Below the pieces are notes generated by a model, which was given only the letters and a program-made list of their open reading frames with translations, was not told where the DNA came from and did no database searches. Made by a program: the position numbers and the translations under genes. Of a stretch of DNA of 64,000 nt, positions 1 through 64,000 are shown piece after piece. How positions within the stretch are numbered: position 1 is the stretch's first letter; every line of letters begins with the position of its first letter. Origin of the DNA: Pseudomonas sp. MF4836 (GTDB lineage Bacteria; Pseudomonadota; Gammaproteobacteria; Pseudomonadales; Pseudomonadaceae); NCBI RefSeq assembly GCF_002018875.1, contig NZ_MVOL01000010.1, forward strand, positions 186,001-250,000, in the 5' to 3' direction.

Positions 1-235
1 GCAAATGAGTGTCGAGGATCAACAGTTCAGGGTTGCGCGCCCGGGCGGCGTCTTCCCAGTCCAGTTGGCCCCTGGCGATCTGCGGAATATCTGCGAAGCA
101 AGTGTCGCGGCCTTGCTGGTCGATGAAATGGCGCACGTACTCGCCGACCTGGATGCCCCCCAGGCGCGCCTGCAGCTCGTTGGCCAGCCAGCTCTTGCCG
201 CTGGACTCGGGGCCGGTCAGCACCACCACCTTCAT
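1..235 (-). CDS. NadR-like AAA/P-loop kinase, N-terminal part (runs off the window)
   Basis: Seventy-eight codons are readable, beginning MKVVVLTGPESSGKSW. The P-loop GPESSGKS at residues 8-15 is followed by an EYVR segment (residues 32-35), an IARGQLDWE segment and LLILDTH. This order is typical of the ribosylnicotinamide-kinase (NadR-type) domain, which phosphorylates nicotinamide riboside for NAD salvage. The C-terminus lies outside the window. Its ATG overlaps the TGA of a short upstream reading frame that looks like the beginning of pnuC, the riboside transporter that normally precedes such a kinase. The overlap suggests translational coupling. The family is seen from motifs; the exact substrate is inferred. 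Confidence 0.8.
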   Translation of the reverse strand, partial: MKVVVLTGPESSGKSWLANELQARLGGIQVGEYVRHFIDQQGRDTCFADIPQIARGQLDWEDAARARNPELLILDTHL

Positions 236-348
236 GCTCGGCAGACCGCAGTAGCGCACCCATCTCCCCGCCAGCTGGCGTTGGCCCTGAGCCAGGCGGC
301 AACGGCGCCGAGCGCAACGGCAAACAGTTCAAGCCCGGGCATGGACAT
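232..348 (-). pseudogene. pnuC remnant (N-terminus only)
   Basis: A 38-codon frame begins at 348, or at 342 where AAGG is better spaced. It encodes a hydrophobic start (LELFAVALGAVAAWL, then RANASW) matching the general pattern of a PnuC first membrane helix (LELxAVxLGxxAVWL.. N.W). It then loses that similarity and stops in TGA overlapping the ATG of the NadR-like kinase. A functional PnuC has about 190 residues and seven helices, so most of the gene is missing. An internal deletion that left the start and the downstream kinase is the simplest reading. It could instead be an unrelated small coupling peptide. Confidence 0.4.
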
Positions 349-421
349 TCCTTGGGAAAATGGAGGAGGGCGCGGATTGTAACCAGAGTGCGGCGCTGCG
401 CGTTAGTCCGAGCGAGGCGAA

Positions 422-444
422 GGTGGCGGGCAGGGCCCGCCACC
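422..444 (-). terminator. Hairpin downstream of the chemoreceptor gene
   Basis: A perfect 10-bp stem (GGTGGCGGGC / GCCCGCCACC, loop AGG) lies just past the stop codon of the chemoreceptor gene. The U-tract after it is poor, so termination is probable but not certain. Confidence 0.5.
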
Positions 445-452
445 GCCGGGAC

Positions 453-2090
453 CTAGACGCGGAACTGGCGCAACAGACCGTTGAGCTGCTCGCTGAGCTC
501 CTTGAGGTGGCGACTGGCGGCGCTGGACTGCTCGGCCGCCATCGCCGTGCTGTGGGACAGGCCTGCGGCTTGGGTCACGTTCTGGTTGATGTCTTCGACC
601 ACATGGGCCTGCTGCAGGGTGGCACTGGCGATAGAGGCGTTGAGCCCATTGAGGTTACGCAGTGCCTGACCGATGGCATTCAGACTCTGGCCGGCCAGAC
701 CGGCCTGTTCGATGGTCATCTGCGAGGCACGGCTGCTGTCGCCAATCACCTTGACCGCGGCTTCGGAATGGTTCTGCAGGCGCTCGATCATCGACTGGAT
801 CTCGGCCGTGGATTTCTGCGTGCGTTGTGCCAGCAACCGCACCTCATCAGCCACTACCGCAAAGCCGCGACCCTGTTCGCCGGCGCGGGCCGCCTCGATG
901 GCCGCATTCAACGCCAGCAGGTTGGTCTGCTCGGCGATCGAGCGAATCACCTCCAGCACACTGCCGATCTGAGTGCTTTCCGCGGCCAGGGTGCGAATCA
1001 CCTCAACCGCCTGGTCGATGGTGCTCGACAGCCGGTCGATCTGTTGCAGGCTGCCGTCGATATTGACCTGGCCCTGTTGCGCCTGGGCCTCGGCATCGCG
1101 CATTTCACTGGCGGCATGCTCGGCGTTTTTCGCCACATCCTGCACGCCGTAGGTCACCTCGTTGATGGCGGTGGCCACCAGCTCCATCTGCTGCGATTGC
1201 TGCTGGCTGCGTTCCTGGGCCTGGCTGGCGTTGCTGCCCAGGTCTGCCGAGGACTGCTCCAGGGCACCGGCGGACACCTGCAACTGGCTGACCACCAGGC
1301 GCAACTTGGCGGTAAAGCCGTTGAAATGCCGCGCCAGTTCCGTGACCTCATCCTGGCCGTGGGTATCGAGGGTGCGGGTCAGGTCGCTTTCGCCGCTGGC
1401 GATATTGGCCATGGCATGCACCGTTTCCTGGAGGGGGCGCACGATGCTGCGGGCGATCAGCGCCACCAGCAGGCCCATCAGCAGCGCAATGCCCAGGCCG
1501 ATAAACGACGCCTGACGGACCTGGGTGTAGAACTCGGCCTGCATGTCATCGATATACACCCCCGAGCCGATGATCCAGCCCCAGGGCTGGAACAACTGGA
1601 CATAGGAGGTTTTCTGCACCGGCGCATCCGCCCCGGGCTTCGGCCAGCGGTAGTCGACCATGCCGGCGCCCTTGGTCTTGGCGATGTTGACCATCTCGTT
1701 GAACAGGGCAAAGCCATCCGGGTCCTTGATCGCCGAGAGGTTCTGGCCTTCAAGTTTGGGGTTGGCCGGGTGCATGACCATCACCGGCGTCAGGTCGTTG
1801 ATCCAGAAGTAGTCATTCTGGTCGTAGCGCAAGCCGCGAATCACGCTCAGGGCCTGTTTCTGCGCAGCCTCGCGGCTCAGGGTTCCGGCGGTTTCGAGGC
1901 TTTGGTAATACGCCAGCACACCGTTGGCGGTCTGCACCACATGTTGGGTTTTCTGCGCCTTGGCCTGATACAGATCGTTGTGGATCTGCTTGAGCATCAA
2001 CATGCCCAGGGTCAATAGCATGAGCACCGCGACTATCAGGATCAGCCACAGCCGGCGGCTGATCGATACATTGCGCAAGCTATTCATCAT
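453..2090 (-). CDS. Methyl-accepting chemotaxis protein with a single Cache domain
   Basis: This 545-residue transmembrane chemoreceptor feeds the CheA/CheW pathway. It has an N-terminal helix (about 12-32), then a periplasmic sensor with the motif [15 protein letters not shown] and the closing [13 protein letters not shown] typical of single Cache_2 sensors. A second helix (about 190-212) is followed by HAMP and a long signalling coiled coil with the conserved tip [20 protein letters not shown]. Characterised Cache_2 receptors of pseudomonads bind small carboxylates; the ligand here is unknown. ATG at 2090 is chosen because GGAG lies eight bases upstream and residues from there form a normal signal anchor. 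Upstream ATGs lack such a site. A sigma-28-like promoter lies about 125 bases upstream and a hairpin follows the stop. Confidence 0.93.
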
Positions 2091-2214
2091 TGCGTCACTC
2101 CGATTTGTTGTTCTTGTCATCAATAGTCGCGAGTATTCGGGCACCTTGTCGGCCCGGGGCGCCGAGCCTGTCGGCCAGACAAGGTCGAAGCGTTATTCAT
2201 GCATGTCTGATAGG

Positions 2215-2241
2215 ATTTCGGCCCCGCAGCGGAAAACCTGA
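2215..2241 (-). promoter_or_regulatory. Candidate sigma-28 (FliA) promoter of the chemoreceptor gene
   Basis: On the minus strand TCAGGTTT is followed by 11 bases and GCCGAAAT, against the FliA consensus TAAAGTTT-N11-GCCGATAA (6/8 in each half). It lies about 125 bases before the chemoreceptor ATG. Chemoreceptor genes are commonly in the flagellar regulon. Confidence 0.45.
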
Positions 2242-2375
2242 ATCCGGCTTGATTTTTCACGGATTTTTCATCGGTTGTTGTTAATCCTATTGCGCGCGCA
2301 CCACCGCTACGCTCATCGCAGTGAACACTAAAAAAACGATCAGGGCCTGCTGCAGCACGGCCTTATGGGGGATTG

Positions 2376-3206
2376 ATGGATCTTTGGACCGCCGCTCAGG
2401 CGTTGATACTTGGGGTTGTCGAGGGGCTGACAGAGTTTTTGCCCATCAGCAGCACCGGCCACCAGATTATTGTGGCGGACCTGCTCGACTTTGGCGGTGA
2501 GCGCGCCATGGCGTTCAACATCATCATCCAGCTCGGGGCGATCCTGGCCGTGGTCTGGGAGTTTCGGCGCAAGATCTTCGACGTGGTGGTGGGCCTGCCC
2601 AGGCAACGCAACGCCCAGCGGTTTACCGTCAACCTGCTGATCGCGTTTTTCCCGGCCGTGGTGCTGGGGGTTATTTTTGCCGACCTGATCCATCAATACC
2701 TGTTCAACCCGATCACGGTGGCCACGGCCCTGGTGGTCGGCGGGGTGATCATGCTCTGGGCCGAGCGCCGCGAGCATGAGGTACATGCCCACAGCGTTGA
2801 TGACATCACCTGGCAGGACGCGCTGAAAGTCGGTTTCGCCCAATGCCTGGCGATGATTCCCGGCACGTCGCGCTCCGGCTCGACCATCATCGGCGGCCTG
2901 CTGTTCGGCCTGTCGCGCAAGACCGCTACCGAGTTTTCGTTCTTCCTGGCCATGCCGACCATGGTCGGAGCGGCGGTGTATTCCGGCTACAAGTACCGTC
3001 ATCTGTTCCAGCCCGATGACATGCCGGTGTTCGCCATCGGCTTCGTGACCGCGTTTATCTTCGCCATGATCGCGGTCAAGGGCCTGCTCAAGTTCATCGC
3101 CAGCCACAGCTACGCCGCGTTTGCCTGGTACCGGATCGTGTTCGGCCTGCTGATCCTCGCCACCTGGCAGTTTGGCTGGGTGGACTGGGCGGCGGCCAAG
3201 CCTTGA
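2376..3206 (+). CDS. uppP: Undecaprenyl-diphosphatase UppP (BacA family)
   Basis: Integral membrane phosphatase of 276 residues that converts undecaprenyl diphosphate to the monophosphate, recycling the lipid carrier for peptidoglycan and O-antigen synthesis. The two family signatures are present: [15 protein letters not shown] near residues 16-30 and PGTSRSGST near 168-176. They carry the catalytic Glu, Ser and Arg. Hydrophobic helices account for most of the remainder and the length is normal. ATG at 2376 follows GGGGGATTG; a TTG directly in front is an unnecessary alternative. Its TGA overlaps the TTG start of the next gene, so the two are probably cotranslated. Confidence 0.96.
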
Positions 3207-3631
3207 GCGAGCCACGGAGCAGTGGTCGTCCCGGGCGCAACAGCGGGACGACGGTCGCGCACCCACGCCTGAAGTGGCTGGCGTTCGCCTTGCTGTGCGG
3301 GCTGCCGTTGTTCGGCTCGCTGTCCCTATGGCAGCAGGGGGTATCGCTGCTACCCCTGGTCGGTTATGGGGTCGTCAGCGGCCTGACCTTTGCGCTCTAC
3401 GGGTACGACAAGCGCCAGGCCCGCAACAACGGCCGGCGCACGCCGGAAAAGGTCCTGCACGCCCTGGAGCTGGCCGGTGGCTGGCCCGGCGCGTTGCTGG
3501 CGCAGCAAGTGTTCCGGCACAAGACGCGCAAGGTCTCGTACCAGGCGCTGTTCTGGCTGATCGTGGCGGTGCACCAAGTGTTCTGGATCGACCGGCTGTT
3601 TCTCGACGCCGGGCTGTCGAACCTGCTCTAG
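3203..3631 (+). CDS. DUF1294 small membrane protein
   Basis: A 142-residue protein starting at a TTG that overlaps the uppP stop (TTGA), which implies translational coupling. After a short basic N-terminus come two hydrophobic stretches and the DUF1294 core [10 protein letters not shown]...[24 protein letters not shown]...RHKTRK, ending in a third hydrophobic segment. The function of the family is unknown; some members are fused to cold-shock domains, which is absent here. Its TAG stop interlocks with the stop of the convergent MmcQ/YjbR gene in one CTAG tetranucleotide, so no terminator separates them. Confidence 0.85.
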
Positions 3632-3987
3632 AGCAGCAGCCCGACCTGCAGCCGTTTCGGCAATTTGGCCACCACCAATTGATGGGAGCGCCGCAGCAGC
3701 TCTTGCAGCTCGCCGGCGACCAGCGGATAGGGCGTGTCCATGATCACCCAATGGGCTCGCGCCAAGTAAGGTGCGGGATGGATCCCCGGGCGGTCGACAT
3801 GGCCGAGGAACAGCTCCTTGTCGACCTTGAACGCCAGGGAGTCGCCCCGCAGGCCTTGCAGGGCGAACATCTTGTTGCCGGCAATGGAAAACACCCGCAC
3901 GCCGCCCCACTTGTAGTCTTCCCGGGCGCCGGGCAAGGCCAGGCAGAATTGCGCCACGTCGTCTTCGCTCATGGGTTTGGCTTTCAC
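3628..3987 (-). CDS. MmcQ/YjbR family protein
   Basis: Small soluble alpha/beta protein of the MmcQ/YjbR (CyaY-like fold) family, about 119 residues. Typical elements are FCLALPGAREDYKWGGVRVF, NKMFALQG, LAFKVD, PYLARAHWV and ELLRRSHQLVVAKLPK. Members are annotated as DNA-binding but the biochemical role is not settled. The GTG at 3987 overlaps the stop of the upstream LysR gene (GTGA) and has GGAG ten bases before it, so I prefer it. ATG at 3972 would give 114 residues but lacks a ribosome binding site. It probably forms an operon with the LysR gene. Confidence 0.85.
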   Translation of the reverse strand: MKAKPMSEDDVAQFCLALPGAREDYKWGGVRVFSIAGNKMFALQGLRGDSLAFKVDKELFLGHVDRPGIHPAPYLARAHWVIMDTPYPLVAGELQELLRRSHQLVVAKLPKRLQVGLLL

Positions 3988-4892
3988 AGGGTTCGGTCTC
4001 CGCAACTCTTGAATGATTCGGTCAGGTGGTCGATCCAGGACCGTACGGCCGGCAATAACCCGCGGCGATGGGGATAAACCGCCTGCAGCCAGCCGCCCGG
4101 CAGCGACCACTGGGGCAGCAGTTGCACCAGTTGTCCAGTTTGCAGTTCTTCCTCGCAGTACATCATCGGCAGAACGGTGAAGCCCAGTCCGGACAGGGTG
4201 CAGGCCTTGCGCACGATAAAGTCGTCGATGCCCAGCCGTGCCTCCAGCGCCAAATCAAACTGGGTGCCCTGTTCGTCGAACATGCGCAAATGCACCTGGC
4301 GATCGGCTTCCAGGGCGCCGAGCACCGGTACCTGGTGCAGGTCTTGCGGGTGGCTGATGCTGCGCTCGCGCAGAAAGTCGGGGCTGGCGACCATCACCGT
4401 CTGTGCCTGGCGCAGGCGGCGAGTAACCAGCAGCGGGTCTTCATCCCCCAGTTCGCGCACACGCAGGGCCACGTCGATGCCCTCGGTCACCAGGTCGACG
4501 CGGCGATTGAGCAGCATCATTTCCAGCTGAACATGGGGGTGTTTGCCGAGGAAGGTGCTGATGACCTGTGGCAGGAACTGGTGCGCCAGGCCCACCGGGC
4601 AGGACACCCGCAAGCGCCCACGGGGCTCACTGGACATGCTGGCCACGGCTTCGTCGGCCATTTCCGCCTCCAGCAGCATGGCCTGGCAATGGCGCAAATA
4701 GCGCTCGCCGACCGCGGTCAGCTTCAATTGCCGCGTGGTGCGTTGCAGCAGGCGCGCATTGAGGCGTTCTTCAAGCTGGGCAATGCGCCTCGACAGGCGG
4801 GACTTGGGGATGCCCAGCAGGCGTCCGGCGGCGGCAAAACCACCGGCTTCCACCACCTTGGCGAAGTAATAAAGATCGTTGAGGTCTTGCAT
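3984..4892 (-). CDS. LysR-family transcriptional regulator
   Basis: A 302-residue LysR-type regulator. The N-terminal winged helix (residues 1-60) reads [39 protein letters not shown], followed by the linker helix and a periplasmic-binding-protein-like effector domain (about 90-295). It is divergent from azoR with a 127-bp shared control region, the usual arrangement for a LysR regulator acting on its neighbour. Regulation of azoR and autoregulation are inferred. The effector may be a quinone or other electrophile, given the enzyme, but nothing in the sequence proves this. The stop overlaps the GTG start of the YjbR gene. Confidence 0.93.
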
Positions 4893-4913
4893 GACGGGCT
4901 CGACTGTTCCACT

Positions 4914-4964
4914 GATGAGACGAACTATCGCATTTATGCCGACTAATCAGCTATTGGTTTCATC
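4914..4964. promoter_or_regulatory. Interrupted dyad between the LysR gene and azoR
   Basis: GATGAGAC (4914-4921) and GTTTCATC (4957-4964) form an inverted pair with one mismatch, separated by 35 bases in the divergent intergenic region. The spacing would suit two LysR-dimer half-sites on the same DNA face, but this is only suggestive. Confidence 0.3.
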
Positions 4965-5019
4965 TGTAGGATCACCCCCACTTGATCGCCCGGTGGCGAT
5001 CCTCACTTGGAGATCCCAC

Positions 5020-5628
5020 ATGAAACTGTTGCATATCGATTCGAGCATCCTTGGCGACCACTCGGCCTCCCGTCAGTTGAGCCACAACGTGGTGGCCGCC
5101 TGGCAAGCCGCTGATCCATCGGTGGTGGTCACCTACCGCGACCTGGCCAGCGATGCCATCAGCCACTTTTCCGCCGCCACGTTGCTTGCCGCCGGCACCT
5201 CGGCCGAATTGCGCGACGCCGCGCTGCAGCACGAAGCCGAGCTTAGCGCTTCGACCCTGGCCGAGTTCCTGGCGGCTGACGCCGTAGTAATTGCTGCGCC
5301 GATGTACAACTTCAGTATTCCGACCCAGCTCAAGGCCTGGATCGACCGCATTGCAGTGGCCGGCCAGACGTTCCGTTACACCGAAGCCGGCCCTGAAGGC
5401 CTTTGCGGCAACAAGAAAGTTGTGGTGGTTTCCACCTCCGGCGGCCTGCATGTGGGCCAGGCAACCGGCGTCGGTCATGAAGATTACCTCAAGGTCATGC
5501 TGGGTTTTATCGGCATCACCGACCTGGAATTCGTTCGCGCCCACGGCCTGGCGTACGGTGAAGAAGTGCGCAGCAAGGCCTTGAGCGACGCCCAGGCGCA
5601 GATCGAAGAGCAATTCGCCGCCGCGTAA
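5020..5628 (+). CDS. azoR: FMN-dependent NADH:quinone oxidoreductase / azoreductase
   Basis: A flavodoxin-like enzyme of 202 residues reducing azo compounds and quinones by two electrons with NADH. The FMN phosphate site [14 protein letters not shown] occupies residues 8-21. The isoalloxazine-contacting segment [19 protein letters not shown] lies near 93-111 and STSGGLH follows near 142, all as in AzoR. Length is usual for the family. ATG at 5020 is supported by TTGGAG eight bases upstream; an upstream in-frame ATG at 4879 would run into the LysR gene. It is divergent from a LysR regulator and is followed by a strong terminator, so it is monocistronic. Confidence 0.95.
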
Positions 5629-5671
5629 TACTTGTGTAAAGACTTAATCCGAGTGCGGTAACGCGCACTAA

Positions 5672-5721
5672 ACTCTGTATTCTGATCAGTGTCGAAAATG
5701 ATCAGAGTACGGAGTTTTTTT
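5672..5721 (+). terminator. Strong intrinsic terminator of azoR
   Basis: A 17-bp stem from ACTCTGTATTCTGATCA to TGATCAGAGTACGGAGT (two G-U pairs, 10-nt loop) is followed by seven T residues. A smaller hairpin AGTGCG/CGCACT lies just upstream (about 5652-5669). Confidence 0.92.
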
Positions 5722-5884
5722 GTTTTTGCCTTTCACGCCTTCTGGCCCAGGTTATGCAGATAGAAGTTCATCGGTCTTTTGCCTGTTCCCCTGCCAGCGT
5801 TCGCCAGATGTGTTGCAAGGCCTTGGCTGCAAGGGAGGGCAGGGGCAAAGGGTTTCTCGATCCAGCCGCAAAGGTGGGCGTCCC

Positions 5885-6922
5885 ATGAAACGTCTCAGTG
5901 CACTGTTACTGATCTGCCTGCTCAGCAGCCTGATTTCGGTGCAGGCCGCGCCTGCACCGCACCCGCACTGGAGCGTCGGTTATCACGAGATGACCTTTCT
6001 CGACCCGCTCGACCTGCAACCCATGCGCGCCATCGCTTTTTACCCATCCACCGGTTACGAGCACAACAGCACGCTTGAGGGATACCAAGTGGCGGCGACC
6101 CAGGATGCCAAGGTCGCCATTGGTCGCTTCCCGATGCTGATGCTGTCCCATGGCAATACCGGCACCCCGCTGGCACTGCACGATCTGGCCACCTCCCTGG
6201 CCCGCAAGGGGTTCGTGGTAGTGGCGGTGATCCACCCCGGTGACAACTCCAAGGACCACAGCCGCCTCGGCACCTTGAGTAACCTCTATGGGCGGCCGAT
6301 CCAGATTTCCGAAGCCATTACCGCGACCCTGGCCGACCCGATGCTGTCACCTTTCGTCAATGCCGATCAGGTGGGGGTGATCGGTTATTCCGCCGGTGGT
6401 GAAACCGCGCTGATTCTCTCGGGAGCCACCCCGGACCTGGATCGCCTGCGGCGCTATTGCCAGGAGCGTCCCGATGATCGGGATGCCTGCAATACCCAGG
6501 GTGAACTGATCGTCGATCGCGATGATTTGCAGCCGGTGGCGGATGCCCGGGTGCATGCCTTGATGCTGATGGCGCCGCTGAGCCTCAAGTTCGGTCGCCA
6601 TACCCTGGCGGGCGTGCATGTACCGGTGCTGCTCTACAGTGGCGACGGCGACAAACTGGTGGCGCTGGACAAGAACGCCGCGGCCCTGGCACGCAAGCTG
6701 CCGGTGGCACCGGACTTCAAGCTGCTGGCCGGCGCCGGGCATTTCGTGTTCATGGCCCCGTGCAGCGAAGCGCAATTGGCAGCGATGCCAGCGCTGTGCA
6801 CCGATGCCGATGGCGTCGACCGCGAGGACATTCACCGCAACCTGATTGCCGAGGCCGGCAAATTCTTCGCCCACACCCTGGGCAAATCCAGCCGCGCCGG
6901 GATGCAGACCGCGGATCAGTGA
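5885..6922 (+). CDS. Secreted alpha/beta hydrolase (dienelactone-hydrolase-like)
   Basis: A 345-residue exported hydrolase. Signal peptide MKRLSALLLICLLSSLISVQA is followed by a strand-rich domain, the oxyanion region MLSHGNTGTPLA and the nucleophile elbow GYSAGG (near residues 165-170). A late acid region (YSGDGDKLV) and GAGHFVF supplying the histidine complete the triad. The family includes dienelactone hydrolases and platelet-activating-factor-acetylhydrolase-like proteins; the substrate cannot be told. The start at 5885 has AAGGTGG upstream and gives a clean signal peptide, whereas an extension to 5720 would begin in the azoR terminator. It ends one base from the stop of the convergent MFS gene. 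Confidence 0.88.
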   Translation: MKRLSALLLICLLSSLISVQAAPAPHPHWSVGYHEMTFLDPLDLQPMRAIAFYPSTGYEHNSTLEGYQVAATQDAKVAIGRFPMLMLSHGNTGTPLALHDLATSLARKGFVVVAVIHPGDNSKDHSRLGTLSNLYGRPIQISEAITATLADPMLSPFVNADQVGVIGYSAGGETALILSGATPDLDRLRRYCQERPDDRDACNTQGELIVDRDDLQPVADARVHALMLMAPLSLKFGRHTLAGVHVPVLLYSGDGDKLVALDKNAAALARKLPVAPDFKLLAGAGHFVFMAPCSEAQLAAMPALCTDADGVDREDIHRNLIAEAGKFFAHTLGKSSRAGMQTADQ

Positions 6923-6923
6923 G

Positions 6924-8111
6924 TCAGGCGTTGGACCGGCGCTGCAACAGCAGCGTCAGGCCCAGCGCGGTGACGGACAGCAGCGCCGCGCAGAAGAAGA
7001 TCCACGAATACCCCAGGTTCAGCGCCACCGCCCCCATCAACGGCCCGGCAATTGCCAGCGCCAGATCGAAAAACACCGCATACGCACTCAGGCCCGCACC
7101 GCGACTGCTGTTGGGCACCTGCCTGATCGCCTCGACGCCCAGCGCCGGGTACACCAGTGACAAGCCAAAACCGGTCAGCCCGGCGCCGATCAGGGCGTAG
7201 GCGGTGGAGGGCGCGAGCCACAGCAGGACCAGGCCCAGGGTCTCGATGCTCATGCAGGCGATAGCGGCCCTGAAGCCGCCGAAGCGGCTGATGGCGGAGA
7301 TGAACAACAGTCGCGACACGATGAAGCACACGCCAAATACGGTCAGACAGTAGGCGGCGCCGGTCCAGCCGCGATTCAGATAAAACAGGGTAATAAAGGT
7401 GGTCAGGGTGCCGTAGCCGATGGAGGCCAGGCTCAGGCTGGCGCCATAGGGTGCGATGCGCCCGAACACCGCCCAGAACGGCAGGCGCTCGCCACGCACC
7501 ACCGGCACAGAGGCTTTGTTGCGGATCAGTACCAGAGCCAGGGCTGCCAACAGTGACAAGGCGATGCCAAGGCTGGCGAAACCGTACTGGTCGACCATCA
7601 CCACCCCCAGCGGTGCCCCAATCGCAATCGCCCCATAGGAGGCAATGCCGTTCCACGAGATCGAGCGAGCGGTGTGTTCGGCGCCTACCTGGCCCATGCA
7701 CCAGCTGATGGTGCCAACCCCGATCAGGCCCTGGGCCACGCCCAGCAGCAGGCGCCCGCCGAGCAGGATGGTCAGGCTCAGCAGCGGCAGGCTTTGCAGC
7801 AGGGTCGAGAGCAGTGTCAGGCCACCGCTCAGGAGGATCCCGATCAACCCGTACACAATGGCGCGCTTGGTGCCGACGCTGTCCGACATGCGCCCGGCCA
7901 TGGGCCGGCTGAGCAGGGTCGCCAGGTATTGCGAACCAATGGTCAGCCCGGCCACCACGGCGCTGAAGCCCAACTGTTCGTGGACATAACCCGGCAACAC
8001 GGCAATCGGCAGGCCGATGCAGAGGAAGGCAATAAAGGTATAGAAAACGATGGAGACGATCTGCAGGGTGATCGTCATGGAGCTGGGAGCAGGCGGCTGT
8101 TGCGCAGACAT
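6924..8111 (-). CDS. MFS transporter (YfcJ/YhhS-like)
   Basis: A 395-residue major-facilitator protein with twelve predicted helices. The loop 2-3 signature reads RPMAGRMSDSVGTKRAIVYG (near 69-88), and the N-terminal sequence and GRLLLGVAQGLIGVGTISWCMGQVG segment resemble the YfcJ/YhhS subgroup of putative arabinose or drug exporters. The substrate is unknown. The ATG at 8111 is chosen because it begins an ordinary cytoplasmic tail before helix 1; the ribosome binding site is weak. The reading frame extends to 8210 without a supportive start. Confidence 0.88.
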   Translation of the reverse strand: MSAQQPPAPSSMTITLQIVSIVFYTFIAFLCIGLPIAVLPGYVHEQLGFSAVVAGLTIGSQYLATLLSRPMAGRMSDSVGTKRAIVYGLIGILLSGGLTLLSTLLQSLPLLSLTILLGGRLLLGVAQGLIGVGTISWCMGQVGAEHTARSISWNGIASYGAIAIGAPLGVVMVDQYGFASLGIALSLLAALALVLIRNKASVPVVRGERLPFWAVFGRIAPYGASLSLASIGYGTLTTFITLFYLNRGWTGAAYCLTVFGVCFIVSRLLFISAISRFGGFRAAIACMSIETLGLVLLWLAPSTAYALIGAGLTGFGLSLVYPALGVEAIRQVPNSSRGAGLSAYAVFFDLALAIAGPLMGAVALNLGYSWIFFCAALLSVTALGLTLLLQRRSNA

Positions 8112-8224
8112 GAGGGCTCGTTCGCGGGCGGGCGGTTGGAGAACCGCATCATGGCGTGGCTGGATAATAAAAGAAAGCAGGCTATCTATTGCTTCGAGCT
8201 GGCGTACCACCTTGCGGGAAAAAC

Positions 8225-8255
8225 AAAAAGCCCCGTCACCAGGACAGGGCTTTTT
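8225..8255 (-). terminator. Intrinsic terminator of the ABC-F gene
   Basis: AAAAAGCCC and GGGCTTTTT pair around a 13-nt loop. The A/T flanks make the hairpin usable in both directions; it lies directly after the stop of the ABC-F gene. Confidence 0.88.
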
Positions 8256-8287
8256 CTTGCAGCTTGCCGCTTATCGAGGCTCTTGCC

Positions 8288-9877
8288 TTAGATCGCTACA
8301 CCCTGGCTACGCAGGTAGTCGTCGTAGGTGCCGCTGAAGTCGGTCACACCGCTTGGGCTGAGTTCGATGATGCGGGTGGCCAGGGACGAGACGAACTCAC
8401 GGTCGTGGCTGACGAAAATCAGCGTGCCCGGGTAGTTTTCCAGCGCCAGGTTCAGCGCCTCGATGGATTCCATGTCCAAGTGGTTGGTCGGTTCGTCCAT
8501 GATCAGCACGTTCGGCTTTTGCAGAATCAGCTTGCCGAACAGCATGCGACCTTGCTCGCCACCGGAGATGACCTTGACCGACTTGAGGATCTCATCGTTG
8601 GAGAACAGCATGCGGCCCAGGGTGCCACGAACCATTTGTTCGCCTTCCTTGGTCCAGCGGCCCATCCAGTCGAACAGGTTGGATTCGTCTTCGAAGTCCG
8701 ACGCGTGGTCCTGGGCGTAGTAGCCCAGCTCAGCGGCTTCGGTCCATTTCACGGTGCCGGCGTCCGGGGTCAGTTCGTTGACCAGGGTACGCAGCAGGGT
8801 GGTCTTGCCGATACCGTTCGGGCCGATGATCGCGACGCGCTCGCCGGCTTCGACCTGGAAGCTGAAGTCCTTGAACAGGGTTTTGCCATCGAAGCCTTTG
8901 GCCATGCGCTCGACAATCACTGCTTGGCGGTGCAGCTTTTTGGTTTGTTCGAAGCGGATGAACGGGCTCACGCGGCTCGAAGGCTTGACCTCGGCCAGTT
9001 GGATCTTGTCGATCGCCTTGGCGCGGGAAGTGGCCTGCTTGGCTTTCGAGGCGTTGGCCGAGAAGCGGCTGACGAACGATTGCAGTTCGGAAATCTGCGC
9101 TTTCTTCTTGGCGTTGTCCGACAGCAGTTGCTCGCGGGACTGGGTCGCCACGGTCATGTATTCGTCGTAGTTGCCCGGGAACAGACGCAGCTCGCCGTAG
9201 TCCAGGTCAGCCATGTGGGTGCACACGCTGTTCAGGAAGTGACGGTCGTGGGAGATGATGATCATCAGGCTGTTGCGCTGGGTCAGGATGTTTTCCAGCC
9301 AGCGGATGGTGTTGATGTCCAGGTGGTTGGTCGGTTCGTCGAGCAACAGCACTTCAGGATCGGAGAACAGCGCCTGGGCCAGCAATACCCGTAGTTTCCA
9401 GCCTGGGGAGACTTCGCTCATCGGGCCATTGTGCTGCTCGATGCCGATACCCAGGCCCAGCAGCAGTTCGCCGGCGCGGGATTCGGCGGTGTAGCCGTCC
9501 ATTTCGGCGAAGTCGGTTTCCAGCTCGGCCACGGCCATGCCGTCTTCTTCGGTCATTTCCGGCAGCGAGTAGATGCGATCGCGCTCAGCCTTGACTTTCC
9601 ACAGCTCTTCGTGACCCATGATCACGGTGTCGATCACGGTGAATTCTTCGTAGGCGAACTGATCCTGGCGCAGCTTACCCAGACGCACGTTCGGTTCCAG
9701 CATCACCTGGCCGCCGGATGGATCCAGGTCGCCGCCGAGGATCTTCATGAAGGTCGACTTGCCGCAACCGTTGGCACCGATCAGGCCATAACGGTTGCCG
9801 GCGCCGAATTTGACCGAAACGTTTTCGAACAACGGCTTGGCGCCGAATTGCATCGTGATGTTAGCTGTGGAGATCAA
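8288..9877 (-). CDS. ybiT: ABC-F ATPase, YbiT type
   Basis: A 529-residue soluble ABC-F protein with two ATPase domains and no membrane segment. Domain 1 has Walker [10 protein letters not shown] (near 34-42), the atypical signature [18 protein letters not shown] and Walker [12 protein letters not shown]. The charged linker (about 240-300) follows. Domain 2 has [23 protein letters not shown] and [11 protein letters not shown]. The [10 protein letters not shown] signature and length identify the YbiT branch. ABC-F proteins act on the ribosome exit site and resolve stalled translation. It starts at TTG (9877), supported by AGGT eight bases upstream; the next ATG would remove the first beta strand. 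A terminator follows. Confidence 0.95.
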
Positions 9878-9897
9878 TTACTTTACCTATCAATAGC

Positions 9898-10145
9898 TTA
9901 GAGTGCGCTTGTTTCGGCTGGGACCAATTTGGGACCGATATGGAGCGATTCGATTTCGCTCCAACCCGTACGTTGAGTTGATCCATCGCGCATAAGTCGA
10001 GAGCAGCATCTGCACGTTATGGCCGAGCTGCTGGGAGATGAATGCGGGGGTTCATGCCAGACATGGCGCGCATTGTCGCATAGGTGTGACGACAGTTGTA
10101 TGGCGGTCTGCACCCTCCAGTCTCTTGACCACCCCCTGGGCCCAT
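9898..10145 (-). pseudogene. C-terminal remnant of a phage-type tyrosine recombinase
   Basis: On the minus strand the segment around 10106-9980 reads RPPYNCRHTYAT...FISQQLGHNVQMLLSTYARW. This contains the catalytic R..H motif, LGH and the tyrosine YAR of integrases. The expected C-terminus (WSEIESLHIGPKLVPAE) follows in another frame, so there is a frameshift near 9965-9985. No start codon, N-terminal domain or catalytic first arginine is left within this segment. It marks the scar of an integrated element between the ABC-F gene and the secreted-protein gene at 10202. No tRNA or clear attachment repeat is visible nearby. Confidence 0.8.
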
Positions 10146-10201
10146 GAAAGCATCCGCCGTCTTTGAGCTACTACCTATCGCCACGGAACGGACTGCCAGC
10201 C

Positions 10202-10744
10202 ATGAAAATCACCTCCCTCGCCATGACCCTGGCTGCACTCCTGCTGAGTGCGAACTTGCAAACGGCCCACGCGGCATCGGAACTGATCGGCAAGCGGGTG
10301 CAGAACACCTATGACGTGACGCTTTACCTTGACCCGGAAAAAGGCCTGGCCTACGCGATGAAGGACTGGAAGTTCCTGCGCTATCACTACAACCCCCGGC
10401 AACTGAAAATCAGCTACGCGATGCAGAACGTGGAGGCGCAGGCAACCTCCACGCCGGCGGAGCCGGTGGTGATCGAGATGGCCGTCAAGAGCGACCGTGA
10501 GCTGGCCAAGCTGAAGCTGAGTGAAGAAGACCAGTGCTACGAAGCCTTCACCGAAGTGCTGGGGCGCCTGGTCGACGCTGCGGCCGAGGCCAAGAATCTG
10601 CAGGATAAGCAGTACTTCCACCTCGCCGAGGTGATCACCCTGGACGACAAGAAGGTGCCCGGCGCACCGGGTGTGATCACCTGCAAGATCCCCGACCACG
10701 GTTCCATCTATATGTACGCCCGAGGTCAGGTCAGCGTTAAGTGA
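10202..10744 (+). CDS. Secreted hypothetical protein
   Basis: A 180-residue protein with a clear signal peptide (MKITSLAMTLAALLLSANLQTAHA, cleavage after about residue 24). The mature part is rich in charged residues, with two Cys (in EDQCYEAF and ITCKIPDHG) that could form a disulfide. I recognise no family. It begins right beside the integrase remnant, which fits an accessory origin. ATG at 10202 is preferred over the 10163 frame start because it gives a perfect signal peptide. The next gene starts 52 bases downstream and may be cotranscribed. Confidence 0.7.
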   Translation: MKITSLAMTLAALLLSANLQTAHAASELIGKRVQNTYDVTLYLDPEKGLAYAMKDWKFLRYHYNPRQLKISYAMQNVEAQATSTPAEPVVIEMAVKSDRELAKLKLSEEDQCYEAFTEVLGRLVDAAAEAKNLQDKQYFHLAEVITLDDKKVPGAPGVITCKIPDHGSIYMYARGQVSVK

Positions 10745-10796
10745 CGGACCAGGCTGTGCGGCCCCTCAGGAACGGCCCCGATAAAGGAAGATGCAC

Positions 10797-11597
10797 ATGG
10801 ATATTGGATTGGCCCATGAGATCGAGGCCGCAGAACGGCAGTACTTGTGTGCTCGGGTCGAGAATCTGCTGAGGATCGAGGGCAACCCCTACGGGGCAAG
10901 GGTTTTCTCCAACGGCGCCGCGGCGTGCTTTTACGTGCAGGCCACGCCGAGCCCGATGTTCAATCGCATCTACGGCGACAATCCGGGGGAGCCTCAGGCC
11001 GTGTTGAGTTTGCTCAAGGCATCGGCAGCCTATTCGACCGTCACCCCGCTGATCGGAAAAGCCCCCGCGATGCAGCCATACGCCGAGCTGGCCGGCGCAT
11101 CCCTGGAGAAGTTGAAGGGCTGGACGCATTTGCAATTTGCCTGCGCCATCGACCACGGGGTCGCAAACCGTCACCCCTTTGAGATCGAAGAGGTCACGCC
11201 GCAGACGCTGGCCGAATTCGCCGAGGTTCATGCCGGCGGTTTTCGCACCAAACCGGAGCTGCGAGAGCTGTCTCAAGCCTCTTTTGCGGGGCATGGGCCG
11301 GATAAGCGCATGAAAATCTACGTGCTCAAAGCCCAAGGCCAGGTCGTGGCGGGTGCCTTGATGTACCTGGCCGACCATGGCGTGGCCTACCTGGGGACGG
11401 CCGCCACCCGCAAAACCGCCAGGGGCGCAGGCTATCACGGCGCCCTGATCTCCCATCGGATAGAGCAGGCCAGGGCCCATGGTTGCCGTGTCGTCGCCGC
11501 GACAGCGCTGGCCAACTCGCAAAGCCGGCGCAATCTGCAACGCGCCGGTCTGATGCCGTCCCATGCCCAAGCGCTGTACCGCCTGGCTGATACCTGA
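10797..11597 (+). CDS. GNAT-family N-acetyltransferase
   Basis: A 266-residue protein with two parts. The N-terminal half (1-130) has a degenerate GNAT-like fold, and the C-terminal GNAT domain (about 135-262) contains KIYVLKAQGQVVAGALMYL and the acetyl-CoA-binding loop RKTARGAGYHGALISHRI, followed by ANSQSRRNLQRAGL. The substrate is unknown. The ATG at 10797 has AAGGAAG seven bases upstream; an ATG at 10791 is too close to that site. It follows the secreted hypothetical gene on the same strand. Confidence 0.85.
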   Translation: MDIGLAHEIEAAERQYLCARVENLLRIEGNPYGARVFSNGAAACFYVQATPSPMFNRIYGDNPGEPQAVLSLLKASAAYSTVTPLIGKAPAMQPYAELAGASLEKLKGWTHLQFACAIDHGVANRHPFEIEEVTPQTLAEFAEVHAGGFRTKPELRELSQASFAGHGPDKRMKIYVLKAQGQVVAGALMYLADHGVAYLGTAATRKTARGAGYHGALISHRIEQARAHGCRVVAATALANSQSRRNLQRAGLMPSHAQALYRLADT

Positions 11598-11665
11598 GGC
11601 CGGCCGCGAGTTGAAGTGGAGGGGGGCGACCGCTATTCAAGGCCTTGTCATCCCCCAGGGTCCAC

Positions 11666-12523
11666 TCAGTGGTTGCTGATGTATTCCCTTTTCTGGCCGT
11701 CGTAGACATAGGTCACGTTGTCGGCGGCAGCCAGGGGGCGGGTGCTGTTCGGGCCATCGAAGGTGGTGCCGCTGAGCATGACCTTCACCTGCGGCATCGG
11801 GCCCTGGCCGTCGACAAAACTCAGTTCGCCCTTGCTGAAGGTGCAAGGCATCACGGCGCCCTCATCGCACGCGGCCGAGTTGTCCTCGCCGGTGCGCACC
11901 TGGCCGATAAAGGTCCAGATCCAGCCGTTGTCATCCTCGTTTTTCTTCGGATTGAACACGAACAGCGTGTAGCCGTTGAAGATGACGCCGCTGTCGAAGG
12001 TCGAGGTCGGCACGGCCAACAGCAGGCGGCCATCGGCTGTGCGGTGTTCCAGGGCAGGGCGAGCGGGGTCGACGTCCTCGGGCTTTTCCCGGGCTCCAAA
12101 GAAACCGATCTTGCGTTCGATGTAACGCAAGGTATAGGCCTGAGTCTGGCCCGGGTGAGTGCGCTCGAATGTCGCCTCTGCCAGCCTGACCTGGACCTCG
12201 GGTGCGGCGAAGTCCTCGCCCTGGCGGGCGGCGCTGTCCCGGGTATGCCAGACGAACGCGGTGTAGTAGTGCTTGCCGTCGAGGTCGAGCTCATGGCCGT
12301 ACCAGAAAGTCGCAACGGCACCGTCCTCCAGTTCCCCGGTGTCGGCCTGATCTTCGAACTGGATGTTTTCCATCACGCTGAGCACTGCACCAGGGGGAAT
12401 CGGCGCGTCCTTGGCCTGGACCAGTGCAGGCGCTGCCAGGGTCATTGCGGCCAAGACCCAACCGGCCACTATCTGACCCAGGCCAGCGTCCTTGCGCGAC
12501 TGTGGCGCCATCTTGATTTTCAT
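11666..12523 (-). CDS. Secreted hypothetical protein
   Basis: A 285-residue exported protein. A basic start (MKIKMAPQSRK) leads into a hydrophobic core and an AxA cleavage site at PALVQA (about residue 37). The mature portion is beta-rich and acidic, with a Cys pair near SAACDEGAVMPCTF. No recognised domain. AAGGA lies 11 bases before ATG 12523. Neighbours give no hint of function. Confidence 0.65.
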   Translation of the reverse strand: MKIKMAPQSRKDAGLGQIVAGWVLAAMTLAAPALVQAKDAPIPPGAVLSVMENIQFEDQADTGELEDGAVATFWYGHELDLDGKHYYTAFVWHTRDSAARQGEDFAAPEVQVRLAEATFERTHPGQTQAYTLRYIERKIGFFGAREKPEDVDPARPALEHRTADGRLLLAVPTSTFDSGVIFNGYTLFVFNPKKNEDDNGWIWTFIGQVRTGEDNSAACDEGAVMPCTFSKGELSFVDGQGPMPQVKVMLSGTTFDGPNSTRPLAAADNVTYVYDGQKREYISNH

Positions 12524-12717
12524 CGTTTCAACATCCTTGTAGAGCCTGTGAAAAGCCTGGGCAGCATCAGTCCCTGGACCAAAGCCGGTGCCTATTGGGT
12601 GAGGCGCGATCATATAGGCAGGGTTTTATAACCGACAAGATGCTGGCAAATGGCAATTGTGCGGTTGCTGCGGGCTGACAGGGTAGGGGCTCTAGCGGTT
12701 ATCATGGAGCTAGCTAA

Positions 12718-12742
12718 GCAAGTTAGTTATATGCTAATTTGC
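12718..12742. promoter_or_regulatory. Likely MarR operator
   Basis: GCAAGTTAG and CTAATTTGC form an inverted repeat (one mismatch, 7-base spacer) 32 bases before the marR-type start, in an AT-rich stretch expected to hold the promoter. Size and place fit an autoregulatory MarR site. Confidence 0.7.
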
Positions 12743-12773
12743 TGGCCCGTTACTCTCGACCGTTGATTTCATC

Positions 12774-13298
12774 ATGCCTATCTCGCCACGCTCATCTGCG
12801 CCATTGACCACCGAGGACCCACTCGGCCTTCGGATTGCCAGTGATCCGGTCGGGCAACAGCTGCAACAGATCGCCATCCTCACGCGCAAGGCGGCCGGCC
12901 ATTTGGGCACGTCGTTGGGCATCAACCAGACCGACGTAGCGGCACTGGAGCACCTGATAACCGACGGCCCCTTGCCACCGACCGAGCTTGCAACGCGCCT
13001 TTCAGTGACCACTGCCGGCATCACCCAGGTCATCGACCGGCTGGAGCGCGCCGGACATGTGATCCGTGAGCGCCAGCTCAACGACAAGCGCCGGGTACTG
13101 GTGCGTCCGGTACCGGCCTCGGTGGCGCAGACCTATCGGCATCTCGCGCCAATGCTCGACGGCCTGGGCACGGTGCTGGGCGCGCTGGAAGGCCAGGACC
13201 GTGCAGTGGTCGAGGCGTTTCTGGGGCGAGTGATCGAGGTCTACCGCAGCACCTTGCCGGGCACTGCCCAGCCAACCCTCGATCCCCGGGAGCCGTGA
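12774..13298 (+). CDS. MarR-family transcriptional regulator
   Basis: A 174-residue MarR-type winged-helix repressor. The recognition region reads LGINQTDVAALEHLITDGPLPPTELATRLSVTTAGITQVIDRLERAGHV (about residues 47-100). It is followed by the beta-wing RERQLNDKRRVLVR and C-terminal dimerisation helices. A palindromic operator lies just upstream. Its TGA overlaps the ATG of the downstream FAD monooxygenase (TGATG), so regulator and enzyme form a translationally coupled operon, probably induced by the compound the enzyme attacks. Confidence 0.92.
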   Translation: MPISPRSSAPLTTEDPLGLRIASDPVGQQLQQIAILTRKAAGHLGTSLGINQTDVAALEHLITDGPLPPTELATRLSVTTAGITQVIDRLERAGHVIRERQLNDKRRVLVRPVPASVAQTYRHLAPMLDGLGTVLGALEGQDRAVVEAFLGRVIEVYRSTLPGTAQPTLDPREP

Positions 13299-14500
13299 TG
13301 AAACCGCAAAAAATTCTTGTCACCGGTGCAAGCATCGCCGGGCCGGCATTGGCCTATTGGTTGTCCCGGCAGGGCATGGACGTCACCGTTGTCGAAAGGG
13401 CGCCGGCATTTCGCGACGGTGGGCAGACCGTCGATGTGCGTGGCGCCGGGCGCGTGGTCGTCCAGCGCATGGGCCTGGAGGATCTGATTCGGGCGAACAC
13501 GACTCATGAGCAAGGCATCGCCTTCGTTGACCAGGGCAACCGGACCAAGGCATTTATTGGGGTGAACGCCTTCGACGGCGAGGGGCCGATAGCTGAGCTG
13601 GAAATTCTTCGTGGCGAACTGGCCAAGCTATTGATCCAGCGCAGCGAGGACCGGGTCAGGTACCGATTCGGCGACAGTATTCAAAGCATCGAGGACGATG
13701 GCCGACAGGTTCATGTGCGCTTCGAGCAGGGCGATGAGCAGGTTTACGATCTGGTCATCGTGGCCGAGGGCATTGGTTCAGCGACGCGCAATCGGGTGTT
13801 CGGCGATGAGGTCCGGCGCCGGCCACTGGATGTGTATACCGCCTATTTCACCGTGCCCCGGCAGCCAAGCGACGGTCAGGTCATGCGCTGGCACAACATT
13901 CCAGGTGGCCGCTGTGTCTGTTTGCGCCCGGATAACCTGGGCACCACGCGGGCTTTTCTGTCCTTTCAGCATGCCCCGAACGGGTACGAGAAACTTGCCC
14001 AGGACCAGCAGATAGCCTTGCTCAAGCAAAAGTTTGCCGACGCGGGCTGGGAGACGCCTCGCGTGCTGGCAGCACTGGATGAAACAACCGACCTTTACCT
14101 GGAAGCGGTCGGCCAAGTCAGGATGCCCCGTTGGTCCAAGGGGCGCATCGCGCTGGTGGGGGACGCGGCCTATTGCGCCTCGCCCATCAGCGGCATGGGC
14201 ACCAGCCTGGGGCTGTGCGGCGCCTATGTATTGGCCGGGGAGCTGGCTCGCCACGTCGACCACACCCAGGCGTTCGCCGCCTATGAACAACGGATGCGGC
14301 CTTACGTCGCCCAGGCGCAAAGTGTGCCCAAATTCGCCCCCAGGTTGGCGTCGCCCCATTCACGGCTTGGCATCGGACTCGGCCATGCCGTGCTGAGGCT
14401 GGCAACCGCGCCTGGATTCAAGACATTGCTCGGCAAGTTCCTTTCACCCAAGGCGGACGCCATCGACTTGCCAAACTATGACGTGCAACAGCAAACATAA
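13298..14500 (+). CDS. FAD-dependent monooxygenase (PHBH / TetX-like)
   Basis: A 400-residue class-A flavoprotein monooxygenase. The N-terminal Rossmann motif is VTGASIAGPALAYWLSRQG (residues 7-25) ending in VVERA. The DG motif is represented by DLVIVAEGIGSATRN, and the second FAD motif GRIALVGDAAYCASPISGMGTSLGL lies near 285-309. The sequence type resembles TetX-like hydroxylases that oxidise aromatics or antibiotics with NADPH and O2. The substrate is unknown. It is coupled to the MarR gene by a one-base overlap. GTG at 13295 is an alternative start but ATG 13298 fits better. Confidence 0.9.
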   Translation: MKPQKILVTGASIAGPALAYWLSRQGMDVTVVERAPAFRDGGQTVDVRGAGRVVVQRMGLEDLIRANTTHEQGIAFVDQGNRTKAFIGVNAFDGEGPIAELEILRGELAKLLIQRSEDRVRYRFGDSIQSIEDDGRQVHVRFEQGDEQVYDLVIVAEGIGSATRNRVFGDEVRRRPLDVYTAYFTVPRQPSDGQVMRWHNIPGGRCVCLRPDNLGTTRAFLSFQHAPNGYEKLAQDQQIALLKQKFADAGWETPRVLAALDETTDLYLEAVGQVRMPRWSKGRIALVGDAAYCASPISGMGTSLGLCGAYVLAGELARHVDHTQAFAAYEQRMRPYVAQAQSVPKFAPRLASPHSRLGIGLGHAVLRLATAPGFKTLLGKFLSPKADAIDLPNYDVQQQT

Positions 14501-14571
14501 GTCCTTTGGTCAGCCTCGGGCCGGCCGGTGCTGCAACTGGATTGACCTCTATGCCTGATAGGTAGCAATCG

Positions 14572-15204
14572 ATGATTGATGAAGTGTTGATAGTGGATCT
14601 CTTTGAAGCCGGCGACGCCCTGATTAACGGCGATACAGGTGCAATGGAGCGCTTGCTACCACGTCTGAAAAGAAGCGAGTCATATAACGATGTGCCCATG
14701 TTGTTTTATGTGGCTGACTCTATCGAGAGCCTTGAGTTTCTGGCGGCGAATGACGTTGATCTGTTTCAAAAAAGTGATCTGGGAGGAGGCAATCTGCTGC
14801 ATCGAGTGGCGTTGGAACATGACGATCCGGTGTTTGAATGGGTACTGGCCTGGTACAGAAAACACAACAGGGTCGATCAAGCGGATGACCATGGAATAAC
14901 CGTGCTCTCCATGCTTCTGAAGTTCGGCCACATCGAGCGTGTAAAACGATTGATCGACAATGGGGCCAGTCTTTCATCTGCCGCCCGCAACGGGCTGACC
15001 CCTGCACGACAAGCTGTTATTTGCATGGAGCAAGAGCGGGATGCAATGGCGGGCCTTGAATTGATCCTGAGCCATGGACTCATCCTGGGCAGTGAAGAAT
15101 TGGAATATTTAGCGCAAACCGCGCGAGCTATCAGTCGGCCCACACTGGCGCGGTGGATTGAAGAAGATCTACTTCCAGCGGCGGCGCTTCAATTGCGCAA
15201 GTAG
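14572..15204 (+). CDS. Ankyrin-repeat-like protein (possible immunity protein)
   Basis: A 210-residue soluble protein with degenerate ankyrin repeats, for example DLGGGNLLHRVALEHDDPVFEWVLAW and DDHGITVLSMLLKFGHIERVKRLIDNGASLSSAARNGLTPARQAV (about 65-155). There is no signal peptide. The DNA is visibly less GC-rich than the neighbours, suggesting transfer. Ankyrin proteins of this size are common immunity proteins in polymorphic-toxin loci, and SMI1/KNR4 and Imm26-like genes lie within 2.5 kb. No toxin gene is visible. The start ATG follows AGGT at normal distance. Confidence 0.75.
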   Translation: MIDEVLIVDLFEAGDALINGDTGAMERLLPRLKRSESYNDVPMLFYVADSIESLEFLAANDVDLFQKSDLGGGNLLHRVALEHDDPVFEWVLAWYRKHNRVDQADDHGITVLSMLLKFGHIERVKRLIDNGASLSSAARNGLTPARQAVICMEQERDAMAGLELILSHGLILGSEELEYLAQTARAISRPTLARWIEEDLLPAAALQLRK

Positions 15205-15379
15205 CGAGTGGAACATGCCCGAATACAGTCCTCTAATGCACCTTCGGTACTACGACTATTTGCCCGGGTGCACGCTCTTTGGTCTCGTTCGGCCTGAATA
15301 CAATGGACGTCGTTAGTTGCGGCTGTAATTCTGCGATTCTACCCTTCGGGGGTGATCTTCAACGATAAGGAATCTCGGA

Positions 15380-15784
15380 ATGCTCGGTTATTACGCGCAA
15401 TACAGTCAGCATTACATCACCACCCTGATGATCGTCACTACGCTGTTTTTTGCCCTGCCGATCTTTATCGCGCCCATTGCCTGGGCCCGGGCGATGCGCT
15501 GGACCATTCCTGAACACCAGCATCTGGCCATTTATTTTGGCCGCTGCCTGGGGGCTTTTATTCTGGTGGTGGAAGTTGCCATGCTGCGTTCCGCGACCAC
15601 TGGCACCAGTTTCAGTTATGCCTTCGATATTCTGTTTGTGGTCTTCGCCTTGATGTTTGTGGTGCATGTCTACGGCGCGGTGAAACGCATCCAGCCTATT
15701 ACCGAAACCCTGGAAATCGGTTTCTGGATGATTCTTTTCGTGCTTAACACGCTGTTCTATCCGGCGACCTCCATTACCCTTTGA
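15380..15784 (+). CDS. Small four-helix membrane protein
   Basis: A 134-residue protein made largely of four hydrophobic helices (about 16-36, 54-66, 78-98 and 112-130). Short loops include PEHQHLAIYFGRCLG. No family is recognised. AAGGA sits eight bases before the ATG, so it is a genuine gene. It lies within the ankyrin/SMI1 accessory stretch. Confidence 0.75.
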   Translation: MLGYYAQYSQHYITTLMIVTTLFFALPIFIAPIAWARAMRWTIPEHQHLAIYFGRCLGAFILVVEVAMLRSATTGTSFSYAFDILFVVFALMFVVHVYGAVKRIQPITETLEIGFWMILFVLNTLFYPATSITL

Positions 15785-15858
15785 GAACCGCTGATCAAGC
15801 GTGCCTAATCGATCCGTAAGAGCAGGGGGGCACCCATCGATTTTCAGCGGTTGATACT

Positions 15859-16413
15859 TCAGTCCAGCGCACTTTCAACCGATTCGGTGCGTCGGCAGAA
15901 CAGTTCGAAGCTGGGGGCCAGACAGCGTGCGTCCTCGAAACCCAGATTGCCCGCAGAGGCCACGAGTACAGGGTATTCGGCGTGGGGAGCGGGTTCGCGC
16001 ACATCCAGCACTGCAAAGTTGCCGGCCCCATCCAGCCCCAGGGGGATCGCCTGGGGCATGTACTCGGGGAACTGGTAAGCCAGCAGGAACTCGCGAACCT
16101 CTCGGGTTCCAAAAAAACAGAATTCCATTTCGCCCTGGGTGACCAGCCCGCCATTGGACCATGCCAGAAACGCCAGCCAACTCGTTGTCGGAGACGCGCC
16201 GGGCATCGGCCAGGCGCTGGGGTCTATCGGCGTCCAGCTTGAGTGCAGGCCGTGACTCACGGGCCAGGGGTTACGCTGCGCGCCAAGGATTGAACGGCGC
16301 TCGTCGGCCTGGATCGGTCGCGCCAAGTCGGCCAGCAACTGGTCGATCTCGTCCCGCGTGGCTGCGGGCTCGCGCTTGATGTTGGGCAATAGCGAGTGCC
16401 AATTGATGTCCAT
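15859..16413 (-). CDS. SMI1/KNR4-family protein (putative immunity protein)
   Basis: A 184-residue soluble protein of the SMI1/KNR4 superfamily type. The sequence features are SWLAFLAWSNGGLVTQGEMEFCFFG, then EFLLAYQFPEYMPQAIPLGLDGAGNFAVLDVR and a terminal LAPSFELFC. This corresponds to the family pattern in which a small polar loop (NGG) and an acidic calcium-like loop (LDGAGNF) surround the core. In bacteria the family largely provides immunity to toxic nucleases and other polymorphic toxins. ATG 16413 is set by a perfect AGGAG eight bases upstream; the frame extends to 16629 without another good site. No toxin is adjacent. Confidence 0.82.
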   Translation of the reverse strand: MDINWHSLLPNIKREPAATRDEIDQLLADLARPIQADERRSILGAQRNPWPVSHGLHSSWTPIDPSAWPMPGASPTTSWLAFLAWSNGGLVTQGEMEFCFFGTREVREFLLAYQFPEYMPQAIPLGLDGAGNFAVLDVREPAPHAEYPVLVASAGNLGFEDARCLAPSFELFCRRTESVESALD

Positions 16414-16625
16414 CGCGAAAACTCCTGGGGGCGGCCTGGGAATTGGCCAGTCACTGAATCCGTCTGCGGCACCGCCCGTCGAGCGTACCCATCGGAGCGA
16501 ATGAATCCGGGTATTGAACATGACAACCCACCGAAAGTTCGCGGCGCTATCGTCGGCGGCTGGTTTCCGTGGCTGATCCGTGAGCAGCACCAGAGCCTGA
16601 TGGCGGCTGAGGAGGGGGAGAGCGC

Positions 16626-17045
16626 TCAACCCGCAGCGGGGAGCAGGGCCTGGGCCTTCTTTTCAACCAGGCCAGCGCCCATGACCAGCATCTGGGGGAG
16701 ATCGAGCTGGTCCTGTGCTGATGCGGGTCCCAGATGCTCATCCCCCTGCCACAACTCGGTGGCAACGATTCTGCGATCCAGGCCGCGTTGGGTGGCGGTG
16801 AGTACCTGGTTGCCGACCTGCAGCCAACGCTGGGTCCGGATGGGGGCTTTGGAGGTGTACAGGGTCAGGCCGAAGCCGTCCGGCAGGTCCGCGGGCATCT
16901 GTGCTGCGCTGAGGGTCGTGGCGTAAAGCCCAAGCAGGATGGTGTCTTTATAGCGCTGCGACACATACAGGACTTTGGCCGGCCGAAAGCCCTGAGCCAG
17001 GGGAATCAAGACAATGTCACCGACTGCGGTTTTTCCGGGCTTCAT
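16626..17045 (-). CDS. Immunity-26-like small protein
   Basis: A 139-residue protein beginning with KTAVGDIVLIPLAQGFRPAKVLYVSQRYKD. This matches the opening of Imm26-type immunity proteins, which start with a barrel strand pattern GDI..IPL.dG....V. The remainder (ILLGLYATTL, RIVATELWQGDEHLG) is consistent but diverged. The start is ATG 17045 with GAAGAG upstream; a TTG directly before it is unlikely. It lies upstream of the SMI1/KNR4 gene on the same strand, 212 bases apart. Family assignment is by motif memory and is tentative. Confidence 0.6.
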   Translation of the reverse strand: MKPGKTAVGDIVLIPLAQGFRPAKVLYVSQRYKDTILLGLYATTLSAAQMPADLPDGFGLTLYTSKAPIRTQRWLQVGNQVLTATQRGLDRRIVATELWQGDEHLGPASAQDQLDLPQMLVMGAGLVEKKAQALLPAAG

Positions 17046-17083
17046 CAAGCAATCTCTTCAAGCAGGTGGCGCAATGGGCGGGT

Positions 17084-17788
17084 TCAGGACACCGATTGCA
17101 GAAAGCGCGTCAGGTGCTGCGCCGCTGGGTCCGGGGCAGCCTGCAACAGGCAATGGGGGCCGTCGAGGGTCACGATCTGCGCATCCGGCCGCAGGCTTGC
17201 CACCGTTTCGCTGGCGCTGGCCGGCACCAGAAAATCCTGGCTGGCCCGCAGGTACAGCACAGGGACGCGACTGGCAGCCAGTGCCTGACTGACATCCACC
17301 GCCACCACCGCCCTGAGCCGGGCCTGCATCACCCGCGGCGTGACCTGGGCGACTGCCTGGGACAGCGCCTGATGCAGGGCCGGCGTCGCGTAGCTGCCGA
17401 GCAGAACTCTGCTGATCGGCCCCAGCGGTGCCCGGGCCAACGGCAGCAGCTTGAGCAGGAAACTCAGGCGTCCCAGGCGCGGCCTTGGGTTGCGCACGAA
17501 GGTGCAGCACAGCACCAGGCCCTTGAGCAGTGGCGTGTTCGTGGCGGCAATGGCCACGGCGATCGGGCCGGAAAACGACTCGCCGAGCACTACAAACGGT
17601 CGCGTCTGGGGCAGGGCCTGGCGCACCAGGGATTCGAGGGCCGGGTAGTCCAGGGGCTGATCACTCGGATAGCGCAGCACGATCAGCTCGAAGCGCCCAC
17701 CCAGGGCGGCAATCAGCGGCTGAAAAAGCTCTCCGGTGCCGTCCATGCCGGGCAGCAGGATCAGCGCCGGCGCGAGGGGGTCAGTCAT
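17084..17788 (-). CDS. Alpha/beta hydrolase
   Basis: A 234-residue cytoplasmic alpha/beta hydrolase. The oxyanion region LLPGMDGTGELF (11-22), nucleophile elbow GESFSG (69-74), late acid SQDFLVPAS and histidine in LDGPHCLLQAAP form a full triad. No lid insertion is visible. It resembles short hydrolases of the BioH/thioesterase type, but the substrate is unknown. It precedes the Imm26-like gene by 38 bases on the same strand, so they may be cotranscribed. Confidence 0.87.
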   Translation of the reverse strand: MTDPLAPALILLPGMDGTGELFQPLIAALGGRFELIVLRYPSDQPLDYPALESLVRQALPQTRPFVVLGESFSGPIAVAIAATNTPLLKGLVLCCTFVRNPRPRLGRLSFLLKLLPLARAPLGPISRVLLGSYATPALHQALSQAVAQVTPRVMQARLRAVVAVDVSQALAASRVPVLYLRASQDFLVPASASETVASLRPDAQIVTLDGPHCLLQAAPDPAAQHLTRFLQSVS

Positions 17789-18164
17789 GGGTATCGCGGT
17801 CCTTTGCGGGCGGTCGTTGCGGGCGCTCGCGGGTAGGCGTCGAGCGCGCGCAGCATAACAGGCTGAAAACCTCCTCGGGCAAGGCGCGCGCTATGCATCG
17901 ACGATCGCGCCCGGAGCCTTGGGGACGCTGCACAAGCGGGTGACCGATGGGGTGGCGGCAAGCGCAGTTTTTCACAATTTTGAGTTAACTTTTGGTTACA
18001 GAATGTGGCTAAATTGCCAACCAATGGCCAGATGCCAATGAGTGAGGCGGTTCAGTAACCTGCCTGCAGACTGCGCTTTTTTTAATTCAGACGCTGCAAT
18101 TTGCCCTTCAACCATCGGTTTGCAGGGGCGCGGCATATTCTTTTCTGACGTGTGACGATTTCTC
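17789..18164. other. Intergenic region before lpxO
   Basis: A 376-base divergent region. The part from about 17965 to 18100 is AT-rich (TTGAGTTAACTTTTGGTTAC and a run of seven T at 18079-18085) and probably contains the lpxO promoter. I see no reading frame or convincing RNA structure. Confidence 0.5.
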
Positions 18165-19064
18165 GTGAAACTCATTATTGCTGCTGTTTATGTTCTCTCT
18201 ATCGCCTACGTCCACCTGCGCGGTCGTGTGCGCCATAAGCTGGGCCGCCAACTGAGTGATCACTCAAGCTTCCTGGCTCCGATCAACTGCTTCCTCTACC
18301 TGTTTTCGAAGAACCCCAACCGTCCCTACCTGGACCCGGCCCAATTCCCCGAATTACAGCCGTTGCAGGAGCACTGGGAAGAAATTCGCGCCGAAGGTCA
18401 GAACCTGCTCAGGGCAGGGGAGATCAAGCGCTCGGACACTTATAACGACCTGGGCTTCAACTCCTTTTTCAAAAGTGGCTGGAAGCGCTTCTACCTCAAG
18501 TGGTATGGCGACAGTCACCCGTCGGCGATGAAACTCTGCCCGCGCACCACCGAACTGGTACAAGGCATCGGCTCGATCAAGGCAGCGATGTTTGCCGAGT
18601 TGCCGCCAGGCTCCAAGCTGGTGCGCCACCGCGACCCCTACGCCGGTTCCTATCGTTACCACTTGGGCCTGGACACGCCGAACGATGATGGCTGCTACAT
18701 CAATGTGGACGGCGAGAGCTATTCCTGGCGTGACGGCGAAGCGGTGGTGTTCGACGAGACCTACATCCACTACGCGGAAAACACCACCCCGCACAATCGC
18801 ATCATCCTGTTCTGTGACGTCGAGCGGCCGATGAAGTACCGCTGGGTTGCGGCCTTCAATGCCTGGTTCAGCCGCACGGTGATGGCCGCTGCCGGTTCGC
18901 CCAACGATGCCGGGGACAAGACCGGTGGCCTGAATCGCGCCTTCAACAAGCTGTACAAGATCCGCTTGCGCGGCAAAGAGTTGAAGAAGCGCAACCGTAC
19001 GCGTTATTACCTGGAAAAGTGGGCCATCTTCGGCGGCCTGCTGTTGCTGTTCATCCTGATCTGA
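18165..19064 (+). CDS. lpxO: Lipid A hydroxylase LpxO (aspartyl/asparaginyl beta-hydroxylase family)
   Basis: A 299-residue Fe(II)/2-oxoglutarate dioxygenase of the inner membrane that adds a 2-hydroxyl group to secondary laurate or myristate of lipid A. Residues 1-18 form an N-terminal helix and the last 15 residues another. The metal triad is H155-x-D157 in KLVRHRDPYAGSYRYHLGL and H202 in VVFDETYIHYAENTT; Arg212 likely binds 2-oxoglutarate. The opening MKLIIAAVYVLSIAYVHLRG is characteristic of Pseudomonas LpxO. It starts at GTG 18165 without a strong ribosome binding site. Confidence 0.93.
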   Translation: MKLIIAAVYVLSIAYVHLRGRVRHKLGRQLSDHSSFLAPINCFLYLFSKNPNRPYLDPAQFPELQPLQEHWEEIRAEGQNLLRAGEIKRSDTYNDLGFNSFFKSGWKRFYLKWYGDSHPSAMKLCPRTTELVQGIGSIKAAMFAELPPGSKLVRHRDPYAGSYRYHLGLDTPNDDGCYINVDGESYSWRDGEAVVFDETYIHYAENTTPHNRIILFCDVERPMKYRWVAAFNAWFSRTVMAAAGSPNDAGDKTGGLNRAFNKLYKIRLRGKELKKRNRTRYYLEKWAIFGGLLLLFILI

Positions 19065-19118
19065 CCCCGCCCCCGGGCGCCTGCACCCTCGCTGCAGGCG
19101 CCGCTGCCGCCCCTCGTC

Positions 19119-21641
19119 TCAGGGTGGACTGGCCCCCAGTTGCTGCCACATTTTTGCGCTGATCCGCTGCCGATGGGCATAGCCGGTCCAGGGGTCGCCC
19201 TTGAGGGTTTCCAGGCGTTGCCAGAGGGTGCGGATGTCCCATTGCTGGGCGCTGCGCAACCCTGGCAGTTCATCGCGGCTGATGGGCACCGACACCGGCA
19301 GGCCAGGCCTGGCCCTGACCGAATAGGCCGCCACGGTGCTGGCGCCACGGGCATTACGCAGGTAGTCGACGAATATTTTCCCGACGCGGTTCTTCGGGCC
19401 CATGGTGGCGCTGATCCGCTCCGGCAACTGCTGCGCCATAAAGTGCGCGATGGCCTTGGCGAAGGCCTTGACCGTGGTCCAGTCATGGACCCGTGCCAGC
19501 GGCACGATCAGGTGCATGCCCTTGCCGCCACTGGTTTTCAGAAACGCCTGCAGCCCCAGTTCGTCGAGCACTGAAAGGGTCAGCTGGGTCGCTTCGAGCA
19601 TGGTTTTCCAGGGCAGGGCCGGGTCCGGGTCGAGGTCCAGGACAAACTGGTCCGGGGTGTCGATGTGCTCGGTGGTGGCGCCCCAGGTGTGCAACTCGAC
19701 CGTGCCCATCTGCGCCGCGCCGATCAGCGCCGGCAGGCTGTCGATTTCCATCAGGCGTGCATGGCCGGGGTCCAGGGCCGGGTCCAGGTGCTTGATGTGG
19801 GGGATGGCCAGGTGCTCGGCGTGTTTCTGGAAGAATTGCTCGCCCTCGACCCCTTCGGGCGCGCGCAGCAAGGACACCGGGCGCCGACGCAGGTGGGGCA
19901 GGATCCAGTCGCCGATGCTTTGGTAGAACTGGGCCAGCTCAAGCTTGGTGGTGCCACTGCGGGCATCGATGACCCGTTCCGGGTGACTGATGCGCACCCC
20001 GGCGACACTGTCCGGGGGCTGGCTCGGGCTGTGTTTCTCCGCTGGCGTTTGATGCTCCCTGGGCGCTGGTGCCTGCTCGCGAACCACCTGGGTCGCCGGT
20101 TTGTCGCTGCGCAGGGCAATAAAGGCGGCCTGACGCACCAGGTCTTCACGGGTCCACTCGGCAAACTCCACTTCGCCCACCAACTGCGGTTCGATCCAGT
20201 GCACGCCCCGGGCCTGGGCCGTCGTCAGTGGCTTGGCCAGGGGCGAGGCGGGGCGTTCCAGTGGCTGCATCTGGCCATGCAGCTGTTTCAGCATGGCCTG
20301 GTTGAACCCGGTGCCCACGCGCCCGGCGTAGACCAGCCCGGACGTGGCGTACACCCCCAGCAGCAACGCACCAAAGCCGCTGCGCGAGCCTTGCGGTCGG
20401 GTGTAGCCGATGATCACGAACTCCTGGCGCAGGCGGCATTTGAGCTTGATCCAGTCCGGGCTGCGCCGCGACACATAGGGGCTGCCGGCGCGCTTGCCGA
20501 TCACGCCTTCCAGGGACAGGGCGCAGGCGCTCTCGAAAATATCCTGATGGTGGGCGGCGAAGGCCTCGGAGAAGCGCAGCACCTTGCTGTTCTTGCGCCC
20601 CAGGGCCTGCTTGAGCAGGGCTCGGCGCTCTTCCAGCGGCGTCTGGCGCAGGTCGGCGCCTTGCAGGAACGGGGCGTCGAACAGGTAGTAAATGATGTCC
20701 AGGCTGCGGCCGATGTCGAAGGCGCTCTGCAAGGCCTGGAAGTCTGGCAGGCCCTTGTCGTTGAGCACCACCACCTCGCCATCCAGCCAGCTGTCGCGCA
20801 ACTTCAGCGCCGCCAGGGCCTTGGCCTGCAACGGCAGGCGCGGGGTCCAGTCATGGCCGTTGCGGGTCAGCAGGCGCACCTGGCCTTTTTCGATCCGGGC
20901 CATGATTCGGTAGCCGTCGAATTTGATCTCGTAGCGCCAGTCACCGTTGGGCGGCTGTTCGGCCAGGGTCGCCAACTGCGGTGCCAGGCGTTCTGGCAGG
21001 GCCGTGGCGGCTGCTGTGGCGCGCGTGGACTTTTTGTCTTTGGGCGGGGATTTTGGCTTACTCCGGCCGGCACCGACCGTGGCCTGGCTGATCACGCTTT
21101 TAGGCAGGTCTTCGAGGACGTCGTATTCATCGGCGGAACGGGCTTGCGGGTCGTTTTCCTTGATCAACAGCCACTGCTGCTTGTCGCCACTGCCGCGTAA
21201 ATGGGTGCGGACCAGGGTCCAGTCACCTGCCAGCTTTTCGCCGATCAGGCGGAACTTGAGCTTCCCAGCCTCGTAGCCGGCCTGCGGATCGCCATGGGGC
21301 TGCCACACGCCATGGTCCCAGACGATCACATCGCCGGCGCCATATTGGCCGGCAGGGATGCTGCCCTCGAAATCGCGGTAACTCAGGGGGTGGTCTTCGA
21401 CATGCACGGCCAGGCGTTTCTGAGTCGGGTCCAGGCTCGGGCCCTTGGGCACCGCCCAGCTTTTCAGGGTGCCGCCCAGCTCCAGGCGAAAGTCGTAATG
21501 CAGGTTGCGTGCATCGTGTTTCTGGATCACGAAACGCAAGGCCGAGGCCCCCGGCCTGTCCTTGGCCGACGGCGTGTCCGAGGGCTCGGAGGTGATGTCG
21601 AAATTGCGTTTGCGGCTGTATTCACTCAGGGGTCTGGCCAT
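19119..21641 (-). CDS. ligD: Multifunctional DNA ligase D (PE-LIG-POL)
   Basis: An 840-residue NHEJ enzyme with the Pseudomonas domain order. Residues 1-175 are the 3'-phosphoesterase (HDARNLHYDFRLE gives H42, H48 and D50; HVEDHPLSYRDFEG). Residues 215-520 are the ATP-dependent ligase, with the nucleotidyl-accepting K240 in EIKFDGYR, DGEVV, SLEGVIGKRAGSPY and DWIKLK. Residues 545-840 are the primase-polymerase (LDLDPDP at 668-674, TSGGKGMHLIVPL). It fills, trims and seals double-strand breaks with Ku, whose gene lies 35 bases upstream on the same strand. Confidence 0.97.
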   Translation of the reverse strand: MARPLSEYSRKRNFDITSEPSDTPSAKDRPGASALRFVIQKHDARNLHYDFRLELGGTLKSWAVPKGPSLDPTQKRLAVHVEDHPLSYRDFEGSIPAGQYGAGDVIVWDHGVWQPHGDPQAGYEAGKLKFRLIGEKLAGDWTLVRTHLRGSGDKQQWLLIKENDPQARSADEYDVLEDLPKSVISQATVGAGRSKPKSPPKDKKSTRATAAATALPERLAPQLATLAEQPPNGDWRYEIKFDGYRIMARIEKGQVRLLTRNGHDWTPRLPLQAKALAALKLRDSWLDGEVVVLNDKGLPDFQALQSAFDIGRSLDIIYYLFDAPFLQGADLRQTPLEERRALLKQALGRKNSKVLRFSEAFAAHHQDIFESACALSLEGVIGKRAGSPYVSRRSPDWIKLKCRLRQEFVIIGYTRPQGSRSGFGALLLGVYATSGLVYAGRVGTGFNQAMLKQLHGQMQPLERPASPLAKPLTTAQARGVHWIEPQLVGEVEFAEWTREDLVRQAAFIALRSDKPATQVVREQAPAPREHQTPAEKHSPSQPPDSVAGVRISHPERVIDARSGTTKLELAQFYQSIGDWILPHLRRRPVSLLRAPEGVEGEQFFQKHAEHLAIPHIKHLDPALDPGHARLMEIDSLPALIGAAQMGTVELHTWGATTEHIDTPDQFVLDLDPDPALPWKTMLEATQLTLSVLDELGLQAFLKTSGGKGMHLIVPLARVHDWTTVKAFAKAIAHFMAQQLPERISATMGPKNRVGKIFVDYLRNARGASTVAAYSVRARPGLPVSVPISRDELPGLRSAQQWDIRTLWQRLETLKGDPWTGYAHRQRISAKMWQQLGASPP

Positions 21642-21676
21642 GACGGACTACCTTGTGCTGCGCGCCCATGCGAGGT

Positions 21677-22579
21677 TCAGGCGCGGGTCTTGTGCGTGGA
21701 CTTCTTGCTGGGGGCTTTTTTGCTGGCGGGTTTGGCAGGCGCGCGTCGGGTGGCCGGTTTGGCGGATTTGGCCGGGGCCTTGGCGCTGGGGCGCGAGCCG
21801 AGGCTGCGCTTGAGCATTTCGGTGAGGTCGATAATGTCGGCGCTTTTGCGTTGCTCCTCGCCAGCCTGGGTCTCGACGTCCTCGATCTTGCCGGCGCGGG
21901 CTTTCTTCTCCACCAGGGCGTGAATCTTGTCCTCGAAGCTGTCGCGGTACTGCTCGGGCTCCCAGTCGGCGCTCATGTCTTCCACCAGGCGCTTGGCCAT
22001 TTGCAGCTCACCCTTGGCCAACTGCGGCTGGGTGACTTCGGCCCCCAGTTCGAGTTCGTCGAGGCTGCGCACCTCGGCCGGCCAGCGCAGCATCACCAGC
22101 ACCAGCGCCGACTCCAGGGGCATCAGTGCCGCCAGGTGCTGGCGGGTGTGCAGCACCACGTGGGCGAGGGCGACCTTGTCGGTGCTGGTCAGGGTCTCGC
22201 GCAGCAGCGCGTAGACCTTGCCGCCGCGTTTGTCCGGAGCGAGGAAGTACGGGGTGTCGACGTTTTGCAGGGGGATCTGCTGGCTGTCGACGAAGGCAAA
22301 GATATCGATGGTCTGGGTCGACAGCGGGTGCGCCGAGCGGATTTCCTCTTCGCTGAGCACCACATAGCGGCCTTTCTCGTATTCCACGCCCTTGACGATG
22401 TGTTCCTTGGTGACTTCCTTGCCGGTGACTTTGTTCACGCGCTTATAGCCCACCGGGTCCATGCTGCGCTGATCCAGCCAGTCGAAGTCGACGCCGTGGG
22501 ACGCCGTGGCCGACACCAGGGCCACCGGGATATGCACCAGACCGAAACTGATCGCGCCCTTCCAGATTGCCCGTGCCAT
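21677..22579 (-). CDS. ku: Non-homologous end-joining protein Ku
   Basis: A 300-residue bacterial Ku that forms a homodimeric ring on DNA ends and recruits LigD. It begins MARAIWKGAISFGLVHIPVALVSAT, continues through the beta-barrel core (YKRVNKVTGKEVTKEHIVKG, YFLAPDKRGGKVYALL) and ends in a lysine/alanine-rich tail (from about residue 265) of the type that aids DNA binding. ATG 22579 is preceded by GAGG; a longer frame to 22630 has no support. It is transcribed directly before ligD. Confidence 0.97.
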   Translation of the reverse strand: MARAIWKGAISFGLVHIPVALVSATASHGVDFDWLDQRSMDPVGYKRVNKVTGKEVTKEHIVKGVEYEKGRYVVLSEEEIRSAHPLSTQTIDIFAFVDSQQIPLQNVDTPYFLAPDKRGGKVYALLRETLTSTDKVALAHVVLHTRQHLAALMPLESALVLVMLRWPAEVRSLDELELGAEVTQPQLAKGELQMAKRLVEDMSADWEPEQYRDSFEDKIHALVEKKARAGKIEDVETQAGEEQRKSADIIDLTEMLKRSLGSRPSAKAPAKSAKPATRRAPAKPASKKAPSKKSTHKTRA

Positions 22580-22795
22580 GGTCGTCGCCTCTGCAGTGTG
22601 AGTCTTCAGGTGACCTGCGGCGTTCGGCAAAAGTTTCGCCCATTAACGCGCGGCGATTCCCTGACGATTCCCGGACCAGGCCGGCTGCGGATATTCGGTG
22701 TTACATGTTCTTAAGGATTATTTAATTAACAAAGGCGAACCCCGGGCGTAGCGTGGACTCGAAACTGATATCTGCTTGCTATCAACGAGGGCCCT

Positions 22796-23158
22796 ATGAA
22801 CAGACTGATGGGACGCCTGGCCGCGCTCGCCCTGGCCGCATGTGCCAGTGCCGTGGTGCAGGCCGCTCCACAGGCCGGTACTGGCGAAGCGAAATTATTG
22901 CTGGCGCAGAGCCTGCCCAATAGCGGCAACGACAACCCCTACAACAGCCCGACGCGCCGGGCCAACCCCAATAGCATGCAGGGCACCCAACCCAGCGCCC
23001 CGGCCATTCGCGGGCCGAATACCGCTCCGGTGCCGCGTCCGCCGACCCTGGAAAACGGCGGCATCGGCAACGGCTATCCACGCACCGGCAGCCCGCCCAG
23101 AGCCAATCCGCAGCCCCAACCCGGTAGCCGTGACCCTCAATCGAATGACAGACGCTGA
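22796..23158 (+). CDS. Small exported proline/asparagine-rich protein
   Basis: A 120-residue protein with a signal sequence (MNRLMGRLAALALAACASAV). LAAC at 13-16 could be a lipobox, or signal peptidase I could cut after VVQA. The mature part is low-complexity, rich in Pro, Asn, Gly and Ser (PNSGNDNPYNSP, PQPQPGSRDPQSNDRR), and likely unstructured. No family is recognised. GAGGG precedes the ATG. It lies 64 bases before the sugar dehydrogenase gene and may share its transcript. Confidence 0.7.
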   Translation: MNRLMGRLAALALAACASAVVQAAPQAGTGEAKLLLAQSLPNSGNDNPYNSPTRRANPNSMQGTQPSAPAIRGPNTAPVPRPPTLENGGIGNGYPRTGSPPRANPQPQPGSRDPQSNDRR

Positions 23159-23222
23159 GCGCTGCCGAGGACGTTGACGGTCCTTGGCCCGCCGGACTTT
23201 CAAGCAACGGAAGGAATAGTGC

Positions 23223-24374
23223 ATGTTGCGTAAAACTCTCCTGGCCACGTTCTGCGCCAGTGTTTTCCTGACCACCGTACCCGCCGCCTCGGCTGCCACC
23301 GCGCAGCAATATGCCAGCGAGCAGGGCACCCTCAGCGTCACCCCGATCACCCAGAACCTCGATCATCCCTGGGCCCTGGCCTTCCTTCCGGACAGCCAGG
23401 GCATGCTGGTGACCGAGCGCCCCGGCCACCTGCGGCTGGTCAACGCCGACGGCCGGATATCGGCGCCACTGACCGGTGTGCCGCAGGTCTGGGCCAAGGG
23501 CCAGGGCGGCCTTTTGGACGTGGTGCTGTCACCGGACTTCAAGCAGGACCGCATGGTCTACCTGTCGTACGCCGAGGGTGGTGGCGAAGGCGGCACTGCC
23601 GGGACGGCGGTGGGTCGTGGCCGGCTGTCCAGTGACCTGAAGAGCCTGGAAGGTTTCCAGGTGATCTTCCGCCAGGAACCCAAACTCTCCACGGGCAATC
23701 ACTTCGGCTCGCGGCTGGTGTTCGACCGTGACGGCTACCTGTTTATCACCCTCGGCGAAAACAACGATCGGCCGACGGCCCAGGACCTGGACAAGCTGCA
23801 AGGCAAAGTCGTGCGCCTCTTCGCTGACGGCAAGGTGCCGGACGACAACCCCTTCGTCGGCCAAAGCGGCGTGCGTCCGGAAATCTGGTCCTACGGCCAC
23901 CGCAATCCCCAGGGCGCGGCCCTCAATCCTTGGAGCGGCACCTTGTGGGAGAACGAGCACGGGCCCAAGGGCGGCGATGAAATCAACATCATCGAGCGCG
24001 GCAAGAACTACGGCTGGCCCCTGGCGACCCACGGCATCAATTACTCCGGCCAGCCGATCCCTGAAGCTCAGGGGCAGAGCGCACCAGGCACCGTGGCCCC
24101 GCACCATGTCTGGGAGAAGTCTCCGGGCATCAGCGGCATGGCGTTCTATGACGGTGACCGCTTCAAGGCCTGGCAGCACAACGTGTTTATCGGCGCACTG
24201 GCCTCGCAGGAGTTGATTCGCCTGCAATTCGACGGTGAGCAGGTGGTGCATGAAGAGCGCCTGCTCGGCGAACTCAAGGCGCGCATCCGCGATGTGCGCC
24301 AGGGGCCGGACGGTTACCTCTATGTCTTGACCGACGAGGACAAGGGCGGGCTGTACCGCGTAGGCCTGAACTGA
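23223..24374 (+). CDS. PQQ-dependent aldose sugar dehydrogenase (Asd/YliI type)
   Basis: A 383-residue periplasmic six-bladed beta-propeller with a signal peptide (cleavage near AASA, residue 25). Motifs include LDHPWALAFLPD with the catalytic-type His-Pro-Trp and ERPGHLRLV. WAKGQGGLLDVVLSPDF, STGNHFGSRLVF and WSYGHRNPQG (PQQ and Ca ligands) follow, then NEHGPKGGDEIN. Family members oxidise aldose sugars with pyrroloquinoline quinone. The last 55 bases overlap, antisense, the 3' end of the GNAT/C39 gene. Confidence 0.92.
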   Translation: MLRKTLLATFCASVFLTTVPAASAATAQQYASEQGTLSVTPITQNLDHPWALAFLPDSQGMLVTERPGHLRLVNADGRISAPLTGVPQVWAKGQGGLLDVVLSPDFKQDRMVYLSYAEGGGEGGTAGTAVGRGRLSSDLKSLEGFQVIFRQEPKLSTGNHFGSRLVFDRDGYLFITLGENNDRPTAQDLDKLQGKVVRLFADGKVPDDNPFVGQSGVRPEIWSYGHRNPQGAALNPWSGTLWENEHGPKGGDEINIIERGKNYGWPLATHGINYSGQPIPEAQGQSAPGTVAPHHVWEKSPGISGMAFYDGDRFKAWQHNVFIGALASQELIRLQFDGEQVVHEERLLGELKARIRDVRQGPDGYLYVLTDEDKGGLYRVGLN

Positions 24375-25519
24375 TTGCCGGCGGCGCCGGGGCCAGGGTC
24401 ACCGTTGGCATCCGGCACCTGTGCCGGGGGGGCGTACAGCACCACCGCCGCCCGCAACTTGCTGCTGCCGAAGCTGCACATCTTGGCGAACTCGGCGTGG
24501 CTCACCGGCAAGTGCTGGCAGTCCACGGCCTGGCGATGCTGGCTGTGGTCGACGTCCGGGTCGTGCAGGTAGACAAAATCCGGGTCACAGTCAGTGACCA
24601 TCACCCAATGCGGCGCCTTGGAGCGGGTCAGGCGATAACTGCTGATCAGCACCAGGGGCTGCCCACCGTCGTGCAGCAGGCGCGACAGGTCCAGCGGTCC
24701 GCCCAGCACCTGCTGCACCGAACTCTGGGCCAGTTGCGCGCAGAACTCTTCGTGCACCAGGCGCATGACGTCCTTTTTACGCTCGTCCCGCACGCCATTG
24801 AGAAACAGCGGGCCCACGGTATTGACCTGTAACCGCACCCGAAAACCTCGCTGCCAGGCCGCCAGTGCCAAACCCTGGGGGCTGCAGCCGCCATGGCCTG
24901 CGGTCATGAACACGGTGGTGGCTTCACGCCAGATCTGCAGCTCTTCGCGGCGCTCCAGTAGCCGGCCGGGTTGCAGGGCGCCCATGGCCATCAACAGGCA
25001 GGCCGGGCCGCAGGTGAAGTCGGTGGTCTGGGGGTAGTAGGGTACGCGGATGCTGCGGGTCTCGCGGTGCTGCAGGATGCGTTTTTCCAGGCGCAGGGCA
25101 TCGGCGTGGTCCTGGTAATAGTCGTGGATCAGGGCAAAGCGCCGATAGCCGTTGCGCTCATAGAGGGCAATCGCCGACGGGTTGTCGCTGCGTACCTCCA
25201 GGCGCAGGTAGGCGCAGTCATGCGCCAGGGCCCGTGCCTCGATCTCTTGCAGCAGGCGCTGCCCCAGGCCCTGGCCCCGTGCCTGCACGGCGATGGCGAT
25301 CGAATACAAGCGCGCCAACGAAGTGCCACGGTGAAACAGCACCAGGGCATAGCCCTGAATGCCTCCCTGGTGTTCGGCGACGACCAACTGCCCATGGGCC
25401 CGGCTGATCATCCATTGGAAGCTGCGCGGCGTCAGCCGGTCGCTGGTGAAACATTGCTGTTCCAGCGCCAGCAGACTGGGCAGGTCGTCGAGGGTTGCAG
25501 TGCGAAAGACAAGATCCAT
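24320..25519 (-). CDS. GNAT acetyltransferase fused to a C39-like cysteine peptidase
   Basis: A 399-residue two-domain protein. Residues 1-150 are a RimI-like GNAT domain (VQARGQGLGQRLLQEIEARA is the acetyl-CoA loop, then NPSAIALYERNGY). Residues 155-370 are a papain-fold C39-like peptidase with catalytic Cys170 in TDFTCGPACLLMAMG and His304 in APHWVMVTD, and a candidate Asp320 in YLHDPD. The fused architecture is typically encoded beside a RimK-like ATP-grasp ligase, exactly as here (divergent, 92 bases apart). A joint role in making and trimming or acetylating a peptide-like modification has been proposed for such pairs. ATG 25519 begins the GNAT fold; a longer frame to 25570 lacks support. 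The final 17 residues are antisense to the sugar dehydrogenase. Confidence 0.9.
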   Translation of the reverse strand: MDLVFRTATLDDLPSLLALEQQCFTSDRLTPRSFQWMISRAHGQLVVAEHQGGIQGYALVLFHRGTSLARLYSIAIAVQARGQGLGQRLLQEIEARALAHDCAYLRLEVRSDNPSAIALYERNGYRRFALIHDYYQDHADALRLEKRILQHRETRSIRVPYYPQTTDFTCGPACLLMAMGALQPGRLLERREELQIWREATTVFMTAGHGGCSPQGLALAAWQRGFRVRLQVNTVGPLFLNGVRDERKKDVMRLVHEEFCAQLAQSSVQQVLGGPLDLSRLLHDGGQPLVLISSYRLTRSKAPHWVMVTDCDPDFVYLHDPDVDHSQHRQAVDCQHLPVSHAEFAKMCSFGSSKLRAAVVLYAPPAQVPDANGDPGPGAAGNQFRPTRYSPPLSSSVKT

Positions 25520-25611
25520 ATAACCGCCGTAAAAGTTGCGTAATGAAACGGGACTTTTAAAAAACTTCATGCTTAATAGAAACGGTCTTGTTCTTCAGCG
25601 GATCAATCACT

Positions 25612-27198
25612 ATGTCAGCGGTACAGGGTCAATGGCGTGAAGTATCCGAGCAAAGTTTGCCGGAAACAATAACGACAACTGCTTATTTTTCCGAGGTGGC
25701 TAGAACTTCCAGCCAGCTGGTTATTATTGTCGAACGCAAGGAGGACTGGGCGTCCTACTTCCCCAGCGAAGACGTGGTCACGGCTCAGGAATACCTTGAG
25801 CAAACCCGTGGTAATGAGCCGGGCAAGCGGGTCCAGGTGATCAACCTGTGCCGCAGCTACAAGTACCTGGGCCATGGCTACTACTGCTCGTTGCTGGCCG
25901 AGGCGCGGGGCCATCGGGTGATTCCTTCGGTGCGGACCATCAGCGAGCTGACCCGTAAGTCGCTGTATGGCCTGGCCTTGGATGACCTGGATAAAACCCT
26001 GGAAAAGGCCCTGAATAATCATGCTTACAGTGACACTGAAGCCTTTACTCTGACCTTGTACTTCGGCAAAAGTAGTATCGAGCCGTTGCAGGATCTGGCG
26101 CGTCAGTTATTCGAGTTGTTTCCCTGTCCCATACTGTTAGTTGACTTCAAGAGAACTAACGGCTGGCACATTGAAGGGGTCAAGTCCGGCACGTTGCATA
26201 AAGTGCGCGATGATCAGGAAGATCAATTCGCCAATGCCCTGGACAGTTTCAGCCGCAAGATCTGGCGCCTGCCACGCTCGCGGCGCATGGCCCGTTATGA
26301 CCTGGCGATCCTGCATGACCCGCAGGAAGCCTTGCCGCCGTCCAACGCCCTGGCCCTGGAGCGTTTTATCCGGGTCGGCAAGGGGCTGGGCATCGATGTC
26401 GAACTGATCGAGAAAAAGGATTACTCACGCCTGGCCGAATACGACGCCTTGTTGATCCGCGAAACCACCAGTGTCGACAACCACACCTACCGCTTCGCGA
26501 AAAAGGCCGAGAGCGAGGGGCTGGTGGTGATGGATGATCCGGCGTCGATTCTGCGCTGTACCAACAAGGTGTACCTGACCGACCTGCTCAAGAGCCATCA
26601 ATTGGGCATGCCGGCCACCGAGATTCTGTACAAGGAGCGACCGCAGGACTTCGAGCGCGTGGGCGAGCGCCTGGGGTTCCCGCTGGTGCTGAAGATCCCC
26701 GACGGCTGTTTCTCCCGTGGGGTGATCAAGGTCGAAAGCCAGCAGGCGCTGCTGGAGGCGACGGCCGAGCTGTTCGAGCATTCGGTGCTGTTGCTGGCCC
26801 AGGAGTTTTTCTACACCGAGTACGACTGGCGCATCGGCGTGCTCAACCGCAAACCGATCTTTGCCTGCCAGTACTTTATGTCCAAGGGCCACTGGCAGAT
26901 CTACAACCACAAAGCCAAGGGCCAGGACATCAACGGCGAGTGCCGGACCCTGGCGGTGCACGAGGCGCCGCGAGCAGTGGTGGAACTGGCGGTGAAGACC
27001 GCCAACCTGATCGGCGACGGCCTGTATGGGGTCGACCTCAAGCAGTCCGGCGACAAGGTGGTGGTGATCGAGGTCAACGACAACCCGAACATGGACGCCG
27101 GCATCGAAGACGCCTACTTGCAGGACGACCTGTATTCCCTGGTGCTTGAGGAGTTTGTCCGACGCCTGGAGCTCAAGCGTCGCGGCCAGGCCTGGTGA
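25612..27198 (+). CDS. RimK-like ATP-grasp ligase with RLAN N-terminal domain
   Basis: A 528-residue protein. The N-terminal part (about 35-200) is the RimK-like N-terminal (RLAN) domain: QLVIIVERKEDW, then VINLCRSYKYLGHGYYCSLLAEARGHRVIP. The middle (about 235-290) is a pre-ATP-grasp region, YDLAILHDPQEALPPSN. The C-terminal ATP-grasp core includes SILRCTNKVYLTDLL, FPLVLKIPDGCFSRGV, LAQEFFYTEYDWRIGVLN and VVVIEVNDNPNMDAG, where ENDNP-like residues bind magnesium. Such enzymes form amide bonds between a carboxylate and an amino group (RimK adds glutamate). The target is unknown. It overlaps no neighbour but ends 10 bases before the CorA-like gene, an evident operon. Confidence 0.9.
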   Translation: MSAVQGQWREVSEQSLPETITTTAYFSEVARTSSQLVIIVERKEDWASYFPSEDVVTAQEYLEQTRGNEPGKRVQVINLCRSYKYLGHGYYCSLLAEARGHRVIPSVRTISELTRKSLYGLALDDLDKTLEKALNNHAYSDTEAFTLTLYFGKSSIEPLQDLARQLFELFPCPILLVDFKRTNGWHIEGVKSGTLHKVRDDQEDQFANALDSFSRKIWRLPRSRRMARYDLAILHDPQEALPPSNALALERFIRVGKGLGIDVELIEKKDYSRLAEYDALLIRETTSVDNHTYRFAKKAESEGLVVMDDPASILRCTNKVYLTDLLKSHQLGMPATEILYKERPQDFERVGERLGFPLVLKIPDGCFSRGVIKVESQQALLEATAELFEHSVLLLAQEFFYTEYDWRIGVLNRKPIFACQYFMSKGHWQIYNHKAKGQDINGECRTLAVHEAPRAVVELAVKTANLIGDGLYGVDLKQSGDKVVVIEVNDNPNMDAGIEDAYLQDDLYSLVLEEFVRRLELKRRGQAW

Positions 27199-27208
27199 GG
27201 CCGCCGCG

Positions 27209-28138
27209 ATGATCCAGAGCTACCGCTTGGCCCAGGGGCGCCTGCTGCCGGTGCAGCGGCTGGACGCCGAAGTGATGTTGTTCTGCAACCCCGACCTGGG
27301 GGAGCGCGACCTGCTGCACAGCGCGTTCAAGCTCGATGAGCATGCCCTGGCCTCCGCCCTGGACCCGGACGAGGTGTCGCGCATCGAGTTTCATCCCGAC
27401 AACCTGTTCCTGATCTGGAAGCGCCCGGAAAACTACTCCGGCGGCGGCAGCCTGGCGTTCGAGGTGTCGTCCTGCGGGTTGCTGTTTTCGCCGGATCGCC
27501 TGCTGGTGATCGCCACCGACGACGGCCAACTCGACGGCCTGGGCCAGCGCCAGGCCCTACACACGCCGTTGGATGTACTGCTGGACCTGCTGCTGGGCAA
27601 TATTCACCACTACCTGGGGCACCTGAAGGTGATCAAGATGGTCGCCCGGGAGTTGCAGCAGCAGTTCAACGCCTCCATGGAAAACCGCCACCTGGTGCAG
27701 ATGTTCAACCTCAGCGAGAGCCTGATCTATTACATCAATGCGATTCACAGCAACGGTGCGGTCCTGACCCGGTTGCGCAACCATGCCGAGAAGGAGCATT
27801 TCAGCCCGCAGGCGGTGGGCCTGATCGACGATCTGATCATCGAAAACAACCAGTGCTACAAGCAGGCGGAGATCTACTCCACGGTGTTCTCCGGGCTGAT
27901 CGATGCCCGCGGCAACCTGATGAACAACAACATGAACAGCCTGTTGCGCAAGCTGACGCTGATCAACGTGGTGTTTCTGCCGCTCAACCTGCTGGCCAGC
28001 ATCGGCGGCATGTCGGAGTTCAGCATGATGACGGCCGGCACGCCCTGGTGGGTGTCGTACCCGTTGTTTCTCAGCGCCATGGGCCTGGGGGCGGGGGCCA
28101 TGGTGCTGGGGCTGAAGCGGCTGGCGAAAAGCCCTTGA
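27209..28138 (+). CDS. CorA-family divalent cation transporter with GMS motif
   Basis: A 309-residue 2-TM-GxN protein. The large N-terminal cytoplasmic domain and long helix (ending NMNSLLRKLTLINVVFLPLNLLASI) precede TM1 and the pore-mouth motif. That motif reads GGMSEFSMM rather than the invariant GMN of CorA/ZntB. TM2 is SYPLFLSAMGLGAGAMVLGL with a short basic tail. Transport of Mg, Zn or another ion is therefore uncertain. ATG 27209 lies ten bases after the ATP-grasp stop, so they are cotranscribed. Ligase activity is metal-ATP dependent, but whether that is the link is speculation. Confidence 0.88.
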   Translation: MIQSYRLAQGRLLPVQRLDAEVMLFCNPDLGERDLLHSAFKLDEHALASALDPDEVSRIEFHPDNLFLIWKRPENYSGGGSLAFEVSSCGLLFSPDRLLVIATDDGQLDGLGQRQALHTPLDVLLDLLLGNIHHYLGHLKVIKMVARELQQQFNASMENRHLVQMFNLSESLIYYINAIHSNGAVLTRLRNHAEKEHFSPQAVGLIDDLIIENNQCYKQAEIYSTVFSGLIDARGNLMNNNMNSLLRKLTLINVVFLPLNLLASIGGMSEFSMMTAGTPWWVSYPLFLSAMGLGAGAMVLGLKRLAKSP

Positions 28139-28232
28139 GCATGGATCTATCCAGGGGTTACTTCAGATAAAGCGCGGCTTGGTGGCGAAATGTCCATTGA
28201 CGGGTCAGCCTTTTGCCGGGTAATTTCCGTGC

Positions 28233-28301
28233 ATGACTTCCCCAGCATTCCGTTCCCAGCCAAGCATTATTACCGCCATTCCTTATTGGCGGGCTTGCTG
28301 A
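28233..28301 (+). CDS. Putative leader peptide with Ile/Thr codons
   Basis: A 22-codon reading frame MTSPAFRSQPS-IITAI-PYWRAC ends at TGA 28299-28301. It has three Ile codons (ATT ATT at 28266-28271 and ATT at 28278-28280) with Thr ACC between, directly over strand 1 of the attenuator. The ribosome binding site is not obvious. Isoleucine is the end product of the pathway that threonine dehydratase begins, so Ile-tRNA starvation would stall a ribosome here. Confidence 0.6.
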   Translation: MTSPAFRSQPSIITAIPYWRAC

Positions 28302-28337
28302 CGACTGCACCCAACCCGCCCTGGAGGCGGGTTTTTT
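28273..28337 (+). promoter_or_regulatory. Transcription attenuator before the threonine dehydratase gene
   Basis: Three alternative pairings are visible. Strand 1/2 is CCGCCA (28273-28278) with TGGCGG (28287-28292). Strand 2/3, the antiterminator, is GGCGGG (28288-28293) with CCCGCC (28315-28320). Strand 3/4, the terminator, is AACCCGCC (28313-28320) with GGCGGGTT (28326-28333) followed by TTTT. Stalling on the leader Ile codons would mask strand 1, favour 2/3 and allow readthrough. The architecture is seen directly; function is inferred. Confidence 0.7.
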
Positions 28338-28380
28338 CTCTCTGTCTTCCGGGCTTCGAACACCACCCAGGAGACCTCCC

Positions 28381-29406
28381 ATGACCCGCGCCAACCGCCA
28401 GGACCCGCAACTCGGGCTGCTTGAAGGCTATGTGAAGAAAATCCTCGCGGCGCCGGTCTATGACCTGGCGGTGCGCACGCCGCTGCAATTGGCGCCGGCC
28501 CTATCCCAAGCACTGGGCAATCAGATCCTGCTCAAGCGCGAAGACCTGCAACCGACCTTTTCCTTCAAGATTCGCGGCGCCTACAACAAGTTGTCACAGC
28601 TCAGCGAGGCGCAGCGTCAGCGTGGGGTGATTACCGCCTCGGCGGGCAATCACGCCCAGGGTGTAGCCCTGGCGGCGCGGGAGCTGGGTATCGAGGCAAC
28701 CATCGTCATGCCCACCCACACCCCGGAGCTGAAGGTGATCGGGGTGCGCAGCCGTGGGGCCGAGGCGGTGCTGCACGGGCCGAGCTTTCCGTTTGCCCTG
28801 GCCTACGCCCTGGAGCTTGCGGCGCAGACCGGGCGCACCTTTGTCTCACCGTTCGACGACCCGGATGTGATCGCCGGGCAGGGCACCGTGGGCATGGAGA
28901 TCCTGCGCCAGCAGCCCGGGGCGCTGGATGCGATCTTTGTACCGGTGGGTGGGGGCGGGTTGATCGCCGGGATTGCCGCCTACGTCAAGTACCTGCGCCC
29001 TGAGGTGCGCATCGTGGGCGTGGAGTCCGAGCACTCCAATTGCTTGCAAATGGCGCTCAAGGCCGGGGAGCGGGTGGTTCTGCCCAGCGTCGGTACCTTC
29101 GCCGATGGGGTCGCGGTGGCCCAGGTCGGCGCCCATGGGTTCGAGATCTGCCGCCACTATGTGGATGAGGTCTTGACCGTGAGCAATGATGAACTCTGCG
29201 CCGCAATCAAGGACATCTACGACGATACCCGCTCGATCACCGAACCTTCTGGCGCCCTGGCCGTGGCCGGGATCAAGCGCTACGTGGCGCAGCGGCAAGT
29301 GCGCGGGCAAACCCTGGTCGCCATCGACTCGGGGGCCAATATCAACTTCGACAGCCTGGGCGGCATTGCCCAGCGCGTGGCCCTGGGCAATGCCGTACCG
29401 GCCTGA
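28381..29406 (+). CDS. Threonine ammonia-lyase without ACT domain
   Basis: A 341-residue PLP enzyme converting L-threonine to 2-oxobutyrate and ammonia, the first step to isoleucine. The PLP lysine is K63 in SFKIRGAYNK. The glycine loop VPVGGGGLIAGIAAY (near 184-198) and ITASAGNHAQG are intact. Biosynthetic IlvA has about 500 residues with two ACT-like domains for isoleucine feedback. Here the protein ends right after the catalytic domain (ANINFDSLGGIAQRVALGN), although the N-terminus (YVKKILAAPVYDLAVRTPL) is of IlvA type. Allosteric control is therefore probably absent; the attenuator upstream may replace it. It could be a second, dedicated copy beside a full IlvA elsewhere. Confidence 0.9.
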   Translation: MTRANRQDPQLGLLEGYVKKILAAPVYDLAVRTPLQLAPALSQALGNQILLKREDLQPTFSFKIRGAYNKLSQLSEAQRQRGVITASAGNHAQGVALAARELGIEATIVMPTHTPELKVIGVRSRGAEAVLHGPSFPFALAYALELAAQTGRTFVSPFDDPDVIAGQGTVGMEILRQQPGALDAIFVPVGGGGLIAGIAAYVKYLRPEVRIVGVESEHSNCLQMALKAGERVVLPSVGTFADGVAVAQVGAHGFEICRHYVDEVLTVSNDELCAAIKDIYDDTRSITEPSGALAVAGIKRYVAQRQVRGQTLVAIDSGANINFDSLGGIAQRVALGNAVPA

Positions 29407-29712
29407 TCAGGCCAGCAACGGACGCATGAAGCTGCGTTCGTAGCTGAGGATGAATTTCTTCTCCAGCAGCGAATCCACCAGGGCCACGCTTTGCGGGTCG
29501 GTGAGGGCGATATGGCGGTAGCTTTCGTAGTCGGCCAGGGATGGGAAGCTGAACAGGCAGTAGGCGATATTGCTGGCGCCTTCGGACGGCAGGAAATAGC
29601 CGTGGTGGGTGCCACCGAGGCGCTCGACCACCTCGATCCAGGTCTTGGCGTAGGCCTCGAATTCGGCGAGTTGGTAAGGGTCGATCACGTATTTGACATG
29701 GCAGGTAATCAT
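29407..29712 (-). CDS. NIPSNAP-family protein
   Basis: A 101-residue ferredoxin-fold alpha/beta-barrel dimer protein of the NIPSNAP type. Family features are ITCHVKYVIDPYQLAEFEAYAKTWI, GTHHGYFLPSEG and the terminal ILSYERSFMRPLL. No catalytic function is established. The ATG at 29712 has AAGGA nine bases upstream; TTG 29721 is an alternative. Its stop abuts the threonine dehydratase stop (convergent, no spacing). Confidence 0.88.
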   Translation of the reverse strand: MITCHVKYVIDPYQLAEFEAYAKTWIEVVERLGGTHHGYFLPSEGASNIAYCLFSFPSLADYESYRHIALTDPQSVALVDSLLEKKFILSYERSFMRPLLA

Positions 29713-29780
29713 GTTCGGCAATCCTTGGAATTCGACGAGGACCTGAATCGGTCAGGGGTGATGCAGCGCCGGCAGCCGAC

Positions 29781-30266
29781 TTACTCGACGCGGGCGCTGT
29801 CGATTTTTTTCCCGGCGCTCCAGATCCGGTAGCGCACTTCGACGTCCTTGGGGGCGTAGATCACGATGGGCAGCTTGCTGTTGTAGCGCAGCATGAAACC
29901 GTCACCGATCACCGGGACGAACGCGCGATGGCTCTTGCCATCGGGGCAGGCCATCAGGGTGGTCATGGGCCCCGTCACCTGCTCCAGGCGGTAGTACGAA
30001 TAGCCCCAGCCCTCGAGGGTTTGCTCCTGCAGGTTGCCGCCCAGGCGTTGCTGGTTGCAATCCACGGTCAGGGTCTTGCCCGCCAGGATCTCGACCTTGT
30101 AGTCCTGTTCCTGGGTTTTTTTCTGAAGCTGGATGACTTGCCGGTTGAAGCCGGATTCGGCCTTGGGGTAGGGGGCAACGTCTTCAAGTTTGGCGGCGTT
30201 CGCCGTTGAGGAAATACCCCACAGCAACAGGGCAATGCCGGCGGAATGGATGGATGTCGAGCGCAT
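29781..30266 (-). CDS. eco: Ecotin, periplasmic serine-protease inhibitor
   Basis: A 161-residue exported dimeric inhibitor of trypsin-fold proteases such as neutrophil elastase. Signal peptide cleavage after ANA (residue 24) gives a mature protein starting near [19 protein letters not shown]. The canonical segments [32 protein letters not shown] and [15 protein letters not shown] are all present, with C70-C107 as the expected disulfide. The reactive loop reads TTLM (102-105), so P1 appears to be Leu104 instead of Met as in E. coli. A perfect AAGGAGG precedes ATG 30266. Confidence 0.96.
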
Positions 30267-30785
30267 GACGCCTCCTTGCGGATAAAAAGAAAGACCCACT
30301 CATTTGCGTGGATCAGGGCCGGGGCCCGGGTCGGGCATTCTTACCGCCTGCGCTGGGTCAATGCAAACCGTCCGTCTGCGGTCTGGCAATTTGCAGGGCG
30401 CAATGCGGCCTTTGTTGCAGATTGCATGATGTCGGAATGACATTTATGGCCCAAGCCCTTGATTGTCCTAGGCATGCCCGGTGGTCGCCATGGGCATGTT
30501 CTGTGCTTCTCATACCCTCAAGCCTGATCTCTTTGTCACACCCGGAAACAGCCTGTGGCGGGGCCATCCCTCCAAATGGATCGATGCCTGCAATCTTGGG
30601 TAAAAAGCTTGGAGCTCAGAGCTAAATAGAATTTAGCGGGAGCGGGAAAGCGGCCTAGTCTAGGAGTTGGTCCTGTCTTCATGGAAGGTCAAGGCACGGC
30701 CCGGATCGCACCCGAACACGGAAGTCACTGCAGCCCTGCTGTTTTGTCCATTGATTGGCAGTCTCAAATAAAGGAGAGAGTCGCC
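30267..30785. other. Intergenic region between eco and the DUF1652 gene
   Basis: About 520 bases without a supported gene. It must hold the divergent promoters of eco and the DUF1652 gene. I see no clear hairpin, repeat or small reading frame with a ribosome binding site. Confidence 0.5.
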
Positions 30786-31055
30786 ATGTTTTTATCTGCC
30801 CTGGAACTACGCAACATTATTGAAAGCAGTTTTCTGCCCAAACGCTGCCAATGCACCTTGAGCCCGGACTTGTCCATGACGGTGAAAGTCTTTGGCGACC
30901 ATGAAACCGACCGCGTGGACCTGGTCGTGACCGGCATCGATGCCTCGGGCCTCAATGGTTGCCGGGAAATCAACGAGCTGATCGCCGAATTGCGCTATGA
31001 CCTGGCCCACAATCCAGGTCAGCAGAGCCTGCCCCAACGAGCCCGTGCCTACTAG
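30786..31055 (+). CDS. DUF1652 family protein
   Basis: An 89-residue soluble protein of the Pseudomonas-restricted DUF1652 family: LELRNIIESSFLPKRCQCTLSPDLSMTVKVF, then VDLVVTGIDASGLNGCREINELIAELRYDL. Function unknown. AAGGAGAG upstream fixes ATG 30786; the frame reaches back to 30681 without another site. It is monocistronic. Confidence 0.88.
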   Translation: MFLSALELRNIIESSFLPKRCQCTLSPDLSMTVKVFGDHETDRVDLVVTGIDASGLNGCREINELIAELRYDLAHNPGQQSLPQRARAY

Positions 31056-31356
31056 TCAAGCAGTGGGGCACCGGGGTTTGTCACCATACGCCTGGCTTGG
31101 GTGAACCCCAGGCCCGGGCTGGTTTTTTGCCATGCAATGCGGCGCCGAGCCGGTTTCCCGGTCAGGCGCTGCGTTCAGGTCATTTCCCTTATTTCATTCA
31201 GCCGATTCGATAGCGCCCAAGGTGAAGCCGCGCCTCAGGGTATTTCGTGGGCGCATCTGATAACGCCCGGCGAACGGGGCCGGGAGGCAGCGACTGAATC
31301 AGGCGCTGTGGCCGGGGTCAGGTGGCAGGGTTGCTGCGCCTGACCCCGGGGCTGTT
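31056..31356. other. Intergenic region with two hairpins
   Basis: GCCTGG/CCAGGC (31090-31113) with T6 at 31123-31128 may terminate the DUF1652 transcript, though the T-run is ten bases from the stem. A perfect 11-bp inverted repeat CCGGGGTCAGG (31312-31322) / CCTGACCCCGG (31339-31349) lies just after the DUF2790 stop and may protect or end that transcript; it has no T-tract. Confidence 0.45.
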
Positions 31357-31620
31357 TCAGTTCTGATCGCTGCAGGCTTCGGACAGTTTGCTGTAGCTGA
31401 TGTCTTCAAGCTTGCCGGCGTTGTCGATGAACTTCATGTCAGCCGTCACCACCTTGCATTCCAGGGTTGTAGGCTCGGTCATCGACACCACTTTGGCCAC
31501 GTGCAAGGGCATGCCGTAGTGATAGGGCACGGGGTGTGTGGTGGTGGTATCGGCCTGGGCCAGCCCGGTAACGCCAGTCAGGGCCAGGGCTGCGCCGATC
31601 AACAGGATGCGCGCGTTCAT
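31357..31620 (-). CDS. DUF2790 small periplasmic protein
   Basis: An 87-residue exported protein with signal peptide (cleavage after AQA, about residue 23). The mature domain reads HYGMPLHVAKVVSMTEPTTLECKVVTADMKFIDNAGKLEDISY, the DUF2790 pattern seen almost only in Pseudomonas, with two Cys residues. Members are often induced by metals or by two-component systems; no function is proven. GGAG precedes the ATG. An 11-bp inverted repeat follows the stop. Confidence 0.9.
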   Translation of the reverse strand: MNARILLIGAALALTGVTGLAQADTTTTHPVPYHYGMPLHVAKVVSMTEPTTLECKVVTADMKFIDNAGKLEDISYSKLSEACSDQN

Positions 31621-31708
31621 AATGAATCTCCGATGCAGACATTAGGTCGCTCAGCGCCGGATGGCCGCTGAACCTGCCGCGGAGGGCATCAGAAGTATCT
31701 GAGCTAGC

Positions 31709-31733
31709 GCGGTCCAGTACAGCTTTGGACCGC
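31709..31733. repeat. Short perfect inverted repeat
   Basis: GCGGTCCA and TGGACCGC around a 9-base spacer, between the DUF2790 start and the end of the epimerase-like gene. It could be an operator for the DUF2790 gene or a weak terminator of the epimerase-like gene; no T-tract follows on either strand. Confidence 0.5.
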
Positions 31734-31785
31734 GGGATTAACCAATGATTAAGTAGGGAGCTAAGCAGTTGTAGAAAAAAGCCAA

Positions 31786-32799
31786 TCAGTATTCGCGGCC
31801 TTGGGGTTGCGGACTCTGCCCCGAGAGCTCCAGTGCCGGCGCCGGCGGCACACAGCCGGGCCGGTAATAGGCGTGAAACCACTCGACGAAATGTCCCAGC
31901 CCCTGGGCCAGCGGCGTCTGTGGTCCGAACCCGGTGAGGTTTTCCAGGGCGCTGATGGGTTCCGGCCCTGGGGGCAGGTCATTACCCGGCAAGCTCAGGT
32001 ATTCAAAGCGGGCCTTGCGGCCCAGCAACTGTTCCAGGGTGGCCACGTAATCCTTGAGTTGCACCAGGCGCTGCCCACCGATATTGAACAGGCGCCGGGG
32101 CAGGGTGCTGTCGAGCCAGGCCGGCGATTCGTCCTGCAGTTGGGTGTGGCCCGAGGGCGGCTTGTGCAGCAGGCGGACCAGGGAGTGGACCACATCGTCG
32201 ATGTAACTGAAGTCGCGCTGATGCAGGCCGTGGTTGAACAGTTTCAGCGGCAACTCCTCGCAAATCGCCCGCGCGAACAGATGGGGCGCCATGTCTGGCC
32301 GCCCCCAGGGTCCATACACCGTCAGAAAGCGCAGCGCGGTGGACGGTATACCTTGCAGGCGGCCGTCACTGTCCACCTGCAAGGCACTGCCTGCTTTGCA
32401 GGTGCAATGGCTTTCGGGAGCGGCGTAGATCAGGTGTTCAACGGTATGACGTTGGCAGGGGGCCAGGATCGGCTGCAAACCCGCTTGGCTGCAATCAGGC
32501 TGCCCATGGGCGTTCGCTTGGGTACAGCGTCCACCGGGCTGAGTGGCAAGGTGGATCACCACCTGCGGGCGGACTTCGGCAAATAGCCGCCCCAGGGCCG
32601 GAGCGTCGTTCAGGTCCAGCTGTCGTAGGGGGAATTGGCCCACCTGCTCGGCGACCCAACGCACCCGGTCCTGCTTGAGCTGCGGGTCGTAATGGGCATT
32701 GAAGTTATCCAACCCGGTCACCTGATGCCCATCCTTGAGCAGACGCAGTGCCGTATGGGCGCCAATGAACCCGGCTGCCCCGGTGATGAGTATGTTCAT
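31786..32799 (-). CDS. NAD-dependent epimerase-like protein lacking the catalytic YxxxK
   Basis: A 337-residue extended-SDR protein most like UDP-glucuronate 4-epimerases. The NAD motif TGAAGFIGAH (6-15) and downstream landmarks GIPSTALRFLTVYGPWGRPDMAPHLFARAI and RDFSYIDDVV are well kept. The segment between them is abnormal. HLAAQAGVR is replaced by HLATQPGGR, the SSSSVYG stretch by AAPESHCTC, and the region that should carry YxxxK (YAATKKANE) is absent, with roughly 20-25 residues missing. The frame is open throughout. It is either catalytically dead with a retained binding role, or decaying. A proline-rich tail of about 20 residues extends the C-terminus. Confidence 0.8.
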   Translation of the reverse strand: MNILITGAAGFIGAHTALRLLKDGHQVTGLDNFNAHYDPQLKQDRVRWVAEQVGQFPLRQLDLNDAPALGRLFAEVRPQVVIHLATQPGGRCTQANAHGQPDCSQAGLQPILAPCQRHTVEHLIYAAPESHCTCKAGSALQVDSDGRLQGIPSTALRFLTVYGPWGRPDMAPHLFARAICEELPLKLFNHGLHQRDFSYIDDVVHSLVRLLHKPPSGHTQLQDESPAWLDSTLPRRLFNIGGQRLVQLKDYVATLEQLLGRKARFEYLSLPGNDLPPGPEPISALENLTGFGPQTPLAQGLGHFVEWFHAYYRPGCVPPAPALELSGQSPQPQGREY

Positions 32800-33394
32800 G
32801 TGTGGCAGCCCCCGTGTTGCGCGACCCCTGAAAGAACGGACGGTGCGCGAGCATACGGCTTGCCTGCAGGATTGCCGGCTAAAGCTCTGATATCCAAGGG
32901 AACGACCTCGTCCGTGATGAGCATGATGGGGGTTATTGGCCAGACAGCTGGCGCACGCCGAAAAAACAGCCTTTCCGTATTTTTGACGCTATCACATGCT
33001 AAAGACGGTTAATTGACGCGAAGCCGTGTTGTATAAATGACGAGGGTGTAATAAATAAAAAACTAATTCAATATTTACCTTAACTATCAATTAGTTGAAG
33101 TGATTTTCTAATCTGATGTATGACTAAGAGAAAGCTGCATCTCCTGTAGGAGAATGCCGACGAGCGGTCATGAATTCGGATCCAAACTTCATGTTGTTTC
33201 TCCGTACCGACCCTGGCTACCCGCTGAACCGGGCGACACCGTCAGACTAAGGTCGGGTTTGGTGTCATAAAGCCATCTGCGATGATTGCCGCTCCTCATT
33301 GATTCAATCAATTTTGCCCCTACATCCGAATTTGTCGGGTGGATGGGGTCGCTTGTTTTTATCGCTGTATCGATTGGCTGTTGGAGTTTTTTTC
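32800..33394. other. AT-rich regulatory region upstream of the porin gene
   Basis: Almost 600 bases without a supported gene. 33030-33125 is strikingly AT-rich. It contains the perfect inverted repeat AACTAATT (33061-33068) / AATTAGTT (33089-33096), a hairpin GCAT-CTCC/GGAG-A-ATGC (33137-33157), and the interlocked pairings at 33207-33266 described separately. It likely holds the porin promoter and 5' leader. Confidence 0.5.
33207..33266 (+). ncRNA. Possible pseudoknotted RNA element in the porin leader
   Basis: CCGACC (33207-33212) can pair with GGTCGG (33251-33256). GACACC (33235-33240) can pair with GGTGTC (33261-33266). CCCG/CGGG (33220-33223/33230-33233) nests within. The A-B-A'-B' order is that of a pseudoknot or of two exclusive folds. 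It matches no riboswitch class I recognise. Confidence 0.25.
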
Positions 33395-34696
33395 ATGTGC
33401 TGCCCATTTTCTTTGTCCCCTGCGCGCCCGGTCCTGGGCTTCGGCGCTGCCTTGCTCTGCGCCGGTTTTGCCGGCCCGGTGCGGGCTGAAGGTTTTTTCG
33501 AAGACAGCAGCGCGCGGCTGGAGTCACGCACGGTGTACTTCAACCGTGATTTTCGTGACGGCCATACCAGTGCCGCACAAGGGGCCTCCAAGCGTGAGGA
33601 GTCGGCCCAGGGTTTTATCCTCAATCTGCAATCGGGGTACACCCGGGGCACCTTTGGCTTTGGCCTCGATGCGCTGGGCATGCTCGGGCTCAAGCTCGAT
33701 TCCAGCCCGGGTCGCAGCAACAGCGGGCTGTTGCCGTCCCACGGCCAGGACCCCAGGGGTTCCGAGGATCAATACGCCAAGCTGGGCCTGACGGCCAAGG
33801 TGCGCTTCTCCCGCAGCGAGCTCAGATACGGCGCGTTGCTGCCGGACCTGCCATTGCTCAAGTACAACGACGGTCGCCTGTTGCCAACCCTGTTCAACGG
33901 AGCCCTGCTGACTTCCCGGGAGCTTCAGGACCTGACCTTTACCGCCGCCCGCCTGGATCGCTACACCGCCCGTGATTCCACCGATGCCCAGGACATCCGC
34001 GTGCATTGCAAGAACAAGCGCTATGCCTGCAACACCACGGCTGATCACTTCGACAGTTACGGGGTCGACTACCGCTTCAATGAGCGCCTGAGCGCCCAGT
34101 ACCACTACGCGCAGCTGGATGACGTCTATCGCCAGCACTTTATCGGCCTGCTGGCCAATCAGCCCCTGGGCAGCGGCGTACTCAAGGCCGACCTGCGCCT
34201 GTTCAAGAGTGCCGACAGCGGCGCCCAGCGTGCGGGCTCGATCGATAACCGCGCCCTGAGCGGCATGCTGGGCTACGCCATCAGCGGCCATACCTTCAGT
34301 GCCGGCTGGCAGCGCATGAATGGCGCCAACTCGATGCCGTATCTGGATGGCAGCAACCCGTACCTGGTGAACTACGTCCAGGTCAACGATTTCGCCGCCG
34401 CCCAGGAGCGTTCCTGGCAGTTGCGTTATGACTACGACTTCAAGGCCCTGGGCCTCAATGGCCTGAGCTTCCTCACCCGTTATGTCAACGGCGACCACAT
34501 CAACGTGCCGGGCAGCGCCCAGGCGGGTCGAGAGTGGGAGCGCGACAGCGAGCTCAAGTACGTGGTGCAGCAGGGCGATTTCAAGGGCCTGAACCTGCGC
34601 CTGCGCAATGCCACGTACCGCAGCAACTACGAGAAGTTTGCCCGGGATACCGACGAAACCCGGCTGATCCTGAGCTACAACTTCTCGATCCTGTAG
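33395..34696 (+). CDS. OprD-family outer-membrane porin
   Basis: A 433-residue 18-stranded porin precursor. Signal peptide ends near VRA (residue 31). The family opening GFFEDSSARLESRTVYFNRDF, QGFILNLQSGYTRGTFGFGLDALGMLG, GNxxPxxPLL-like PDLPLLKYNDGRLLPTLFNG and the C-terminal ...RLILSYNFSIL (final aromatic/aliphatic for assembly) are all typical. OprD porins pass amino acids, sugars or aromatic acids; its position convergent to the mtl operon does not prove sugar specificity. GGAG nine bases before ATG 33395 fixes the start; an earlier TTG at 33299 is unnecessary. Confidence 0.93.
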   Translation: MCCPFSLSPARPVLGFGAALLCAGFAGPVRAEGFFEDSSARLESRTVYFNRDFRDGHTSAAQGASKREESAQGFILNLQSGYTRGTFGFGLDALGMLGLKLDSSPGRSNSGLLPSHGQDPRGSEDQYAKLGLTAKVRFSRSELRYGALLPDLPLLKYNDGRLLPTLFNGALLTSRELQDLTFTAARLDRYTARDSTDAQDIRVHCKNKRYACNTTADHFDSYGVDYRFNERLSAQYHYAQLDDVYRQHFIGLLANQPLGSGVLKADLRLFKSADSGAQRAGSIDNRALSGMLGYAISGHTFSAGWQRMNGANSMPYLDGSNPYLVNYVQVNDFAAAQERSWQLRYDYDFKALGLNGLSFLTRYVNGDHINVPGSAQAGREWERDSELKYVVQQGDFKGLNLRLRNATYRSNYEKFARDTDETRLILSYNFSIL

Positions 34697-34707
34697 CCGC
34701 CCGAGTT

Positions 34708-35646
34708 TCAGGCCAGTTGCTGCCGATAAGGCAGGTCCGGCCCGGTGCGGGTGCAGGTCAGGGCGGCGGCGCCGACCGCAAAGTCGAGCAGGGCGTCGAC
34801 CTGGGCTTTGCTCAGTTGTGCCAGGCCCGCTGGTGAATCCAGCTGCTGCTCGGTCAGCCAGGCAATCAGGGCAGCCTGGAAGGTATCGCCGGCACCCACG
34901 GTGTCGGCAATTGTCACTGGCCGCGCCGGCACCGACCAACTGCCGTGGGCCCGGCTGAAGACCGTTGCGCCCTGGCCGCCGCGGGTCAGGAAGGCCAATT
35001 GGCAGCGCTGCTGCAGCCAGCCCTGGATCACTTCGGCAGGGTCCCGGTCGGGGTAGAGCAGGTTCAGGTCCTCGTCGCTGACCTTGATCAGGTCGGCATG
35101 CGGCACCAGGCTGCCGATACGCTGGCGCCACAGGCCGATATCAGGCTGCGGATTGAGCCGGACATTGGGGTCGAGGCTGATCAGGCGCTGACCGCTTTCG
35201 CGTTGCACCAGCGCTTGCAGGGTGTCGCCAATGGGCTGCACCACCAGGGAAAACGAGCCGATATGCAAGCCGCGTACATCATTGCCCAACAACGGCAGAT
35301 GGCTCGGTTGCAGCTGGCGGTCGGCGCAGCCTTCGCCGCGAAAGCTGTACTGGGGTGAGCCGTCAGCCCCCACGGCCACCATGGCCAGGGTGGTCGGCGC
35401 CTCGAACTGCACCAGGAAATCGGTGCGCACGCCTTCCTCCTGCAACACCTGATGCAGCCGGCGCCCGAGGAAGTCACTGGACAGGCCGGCCAGCAGGCCG
35501 ACATCGACCCCGAGCCGCCGCAGTCCCACGGCCACGTTGAACGGCGAGCCACCGGCAATGGCCTGGTAATTCACCTTCGAGGTCAGGCCGCTGGCGTCGT
35601 CTTTGCTGAAGAAATCGAACAGCGCTTCGCCGCAAACAAGGTACAT
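34708..35646 (-). CDS. mtlZ: Fructokinase MtlZ (PfkB family)
   Basis: A 312-residue PfkB/ribokinase-type sugar kinase phosphorylating the fructose released by MtlD. It starts MYLVCGEALFDF, has the substrate motif IAGGSPFNVAVGLRRLG (31-47) and the ATP/catalytic motif DTVGAGDTFQAALIAWL (near 250-266) with the catalytic Asp in GAGD. It is the last gene of the mannitol/arabitol set, 151 bases after mtlY. Its leader contains an A-rich Hfq/Crc-type motif. The ribosome binding site is weak. Confidence 0.94.
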   Translation of the reverse strand: MYLVCGEALFDFFSKDDASGLTSKVNYQAIAGGSPFNVAVGLRRLGVDVGLLAGLSSDFLGRRLHQVLQEEGVRTDFLVQFEAPTTLAMVAVGADGSPQYSFRGEGCADRQLQPSHLPLLGNDVRGLHIGSFSLVVQPIGDTLQALVQRESGQRLISLDPNVRLNPQPDIGLWRQRIGSLVPHADLIKVSDEDLNLLYPDRDPAEVIQGWLQQRCQLAFLTRGGQGATVFSRAHGSWSVPARPVTIADTVGAGDTFQAALIAWLTEQQLDSPAGLAQLSKAQVDALLDFAVGAAALTCTRTGPDLPYRQQLA

Positions 35647-35674
35647 AAGTCATTACTCATCAATAGGTTACGTG

Positions 35675-35682
35675 TTTTTATT
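35675..35682 (-). promoter_or_regulatory. Candidate Hfq/Crc (CA) motif before mtlZ
   Basis: AATAAAAA on the minus strand matches AAnAAnAA about 28 bases upstream of the mtlZ ATG, in the 151-base mtlY-mtlZ gap, which also holds a small hairpin TTTCTG-CAAG-CAGAAA (about 35751-35766). Confidence 0.35.
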
Positions 35683-35797
35683 AAAGCTTCTTCTTGGGTA
35701 TGTGACCGAATCCCAGGGAATCCATGGCCCAAGGCGCTCCGGCAAGGCGTTTTCTGCAAGCAGAAAGCCCGATTTCATTGGATAAATTCGATGTAAA

Positions 35798-37294
35798 TCA
35801 AATAGATAAGACATAATTGTGATGTCGTTTGTACAGTTCGTGATAGGCGCTCACATTCGCCGCAATCGGCAGTGTTTCACTGCCCGGGTCCAGCGTGACA
35901 CAGCGTTCGCACAATTCGCCCAGGGGGGTGTCGAGCCCGCTCTGGCGCGCCTGGCACCAGGCGGCCTGGATTGCCGCGCCCAGGGCTGCGGCTTCGCTCT
36001 GCTGGGTGCAGACCACCGGGGTGTCCATGATGTCGGCGACTATCTGCCGCCATACCGGGCTTTTCGAGCCGCCGCCGATCAGGCGGATGCTGCGGCTTTG
36101 CAGGCCATTGTTGCGCAGCAGGTCCAGGCCATAGCGCAGCCCGAAGGTGGTGCCTTCCACCACGGCGCGGCACAGATTGGCCTGGGTCAGGTTGTCCATG
36201 GTCAGCCCCAGCAGGCTGCCGGTGGCGTGGGGCAAGGCGGGCACCCGTTCGCCATTGAGGAACGGCAGCATGCACACGCCCTGGGCGCCGATCGGTGCTT
36301 GCTGTACCCGCTGGTTGAAGGTTTCCAGGTCCAGGCCCAGCAGTTCGCGCACCGCGCCGGTGGCATTGGTCAGGTTCATGGTGCAGATCAACGGCAGCCA
36401 GCCGCCGCTGGATGAACAGAAGCTCGCGACCGAGGCATCGCGGCTGACCTGGGGCTGGTCGGCATAGGCATACACGGTGCCGGACGAGCCGAGGCTGATG
36501 GTGATCGCCCCCGGCTGGATATTGCCGGTGCCAATGGCGCCCATCATGTTGTCGCCGCCGCCACTGGAAACCAGGGCGGCAGGGTTGAGCCCCAGGTGCC
36601 GGGCGATGTCCGGGAGGATGGTGCCCACCGCCTGCGCGGACTCGATCAGCGGCGGCAGTGCCGCCTGCAAGCGCCTGCTGGGGTCGATATGGGCCAGCAG
36701 TTCCAGGTCCCACTGGCGGCTGCGCACATCGAAGTAGCCGGTGCCCGAGGCATCGCCGTATTCGCTGCAGGCGCGCCCGGTGAGCCAGAAGTTCAGGTAA
36801 TCGTGGGGCAGCAGGATCCGCGCGATACGGGAGAACAGCTGCGGATGGTGCTCCTTGGTCCAGAGCAGCTTGGACACTGTGTAGCCCGGGGCTATCACCA
36901 GGCCCAGGCGTTCCAGCGAACCGGACTCGCCCCCCAGCCATTCCAGTAATCGGTCGTTTTCCGCGGTGGATTCGGTGTCGCACCACAGTTTGGCCGCACG
37001 CAACACCTGGCCCTGGTCGTCGAGCAGCACCAGGCCGTGCTGCTGCCCTGAAACGCCGATGCCGAGGATCTGCTGGCCATCGACTCCGGCCGCCTGCAAG
37101 GCCTGTGCGGCGGCGTGGCTGAAGGCTTGCAGCCACTGCTGGGGGTCTTGTTCACGCCGACCGTTGTCGCCGCTGATCAGGCTGTGGGGGGCCGCGCCCA
37201 GGCCCAGCACCTGACCGCTGTGGGTGTCGAGAATAATCGCCTTGGTGCCCTGGGTGCCGCAGTCGATCCCCAGAAACAGCTGCTGTGTGGTCAT
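35798..37294 (-). CDS. mtlY: Xylulokinase MtlY
   Basis: A 498-residue FGGY-family kinase that converts D-xylulose (from D-arabitol oxidation by MtlD) to xylulose 5-phosphate. Motifs: FLGIDCGTQGTKAIILD (phosphate-1 loop, 7-23), GIGVSGQQHGLVLLD with WCDTES, DYLNFWLTGRACSEYGDASGTGYFD, and the C-terminal ATP segment RLIGGGSKSPVWRQIVADIMDTPV followed by EAAALGAAIQAAW. Length is normal. It lies between mtlD and mtlZ in the operon. Confidence 0.95.
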   Translation of the reverse strand: MTTQQLFLGIDCGTQGTKAIILDTHSGQVLGLGAAPHSLISGDNGRREQDPQQWLQAFSHAAAQALQAAGVDGQQILGIGVSGQQHGLVLLDDQGQVLRAAKLWCDTESTAENDRLLEWLGGESGSLERLGLVIAPGYTVSKLLWTKEHHPQLFSRIARILLPHDYLNFWLTGRACSEYGDASGTGYFDVRSRQWDLELLAHIDPSRRLQAALPPLIESAQAVGTILPDIARHLGLNPAALVSSGGGDNMMGAIGTGNIQPGAITISLGSSGTVYAYADQPQVSRDASVASFCSSSGGWLPLICTMNLTNATGAVRELLGLDLETFNQRVQQAPIGAQGVCMLPFLNGERVPALPHATGSLLGLTMDNLTQANLCRAVVEGTTFGLRYGLDLLRNNGLQSRSIRLIGGGSKSPVWRQIVADIMDTPVVCTQQSEAAALGAAIQAAWCQARQSGLDTPLGELCERCVTLDPGSETLPIAANVSAYHELYKRHHNYVLSI

Positions 37295-37329
37295 GAATCA
37301 CCCTGCGCAAACTATGAAATCCAGCGTTT

Positions 37330-38811
37330 TCAGCCGTGGCTGGCCAGCACCCGCTCCAGGGTCTTGCTCACGCCGTGCTCGCGCAGGCTGGCCAGGCAGC
37401 GTTCGAAGGCTGCGACAAAGGCCGGCGAGCGGGCAAGGGCGCTGCCGAAGATTTCCTCGACCCCCAGCAGGCGCTGGGTCAGCAGGGCATCGTCGGCCAC
37501 CAGGCTCTGGCAGAACTCGGCGCGCGGGTCGGGAATGCTGTAGCGCGTGCCGTTCTCGTCGACGCCCTTGAGGTACAGGGCCCAGGCCGCCACCACCAGG
37601 GCCGCGCGCTCGGTGTCGCGGCCGTCGGCAAGCAGGCGGTTGAGGGTAGGCACGGTGAACTTGGGAAACTTCGATGAACCGTCGGAACAGACCCGCTCCA
37701 ACTGGTCGGCAATGGCCCGGTTGGAGAAGCGCGCCACCAGGGTGTCCTTGTAGTCGGCGAGGTCGATGCCTGGCACCGGCGCCAGTTGCGGGGTCACGTC
37801 CAGGTCCATATAGGCGCGCATGTAGGCGACGAACAGCGGGTCGGCCATGGTCTCGTGGACAAAACGGTAGCCCTTGAGGAACCCCAGGTAGGTCAGGGCC
37901 AGGTGGCTGCCATTGAGCAGCTTGATTTTCATCTCTTCGTAGGGCGTGACGTCGTCGGTGAACTGCACACCGACCTGTTCCCAGGCCGGGCGTCCATTGA
38001 CGAACTTGTCCTCCAGTACCCACTGCACAAAGGGTTCGCAGACCACCGGCCAGGCGTCGTCCACCGCGTGCTGGTCGTGCAGCTGCAAGCGGTGGGCGGT
38101 GCTGGTCATGGGCGTGATGCGATCGACCATGGCGTTGGGAAAGCTGACGTTGGCGGCAATCCAGTCGTGGAGGTCGGCGTCGCGCAGGGCGGCAAACGCC
38201 AGCAGCGCCTTGCGGGTCACCGCGCCGTTGTGCGGCAGGTTATCGCACGACATCAGGGTAAAGGCCGGGGTGCCGGCGGCCCGGCGTCTGGCCAGGGCCG
38301 CGCAGAGAAAGCCGAACACGGTTTTCGGCTGGGTCGGGTGGGCCAGGTCGTGCTGGATCTGCGGCAGGTGGGCCATGAACTCGCCGCTGCTGTCGTCGAT
38401 GCAGTAGCCGCCCTCGGTGATGGTCAGGGACACGATGCGGATCTCGGGGCTGGCCAGTTTCTCGATCAGGGCCTGGGCGCCGTCCTCGGCCAGCAGCATG
38501 TCGCGGATCGCGCCGATGACCCGGACCTCGGTGTCGTCGCCATCGCCCAGCTCGAACAGGGTGAACAGGTAGTCCTGTTCCTTCAGGTCATCCCGCGCGC
38601 GGCGGTCTTCGGCGCGCAGCCCGATGCCGCAGATGGCCCAGTCCAGGCCGCTGCCGGTGTTCATCAGGGCGTCGGTGTAATACGCCTGGTGCGCGCGGTG
38701 GAAACCGCCAACGCCAATATGGGCGATGCCATGGCGCGTGTCGTCCAGGGCGTAGGCGGGCAGTTGCACTTCAGAGGCGAGGCGGTGCAGGTTGGCGTGG
38801 TTGAGTTTCAT
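37330..38811 (-). CDS. mtlD: Mannitol (polyol) 2-dehydrogenase MtlD
   Basis: A 493-residue zinc-independent long-chain dehydrogenase. It oxidises D-mannitol to D-fructose (also D-arabitol to D-xylulose and sorbitol) with NAD. The residue numbers agree exactly with the characterised P. fluorescens enzyme: K295, N300 and H303 in EEMKIKLLNGSH. The coenzyme motif IGVGGFHRAHQA lies at 32-43. Found directly downstream of the ABC transporter genes in the mtl operon. Confidence 0.97.
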   Translation of the reverse strand: MKLNHANLHRLASEVQLPAYALDDTRHGIAHIGVGGFHRAHQAYYTDALMNTGSGLDWAICGIGLRAEDRRARDDLKEQDYLFTLFELGDGDDTEVRVIGAIRDMLLAEDGAQALIEKLASPEIRIVSLTITEGGYCIDDSSGEFMAHLPQIQHDLAHPTQPKTVFGFLCAALARRRAAGTPAFTLMSCDNLPHNGAVTRKALLAFAALRDADLHDWIAANVSFPNAMVDRITPMTSTAHRLQLHDQHAVDDAWPVVCEPFVQWVLEDKFVNGRPAWEQVGVQFTDDVTPYEEMKIKLLNGSHLALTYLGFLKGYRFVHETMADPLFVAYMRAYMDLDVTPQLAPVPGIDLADYKDTLVARFSNRAIADQLERVCSDGSSKFPKFTVPTLNRLLADGRDTERAALVVAAWALYLKGVDENGTRYSIPDPRAEFCQSLVADDALLTQRLLGVEEIFGSALARSPAFVAAFERCLASLREHGVSKTLERVLASHG

Positions 38812-38827
38812 CGCAGGTTCTCGGCTA

Positions 38828-39931
38828 TCAGGCGGCGGCGCGCAGCGGGCGGGTCAGCGCCACGCCGTCGGCATCGAATAAATGGCAGTGTTCGGCGTCC
38901 AGGTGCAGGCTCAGGGTTTCGCCGTAGCGGCTGGCCAGGTCGCCGCGCACGCGCATGGTCAGGGCTTCGCCGGAAGCGGTCAGCACGTGGCAGAAGGTGT
39001 CGCTGCCCAGGCGTTCGCTGACGTCGGCCGTGACCTGCAGGGTGCAATCGCCGGGTTGGGCCAGGTTCAGGTGTTCCGGGCGGATGCCCAGGGTCACGGC
39101 GCCGCCGACGCTCAGCTTGGCGCCGCTCAGGGGCAGGCTGATGCGGGTGCCGGCATCCAGCAGCACTTCGCAGCCCTGGCTGTCGATCCGGGTCACCTGG
39201 CCCTTGAGAAAACCCATCTTCGGCGTGCCCAGGAACCCCGCGACAAACAGGTTGGCCGGCTGATGGTAGAGCTCCAGGGGCGAACCGACCTGCTCCACGC
39301 GGCCGCTGTTGAGCACCACCACCTTGTCCGCCAGGGTCATGGCTTCGACCTGGTCGTGGGTCACGTAGATCATGGTCGCCTGCAGTTCCTTGTGCAGGCG
39401 CGCCAGCTCCAGGCGCATCTGTACCCGCAGCGCGGCGTCGAGGTTGGACAAAGGCTCGTCGAACAGGAATATTTTCGGGTTGCGCACAATCGCCCGGCCA
39501 ATGGCCACGCGCTGGCGCTGGCCGCCGGACAGCTGCTTGGGCTTGCGTTCGAGCATCGGCCCCAGTTCGAGGATCCGCGCCGCTTCATTGACCTTCTTCT
39601 CGACCTCGGCCTTGGCCACCCCGGCCAGGTCCAGGGCGAACGACATGTTCTTGCGCACGCTCATGTGCGGGTACAGGGCATAGGTCTGGAACACCATGGC
39701 CAGGTCGCGCTTGGCCGGGCTGACCTCGGTGATGTCGCGCCCGTCGAGCTCGATGGTGCCGCCGCTGACTTCCTCCAGCCCGGCAATCAGTCGCAGCAGG
39801 GTCGACTTGCCGCAGCCCGACGGGCCGACGAATACCACGAACTCCTTGTCGTTCACCTCCAGGTCGATGCCCTTGATGATGGAGAACCCTTCGAAACCTT
39901 TTTGCAGATTGTTGATTTTCAGGTGGGCCAT
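38828..39931 (-). CDS. mtlK: Mannitol/polyol ABC transporter ATPase MtlK
   Basis: A 367-residue CUT1-type (MalK/UgpC-like) ATPase powering polyol uptake by MtlEFG. Walker [10 protein letters not shown] (36-44), signature LSGGQRQR (134-141) and Walker B FLFDEP (155-160) are all intact. They are followed by the H-loop [12 protein letters not shown] and the C-terminal TOBE/regulatory domain (about 240-360). The gene lies 16 bases before mtlD. Confidence 0.96.
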
Positions 39932-39974
39932 GATGGGCCTCCGCTTCTAAATTCGTTGTTGTTTGAAGGTGCGG

Positions 39975-40805
<831 letters not shown>

Positions 40806-40815
40806 GGCGCGGCCC

Positions 40816-41742
40816 TCAAGGCTTGTCAGTCAGGTTTTTGCCGAGCATGCGGACCAGGATGATCGCCGCGATATTGGCGATCACCACCGCGATCAGGCCG
40901 CCGGCAGAGGCCATGCCCACGTCGAACTGCACCAGCGCCTGGTTGTAGATCAGGTAGGCGAGGTTGGTCGAGGCGTAGCCGGGGCCGCCGTTGGTGGTGG
41001 TGAAGATTTCGGCGAACACCGAGAGCAGGAAGATGGTTTCGATCATCACCACCACGGCGATGGGGCGCGCCAGGTGGGGCAGGGTCAGGTGCCAGAAAAT
41101 CGCAATCGGCCCGGCACCGTCCAGGCGCGCGGCTTCCTTCTGTTCCTGGTCCAGGGACTGCATGGCGGTCATCAGGATCAGGATGGCAAAGGGCAGCCAC
41201 TGCCAGGACACAATGATGATGATCGACAGCAGCGGGTAGTGCGCCAGCCAGTCCACGGGCTCGGCGCCGAACAGCTTCCACAGGGCCGCGAGAATCCCCG
41301 ACACCGGGTGGAAAATCAGGTTCTTCCAGATCAGCGCACCAACCGTGGGCATGATGAAAAACGGCGAGATCAGCAGCACCCGCACCAGGCCGCGGCCGAA
41401 AAACTCGCTGGCCTCCAGCAGGGCACTGATCAACACCCCGAACACCACACTGATCAGCAGCACGCTGCCCACCAGCAGCAGGGTGTTGGTGGCGCCGGGC
41501 AGGAAGCCCGAATCGGTGATGAAGTAGGTGAAGTTTTCCAGGCCGACGAATTGGTTTTCGCCGGGGTAGAGCAGGTTGTAGCGAATCAGCGAGAAGTACA
41601 GGGTCATGCCCAGGGGCACGATCATCCACAGCAGCAACAAGGCCACCGAAGGGCTGACGAGGAACCAGCCGGGGTTGATCAAGCGGCTTTTACGCGGCTT
41701 GTCCGGGGTCGCGGTTTGCACGGGGGCAGTGGTGGTATTCAT
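40816..41742 (-). CDS. mtlF: Mannitol/polyol ABC transporter permease MtlF
   Basis: A 308-residue MalF-type permease. After a polar N-terminus (1-22) the helices include NPGWFLVSPSVALLLLWMIVPLGMTLYFS. A long periplasmic segment and the EAA loop KEAARLDGAGPIAIFWHLTLPHL (about 204-226) follow. ATG 41742 is preferred; GTG 41751 is possible. It follows mtlE by 78 bases. Confidence 0.94.
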   Translation of the reverse strand: MNTTTAPVQTATPDKPRKSRLINPGWFLVSPSVALLLLWMIVPLGMTLYFSLIRYNLLYPGENQFVGLENFTYFITDSGFLPGATNTLLLVGSVLLISVVFGVLISALLEASEFFGRGLVRVLLISPFFIMPTVGALIWKNLIFHPVSGILAALWKLFGAEPVDWLAHYPLLSIIIIVSWQWLPFAILILMTAMQSLDQEQKEAARLDGAGPIAIFWHLTLPHLARPIAVVVMIETIFLLSVFAEIFTTTNGGPGYASTNLAYLIYNQALVQFDVGMASAGGLIAVVIANIAAIILVRMLGKNLTDKP

Positions 41743-41820
41743 GGCGATCACAGGCTCGTTAGGCGGCGGGGCCTTGCGCCGAGGGGCAGGCTCCCGCGGC
41801 GCAGTGGGGGCATCTACAGA

Positions 41821-43131
41821 CTATTTGGGGTAACCGGCGCGCTTCATTTCGCGCTCGGTGAAGGTCTGTGAATCCGCCAGGGCTTTTTCCACGGTCGAGC
41901 CGCCGGTCAGTGCGCTGGAGAAGAACTTGCCGACCTGGGTACCAATGGCCTGGAATTCAGGAATGGTCACCAACTGGATGCCCACATACGGCACCGGCTT
42001 GGCCGATGGGTCTTTGGGGTCGGCGACTTTCAGCGATTCGAGCGTCACCTTGGCAAAGGGCGCCGCCTTCATGTACTCGTCGCTGTAGGTCGAGGTGCGG
42101 GTGCCTGGCGGTACGTTGGCAATCCCATCGGTCTTGGCGACCAACTGGCTGTATTCCTTGGACGTGGCCCAGGTGGTGAAGACCTTGGCGGCGTCCTTGG
42201 CTTTGGAACTGGTCGGAATCCCCAGGGACCAGGAGTACAGCCACGAAGCACCTTTTTCGGTTTTCTCGTGGGGGGCAAAGGTGAAGCCGACGTGGTCAGC
42301 CACCTTGCTCTGAGTCTTGTCGGTCACGAACGAGCCGGCGACGCTGGCATCGACCCAGATCGCGCACTTGCCGCTGTTGAACAGGGCGAGGTTTTCGTTG
42401 AAACCGTTGCTGGAGGCCCCCGGTGGGCCGGATTTCTTCATGTTGTCGACGTAGAAGTTCAGCGCGTCTTTCCATTCCGGCCCGTTGAATTCGGGTTGCC
42501 ACTTCTCATCGAACCAGCGCGCACCGTAGCCGTTGGCCAGGGTGGTGATCAGCGCCATGTTCTCGCCCCAGCCGGCCTTGCCACGCAGGCACAGGCCGTA
42601 TTGCTCTTTGCTCTTGTCGGTGAGTTTTGCCGCGAACTCGCCGATCTGGGTCCAGGTCGGGTGCTCGGGCATGGTCAGCCCGGCGTCCTTGAACAGGTCG
42701 GTGCGGTAGTAGGTGATCGAGCTTTCGGCGTAGAACGGCAGGGCGTACAGCGCGCCCTTGACGGAAAGGCCGTCGCGTACGGAAGGGAAGACATCCTCCA
42801 GGTCGTAGTTCGCCGGCAGGTCTTTCATCGGCTCCAGCCAGCCCTTGGCGCCCCAGAGTGCGGCTTCGTACATGCCGATGGTCAGCACGTCGAACTGTCC
42901 GCCCTGGGTGGCGATGTCGGTCGTCAGGCGTTGGCGCAGTACGTTTTCTTCGAGCACCACCCAGTTGAGCTTGATGTCCGGGTGTTCGCTCTCGAAGGTT
43001 TTCGAGAGTTTTTGCATGCGAATCATGTCGCTGTTGTTGACGGTGGCGATGGTGACGGTCTGTGCCGCGAAGGTGACGCCGCTGAGGGTCATGCAGGTGG
43101 TGACGAGCAGAGCTTTTACCGAAGGTTTCAT
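41821..43131 (-). CDS. mtlE: Mannitol/polyol-binding protein MtlE
   Basis: A 436-residue periplasmic solute-binding protein of family 1 with a signal peptide (cut after TFA, about residue 22). Mature features: QTVTIATVNNSDMIRMQKLSKTFESEHPDIKLNWVVLEENVLRQRLTTDIA and the hinge region YALPFYAESSITYYRTDLFKDAG, typical for polyol binders. It captures mannitol, sorbitol or arabitol and delivers them to MtlFG. It is the first gene of the operon; AGAGGAG precedes the ATG and an A-rich motif lies in the leader. Confidence 0.96.
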   Translation of the reverse strand: MKPSVKALLVTTCMTLSGVTFAAQTVTIATVNNSDMIRMQKLSKTFESEHPDIKLNWVVLEENVLRQRLTTDIATQGGQFDVLTIGMYEAALWGAKGWLEPMKDLPANYDLEDVFPSVRDGLSVKGALYALPFYAESSITYYRTDLFKDAGLTMPEHPTWTQIGEFAAKLTDKSKEQYGLCLRGKAGWGENMALITTLANGYGARWFDEKWQPEFNGPEWKDALNFYVDNMKKSGPPGASSNGFNENLALFNSGKCAIWVDASVAGSFVTDKTQSKVADHVGFTFAPHEKTEKGASWLYSWSLGIPTSSKAKDAAKVFTTWATSKEYSQLVAKTDGIANVPPGTRTSTYSDEYMKAAPFAKVTLESLKVADPKDPSAKPVPYVGIQLVTIPEFQAIGTQVGKFFSSALTGGSTVEKALADSQTFTEREMKRAGYPK

Positions 43132-43477
43132 CGTGCACTCCTCTTCCGGGCCCAGGGGGCGACAGAAGGACGGTTATTGTTTTTGTGTCTTCCGCAGACC
43201 AGGAAGATGTGCGCTGATTACAGCCCTCAAAACCCTCGCTGACAAATCATCCCTGACACTTTAATCGATACTTTTTTGCACTCGGTGCCAACAGCCATAT
43301 CCCCAGCGATCGCTGTTTGAGCGGGCCCGGGCTCAATGGGCGCTGCAAGAAAGGCGCAAAAAGCGTATTGGTTTTGGTGTGGGCACGGGCCTCTCAGCCA
43401 AAAGGCCACTGGCTTTTTAGCCGCCACTGCCTAAGATGGCCGACCCATCCCCCCTGTACAGGAAGCTGTTAAGCGCG
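43132..43477. promoter_or_regulatory. Divergent control region of the mtl operon and the AraC gene
   Basis: 346 bases that must contain the mannitol-inducible mtlE promoter. AACAATAA (43174-43181, minus strand) in the mtlE leader fits an Hfq/Crc motif. An AAAAGGCC..GGCTTTTT segment with flanking AGCC elements (about 43398-43422) may be an operator. I could not identify the MtlR sites with confidence. Confidence 0.45.
43174..43181 (-). promoter_or_regulatory. Candidate Hfq/Crc (CA) motif in the mtlE leader
   Basis: AACAATAA within AAAAACAATAACC on the minus strand matches AAnAAnAA, 43 bases before the mtlE start codon. It suggests carbon catabolite repression of polyol uptake. Confidence 0.4.
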
Positions 43478-44494
43478 ATGTCGGAAAAAGACACCATTTC
43501 CATTCACCTGGTGCGTGAAGCGCTGTTGCAGAGCTGTGCCCGTGGTGCGGCCAGCGTTGAAGCCCTGAATAAGGTCGGCATCGACCCGCAGTTGCTCGAT
43601 GACCCCGCCGCCCGAGTTCCGGCCACGGCCTATGCGCGCCTGTGGCGCTTGCTGGCGCGGCGCCTGGACGATGAGTTTTTTGGCATGGACCCGCGCAAGC
43701 TCAGGTCCGGCAGCCTGGCGTTTCTGTGTCGTTCGTCCATGGCCCAGCTCAACCTGGCGGCGGGTCTGGAGTCGGGGCTGGGGTTTCTGTCGCTGATGCT
43801 CGAACGCCTGCCGGCGCAACTGGTGCGCCAGCAGAGCCTGGCAGAAATCGTGCTGCTGGAGGACGATCCGCAGCCGGGTCGCGCCTTCACTTACTTCACC
43901 TACTGGATGATCGTGCACGGCGTGGCCTGCTGGCTGGCCGGGCGGCGGATCCCGATCCTGGCCATAGAGCTGCGGTGCCCAGAGCCGGACTTCTGCGACG
44001 ACTACAAGGTGATGTTTTCCGAAAACCTGCGTTTCGACCGGCCGCGCACGCGGATGATCTTTGCCGCCGACTGCCTGGACCTGCCGATCAAGCGCAGCTT
44101 CGAAGAACTCAAGCGCTTTTTGGCCCATGCCCCGGCCAATATCCTGGTCAAGTACCGCGACCCGCAGAGCCTGGCCAGCCGCATCAAGCACGACTTGCGC
44201 CAGCTTGCGGCCGAGCAGTGGCCGGAGACCGAGAGCCTGGCCCTGAGCCTGTGCATGTCAGCCTCGACCCTGCGCCGGCGTCTGGCGGAAGAGGGCCAGA
44301 CCTACCAGGGCCTCAAGGACAGCGTGCGCAAGGAGCTGGCGATCATCTGGCTGGCCGAGCCGCAGATCAGCTTTGCCGAAATCGCCAGCCGCCTCGGGTT
44401 CGCCGATGCCAGCTCGTTCTACAAGGCCTTTCGCAAATGGTCCGGTTCCAACCCCGGGCATTACCGCAGCCTGATTCTCAACGAAGCCCACTGA
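43478..44494 (+). CDS. AraC-family regulator with Arabinose_bd-type N-terminal domain
   Basis: A 338-residue regulator. The N-terminal two-thirds (ASVEALNKVGIDPQLLDDPAARVPATAYARLWRLLARRLDDEFFGM ...) follow the Arabinose_bd-type domain found in OruR/ArgR-like proteins. The C-terminal double HTH is complete (LALSLCMSASTLRRRLAEEGQTYQGLKDS; ISFAEIASRLGFADASSFYKAFRKWSGSNPGHYR). It is divergent from mtlE, where one would look for mtlR. The described P. fluorescens MtlR is about 300 residues and, as I recall, of a different AraC/XylS type, so this may regulate the neighbouring sulfur cluster or something else. ATG 43478 has AGGAAG 12 bases before it; ATG 43436 is an alternative. Confidence 0.85.
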   Translation: MSEKDTISIHLVREALLQSCARGAASVEALNKVGIDPQLLDDPAARVPATAYARLWRLLARRLDDEFFGMDPRKLRSGSLAFLCRSSMAQLNLAAGLESGLGFLSLMLERLPAQLVRQQSLAEIVLLEDDPQPGRAFTYFTYWMIVHGVACWLAGRRIPILAIELRCPEPDFCDDYKVMFSENLRFDRPRTRMIFAADCLDLPIKRSFEELKRFLAHAPANILVKYRDPQSLASRIKHDLRQLAAEQWPETESLALSLCMSASTLRRRLAEEGQTYQGLKDSVRKELAIIWLAEPQISFAEIASRLGFADASSFYKAFRKWSGSNPGHYRSLILNEAH

Positions 44495-44507
44495 CCCCGC
44501 GCAGCGG

Positions 44508-45593
44508 TCAGGCCGAGCGCACTTGGCGGCGCGCGGCCTCTTCGCGCACGGCGGGGAGGATCCAGCGCCCGTAGTCGACGGTGTCGTACAGCGGGTCGTA
44601 ACCGCGGTTGAGGAAGGTGGTGACCCCCAGGTCGACGTAGTCCAGCAGGGCCTGGGCCACGGTTTCCGGGGTGCCGACCAGGGCGGTGGTGTCGCCATAG
44701 GCGCCGACGGCGGTGGCGGTGGGCATCCACAGCGCGCGGTCATGGCGGTCGCTCCGGGCGGCGGCGGCCAGCAGGCGTTCCGAGCCGGTGCCCTTGATCC
44801 GTTTCTGCCAGGGGCTGCCGGCGGCGAACTGCGGGTTGGCCTTGATCTGCGCCAGGATCTGCTCGGCGCGTTGCCAGGCCAGTTCCTCGGTGGCCCCCAG
44901 GATCAGCCGGACCGAAAGGCTGACCCGGGGTGCCGCGACTCCAGCGGCCTGGGCGGCGGCCTTGAGTTTGGCGATCTGCTCGGCGACCCCGCTCAGGGGC
45001 TCGCCCCACAGCGCATACAGGTCCGCATGCTTGACCGCGATCTGGTAGGCGATGTCCGAGGACCCGCCGAAGGAAATCGGAATGTGCGGCTGTTGCAGCG
45101 GCTTGACCGGAGAAAACGCGCCCTTGATGTTGAAGTACTGCCCCTCGAAATCGAATGGTTCCTCGGCGGTCCAGGTACGGCGCACGATCTCCAGGTACTC
45201 GTCGGTGCGTTTGTAGCGCTCGCTCTTGTCCAGCAGGGTGTCACCTTCCTGGGGTTCGGCGGTGATGCCGGTGATGGCATGCAGGCGAATTCGCCCGCCG
45301 CCGGTGGTGTGGTCCAGGGTGGCGAAGGCCCGGGCAGCGACGGTCGGCGCCGTGAGGGCCGGGCGGTGGGCAATCATGAAGCCCAGGCGCTCGGTGTGGG
45401 CGGCGGCATAGGCGGCGATCTGCAAGCTGTCGGCACTGCCCGGGCCGCTGGCGATCAGCACCCGGTCAAAGCCGGCGTGCTCATGGGCGCGGGCGTGGTG
45501 GCGAATGAACTCCAGATCAAAATCCGGGCTGCGCATGCCCCGGGTCTCGGACCATTGGCGAGGGAAAATCATGCCGACAAATTCAATGCTCAT
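44508..45593 (-). CDS. LLM-class flavin-dependent monooxygenase (SsuD-like)
   Basis: A 361-residue FMNH2-dependent monooxygenase of the bacterial-luciferase fold. Family features: SIEFVGMIFPRQWSETRG, HEHAGFDRVLIASGPGSADSLQIAAYAAAHTERLGFMIAHRPALTAPTVAARAFATLDHTTGGGRIRLHAI and the flavin-binding PHIPISFGGSSDIAYQIAVKHADLY. SsuD-type enzymes cleave C-S bonds of sulfonates to release sulfite. ATG 45593 has AGGA eight bases upstream. It is the last gene of the putative sulfur operon, 66 bases after the TonB receptor. A flavin reductase partner is not in the window. Confidence 0.9.
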   Translation of the reverse strand: MSIEFVGMIFPRQWSETRGMRSPDFDLEFIRHHARAHEHAGFDRVLIASGPGSADSLQIAAYAAAHTERLGFMIAHRPALTAPTVAARAFATLDHTTGGGRIRLHAITGITAEPQEGDTLLDKSERYKRTDEYLEIVRRTWTAEEPFDFEGQYFNIKGAFSPVKPLQQPHIPISFGGSSDIAYQIAVKHADLYALWGEPLSGVAEQIAKLKAAAQAAGVAAPRVSLSVRLILGATEELAWQRAEQILAQIKANPQFAAGSPWQKRIKGTGSERLLAAAARSDRHDRALWMPTATAVGAYGDTTALVGTPETVAQALLDYVDLGVTTFLNRGYDPLYDTVDYGRWILPAVREEAARRQVRSA

Positions 45594-45659
45594 CTTGGGT
45601 TTCCTGAGGGTGTGATTAATCAATCCGTAGCGGCTCTGTAGCCGCTGCCGCTACAGCTG

Positions 45660-48221
45660 TTAAAACTGGTAATCCACCTGGGCCAGCAGGGTGCGGCCGG
45701 GCATGGGTTGCAAGAAGGTGTTGGTGGAGCCGGCGAGGCCGCTGACGAAGTTCAGTTCGTTGGTCAGGTTGAGCACGCGCAAGGTGGTGCTCCACTGGGG
45801 CTGGCGGTAGTACAGGGCCAGGTCGAGGTTGTATTCGTCGGGAATCTTCACGGTCTTGCTCAGGTTCAGGTACCAGCTGCTGGTCCACCAGCCGGAAAGC
45901 TCGGCGCCAAAACCTGAGTCGAAGCGGTAGTCGACATAGCCACTGGCGGTGTATTCCGGGATTTGCACCGCGTCGAAGCGCCCGGAAGGCCGCTGGTTGA
46001 GGCTGTTGTTGTCGCCGAACACGGTGCCGTTGTCGGCGACGAAACCGGCCGAGGCAAAGCCTGCCTGGGAGGTGAACTCGTTGTAGGCGTTGAGCTTGGA
46101 CAGATTCAGGCCGCTGCGCAGGTGGTCGCTGGGTTGGTAGCGCAGGGTGGATTCCACGCCCTTGATCACCAGCCGCGCGATGTTGTTATTGCTGTCCGGG
46201 GCCTGGTCGCGGGCCTGCTTGAACGCGGCCAGGGTCATGAACAACTGGTCGGGCACGGCTTCGACCTTCAGCCCGACTTCATGCAGCACGCTCAGGCTCT
46301 GGAAGGCCAGGGGGTTGAGTTGGTTGGCGCCAGCGCCGCTGCCCCAGCCCAGGCCGTTGGAGAAGAACCCGGTATTGACCGCCAGGGAGCGGTCGAAGGT
46401 GTAGTACAGGGTGCTGTTTTCGGTCGGCTTGACGTAGGGGCTGACCTGGAACGAGAACAGCCGGTAGTTGTTGCTGTCCTTGCGCGGGTTGCCGCCGGCG
46501 AGGACGAAGGGGTTTTCGATCTCGGCATCGATCCAGCTGCGGCTGGCGCCGATGTTCAGGCCCAGGCGCTCGCCGAAGTGCAGGTTGTGCTGGCTGAACA
46601 GGGTGCGGGTGGTCCAGGTGCTTTCGGCGGTGTAGGGCGCCACGGATTCGGCGTACAGGCCGTGGCCGGCGGGGTACATGGCACCCAGGTTGAGCCAGCC
46701 GTAGTAGCTGGAGTACTGGGGCACCCCGGGCTGGCCGATCCAGGCGCCATTGCCGCCGGCAGGGTTGCTGCCGGTGAGCCCCAGCAGGTCGCCGGGGTTC
46801 TTGCCCGATGGGTCCTGAGTCAGGTCGTAGGCGTTGATGGTGTTGCCGAAGTTGTTGTTGGCGGCAATCGACTGGTTGAACTCGCGGCGGTAGATCAGCC
46901 CGCTGTTGCTGTCGTCGCGCAGGGTCCAGTCGCCGAGTCGGGTTTCATTGCGCGAGCGGAACTCGAAACGGTTGTCGAACAGGTTGTCCCTGGACTGCAC
47001 CTGGAACGAACCTACGGCGTCGGTCAGGTCCCTGGAGCGCTGGTAGAAGGTGCTGTTGGCCAGGGTGATGCTTGGCGACAGGTCAGCTTCGACCCGCAGC
47101 TGGGTGGTGAAACGCCGCGAGCTGTTTTCGTCCTCCTTGCGCTGCCCGGTCTGCGACGACAGCGAGGTCAGGCCGTTGCCCGCCAGGGTCGGGTCATAGA
47201 CCCAGCCGCGCAGGCTGCCGGGGCTGGCCTGGGTGTTGGGCGAGGCGGTCTGGAAGCTGCCGTCCACCACTGCGTACTGGCCCTGGGCGTTGCGCTGGCG
47301 CTGGACCCAGCCCAGGGTCGGTGCATCGGCGGCCCCCGAGGCCAGGACCGGCGACCACAGGGTGTTGCCGTTCTGGATGATCGGCGTGGCGCGCCCGGCA
47401 TAGTACTGGCCGCTGTCCACCAGTTGCTGGGTGGCGCGGTTCCAGCCGTGGGTGATGTTGTAGTCGTAGTAATTGTCGTAGCTGGCGTTCCAGTCGACCC
47501 GCACGCTGTCGTTGCGCCAGGCCAGGGCACCGTAGAAGGCGTCGAAGTTATTGTCGACGTTGTCGTAGAAGTCCTGCTGGCGCTGCTTGGTGATGCTCAT
47601 GCGGTACGCCAGGTTGTCGCTCAACGGCCCGGTGTTATCGATGCTGAATTTGCTCGAGTCCCGGGACTCGCCATCGGGAATCCACGACCCCAGCTCGCCG
47701 CTGAGCTTGGTCTTGAACTCGTTGAAATTGGGTTTCTTGCTCAGGTAGTTGACGTAGCCACCGCTGCCGGACACCGAGCCGTAGGTCACGGAAGAGGGCC
47801 CGGCGACGATATCGGCACCCTCGTAGGCGTTGAAGTTGGCCGGGTGGCGCACGCCATAGGCGCGCTGACCGTCCTGGAACACTTCCGAGCCCTGGGCCCG
47901 GAACTGCGGGGCGATGCCGGCGTTCTGCCCGCCACCGCGGGTGATGCCGGGGGCGTACTTGACCAGGTCATCGGCGCTGCGGATCGAGTCGTTGGCCAAC
48001 TGCTCGGCGTTGACCTGGGTCACCGAGCGCGGGGTGTCGAGCACTTTGCCCTCAAGGCCACCGTAGACCGAGGTCGGCGGGCGGGTGGGCAGGGCGTCGT
48101 CCTCGGACTCGCTGGCGCTGGCCTGGACCGTGACGGTTTGCAGCTGGGTATCGGCGGCAAACGCCTGGATCGGCAGGCTTGCAGCCAGCAGCAGAGGTAA
48201 ACGCAAGGCGATAGCGTGCAT
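45660..48221 (-). CDS. TonB-dependent outer-membrane receptor
   Basis: An 853-residue TonB-dependent transporter. Signal peptide ends at AFA (residue 22) followed by the TonB box region LQTVTVQAS. A plug (GGLEGKVLDTPRSVTQVNAEQL, ... GPSSVTYGSVSGSGGYVNYLSKKP) and a 22-strand barrel ending in LLAQVDYQF complete it. No N-terminal STN signalling domain is present. The sequence is of the siderophore-receptor type, but its place between sulfonate-related genes suggests uptake of an organosulfur compound. AAGGGG precedes the ATG. Confidence 0.93.
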   Translation of the reverse strand: MHAIALRLPLLLAASLPIQAFAADTQLQTVTVQASASESEDDALPTRPPTSVYGGLEGKVLDTPRSVTQVNAEQLANDSIRSADDLVKYAPGITRGGGQNAGIAPQFRAQGSEVFQDGQRAYGVRHPANFNAYEGADIVAGPSSVTYGSVSGSGGYVNYLSKKPNFNEFKTKLSGELGSWIPDGESRDSSKFSIDNTGPLSDNLAYRMSITKQRQQDFYDNVDNNFDAFYGALAWRNDSVRVDWNASYDNYYDYNITHGWNRATQQLVDSGQYYAGRATPIIQNGNTLWSPVLASGAADAPTLGWVQRQRNAQGQYAVVDGSFQTASPNTQASPGSLRGWVYDPTLAGNGLTSLSSQTGQRKEDENSSRRFTTQLRVEADLSPSITLANSTFYQRSRDLTDAVGSFQVQSRDNLFDNRFEFRSRNETRLGDWTLRDDSNSGLIYRREFNQSIAANNNFGNTINAYDLTQDPSGKNPGDLLGLTGSNPAGGNGAWIGQPGVPQYSSYYGWLNLGAMYPAGHGLYAESVAPYTAESTWTTRTLFSQHNLHFGERLGLNIGASRSWIDAEIENPFVLAGGNPRKDSNNYRLFSFQVSPYVKPTENSTLYYTFDRSLAVNTGFFSNGLGWGSGAGANQLNPLAFQSLSVLHEVGLKVEAVPDQLFMTLAAFKQARDQAPDSNNNIARLVIKGVESTLRYQPSDHLRSGLNLSKLNAYNEFTSQAGFASAGFVADNGTVFGDNNSLNQRPSGRFDAVQIPEYTASGYVDYRFDSGFGAELSGWWTSSWYLNLSKTVKIPDEYNLDLALYYRQPQWSTTLRVLNLTNELNFVSGLAGSTNTFLQPMPGRTLLAQVDYQF

Positions 48222-48301
48222 GGCAGAAATGCCCCTTGAAAAATGGGAGATCGATGTCGAGTCGCGAGTGGGGCGAGACAGCAGGCTGCCTCGCCACCCT
48301 G

Positions 48302-49900
48302 TCAGGCGGTGTCTTTGAGCCAGAGCTTTTCAAAACGCCAGGTGCTGAACAGCGACTGCTCCGCTTCGGCGCCGCCGACCCGGGTGGCCACGCTGTCCAG
48401 CAGATCGGCGTAGCCCCAGATCAGCATGCCGCCGCGCTCGTACTGGATCTGCTGCACCTGGTGCACCAGGGCCTTGCGTTTCTCCAGGTCGGGCTGGGCC
48501 ATGGCCGCCAGGAACAGCTCGCTGAAATGCGCGTCGCTGAAGTGAGTCTTGTTGGCCACGGCAAAGGGCGCATCGGTGTGAATCGCGCTGGCCAGAAATG
48601 GTGCGCCGATGCTGCCACCGGTGCTCAGGGTCCAGTCGTTGCGCAGCGGGCCCTGGAAGGTCGCGAGATCCACCTGCTTGACCTTGAGGGTCACGCCAAT
48701 ACGCTTGGCCTGTTCCGCCAGCACCAGGGCCGAGGTCAGCCCCGGGCCGGGGGTGGTCACCAGTTCCAGCTCCAGGTGTTCCTGGCCGGCTTCCTTGAGC
48801 AGTTGCGCTGCGCGCTGCGGGTCGTGGGCCCGTGGCCCGAGGCTGTGGTTGAAGGTCGGGTCGCTCGGCGCATACAGGTCGTTGGCCACCCGGCCCTGGC
48901 CGTTGAGGGCGCGGCGCACCAGCTCCTCGCGGTCCGCCAGGAGGCGAAACGCCTCGCGTACCCGTGGGTCGTTGAAGGGTGGCTTGTCCAGGTTCATGTC
49001 GAAAGACAGCCAGTTGCCGGTCACCGACTTCAGCACCTTGAGCCGCGGGTCGCGCTGCAACACCTCCAGTTGTTCGGTGGGCATGACGTTGGCCATGTCG
49101 ATCTGGCCGGAGCGCAGGGCCGCCAGGCGCGACACCTGGTCCTTGAAGTCGATGATCTCCAGCTCATCGGCGTAGGGCTTGCCGTCTTTGTAGTAATTCT
49201 CGAAACGGGTGAACAGCGAGCGCTGGCCGGGGGTGAAACTCTTCAGCTTGTAGGGGCCGGCACCCACCGGGTTGGTCACCGGGTGGTAGTCCACCGGGAC
49301 GATGCCGCCAAAGTTGACCCAGGTTTCCGCCAGGGGCATGTAGCTGCGGCCCTCGCGAAAGCTCAGGCGCACCGTGCGCTCGTCGAGTTTGACCAGGTTG
49401 TCGCGGTCCACCCAGTGCAGCAGCGCGGCGTAGGGCGAGGCCAGTTGCGGGTCGGTCAAGCGGCGGATGGAGAAGATCAGGTCATCGGCGTCGATGGTCT
49501 TGCCGTGGTGGAACTCCAGGTCCGGGCGCAGGCGCAGAGTCCAGCTGCTCGCGTCGGCATTGGGCTCGGCAAACTCGGCCAGGGCCAGGCGCGGCTGCAT
49601 CTGTTCGTCCCATTCCCAGAGCTTGCTGTACAGCGCAAAGCCGCGAACGATGCCGCTGCCGATGGGCTTGTGGGCATCCAGGTTGCCGCTCTGGTTACCG
49701 TCGAGGATGCCCAGGCGCAGGCGCCCGCCGTAACGCGGCGTGTCGTCGTTGAGGGCCCCGACGCCGGCCGCTGCGGGCGGGTCGCTGCGTTGATCGCAAC
49801 CGGCCAGCAGGCTGCCGCCCAGCAGCAGGCCGCCGCCGAGGGCGACACTGTGGCCGATAAAGTCCCGCCGACTGATTAACAACCGATGATCCTGGCTCAT
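48302..49900 (-). CDS. Tat-exported family-5 solute-binding lipoprotein
   Basis: A 532-residue extracytoplasmic solute-binding protein of the dipeptide/oligopeptide/nickel family. The N-terminus has a twin-arginine motif (ISRRDFIGHS), then a hydrophobic stretch and the lipobox LLAGC at about residue 35, so it appears to be a Tat-exported lipoprotein. The mature domain contains LEFHHGKTIDADDLIFSIRRLTDP, NPVGAGPYKLKSFTPGQR and FNDPRVREAFRLLADREELV, typical of the family. ATG 49900 lies four bases after the stop of the monooxygenase gene. No cognate permease is encoded nearby. Confidence 0.92.
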   Translation of the reverse strand: MSQDHRLLISRRDFIGHSVALGGGLLLGGSLLAGCDQRSDPPAAAGVGALNDDTPRYGGRLRLGILDGNQSGNLDAHKPIGSGIVRGFALYSKLWEWDEQMQPRLALAEFAEPNADASSWTLRLRPDLEFHHGKTIDADDLIFSIRRLTDPQLASPYAALLHWVDRDNLVKLDERTVRLSFREGRSYMPLAETWVNFGGIVPVDYHPVTNPVGAGPYKLKSFTPGQRSLFTRFENYYKDGKPYADELEIIDFKDQVSRLAALRSGQIDMANVMPTEQLEVLQRDPRLKVLKSVTGNWLSFDMNLDKPPFNDPRVREAFRLLADREELVRRALNGQGRVANDLYAPSDPTFNHSLGPRAHDPQRAAQLLKEAGQEHLELELVTTPGPGLTSALVLAEQAKRIGVTLKVKQVDLATFQGPLRNDWTLSTGGSIGAPFLASAIHTDAPFAVANKTHFSDAHFSELFLAAMAQPDLEKRKALVHQVQQIQYERGGMLIWGYADLLDSVATRVGGAEAEQSLFSTWRFEKLWLKDTA

Positions 49901-49904
49901 GGCA

Positions 49905-51113
49905 TCAGGCTCCGGCCGGGCCGTTGGCGGAGCGCAGCTCCAGCGGCGCTTCCTGGGGCCGGCTGAGCTCGGCCCGTTCGCCGCGAAAGTGCGGCAGGAT
50001 GTGCTCGCCCAGACGGTAGGCCTCTTCCAGGTGCGGGTAGCCGGCCAGGAAGAACAGATCAATGCCCAGGGTGTTGTACTCACGGATCCGCGCCACCACG
50101 TTTTCATAGCTGCCGACCAGGGCGCAGCCCGGCGGGATACCGATGTAGCCGAAGCCGGTCCAGACATTGGGGTGGATGAAAAAGTCGTCGAAGCCCTGGG
50201 TCTCGTTCTTCTGCGCGAATTCGGTTTCGTAGCTGAGCTTGCGCGCGGTGCGCAACCCGGCGTGGGCGGCCACCGCCTTGACCGCACCACGGGCAATGCC
50301 TTCGTCGAAGAAACGCTTGGCTTCCGTGCGTGCCAGCTCTTCGGTCTCGCGGGTGATGACGTCGATCGACAGGCCGAAGCGGATATCCGTGCGCCCGTAT
50401 TTCAGGGCGCGCTGGCGAATGTCGGCAATCAGCGCGGCGATCTCGTCCGGGTGCTCGGCGCGCATCAGGTAGAAGTCCGCATGCTTGGCGGCGAACTCCC
50501 GGGCCGGAATCGACGAGCCGGCGGTGCAGATCAGCGGCAACTCGGCCTTTTTCAGCGGCCCGCGCAGGCCGCCGCCTTCGGCCCGGTAGAAGCGACCCTC
50601 GTAGTGGAAATTCTCGTTGTGCCAATAGCCTTTGACCACGTCCATGAACTCGATGGCGCGCGCATAACGCTCGTCGTGGTCGCTGAAGTCGCCGACCTGG
50701 CGCTGAATCGCATCCGAGCCGCCGTTGATGATGTTCCACACCAGGCGGTTGCCGGTGGCGCGCTGGTAGGTCGCCGCCTGCTGCACCGCGACCCAGGGCG
50801 TGTAGTGATAGGGCTGGAAGGCGGTGACAAACTTCAGGCTGCGGGTTTCCCGGGCCAGCAGCGAGCACACGGTCCAGGGCTCTTCGCCGGTCGGCGCGTT
50901 GACCATCAGCGCGCCGCCGAAGCCGTTGATTTCCGCCGCCCGGGCGATCTGCCCCAGGTAGTCGATGTAGGTGAAGTGGTCGCCAACGCTGAACCCCGAG
51001 ACCGCACCGGTGCTGGGGCCGCCGCGGTGCCAATCGCCACGGTTGCGCGGGTCGCCGGGGAGGAACTGGGTTTCGCCGTGCAGTGGCAGGCGGGTAAAGA
51101 ATTCAATGCTCAT
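49905..51113 (-). CDS. LLM-class flavin-dependent monooxygenase (SsuD/MsuD-like)
   Basis: A 402-residue luciferase-fold FMNH2-dependent monooxygenase. Distinctive segments are MSIEFFTRLPLHGET, DHFTYIDYLGQIARAAEINGFGGALMVNAPTGEEPWTVCSLLARETRSLKFVTAFQPYHYTPWVAVQQAATYQRATGNRLVWNIINGG and LKKAELPLICTAGSS. They are closest to alkanesulfonate monooxygenases. The pair of related enzymes in this operon suggests two substrates or two successive oxidations. It is coupled tightly to the lipase gene upstream (15 bases) and the binding-protein gene downstream (4 bases). Confidence 0.92.
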   Translation of the reverse strand: MSIEFFTRLPLHGETQFLPGDPRNRGDWHRGGPSTGAVSGFSVGDHFTYIDYLGQIARAAEINGFGGALMVNAPTGEEPWTVCSLLARETRSLKFVTAFQPYHYTPWVAVQQAATYQRATGNRLVWNIINGGSDAIQRQVGDFSDHDERYARAIEFMDVVKGYWHNENFHYEGRFYRAEGGGLRGPLKKAELPLICTAGSSIPAREFAAKHADFYLMRAEHPDEIAALIADIRQRALKYGRTDIRFGLSIDVITRETEELARTEAKRFFDEGIARGAVKAVAAHAGLRTARKLSYETEFAQKNETQGFDDFFIHPNVWTGFGYIGIPPGCALVGSYENVVARIREYNTLGIDLFFLAGYPHLEEAYRLGEHILPHFRGERAELSRPQEAPLELRSANGPAGA

Positions 51114-51128
51114 GGGCGGGTCTCCGGC

Positions 51129-52352
51129 TTACTGCACGCTGGGGTTGCAGATGGGGGTGATGGGCTGGTCGTTGATCACCTTGTGGGCAAAGGGCACCGA
51201 GTCCTTGAGCGAGGCGTTGACCGTCTCGCTATGGCCCAGGCCCTTGTACAGGTGGCCTTCGACCACCGAACCGGTCTTGCAGGCGTCCTGCATCAACGCC
51301 ACCTGGGTCGAGGCGGCAGGGGTTTTGTCCTCGGCGCCGGTGCCGATAAAGATCGGCTGCGCCAGCTTCAAGGTCGGGTAGGAGACCTGCTTCTGCCAGG
51401 CGGCCAGTTGATTGCCCTGGTAGTCCTTCTTGGCGTTGGCCGGAGTCAGGCCGACGCCGACCACATCACTGACCAGCGCTGCCAGGCAACTGGTGCGGGC
51501 CTGTTCGAACAGCGGCAGGGCCTTGTCGGTGTAGAAATCCCGGGGGTCGATGCTCGGGTCGTACTGCTGAGCGGCCAGCAGGGTGTAGAAGCCGTAGGCC
51601 AGGGAGGCGTCGACCTTGTTCGGGTCCTGTTCGCCGACGTTTTTCGCGCCCACGGTGTAGATCACTCCGGTGCCGATGCTGCCCTTGACCCCCAGTGTAG
51701 GGCCGTAGGTTGGGGCATAGGCGGCCGAGGCGAAGGCGCCGGCGCCGCCCTGGGACTGGCCGATGATCAGCACCTTGTTGGCCAGCCCGGGAACCCCGGC
51801 GACCACCGCCTTGGCGGCGTCGAGGATGCCGTAGGCGGCCATGCGGTTATTCAGCAGCGGGTGCCCGCCCGGGACGCCGAGGCCCTGGTAGTCGCTGGCG
51901 ACAATCGCGTAGCCCTCATCCAGCCAGCGGCTCAGGTACTGCACGTCGCGGTAGGAGCGGCCTTGCCAGGAGGGCGCGCAGACATCCGCCACGCCCACCG
52001 TGCCATGGCCCCAGCTGGCCACCGGCCAACCGCCGGCCGGCGCCTTGCCCTTGGGCAGGAACAGCGTGCCGGAGACCACGATCGGGGTCTTGTTGTCGAT
52101 GCCGTCGGTGGAGCTGTAGAGAATCCGCTGGGCGCTGGCGGCATTGGGCAGGCTCAGGGTCTTCTCCAGCGGTTCGCTGCGCAGCAGTTTGCCCGGGGTG
52201 GCGGGGATTGCCTGCTGCCAGGTGTAGAAGGCCGAGACGCGGCCGTCGCCTTGCAACGGGTCAGGTTTCGGGGCGTGGGTCTCGGCAGCCAGGGCACTGA
52301 GGGACAGCGTCAGGATGCTCAGGCCGAAGGCCAGTCTTGGGGCGAGTTTCAT
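51129..52352 (-). CDS. Secretory lipase (LIP family, PF03583-like)
   Basis: A 407-residue exported alpha/beta hydrolase. Signal peptide ends at ALA (residue 22). The triad elements are the elbow GQSQGGAGAFASA (near 186), DKTP or an earlier Asp, and the late His in KGLGHSETV. SWGHGTVGVADVCAPSW and ASDYQGLGVPGGHPLLNNR are hallmarks of the secretory-lipase family first known from Candida. Placement within a sulfonate-type operon is unusual and suggests hydrolysis of an ester-linked sulfur compound (for example a sulfolipid) outside the inner membrane. ATG 52352 gives the signal peptide. Confidence 0.9.
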   Translation of the reverse strand: MKLAPRLAFGLSILTLSLSALAAETHAPKPDPLQGDGRVSAFYTWQQAIPATPGKLLRSEPLEKTLSLPNAASAQRILYSSTDGIDNKTPIVVSGTLFLPKGKAPAGGWPVASWGHGTVGVADVCAPSWQGRSYRDVQYLSRWLDEGYAIVASDYQGLGVPGGHPLLNNRMAAYGILDAAKAVVAGVPGLANKVLIIGQSQGGAGAFASAAYAPTYGPTLGVKGSIGTGVIYTVGAKNVGEQDPNKVDASLAYGFYTLLAAQQYDPSIDPRDFYTDKALPLFEQARTSCLAALVSDVVGVGLTPANAKKDYQGNQLAAWQKQVSYPTLKLAQPIFIGTGAEDKTPAASTQVALMQDACKTGSVVEGHLYKGLGHSETVNASLKDSVPFAHKVINDQPITPICNPSVQ

Positions 52353-52365
52353 CGGGATTTCCCTA

Positions 52366-53445
52366 TCAAGGTTGGGTCGTGACCGGGCCACGCAGGGCCG
52401 GCCAGTAGTCGGTGAGGTTGAGGTCGATCAGGGCCTGGCGGGTGTAGCCGGTGGCCAGGGCCGGGCCGATGTCGTAGTTGTCGCGAATCAGTTGGTTGGC
52501 CAGGGCATAGACGGTCAGCGCCTGGTAGTGCGCCTTGAGCTGGGCATCGCTTTTGGGCGCCCAGCGTTGTTTCCAGGCCACCGGGTCGTTCTGGTCGTCG
52601 CGGCGCAGCACGCTTTCGGCGGTGCCGGCGCGGGACGACAACTGGTAGTAGGCGTCCTGGTTCTGTTCCTGGGATATCCACCAGGCCGCCTTGACCCAGG
52701 CCGTGGCCAGCAACTGGGTCAGGTCCGGGTGCTGCTCGATAAAACGGTCGGTGCCCCAGAGGTCGGAGACCAGGCGCCAGTCGTTGTCGCCTTGCTTGGT
52801 CGACCAGATGATCTTGCCCACACCTTTGTCTTCCAGGGCATAGGCCTCATTGAGCAGTACCGCGGCATCGACCTTGCCGGCGGCGACGGCTGCGGCGCCG
52901 ACCTGCGGGTTGAGGTTGGCGATCTTGAAGTCATCGAGCTTCAGGCCCTTGCTGGCCAGAAAATTGCTGAAGGCGAATTCCCAGGGCCGGCCGCGATGCA
53001 GGGCCAGGCGCTTGCCCTTGAGGTCCTCGATGGTATTGGCCGTGGAGCTGGCGGGTACCACCAGGTAGATGTTGTTGCCACTGCCGCCGGGCACGATCAA
53101 TTTGCCGGGCACGCCGCCTGCACCGGCGATCACCGACGGCAGGTCGCCGCGTACCGCGAAGTCGATGCTGTTGTTGCTGAAGCCTTCGTTGATCTGCGGG
53201 CCGGCGCCGGCATGGGGCAGGGCGATCCACTCCAGCTTGACCCCACGTTGCTTGAGCTGTTGTTCGAGCCAGCCATCCTCGATGACCCGCCCGGCGATGC
53301 CGCCGAATACCGGTTTGCCGCCCTGGGTAAAGGCGACGATGGCGATCTTCACCGACGCCGGAGCCTGCGCCGTTTCGGCCAGGGCCGTGACACTCACCAG
53401 CAGCGCGGCCGCGGCGGCCAGGCTGTTGCGCCAGAAACCTTTCAT
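52366..53445 (-). CDS. SsuA/TauA-like ABC transporter substrate-binding protein
   Basis: A 359-residue periplasmic binding protein of the aliphatic-sulfonate/nitrate (SsuA/TauA) type. Signal peptide ends at ALA (residue 23). Diagnostic segments: [48 protein letters not shown], then [27 protein letters not shown] and [33 protein letters not shown]. First gene of the operon, with a -24/-12 promoter about 85 bases upstream and a divergent sigma-54 activator. Confidence 0.93.
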
Positions 53446-53529
53446 TGCAATCCCCTTAATGGCTGGCCGACGCCAGTGCGTCGGTCATCAAGTTGCCGAA
53501 CCCGCAGGTTGGCTGTCGCAAGGGAGAGA

Positions 53530-53544
53530 GCAGATTGCATGCCA
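53530..53544 (-). promoter_or_regulatory. Sigma-54 (-24/-12) promoter of the sulfur operon
   Basis: The minus strand reads TGGCATGCAATCTGC, matching TGGCACG-N4-TTGC with the required GG-N10-GC spacing. It lies 85 bases before the SsuA-like ATG and faces it; the divergent gene encodes a GAFTGA activator. Confidence 0.8.
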
Positions 53545-53690
53545 GCGCCTGGAAAAAGCCCTGCAGGCCTTGTGCGCCAAGGCTTTGGGCGTGCGACCAG
53601 GTGCACGGGCGGTGGCCGCGTTGCTGATCTGTGAACAGTGCGGCTGCTGGCGGGTTGCTGCTCCAGCAGCAATGAGTGTGCGGCTGGCAA

Positions 53691-53713
53691 GTATATCTCT
53701 TTATGGAATATAC
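53691..53713. promoter_or_regulatory. Candidate upstream activator site
   Basis: GTATAT and ATATAC form an inverted repeat with an 11-base spacer, about 150 bases upstream of the -24/-12 element and 79 bases before the activator gene. Position fits an enhancer-binding-protein site; not proven. Confidence 0.4.
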
Positions 53714-53791
53714 AAATACGAATTGATAATTTTTTGGTCTAGCTTTCTTCGTGCACTATTGAGCCCGCGCTTTTACTGCCAGGAATGCATC

Positions 53792-54862
53792 ATGTCGCTG
53801 ATCACCCATCCCCACGCTCGCGAATTGACCAAGTCGGTGCGGGCCACCGTCCTGGTGTTCAAGGACCCGCGCTCCCAGGAATTGCTCAGCCGCATCGAGC
53901 GCCTGGCCCCCAGTGAGGCCAATACCCTGATCATTGGCGAGACCGGTACCGGCAAGGAGCTGGTGGCCCGACATATCCATCACCTGAGCCGCCGCGGACG
54001 CGAGCCCTTTGTCGCCGTGAACTGCGGCGCGTTCGCCGAGAGCCTGGTGGAGAGTGAGCTGTTCGGCCACGAAAAGGGCGCCTTTACCGGCGCCACCACC
54101 CACAAGGCCGGCTGGTTCGAGGCGGCCAATGGCGGCACGCTGTTTCTCGATGAGATCGGCGATTTGCCGCTGAACATGCAGGTCAAGCTGCTGCGGGTGT
54201 TGCAGGAGCGGGAAGTGGTGCGCCTGGGGTCACGCACGCCGATCCCGATCAATGTGCGACTGGTGGCGGCGACCAACGTCAACCTGGCGGACGCGGTGGT
54301 GGCCGGGCATTTCCGCGAAGACCTGTTCTACCGCCTGCACGTCGCCACCATCCGCCTGCCGCCGCTGCGCGAGCGCCCGGGGGACATTCTGCCCCTGGCG
54401 GAGTTTTTCCTCGAGGAGCACTGCCAGCGCCTGGGTTACAACCGCGCCACGCTGACCATCGAGGCTGAGCGCAAGCTGCTGGAGCACAGCTGGCCAGGCA
54501 ACATCCGTGAATTGGAAAACGCCATTCACCATGCCTTGCTGGTGTGCCGCAACCAACGGGTGGCGCCAGCCGACCTGCACCTGGTGGACATGCGTTCATC
54601 CGGCATTCGCCAGGATCAGGCGGCCCAGGCCGTGCACGCCATCGCCGGCCCGGTGGACCTCGAAAGCGCGCTCAATGCCCTGTTCGAGCAGAATATTCCG
54701 GACCTCTACGAGCACATCGAAGAAACCATCTTTCGCGCCGCCTACCGCTACTGCCACGGCAACCAACTGCAAACCGGGCGCCTGCTCAACATCAGCCGCA
54801 ATATCGTGCGTGCGCGCCTGGAGAAAATCGGCGAACTGAGTCGCCCGGCCTCGGGCGAATAA
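53792..54862 (+). CDS. Sigma-54-dependent activator, SfnR-like
   Basis: A 356-residue enhancer-binding protein with almost no sensory N-terminus. The AAA+ core starts by residue 20: Walker A GETGTGKE (49-56), the sigma-54 contact GAFTGA (96-101), Walker [12 protein letters not shown] and arginine finger [11 protein letters not shown]-terminal Fis-type HTH ([24 protein letters not shown]) ends it. This architecture is that of SfnR, which activates sulfone and sulfonate genes in sulfur-starved pseudomonads and is itself controlled transcriptionally. AGGA precedes ATG 53792; the long upstream frame is not used. A terminator follows. Confidence 0.93.
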
Positions 54863-54869
54863 CCAACGA

Positions 54870-54922
54870 CCTGCCCGATGCCCGGCCTGGACGCCAGGCC
54901 GAGGCAGGGCGGTTTTTTTTTT
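54870..54922 (+). terminator. Terminator of the SfnR-like gene
   Basis: Nested stems CCTGCC/GGCAGG and CGGCCTGG/CCAGGCCG (loop ACG) are followed by ten T residues (54913-54922). Confidence 0.88.
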
Positions 54923-54933
54923 ACCCGCAATGA

Positions 54934-54962
54934 TTGACGGCTGGGGAGGCTTGCTCTAGTTT
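54934..54962 (+). promoter_or_regulatory. Sigma-70 promoter of the TetR gene
   Basis: TTGACG, a 17-base spacer and TAGTTT end immediately before the palindrome at 54964-54979, so the operator covers the predicted transcription start. Confidence 0.65.
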
Positions 54963-54963
54963 G

Positions 54964-54979
54964 TGGAACGTTCATTCCA
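54964..54979. promoter_or_regulatory. TetR-type operator, copy 1
   Basis: TGGAACGTTCATTCCA has half-sites TGGAA/TTCCA with six bases between. The same 16-bp pattern recurs before the MFS gene (55645-55660). Confidence 0.75.
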
Positions 54980-54994
54980 GTACAGGTGATTACC

Positions 54995-55576
54995 GTGCGC
55001 CCCAAGGAGTTCGACCCCGAGCAGATTGCCGATGCCGCGATGCAGGTGTTCTGGCAGCGCGGTTATGCCGCGACCTCGATCCAGGATCTGGTGGAAGGCA
55101 CTGGCCTGAGCCGCAGCAGCCTGTACAACGCGTTTGACAGCAAGCACGGGTTGTACACCTGCGCCCTCAAACGCTATCAGGAACGGAGCAACGCCAATAT
55201 CGCCCTGTTGGCCCAGGACGCACCGGCAAAGGAGCTGGTGCGCCAGTTGCTGCTGCGCATCGTCGACGATGAACTTGACGACACGCAGCGCCTGGGATGC
55301 CTGGCGGCCAATGCCGCGCTGGAGGTGGCGGGGCAGGATCCGGTGGTGGCCGAACTTGTAGCGCAGAACTTTCGTCGGGTCGAAGCCGCGCTGGAACGGG
55401 TGTTACGCCGAGGGCAGGAACAGGGCGATATCGATCCCGATAAAAACCCTCGGGCCCTGGCCAGTTTTGTGGTCTGTACCGTCCAGGGCCTGCGGGTGTT
55501 GGGCAAGGGCAGTGCAGCCGATGAACGTCGTGAGCGGTTGTCGAATGTGCTTGAGATTGTTCTGAAAAGTCTTTGA
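54995..55576 (+). CDS. TetR-family regulator
   Basis: A 193-residue TetR repressor. The HTH is ADAAMQVFWQRGYAATSIQDLVEGTGLSRSSLYNAFDSKHGLY (about 12-55), a variant common in regulators of efflux and redox genes. The remaining helices form the ligand/dimer domain with one Cys near 108 (RLGCLAANAA). The start is taken at GTG 54995 with AGGTG six bases upstream; GTG 54986 is in frame. Matching palindromes before this gene and the next argue for autoregulation and control of the MFS transporter. Confidence 0.9.
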   Translation: MRPKEFDPEQIADAAMQVFWQRGYAATSIQDLVEGTGLSRSSLYNAFDSKHGLYTCALKRYQERSNANIALLAQDAPAKELVRQLLLRIVDDELDDTQRLGCLAANAALEVAGQDPVVAELVAQNFRRVEAALERVLRRGQEQGDIDPDKNPRALASFVVCTVQGLRVLGKGSAADERRERLSNVLEIVLKSL

Positions 55577-55644
55577 TTATTAAGTAAATAAAACTTTATA
55601 CGGGATGAAGCCTGGGCTTCGCCGTGAAAAATTTTGCCCTGTTC

Positions 55645-55660
55645 TGGAATGATAATTCCA
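55645..55660. promoter_or_regulatory. TetR-type operator, copy 2 (before the MFS gene)
   Basis: TGGAATGATAATTCCA shares both TGGAA/TTCCA half-sites and 13 of 16 bases with the site in front of tetR. Confidence 0.75.
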
Positions 55661-55737
55661 TAAAATGCATGGCCCTTCGCCGAGGCTCATCGAGCCTGGC
55701 GATCGGTCCTTTATCACCCAAAAAAGGAGAGTCTTCG

Positions 55738-56922
55738 ATGCCTACCCCTAACCCCGGGTTGCCGATCTGGCGCCTGCTGGCATTCACCGTAGCCGGCTTT
55801 ATCACCATCATGACCGAGACCATGCCCGCCGGCCTGCTGCCTCAGATCAGCCAAGGACTGGGTATTTCCCAGGCCATGGCCGGGCAGTTGATCAGCCTGT
55901 ATGCCCTGGGTTCGGTGGCGGCGGCGATCCCCCTGGTGGCGGCGACTCGCAGCTGGCGCAGAAGGCCGCTGCTGTTGCTGGCGATCGCCGGCTTGCTGCT
56001 GTTCAACAGCCTGACCGCACTGTCGACCTATTACCCGCTGACCCTGGCCGCGCGGTTTATTGCCGGGATGGCCGCGGGGCTGATCTGGGGCCTGCTGGCC
56101 GGTTATGCCCGGCGCATGGTGCCGGAGTCGTTGCAAGGCCGGGCCCTGGCGGTGGTTGGGGTCGGTCAGCCGCTGGCCCTGTGCCTGGGGGTGCCACTGG
56201 GGGCCTGGCTGGGCAGCATGATCGAGTGGCGCAGCATTTTCTGGATCATGTCGGCGCTGGCAGCGCTGCTGTTGCTCTGGGTGCGCGTGGCAGTGCCGGA
56301 TTATGCCGGCCAGGCGGCGACGCGGCGCCAGCCGGTGGCGCGGATCTTCCTCACCCGGGGCATTCCTTCGGCGCTGTTGGTGATCTTTGTCTGGATGCTC
56401 GCCCACAACATTTTGTACACCTACATCGCGCCATTCCTGGCCACGGTGGGGCTGGGCGAGCATCTGGATCGGGTGTTGCTGCTGTTCGGCCTGGCATCGA
56501 TTGTCGGCATCTGGCTGACCGGCCTGCTGGTCGACCGCTGGCTGCGGGTCCTGACCCTGTGCAGCCTGGCGGGATTTGCCCTGGCCGCGCTGGTACTGGG
56601 CATCGGCGCTGGCCAGCCGCTGGTGATCTACCTCGGGGTAGCGGCCTGGGGCCTGACCTTCGGCGGTGCCCCGACCCTGCTGCAAACCGCCGTGGCAGAC
56701 GCTGCGGGTGACGGCGCGGACGTGGCGCAGTCGATGCTGGTGACCATCTTCAACCTGGCAATCGCCGGTGGTGGCGTGGTCGGTGGCCTGTTGTTGAACA
56801 GTGCCGGCGCCCAGGCCTTCCCCTGGACCATGGCCGCCCTGGCTGTGGTCGGCCTGGCCACGGTGTGGGTCGCCAGCAGCCACGCCTTCAAGCCCGGGCA
56901 GCGCCTGGCGGGCTGCGGCTGA
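55738..56922 (+). CDS. MFS efflux transporter (AraJ/YdhP-like)
   Basis: A 394-residue twelve-helix transporter of the drug:proton antiporter type. Opening FTVAGFITIMTETMPAGLLPQISQGLGISQAMAGQLISLYALGSVAAAIPL places it in the AraJ/YdhP/NepI-like group; the A-like motif is shortened (ATRSWRRRPLLL). Motif C-like sequence GVGQPLALCLGVPLGAWLG is present. AAGGAG precedes ATG 55738. It is probably repressed by the upstream TetR protein via the shared palindrome. The exported compound is unknown. Confidence 0.9.
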   Translation: MPTPNPGLPIWRLLAFTVAGFITIMTETMPAGLLPQISQGLGISQAMAGQLISLYALGSVAAAIPLVAATRSWRRRPLLLLAIAGLLLFNSLTALSTYYPLTLAARFIAGMAAGLIWGLLAGYARRMVPESLQGRALAVVGVGQPLALCLGVPLGAWLGSMIEWRSIFWIMSALAALLLLWVRVAVPDYAGQAATRRQPVARIFLTRGIPSALLVIFVWMLAHNILYTYIAPFLATVGLGEHLDRVLLLFGLASIVGIWLTGLLVDRWLRVLTLCSLAGFALAALVLGIGAGQPLVIYLGVAAWGLTFGGAPTLLQTAVADAAGDGADVAQSMLVTIFNLAIAGGGVVGGLLLNSAGAQAFPWTMAALAVVGLATVWVASSHAFKPGQRLAGCG

Positions 56923-56946
56923 TACCACGCCGAGGCCCGCCGCCGG

Positions 56947-57789
56947 TTATTGGCTGCCGGCCCCGGCCTTGGTCAGGGCGATGGCGTCGACCAGGCCATC
57001 GATGCCCTGCAGCAGCTCGCGGTTGTCGTGGTCCCAGGGGTGAAAGCCCGGTTTGAAGAACTGCAACCAGGGCAGGGCGATATTCGGGAACACGCCGCGC
57101 CGGCCATACAAGTACTTGATCACCCGCCACAGGCCGCGCAGATGGCCGCCACGCTTGCGGTCGGCGATCAGCATGCGCAGGTGAAAATCAAACACCACCA
57201 GCCAGAACATCAGGGTGGTGAACAGCATGCTCGAGGTGCGGATCAGGTAGCGCTTGGGCCCGGGCTTGAGCACGGTGTTCCAGACGTCGTAGGACACTGC
57301 CTTGTGTTCGGTTTCCTCCAGCGCGTGCCACATCCACATCTGCCGGTAGCCTTCGACCGAGTTGCCGAAGCGCGTCGGGTCGCGCAGCAACAGGTCGGCG
57401 AGGATCGCCGTGTAATGCTCCAGGGCCACGGTCACCGCCAGGTTGAACGAGGCCGGGAAGTGTTTTTTCTGGAAGTCGAGGATTGCCCGCAGGCGTCGGT
57501 CGAGCTTGTGTGCCGGCAGCCCGGCCGCCTGCAACAGGTCGTTGTAGCGCAGGTGCTCGCGGCTGTGCATGGCTTCCTGGCCGATAAAACCCTGGATCTG
57601 CTGTTTCAACAGCGGGTCGTGAATCTGCCCGCGGTAATGGCGCACGCTGTCCATGAAAAACAGCTCTCCGGCGGGAAACAGCAATGAAAGCGCATTGAAG
57701 AATTGGGTGACGTGGCTGCCTTGTTCATGCCAGTCGCAGGCGCGGTCGGCGGGCAGTTCAGGCTGGATGTCGCGGCGGATGGGCAGCAT
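56947..57789 (-). CDS. PF10118 metal-dependent hydrolase-like (ferritin-like) protein
   Basis: A 280-residue protein of the family called predicted metal-dependent hydrolase (PF10118), an all-helical ferritin-like fold. Candidate di-metal ligands are spread as in the family: GELFFMD, FIGQEAMHSREH, VTVALEHYTA and WHALEETEHKAVSYDVW. A hydrophobic helix (about 183-205) suggests membrane contact. These proteins are often encoded beside Baeyer-Villiger monooxygenases and short-chain dehydrogenases, as here (36 bases after the SDR gene). Reaction unknown; an oxidative step on a lipid-like substrate is plausible. Confidence 0.88.
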   Translation of the reverse strand: MLPIRRDIQPELPADRACDWHEQGSHVTQFFNALSLLFPAGELFFMDSVRHYRGQIHDPLLKQQIQGFIGQEAMHSREHLRYNDLLQAAGLPAHKLDRRLRAILDFQKKHFPASFNLAVTVALEHYTAILADLLLRDPTRFGNSVEGYRQMWMWHALEETEHKAVSYDVWNTVLKPGPKRYLIRTSSMLFTTLMFWLVVFDFHLRMLIADRKRGGHLRGLWRVIKYLYGRRGVFPNIALPWLQFFKPGFHPWDHDNRELLQGIDGLVDAIALTKAGAGSQ

Positions 57790-57825
57790 GGCTGGCGCTC
57801 CTCTAGACAGTAAGGGTCGGGCGGC

Positions 57826-58719
57826 TCACAGGCCGCGTTCGTTATTGGCCTGGTAGACCTGGTGCTTGCGTCGGTGCGCCACCAGGCGCCGGGTGGCGAA
57901 CACCAGCAACGCCTGATAGGCGCTGGGCAGCAGGCGCACGAACAGGTCGAGAAAACGCGCGTCGCGGCCGATCAGCACCCGGCGCCTGTTCTTGCGCACC
58001 CCGTGCAGAATCACCTTGGCCGCCTGCTCGGCAGAGGTGATGAAGAGTTTTTCGAAGTCCTCCCGGGCCTGCTGCTCGCTGTCGATCAGAAAACCTTTGA
58101 GGTTGTCGGTGATCCGGCTGGAACGGGCGATATCGGTGCGGATCCCGCCGGGGTAGACGCAGGTGGCGGACACGCCGTTGGCCTGCATGTCTAGCTCCTG
58201 GCGCAGGGATTCGGTGAAGCCGCGCACCGCGAACTTGGTGGCGTTGTAGGCGCTCATCCCCGGCTGGGAAAACAACCCGAAGACGCTGGAGGTGTTGACG
58301 ATGTGGCCTTCGCCGGCCTGCTTGAGGTAGGGCAGAAAGGCCTGGGTGCCATGCACCACGCCCCAGAAATTGACGTCGACGATCCACTCCAGGTCGGCCA
58401 GGCTCGACCCTTCCACCGTGCTCGACAGCGCCACCCCGGCGTTGTTGAACACCAGGTGCACCTGCCCATGCTCGGCGGCGCTGTGGGCGGCCCAGGCGAA
58501 CATCGCCGCACGGTCGCCGACGTCCAGTTCCTGGGCCGTGATGCGCAGCGGCAACAGGGTGGCGGCTCGGGCCAGCTCCACGGTGTGGGCCAGGCCCTGG
58601 GCATTTTTATCCGACAGCGCCAGGTGGCAGCCTTCACGAGCCAGGTTGATCGCCAATGCGCGGCCCATACCGGACGCGGCCCCAGTGATGGCGGCGACTT
58701 TGCCGTTAAAGTTTTTCAT
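57826..58719 (-). CDS. Short-chain dehydrogenase/reductase
   Basis: A 297-residue classical SDR. Cofactor motif TGAASGMGRALA (13-24), NNAGVAL (about 92-98), catalytic Ser in NTSSVFG, YNATK (YxxxK), and PGGIRTDI. The extra C-terminal 40 residues (FLDLFVRLLPSAYQALLVFATRRLV) are hydrophobic and probably membrane-associated. The gene starts inside the last 14 bases of the monooxygenase gene, which indicates coupling. Likely role: alcohol/ketone interconversion feeding the Baeyer-Villiger enzyme. Confidence 0.93.
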   Translation of the reverse strand: MKNFNGKVAAITGAASGMGRALAINLAREGCHLALSDKNAQGLAHTVELARAATLLPLRITAQELDVGDRAAMFAWAAHSAAEHGQVHLVFNNAGVALSSTVEGSSLADLEWIVDVNFWGVVHGTQAFLPYLKQAGEGHIVNTSSVFGLFSQPGMSAYNATKFAVRGFTESLRQELDMQANGVSATCVYPGGIRTDIARSSRITDNLKGFLIDSEQQAREDFEKLFITSAEQAAKVILHGVRKNRRRVLIGRDARFLDLFVRLLPSAYQALLVFATRRLVAHRRKHQVYQANNERGL

Positions 58720-60274
58720 CGGTGGCGGCCTCGTGCAGGTGGGAGTGGCTGGGCGCGTGCTGGGGTGCCGGGTGGGCGTCGTGCCGGGCGCCGGCGTTCA
58801 GGTAGTCCTTGAGTTCGAAGCTGGCGGTGGCCTGGCGAAAGCGCCAGGTCGACCCCGGCCACAGCGTGGTGTTGTGGCCGGTGCGCGGGTCCAGGTACCA
58901 GCTGCGGCAGCCGCCGGTGGACCAGATCGCGCCCTTGAGTTGCTGCTGCAAGCGCGCGTTGTAGAGGCTCTCGACCCCGGCCTTGACCTCCAGCGTGGCC
59001 AGGCTCTGGCTGCGCATCTGCGCCAGGGCCTTGAGGATGTACTCGACCTGGGCCTCGATCATCAGAATCATCGAGTTGTGCCCCAGCCCGGTATTGGGCC
59101 CGATGATCATGAACAGATTGGGGAACTGCGGCACGCAGGTGCCGAGGTAGGCGTGGGCGCCATTGGCCCAGCTGTCCATGATGTCGACCCCGCCACGGCC
59201 GATCAGCAAGCCGCGGGGCAGGGGCTCGGTGGCCTGGAAACCGGTGCCGAAGATGATGCAGTCGGCCGGGTGTTTGACCCCGTCGGCGGTCACCACGCCA
59301 TCGGCTTCGACCCGGGCAATGTCCTGGGTCACCACCTGCACGTTGCGGCGTGACAGCGCCGGGTAATAGTCGTTGGAGATCAGGATGCGCTTGCAACCGA
59401 TGGTGTAGTCGGGCGTCAGGCTGCGGCGCAGGGCCGGGTCGGCAACCTGGCGTCGCAGATGGCGCAGGGCCATGCGCTGCACCAGGCGCATCAGCCTGGG
59501 GCGATGGGCGAAGGCAATGACCCGGCTTTCCAGGGCCCAGTAGATGGCCGAACGCACCAGTTTCTGGGTCCACGGCAGGTGCTTGAATGCCCAGCGTTCG
59601 GCGGGCGACAGCGTGCGATCAGGCTTGGGCAGGATCCACGGCGGGGTGCGCTGGAACAACGCGAGCTGCGCCACCTGCGGCGCAATCTGCGGCACGAACT
59701 GAATGGCGCTGGCCCCGGTGCCGATCACCGCCACACGCTTGCCCTGCAGCGGGTACTGGTGGTCCCAGTGCTGGGAGTGAAAGCGCTGGCCCTGGAATGA
59801 CTCCAGGCCCGGGATCTGTGGGATGGCCGGGCGCGACAGGCCACCCATGCCCGACACCAGCACCCGCGCACTGACCCGGCGGCCGTTGCTGAAGTGCAGC
59901 GCCCAGCGCTGGCGCTGTTCATCGAAGGTGGCGCGCTGCAAACCCATGCCCAGCCGCAGGTGCGGGGTCAGGCCAAAGCGCTGCGCGCAGTCTTCGAGGT
60001 AGGCGCGGATTTCCGCCTGGGGCGCGAACTGGCGGCTCCAGTTCGGGTTGGGCGCAAAGGAAAACGAATAGACATGGGACTGCACGTCGCAGGCGCAGCC
60101 CGGGTAGTGATTGTCGCGCCAGGTGCCCCCGAGGGCGTCGGCCTGTTCGGCAATAAAGAAGTCGGCAAGGCCTGCCTGCTTGAGTTTGATGGCCATGCAC
60201 AGCCCGGCGAATCCGGAGCCGATGATCGCGATGTCAACGGTTTCCCAATCCTGGGGCGGCGAGTACGCATTCAT
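58706..60274 (-). CDS. Baeyer-Villiger-type flavin monooxygenase
   Basis: A 522-residue class-B FAD/NADPH monooxygenase. FAD motif GSGFAGLCMA (19-28), the BVMO fingerprint FQGQRFHSQHW followed by D (160-171), and the NADPH motif GTGASA (185-190) are intact. GGTWRDNHYPGCACDVQSHVYSFSF is the usual FAD/substrate region. It would convert a ketone to an ester with O2. First gene of the three-gene operon with the SDR and PF10118 protein, and divergent from a membrane-anchored esterase-like hydrolase, which could cleave the resulting ester. Confidence 0.95.
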   Translation of the reverse strand: MNAYSPPQDWETVDIAIIGSGFAGLCMAIKLKQAGLADFFIAEQADALGGTWRDNHYPGCACDVQSHVYSFSFAPNPNWSRQFAPQAEIRAYLEDCAQRFGLTPHLRLGMGLQRATFDEQRQRWALHFSNGRRVSARVLVSGMGGLSRPAIPQIPGLESFQGQRFHSQHWDHQYPLQGKRVAVIGTGASAIQFVPQIAPQVAQLALFQRTPPWILPKPDRTLSPAERWAFKHLPWTQKLVRSAIYWALESRVIAFAHRPRLMRLVQRMALRHLRRQVADPALRRSLTPDYTIGCKRILISNDYYPALSRRNVQVVTQDIARVEADGVVTADGVKHPADCIIFGTGFQATEPLPRGLLIGRGGVDIMDSWANGAHAYLGTCVPQFPNLFMIIGPNTGLGHNSMILMIEAQVEYILKALAQMRSQSLATLEVKAGVESLYNARLQQQLKGAIWSTGGCRSWYLDPRTGHNTTLWPGSTWRFRQATASFELKDYLNAGARHDAHPAPQHAPSHSHLHEAATDEKL

Positions 60275-60548
60275 GGTGTGTACCTCGATTGTGGTGACGC
60301 CTGAGGGTGACTTTCGTCGGTGGATGAAATCTCAGCATTGCATAATTAAAATTTATGTTTTAAAAAATAATTTAAATAATGTACCTGAAAAATTCACCGA
60401 CGCCAGTGGCCTGTACCCAGCAAGGGATTCATCGCAGCGGCTGCGATGGCCTGAAATCGGACAGCAGGCCCGGGGCAGGGGGATCGCCGTCATCAGGATC
60501 AATTCCGGTCCGGGGGCATGGCGCAGGGAAGCCGAGGGGGCGCACGTT

Positions 60549-61544
60549 ATGGAATGGCTTGTGGCTGTTGTGCTGCTGGGGGCGGTGAGTGTCGGGCTGT
60601 GGGTGATCAGTTTTCGCATCACCCGCCGAATCGAGACCGCGGTGCCGATCGACGGGCGCTTTCTGGAGGTCGGTGGCGAGCGCCTGCATTACGTGGATGA
60701 AGGCAAGGGCCCGGCGCTGCTGATGATCCACGGGCTTTCAGGTTGTGGTCGCAACCTGACCCATTCACTGTCGCCGCGGCTGCGGGAGCAGTTCCGGGTG
60801 ATCACCATCGATCGCCCGGGCTCGGGCTACTCGACCCGCGGCCGGGGCGCGGCCGCCGATCTGCCGGCCCAGGCCAGCCTGATTGCCAAATTCATTCGCG
60901 CCCTGGACCTCGGACAGCCGCTGATCCTCGGCCATTCCCTGGGCGGCGCGGTGGCCCTGGCACTGGCCCAGGACCATCCGCAATCCGTGTCCGGGCTGGT
61001 ACTGGTGGCGCCCTTGACCCATCCGCAGCGGATGCTGCCCCTGGTGTTTCTGTCATTGGCGGTACGCCCGGGCTTTGTGCGGCGCTGGGTCTCGCTGACC
61101 CTGGCCACACCCCTGGCGATGCTCACGCGCCATAGCCTGGTCAAGGCAGTGTTCGCCCCTGATGCGCCACCGGCGGATTTCGCCGAGCGCGGCGGCGGGC
61201 TGCTGGGCATGCGCCCGGACAACTTTTATGCCGCCTCCAGCGAGATTGCCCTGGTCAACCGCTCGTTGCCCAACATGCTCAAGCATTACCCGAGCCTCGA
61301 CCTGCCGGTGGGGCTGGTCTATGGATCCGCCGATCAGGTACTGGATTACCGCAAGCATGGCCAGGCCATGGCAGGCCGGGTGCCGGGAATCATGATCGAT
61401 ATTGTCGAAGGCGCCGGGCACATGTTGCCGATCACGGCGGTGGAGCGCGTTGCAGCCATGGTGCATCGGGTCGCAGCCCAAGCCAGGCCGCAACGGAAGG
61501 CGACGCTGCTGCATCCGCCCTTTGCCATGAACCAGGCAGGCTAG
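60549..61544 (+). CDS. Membrane-anchored alpha/beta hydrolase
   Basis: A 331-residue hydrolase with an N-terminal helix (residues 1-22, VAVVLLGAVSVGLWVISF). The fold shows LHYVDEGKGPALLMIHGLSG (oxyanion), GHSLGGAVALALA (nucleophile Ser near 121), YGSADQVL (Asp) and EGAGHMLPI (His). Esterase activity on the product of the divergent Baeyer-Villiger enzyme is a reasonable guess. AGGGGG lies nine bases before ATG 60549. It is followed by alkB on the same strand after 290 bases with its own promoter. Confidence 0.88.
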   Translation: MEWLVAVVLLGAVSVGLWVISFRITRRIETAVPIDGRFLEVGGERLHYVDEGKGPALLMIHGLSGCGRNLTHSLSPRLREQFRVITIDRPGSGYSTRGRGAAADLPAQASLIAKFIRALDLGQPLILGHSLGGAVALALAQDHPQSVSGLVLVAPLTHPQRMLPLVFLSLAVRPGFVRRWVSLTLATPLAMLTRHSLVKAVFAPDAPPADFAERGGGLLGMRPDNFYAASSEIALVNRSLPNMLKHYPSLDLPVGLVYGSADQVLDYRKHGQAMAGRVPGIMIDIVEGAGHMLPITAVERVAAMVHRVAAQARPQRKATLLHPPFAMNQAG

Positions 61545-61637
61545 GGTGGTTCGGGGTGGTTTACGCCCCGGACGGCCTTGGCGGCACGCTGCACATTCGC
61601 AGCGTTGGCAACATTCAAAATGGATCCAAGAAAATAG

Positions 61638-61666
61638 TTGACGAGCTAATGAACCCGGGCTATTTT
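61638..61666 (+). promoter_or_regulatory. Candidate sigma-70 promoter of alkB
   Basis: TTGACG, 17 bases, TATTTT; it is followed by a T7A7 tract (61663-61676) and another run of eight T (61688-61695). The leader to the alkB ATG would be about 160 bases. Confidence 0.55.
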
Positions 61667-61834
61667 TTTAAAAAAATGTTTTGAATGTTTTTTTTGAAAG
61701 TGCAATTGAGCGATTAAAATAATGAAAATAACGCCTTTTGACGCATCTTGTATTTCTCGCTGCACCGCTGTCCACGGCGCCTGTGCGTCGATCCTCCGTT
61801 CGCCCCGCGCGGCCCTGACCCTGCGGAGGCTGCC

Positions 61835-63112
61835 ATGAATTCCACTGTAGCAGCACCTGGCGTCTGGACTGACAGCAAGCGCCATCTGTGGTGGCTCGGC
61901 ATCATGCCCCTGGCAACCCCTCTGCTTTCTGGATCCCTGGCGATTGTCAGCGGCGTGCAGGAACTGTGGTGGGTGGGCGTGTTGGTGATCTTCGGCCTGA
62001 TCCCGCTGATCGACGGCCTGCTCGGCGAAGACGTCAGTAACCCACCGGAGTCGGCCGTCGGCGGCCTGGAAGCACAAAGCTATTACCGCTGGATCGTCTA
62101 CACCGGGGTGCTGTTGGTGATTTCCTCAGTGGTGATCACCGGCTGGCTGGCGGCGGGGGGCATCGATTGGATCATCGCCGGGGGCCTGTTGCAGGCCACG
62201 GCGTCACTGGCACCGGACAGCTTCCTGGCCAGCGCGGCGGGTTACCTCACCGAGCGCGTGCAGGTCCATGGCGCGGTCAGCTGGTTCACCTACCTGGGCA
62301 TGGCCATGTCCACCGGCGCCGCCACCGGCATCGCCATCAACACGGCCCATGAGCTGGGGCACAAGCCGCGTCTGCTGGAGGTGGTGCTGGCCAAGATCAC
62401 CCTGGCGCCGACCTTCTACGGCCACTTCTATACCGAACATAACCGGGGGCATCACGTGCGGGTCGCCACCCCCGAAGATCCGGCCAGTTCGCGCCTGGGG
62501 GAGAGCTTCTGGTCCTTCCTGCCGCGCTCGGTATGGTTCAGTGCCCGCTCGGCCTGGCACCTGGAACGGGAACGCCTGAGCAAGCAGGGCCTATCGGTGT
62601 GGCACTGGAAGAACGGCGTGCTCAGTGCCTGGTGCTACAGCCTGGTGTTGTGGGGCGCGATGATCGCCTGGCTGGGGTGGGCGGTGCTGCCATTCCTGAT
62701 TATCCAGGGCATCTACGGCTTCTCGCTGTTGGAAGTGGTCAACTATGTCGAGCATTACGGCCTGCAACGCCAGAAGTTGCCCAACGGTCGTTATGAGCGC
62801 TGTTCGCCGCGCCACTCCTGGAACAGCAATCGGATTGTCACCAACATCTTTCTGTTCCAACTCCAGCGCCACTCCGATCACCACGCCAACCCGACCCGCA
62901 GTTACCAATCCCTGCGCCACTTCGATGAGTCGCCGCAACTGCCCTATGGCTACGCGAGCATGATCGTCTGGGCCTACGTGCCTTACCTGTGGCGCCGGCG
63001 CATGGATCATCGGGTGCTCAAGCACTACGGCGGCGATGTGCTGCTGGCCAATATCCAGCCCTCCAAACGCTCGAAAATACTCGCCAGGTACGGCAACAGC
63101 AGCACCTTTTAA
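61835..63112 (+). CDS. alkB: Alkane 1-monooxygenase
   Basis: A 425-residue integral-membrane non-heme di-iron enzyme that hydroxylates medium/long-chain n-alkanes terminally with rubredoxin-supplied electrons. All histidine boxes are present: HELGHK (172-177), EHNRGHH (201-207), NYVEHYGL (303-310) and LQRHSDHH (343-350). Six helices are expected; hydrophobic stretches occupy 20-60, 85-130, 150-170 and 265-300. GGAGG precedes ATG 61835. No rubredoxin, rubredoxin reductase or AlkS-type regulator is in the window. Downstream PraA/PraB-like genes support a role in growth on alkanes. Confidence 0.97.
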   Translation: MNSTVAAPGVWTDSKRHLWWLGIMPLATPLLSGSLAIVSGVQELWWVGVLVIFGLIPLIDGLLGEDVSNPPESAVGGLEAQSYYRWIVYTGVLLVISSVVITGWLAAGGIDWIIAGGLLQATASLAPDSFLASAAGYLTERVQVHGAVSWFTYLGMAMSTGAATGIAINTAHELGHKPRLLEVVLAKITLAPTFYGHFYTEHNRGHHVRVATPEDPASSRLGESFWSFLPRSVWFSARSAWHLERERLSKQGLSVWHWKNGVLSAWCYSLVLWGAMIAWLGWAVLPFLIIQGIYGFSLLEVVNYVEHYGLQRQKLPNGRYERCSPRHSWNSNRIVTNIFLFQLQRHSDHHANPTRSYQSLRHFDESPQLPYGYASMIVWAYVPYLWRRRMDHRVLKHYGGDVLLANIQPSKRSKILARYGNSSTF

Positions 63113-63225
63113 GTGAATTGAACGGTTGTTACGGACACTCGGGATCAACGTATCGCGCAGGTTTTCATCGCCCCGGATTCGTCGATTTCGAGCGCCCTGA
63201 AGTTTGAAGAAAGTGGCTTGCCCTC

Positions 63226-63240
63226 AACAACAATAAATAA
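63226..63240 (+). promoter_or_regulatory. Hfq/Crc (CA) motif cluster before the first pra-like gene
   Basis: AACAACAATAAATAA contains overlapping AAnAAnAA matches and ends directly at the AGGGAAGGA ribosome binding site. Alkane genes are classic Crc targets. Confidence 0.6.
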
Positions 63241-63256
63241 AGGGAAGGACCTCATC

Positions 63257-63748
63257 ATGCTGATCACCGCCAAATTGGCTGCCCCTCTGGTACTGGCCGC
63301 GTTCGGCCTGGTTGCCTACAGCCAGGCGCAAGCCGCGCGGATCGAACCCGCCGGCAGCGATTTCACGGCCAAGGGCCCCATCAGTTTCGCTAAAAGCATC
63401 ATCAACGCCGATTGCACCATTGAAGTCAGCGGCAAGGTCAGCCCCGACGGCGCCTTTGCCAGCGTGGAGAAGGTCGGCTTCAGCGGCGGTTTCAAGTGCG
63501 GCCAGGTCGAGGCCACCCATCTGCCCTGGAAGCTGGTGGCCAAGGATGAGACCAGCGGCGCCATGTCCGGGATCCAGGTCACCGTCAATGCGCCCCTGGT
63601 GGGCGGCGATTGCGGCCCGACCACCGCCGAAGGCAGCTGGAACAACAGCAGCGGCAAGCTCCAGGCGTCCCAGGTGGCGCTGGACGGCGGCTGCACCATC
63701 AAGACCGTGTCGATCCAGATGCCGCCGACCTTTCGCGTCGTGCCCTGA
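63257..63748 (+). CDS. PraA/PraB-family alkane-oxidation activator protein
   Basis: A 163-residue exported protein. Signal peptide ends at AQA (about residue 26). The mature part is beta-rich and glycine/serine-rich, with four Cys (INADCTIEV, GFKCGQ, GGDCGPTT, DGGCTIK) likely forming two disulfides. The pattern SDFTAKGPISFAKSIINADCTIEVSGKV resembles PraB-type proteins secreted during growth on alkanes, which help hydrocarbon access at the cell surface. AAGGA precedes ATG 63257 and an A-rich Crc-type motif overlaps the leader. It follows alkB by 144 bases. Confidence 0.8.
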   Translation: MLITAKLAAPLVLAAFGLVAYSQAQAARIEPAGSDFTAKGPISFAKSIINADCTIEVSGKVSPDGAFASVEKVGFSGGFKCGQVEATHLPWKLVAKDETSGAMSGIQVTVNAPLVGGDCGPTTAEGSWNNSSGKLQASQVALDGGCTIKTVSIQMPPTFRVVP

Positions 63749-63867
63749 ACACTGACCCACAGAATTTGAGATTTGGCTGAAAGGGAAGCTCGGTCGCTGT
63801 CGTTGTACTCCGTGTTGTCTCACCCGAGGCCATTAACCCGGCGAAATGAATCGCCATACATGTGAGG

Positions 63868-63875
63868 AAAAATAA
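63868..63875 (+). promoter_or_regulatory. Hfq/Crc (CA) motif before the second pra-like gene
   Basis: AAAAATAA matches AAnAAnAA and fills the space between GAGG and the ATG at 63878, a place where Hfq/Crc would block initiation. Confidence 0.5.
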
Positions 63876-63877
63876 CA

Positions 63878-64000
63878 ATGAAAGGCATCAAAACCCTCGT
63901 TTCTGCTGCTGCTATCGCTGTTTGCCTGGGCGCTGCATCCATGGCCAGTGCCGCGAGCATCATCATCAAGGATCCAGACGCTCCAACCGGTCCGGTGGAC
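63878..64000 (+). CDS. Second PraA/PraB-like exported protein, N-terminus
   Basis: Forty-one codons are present before the window ends. A typical signal peptide (MKGIKTLVSAAAIAVCLGAA, cleavage after ASA near residue 26) leads into ASIIIKDPDAPTGPVD, which resembles the start of a PraB-type protein. GAGGA lies upstream. It is probably in one transcript with the preceding gene, 129 bases apart. The family assignment rests on context and the short N-terminus. Confidence 0.6.
   Translation, partial: MKGIKTLVSAAAIAVCLGAASMASAASIIIKDPDAPTGPVD

Follow-up and report, generated by a model that had tools for sequence, protein, structure and literature searches.

A gene for a GNAT-C39 fusion protein and a divergent gene for an RLAN ATP-grasp ligase form a conserved unit, and in the genus Pseudomonas this unit is tied to a third gene, which encodes a CorA-like membrane protein. 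The tie to the membrane protein is the new part; the enzyme pair itself is widespread and had already been predicted. The window, by which we mean the whole 64-kb stretch of DNA that was analysed, from a soil-type Pseudomonas, contains the following features of the module:

24320 to 25519, minus strand: GNAT-C39 gene, 399 aa (Pfam matches).
25520 to 25611, no strand assigned: divergent intergenic region of 92 bp (91 genus loci aligned, the window's among them).
25527 to 25554, plus strand: conserved 28-bp block CCGTAANNNNTGNGTAAYGAANCGGGAC (alignment of 91 genus loci; genome pattern search).
25612 to 27198, plus strand: RLAN plus RimK-like ATP-grasp amidoligase, 528 aa (Pfam).
25783 to 26238, plus strand: RLAN domain of the ligase, aa 58-209 (PF14401, 6.9e-53).
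27209 to 28138, plus strand: CorA-superfamily membrane protein, 309 aa, in an operon-like position 3' of the ligase (PF01544, 5.3e-29).
28007 to 28015, plus strand: G-M-S, aa 267-269, where CorA proteins have their G-M-N pore motif (aligned to a CorA that bears GIN).

The sequence-only reading had put 92 bases between the two divergent genes. This is right, because the ligase ATG at 25612 sits in a stretch conserved across the 91 genus loci. The 28-bp block matched with 0 mismatches at the locus, and no second site was found in the genome at up to 3 mismatches. The block is probably a regulatory site shared by the divergent genes.

The co-occurrence of the two enzyme families was counted in a phylum sample of 398 Pseudomonadota genomes. 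RLAN was present in 72 of them and absent from 326. Nearly all genomes with DUF3335, the C39-like family of the fusion protein, also carried RLAN (57/58; Fisher 1e-53, a value that ignores the kinship of the genomes). Of 149 ligase loci, 147 had a GNAT or GNAT-C39 gene no more than 400 bp away. In three genomes of one genus, a fused GNAT-RLAN-ligase gene adjoined a separate GNAT-C39 gene. The earlier proposal that the pair builds and processes a peptide gains from these results, as the pair is a conserved unit and its domains fit such roles.

For the ligase, the RLAN match (178.8 bits, Pfam cut-off 25) places the protein in that family, and additional matches to RimK and Dala_Dala_lig_C bear out the call of a RimK-like ATP-grasp enzyme with an RLAN domain. 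Residues K319, K361, Q397, D405, R407, D475, E487 and N489 were invariant in 73/73 aligned proteins; from this alignment and the predicted fold, the ATP-grasp is complete and its catalytic residues are kept. When the structure model (pLDDT 82.6) was compared with known folds, the best matches were LysX/ArgX (Z 28.2, 2.3/2.6 A, 268 aligned) and RimK (Z 27.6, 2.7 A, 271 aligned). The matches listed for the whole-ligase model were filled by the ATP-grasp part, not by RLAN. The ligase scored about 80.3-81.6 against the RimK family cut-off of 143.4, and a separate RimK with 287 bits is found elsewhere in the genome. An enzyme acting only on ribosomal protein S6, which the sequence-only reading had named as evidence against its idea, is therefore unlikely. 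We know of no product assigned to RLAN ligases.

The GNAT-C39 protein has 399 aa, and an alternative upstream ATG would give 416 aa, the start from which its Pfam coordinates are counted. It consists of a GNAT domain with a RimI/Ard1-like fold (aa 1-150; Acetyltransf_1, 7.2e-17) and a C39-like domain (aa ~159-361) that matches DUF3335, a predicted papain-fold family named 'Peptidase_C39 like' (291.9 bits, 2.9e-87). The fusion with Cys170 and His304 was thus read correctly, with numbering from the 399-aa start. Q164, C170 and H304 were invariant in 56/56 aligned proteins, and residue 320 was Asp in 43 (D320 in the window protein) and Glu in 13. The domain therefore belongs to DUF3335 both by the family match and by the Gln-Cys-His-Asp/Glu set, which is complete in 56/56. 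In the AlphaFold model (pLDDT 89.2), the predicted GNAT part resembled Ard1 (Z 23.6, 1.3 A, 147 aligned) and RimI (Z 23.2, 2.0 A, 148 aligned). The matches listed for the whole model were all filled by the GNAT part, and a sequence search with the C39 part alone gave no match. The GNAT scored 84.5 against the RimI equivalog cut-off of 86.4. E108 and Y135 were kept in 56/56 and 18/18 cases, and Y134 in 56/56 and 16/18; two Tyr residues of this kind are a usual feature of N-terminal acetyltransferases.

The closest folds of both the ligase (LysX/ArgX/RimK) and the GNAT (Ard1/RimI) are enzymes of peptide or protein ends.

The C39 domain is dispensable. It was absent, with the GNAT alone kept, in 17/68 phylum loci and was also missing from some genus loci (e.g. 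L007, L015 and L034), so cleavage is not essential. In the available portions of the literature on RLAN, DUF3335 and amidoligases, we found a single sentence, which mentions the DUF3335-GNAT fusion (PMC10318531); RLAN was not found in the available portion of PMC7367687.

The third gene lies where the earlier reading had placed it, starting 10 bp past the ligase stop, and in this genus it is probably cotranscribed with the ligase. Its product is a PF01544 member (cut-off 27; match over positions 11-292 of 292), but it gave the weakest of the four PF01544 matches in the genome (about 101.6-101.9 bits vs 169.2, 181.5 and 191.6). It also missed the NCBIfam corA equivalog cut-off (54.7 vs 200.75). 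The GMN pore motif is not kept: Ser occupies residue 269 in 87/87 readable loci, with GMS in 86 and GVS in 1. The call of a CorA-like gene thus holds for family and position, and not for an ordinary CorA pore.

Is this gene coupled to the enzyme pair? Within Pseudomonas, it occurred in 95/106 RLAN+ genomes (absent from 11) vs 1/143 RLAN- genomes, and the lone RLAN- genome keeps a truncated ligase. Almost all genus CorA matches (96/97) lay directly downstream of the RLAN match on the same strand. Outside the genus, a CorA-family gene stood beside the module in 2/71 RLAN genomes of the phylum sample, so that the family adjoins the pair in three lineages (Pseudomonas, G016 and G002). In genome G460, ligase, CorA and GNAT-C39 are all on one strand. 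A CorA profile built from the genus found no CorA outside it and missed the divergent CorA of loci L159 and L152, which the Pfam CorA model matched. The coupling claimed earlier therefore stands within the genus and fails in nearly all other families: the lack of a conserved CorA in other genomes, named beforehand as evidence against it, is largely what we see outside Pseudomonas and clearly not what we see inside.

This pattern bears directly on the earlier suggestion of a metallophore or metal-buffering peptide, in which the peptide produced by ligase and C39 would bind metal, to be carried by the CorA-like protein. The adjacency in three lineages is in its favour, and phytochelatin synthase is likewise a papain-fold enzyme, as noted in the available portion of PMC10318531. 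Nevertheless, the Ser at the GMN Asn in all 87 loci, together with the failure to find a Fur-like site in the 64-kb window (consensus box, up to 3 mismatches), leaves the idea unsupported. Moreover, no CorA match was found beside the module in 69/71 other RLAN genomes, and siderophore families were absent from the top 25 families in two neighbour scans. We consider a metal-binding peptide highly improbable.

Further module genes were sought around the loci. When neighbour ORFs of at least 70 aa were clustered, none recurred as regularly as the two enzymes. The same held for the top 25 families of each Pfam scan; these scans covered 160 neighbour proteins and left out 8/168 (three of 71-85 aa and five of 903-1452 aa). 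Among small ORFs (25-69 aa, within 4 kb, 74 loci), only 4/1477 matched another family, and all four matches fell at one ribosomal-protein-like locus in L161 and L170. Overall, neither the ORF clusters nor the top-25 Pfam tallies nor the small ORFs revealed a gene for a substrate, precursor or carrier that recurs beside the module, and the acceptor and product are therefore guesses. The neighbour tallies contained Na_H_Exchanger in 4/81 (and also at L154), Na_Ca_ex and DUF155 in 2/79 each, DUF2817 in 2/81 and 2/79, and DUF520 in 1/81 and 2/79. KefB-like genes lay 1.1-3.1 kb from the ligase in 6/148 loci of 3 families, a protein family chosen after the data had been seen. Cation antiporters occur near the module in four families, a pattern noticed post hoc, and their proximity is only a lead.

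Two other products were weighed against these neighbourhoods and folds. NAGGN (N-acetylglutaminylglutamine amide) synthetase is a fused GNAT/ATP-grasp enzyme with a linked peptidase. By analogy, the GNAT might acetylate one amino acid, the ligase add a second and the peptidase recycle the resulting dipeptide solute. The GNAT-ligase fusion resembles this synthetase, the GNAT matches its model weakly (7.4e-07), and the nearby antiporters would fit ionic or osmotic stress. However, the GNAT part scored 28.1 against the TIGR03103 cut-off of 569, no amidotransferase was among the top 25 families in the two neighbour scans, and both GNAT and ligase are closest to protein-end enzymes; the antiporter pattern, as noted, came after the fact. 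An acetylated dipeptide solute is thus rather unlikely. Those same closest folds would suit a modification of one dedicated protein, ribosomal or CorA-like, that is acetylated and C-terminally tagged with amino acids; RimI acts on ribosomal protein S18 and RimK on ribosomal protein S6. But a true RimK exists elsewhere in the genome, the 326/398 genomes without RLAN are unlike what ribosomal targets would lead one to expect, and the search beside the module turned up no target gene that is constantly there. We regard this modification as unlikely.

The reading that we prefer, with about even confidence, is that the module is a cytoplasmic writer, capper and eraser of peptides, which would make an N-acetylated short peptide or tag and have the CorA-like protein as its membrane partner. 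Its basis is the gene unit, the conserved catalytic residues, the predicted folds of GNAT and ligase, and the co-occurrence; adjacency and fusion of the genes are no proof of one pathway. From this basis we infer which reactions occur and in what order, that C39 opposes the ligase, and what the CorA-like protein does. Modelled on RimK and LysX/ArgX, the ligase would use ATP to attach an amino acid to the free carboxyl of an acceptor (an amino acid, a short peptide or a protein end). The RimI/Ard1-like GNAT would cap the same substrate, or the product, by acetylating its alpha-amine. Where present, the C39-like cysteine domain would cleave or transfer the product and balance the ligase as RimB balances RimK. 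The genus CorA-like protein, which is without the GMN filter, is predicted to be a membrane partner, sensor or altered channel. Glutathione and Kef provide a precedent for cation transport set by a ligand. By analogy, the peptide could gate or set a cation-transport protein, namely the dedicated CorA-like protein with its rebuilt GMS pore in this genus and, in other families, the KefB-like antiporters, Na/Ca exchangers or further CorA-family genes found near the module; this extension is quite improbable on present evidence. Should the CorA-like protein respond to the product, it would bring peptide control into a family known for metal channels. In a genus whose soil species are easy to handle, the tie defines a small, dispensable three-gene unit whose product can be searched for by comparing species that naturally have or lack RLAN and by simple deletions.

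Several known systems resemble the module in part. Iyer et al. 2009 reportedly predicted neighbourhoods of RLAN/RimK-like ATP-grasp and GNAT-papain genes (PF14401, PF11814), to our knowledge without a CorA. The two families, their adjacency and the GNAT-papain fusion are all as here, and our analysis adds the CorA-like third gene, the dispensable C39, the GNAT-ligase fusion and counted co-occurrence. The NAGGN system likewise joins a GNAT with an ATP-grasp and has a linked peptidase, but the module GNAT falls far below the cut-off of its synthetase. With CorA/ZntB transporters, the CorA-like protein shares the PF01544 match and differs in having GMS in place of GMN/GIN. LysX/ArgX, the amino-group carrier ligases, tie with RimK as best fold matches, and LysX aligned with the ligase has the HW..N stretch in common; unlike in those systems, no LysW-like carrier was noticed near the module, and the substrate loop of the ligase differs. 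RimK/RimB of Pseudomonas pairs a RimK-type ligase with an opposing peptidase, according to the available portion of PMC12239564. The module shares this partnership, whereas its ligase scores below the RimK cut-off and has the extra RLAN domain, a GNAT is added, and the peptidase is C39-like rather than aspartic. The available portion of PMC12239564 also presents RloABC (rloABC) of Pseudomonas aeruginosa, in which an ATP-grasp protein, a peptidase and a membrane protein are combined in one operon, and the module has the same three kinds of protein; there, the membrane protein is an unrelated inactive transglutaminase and the peptidase a secreted aspartic one.

The sequence-only reading of three genes in a row, with a 92-bp divergence and a 10-bp ligase-CorA spacing, was borne out, with all Pfam scores far above the cut-offs. 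The locus lies in a 7.5-Mb genome and is flanked by two metabolic genes:

23223-24374: glucose/sorbosone-dehydrogenase gene
24320-25519, minus strand: GNAT-DUF3335 (C39-like) gene, divergent from the ligase gene across 92 bp (Pfam)
25612-27198, plus strand: RLAN-ATP-grasp ligase gene, divergent partner of the former (Pfam)
27209-28138, plus strand: CorA-superfamily gene, beginning 10 bp past the ligase gene (Pfam)
28381-29406: threonine-dehydratase-like gene

The GNAT-C39 and sugar-dehydrogenase genes overlap by 55 bp (24320-24374) at their 3' ends on opposite strands. Further away, a Ku gene adjoins a LigD-type DNA ligase gene (19119-22579, minus strand), the bacterial end-joining pair.

The GNAT-C39/RLAN pair is of a known, unsolved kind. 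Iyer et al. (2009) reportedly described an RLAN ligase adjoining a GNAT-papain protein and predicted peptide synthesis, and the Pfam text for RLAN is reported to give the same neighbour and prediction. GNAT fusions are frequent among DUF3335 members, according to PMC10318531. Among the papers listed by our literature search, which covered few subscription journals, there was no experimental report on the pair and no mention of a CorA link. Since the pair had been predicted and the CorA link was unmentioned there, the new part is the genus-bound CorA-like gene with its changed motif.

We surveyed 398 Pseudomonadota and 249 Pseudomonas genomes, each sample holding one genome per species drawn from larger groups. 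Across the phylum sample RLAN occurred in 72 genomes and DUF3335 in 58, 57 of which also carried RLAN (Fisher 1e-53, kinship ignored); G008 was the sole exception, and in two genomes (G193 and G006) a DUF3335 match lay far away from RLAN. We then inspected 149 loci with genes called by a custom script: the window itself, 80 Pseudomonas loci chosen as the top-scoring 80 among 266 matches, and 68 phylum-sample loci (6 of the 75 RLAN places there were left out). A GNAT or GNAT-C39 gene was detected at 148 of the 149, within 400 bp of the ligase at 147; one locus (L154) had its GNAT 1.4 kb away and one (L115) had none. Depending on the lineage, the two genes point away from each other or in the same direction, which favours function over frozen gene order. 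GNAT-C39 and RLAN ligase are thus a real conserved unit. The 68 phylum loci comprised 50 with GNAT-C39, 17 with GNAT alone and one with neither, and three loci of one genus (L162, L169 and L173) encoded an RLAN ligase with an N-terminal GNAT fused, adjoining a GNAT-C39 gene. The core is therefore GNAT plus ligase, and the C39 domain is a frequent add-on. In three genomes of a related genus (G062, G146 and G058; loci L114 and L118-L122) there were two RLAN modules per genome: GNAT-C39 accompanied the one, GNAT alone the other. In some families DUF2817 (L133) or the RMND1-type family DUF155 (L177) adjoins the module; judged by sequence, L139, L149, L165 and L145 are probably further such loci.

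The third gene is tied to the ligase within the genus. RLAN is patchy there (106/249 genomes), and the ligase's top 80 named relatives all belonged to Pseudomonas. A CorA-like orthologue (E up to 1e-40) was found in 96 of the 249 genomes, namely in 95/106 with RLAN vs 1/143 without (Fisher 6e-55, kinship ignored). For 96 of 97 CorA matches, an RLAN match lay directly upstream on the same strand, and in one genome (G460) the order on one strand was ligase, CorA, GNAT-C39. The lone genome with the orthologue but without RLAN (G568) looks like it holds a decayed module, since a truncated ligase (residues 308-528) still precedes its CorA-like gene. That locus (L199) and two others (L182 in G556, L198 in G608) appear as decaying modules that kept the CorA-like gene and lost parts of the ligase or GNAT-C39 match; the leftover ligase at L199 is 99% identical to the window's, its CorA only 85%. 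Among 81 genus loci, 68 had the CorA-like gene and 13 did not. Co-occurrence of the three families held within the genus and thinned out in the phylum sample. Some CorA match was present in 70 of 72 RLAN genomes, own included (136 places), four genomes of one genus having it about 20 kb from RLAN; besides our own genome, only G016 and G002 had one within 15 kb. In G016 a CorA-family gene starts 13 bp past the ligase; in G002 a weak, C-terminal match with GMN present lies upstream of the GNAT. A rough sum (about 1.9 CorA matches per genome, four neighbour positions, about 4,000 genes) gives about 0.14 chance adjacencies in 74 modules, so that two cases are suggestive, no more.

The asparagine of GMN is the ion-selection site in CorA transporters, according to PMC3629940, whereas the module's protein has serine there. 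GGMSEFSMMT aligned at this place, and residue 269 was Ser in all 87 readable loci at 52% to 88% identity (100 searched, 13 without a CorA match). In the G016 neighbour the motif is GIN. The altered motif is itself conserved, which points to a role kept but altered, perhaps as an altered channel, sensor or structural partner.

A metallophore-like product, built by the ligase, processed by GNAT-C39 and coupled to the CorA-like transporter, had been proposed earlier; we consider it very unlikely. No Fur box with up to 3 mismatches was found within the 64-kb window. The 92-bp space contains a 28-bp block, largely kept across 91 genus loci and occurring once in the genome, with two GTAA steps 11 bp apart. 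OmpR-type regulator sites are often direct repeats with 11-bp spacing, which the block may resemble. Downstream, directly 5' of the threonine-dehydratase-like gene, a short ORF (28233-28340, plus strand; C-terminal end QPSIITAIPYWRAC) overlaps both a match to the Rfam P9 sRNA (RF00624, 83.4 bits) and a hairpin resembling an intrinsic terminator. ORFs with the SIITAI core and a variable N-terminus came up in 64/81 genus loci in a pattern search; P9 may serve the dehydratase-like gene as a leader with Ile/Thr attenuation. In several families, cation antiporters only a few genes away from the module were noticed post hoc: KefB-like antiporters (L112, L113, L125, L129, L134, L144), a Na/H exchanger (L154) and probable Na/Ca exchangers (L159, L176).

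Judged by their residues, the enzymes appear to be active. All 73 of 73 ligases agree at eight ATP-grasp positions; Gln164, Cys170 and His304 were invariant in 56/56 GNAT-C39 proteins, with Asp or Glu at residue 320 in all 56; and GNAT Glu108 was invariant in 56/56 fused and 18/18 separate GNATs. AlphaFold gave good models (mean pLDDT 82.6 for the ligase, 89.2 for GNAT-C39). The modelled ligase C-terminal half matched LysX/ArgX (Z 28.2, rmsd 2.3 and 2.6 A, 268 residues), tied with RimK (Z 27.6, 2.7 A, 271 residues), and the GNAT part matched Ard1 (Z 23.6, 1.3 A, 147 residues), tied with RimI (Z 23.2, 2.0 A, 148 residues). The substrates of these five enzymes are protein or peptide carboxyl ends and alpha-amines. 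The ligase itself is not RimK (score 80.3 vs cut-off 143.4); a separate clear RimK (287 bits) lies elsewhere in the genome. The acceptor may be a small molecule or, about as probably, a protein end; as rivals of the reading below, we rate each of the two as rather unlikely. No precursor-like small ORF common to several families was found beside the module.

The reading we rate highest, at about an even chance, is a writer/capper/eraser system, whose function, substrate and localisation are inferred. The ligase would add an amino acid, the GNAT would cap the amine, and the C39 domain would remove or transfer. The proposal follows the logic of RimK with RimB and that of the Pseudomonas rloABC operon, which combines an ATP-grasp protein, a peptidase and a membrane protein (both from PMC12239564).
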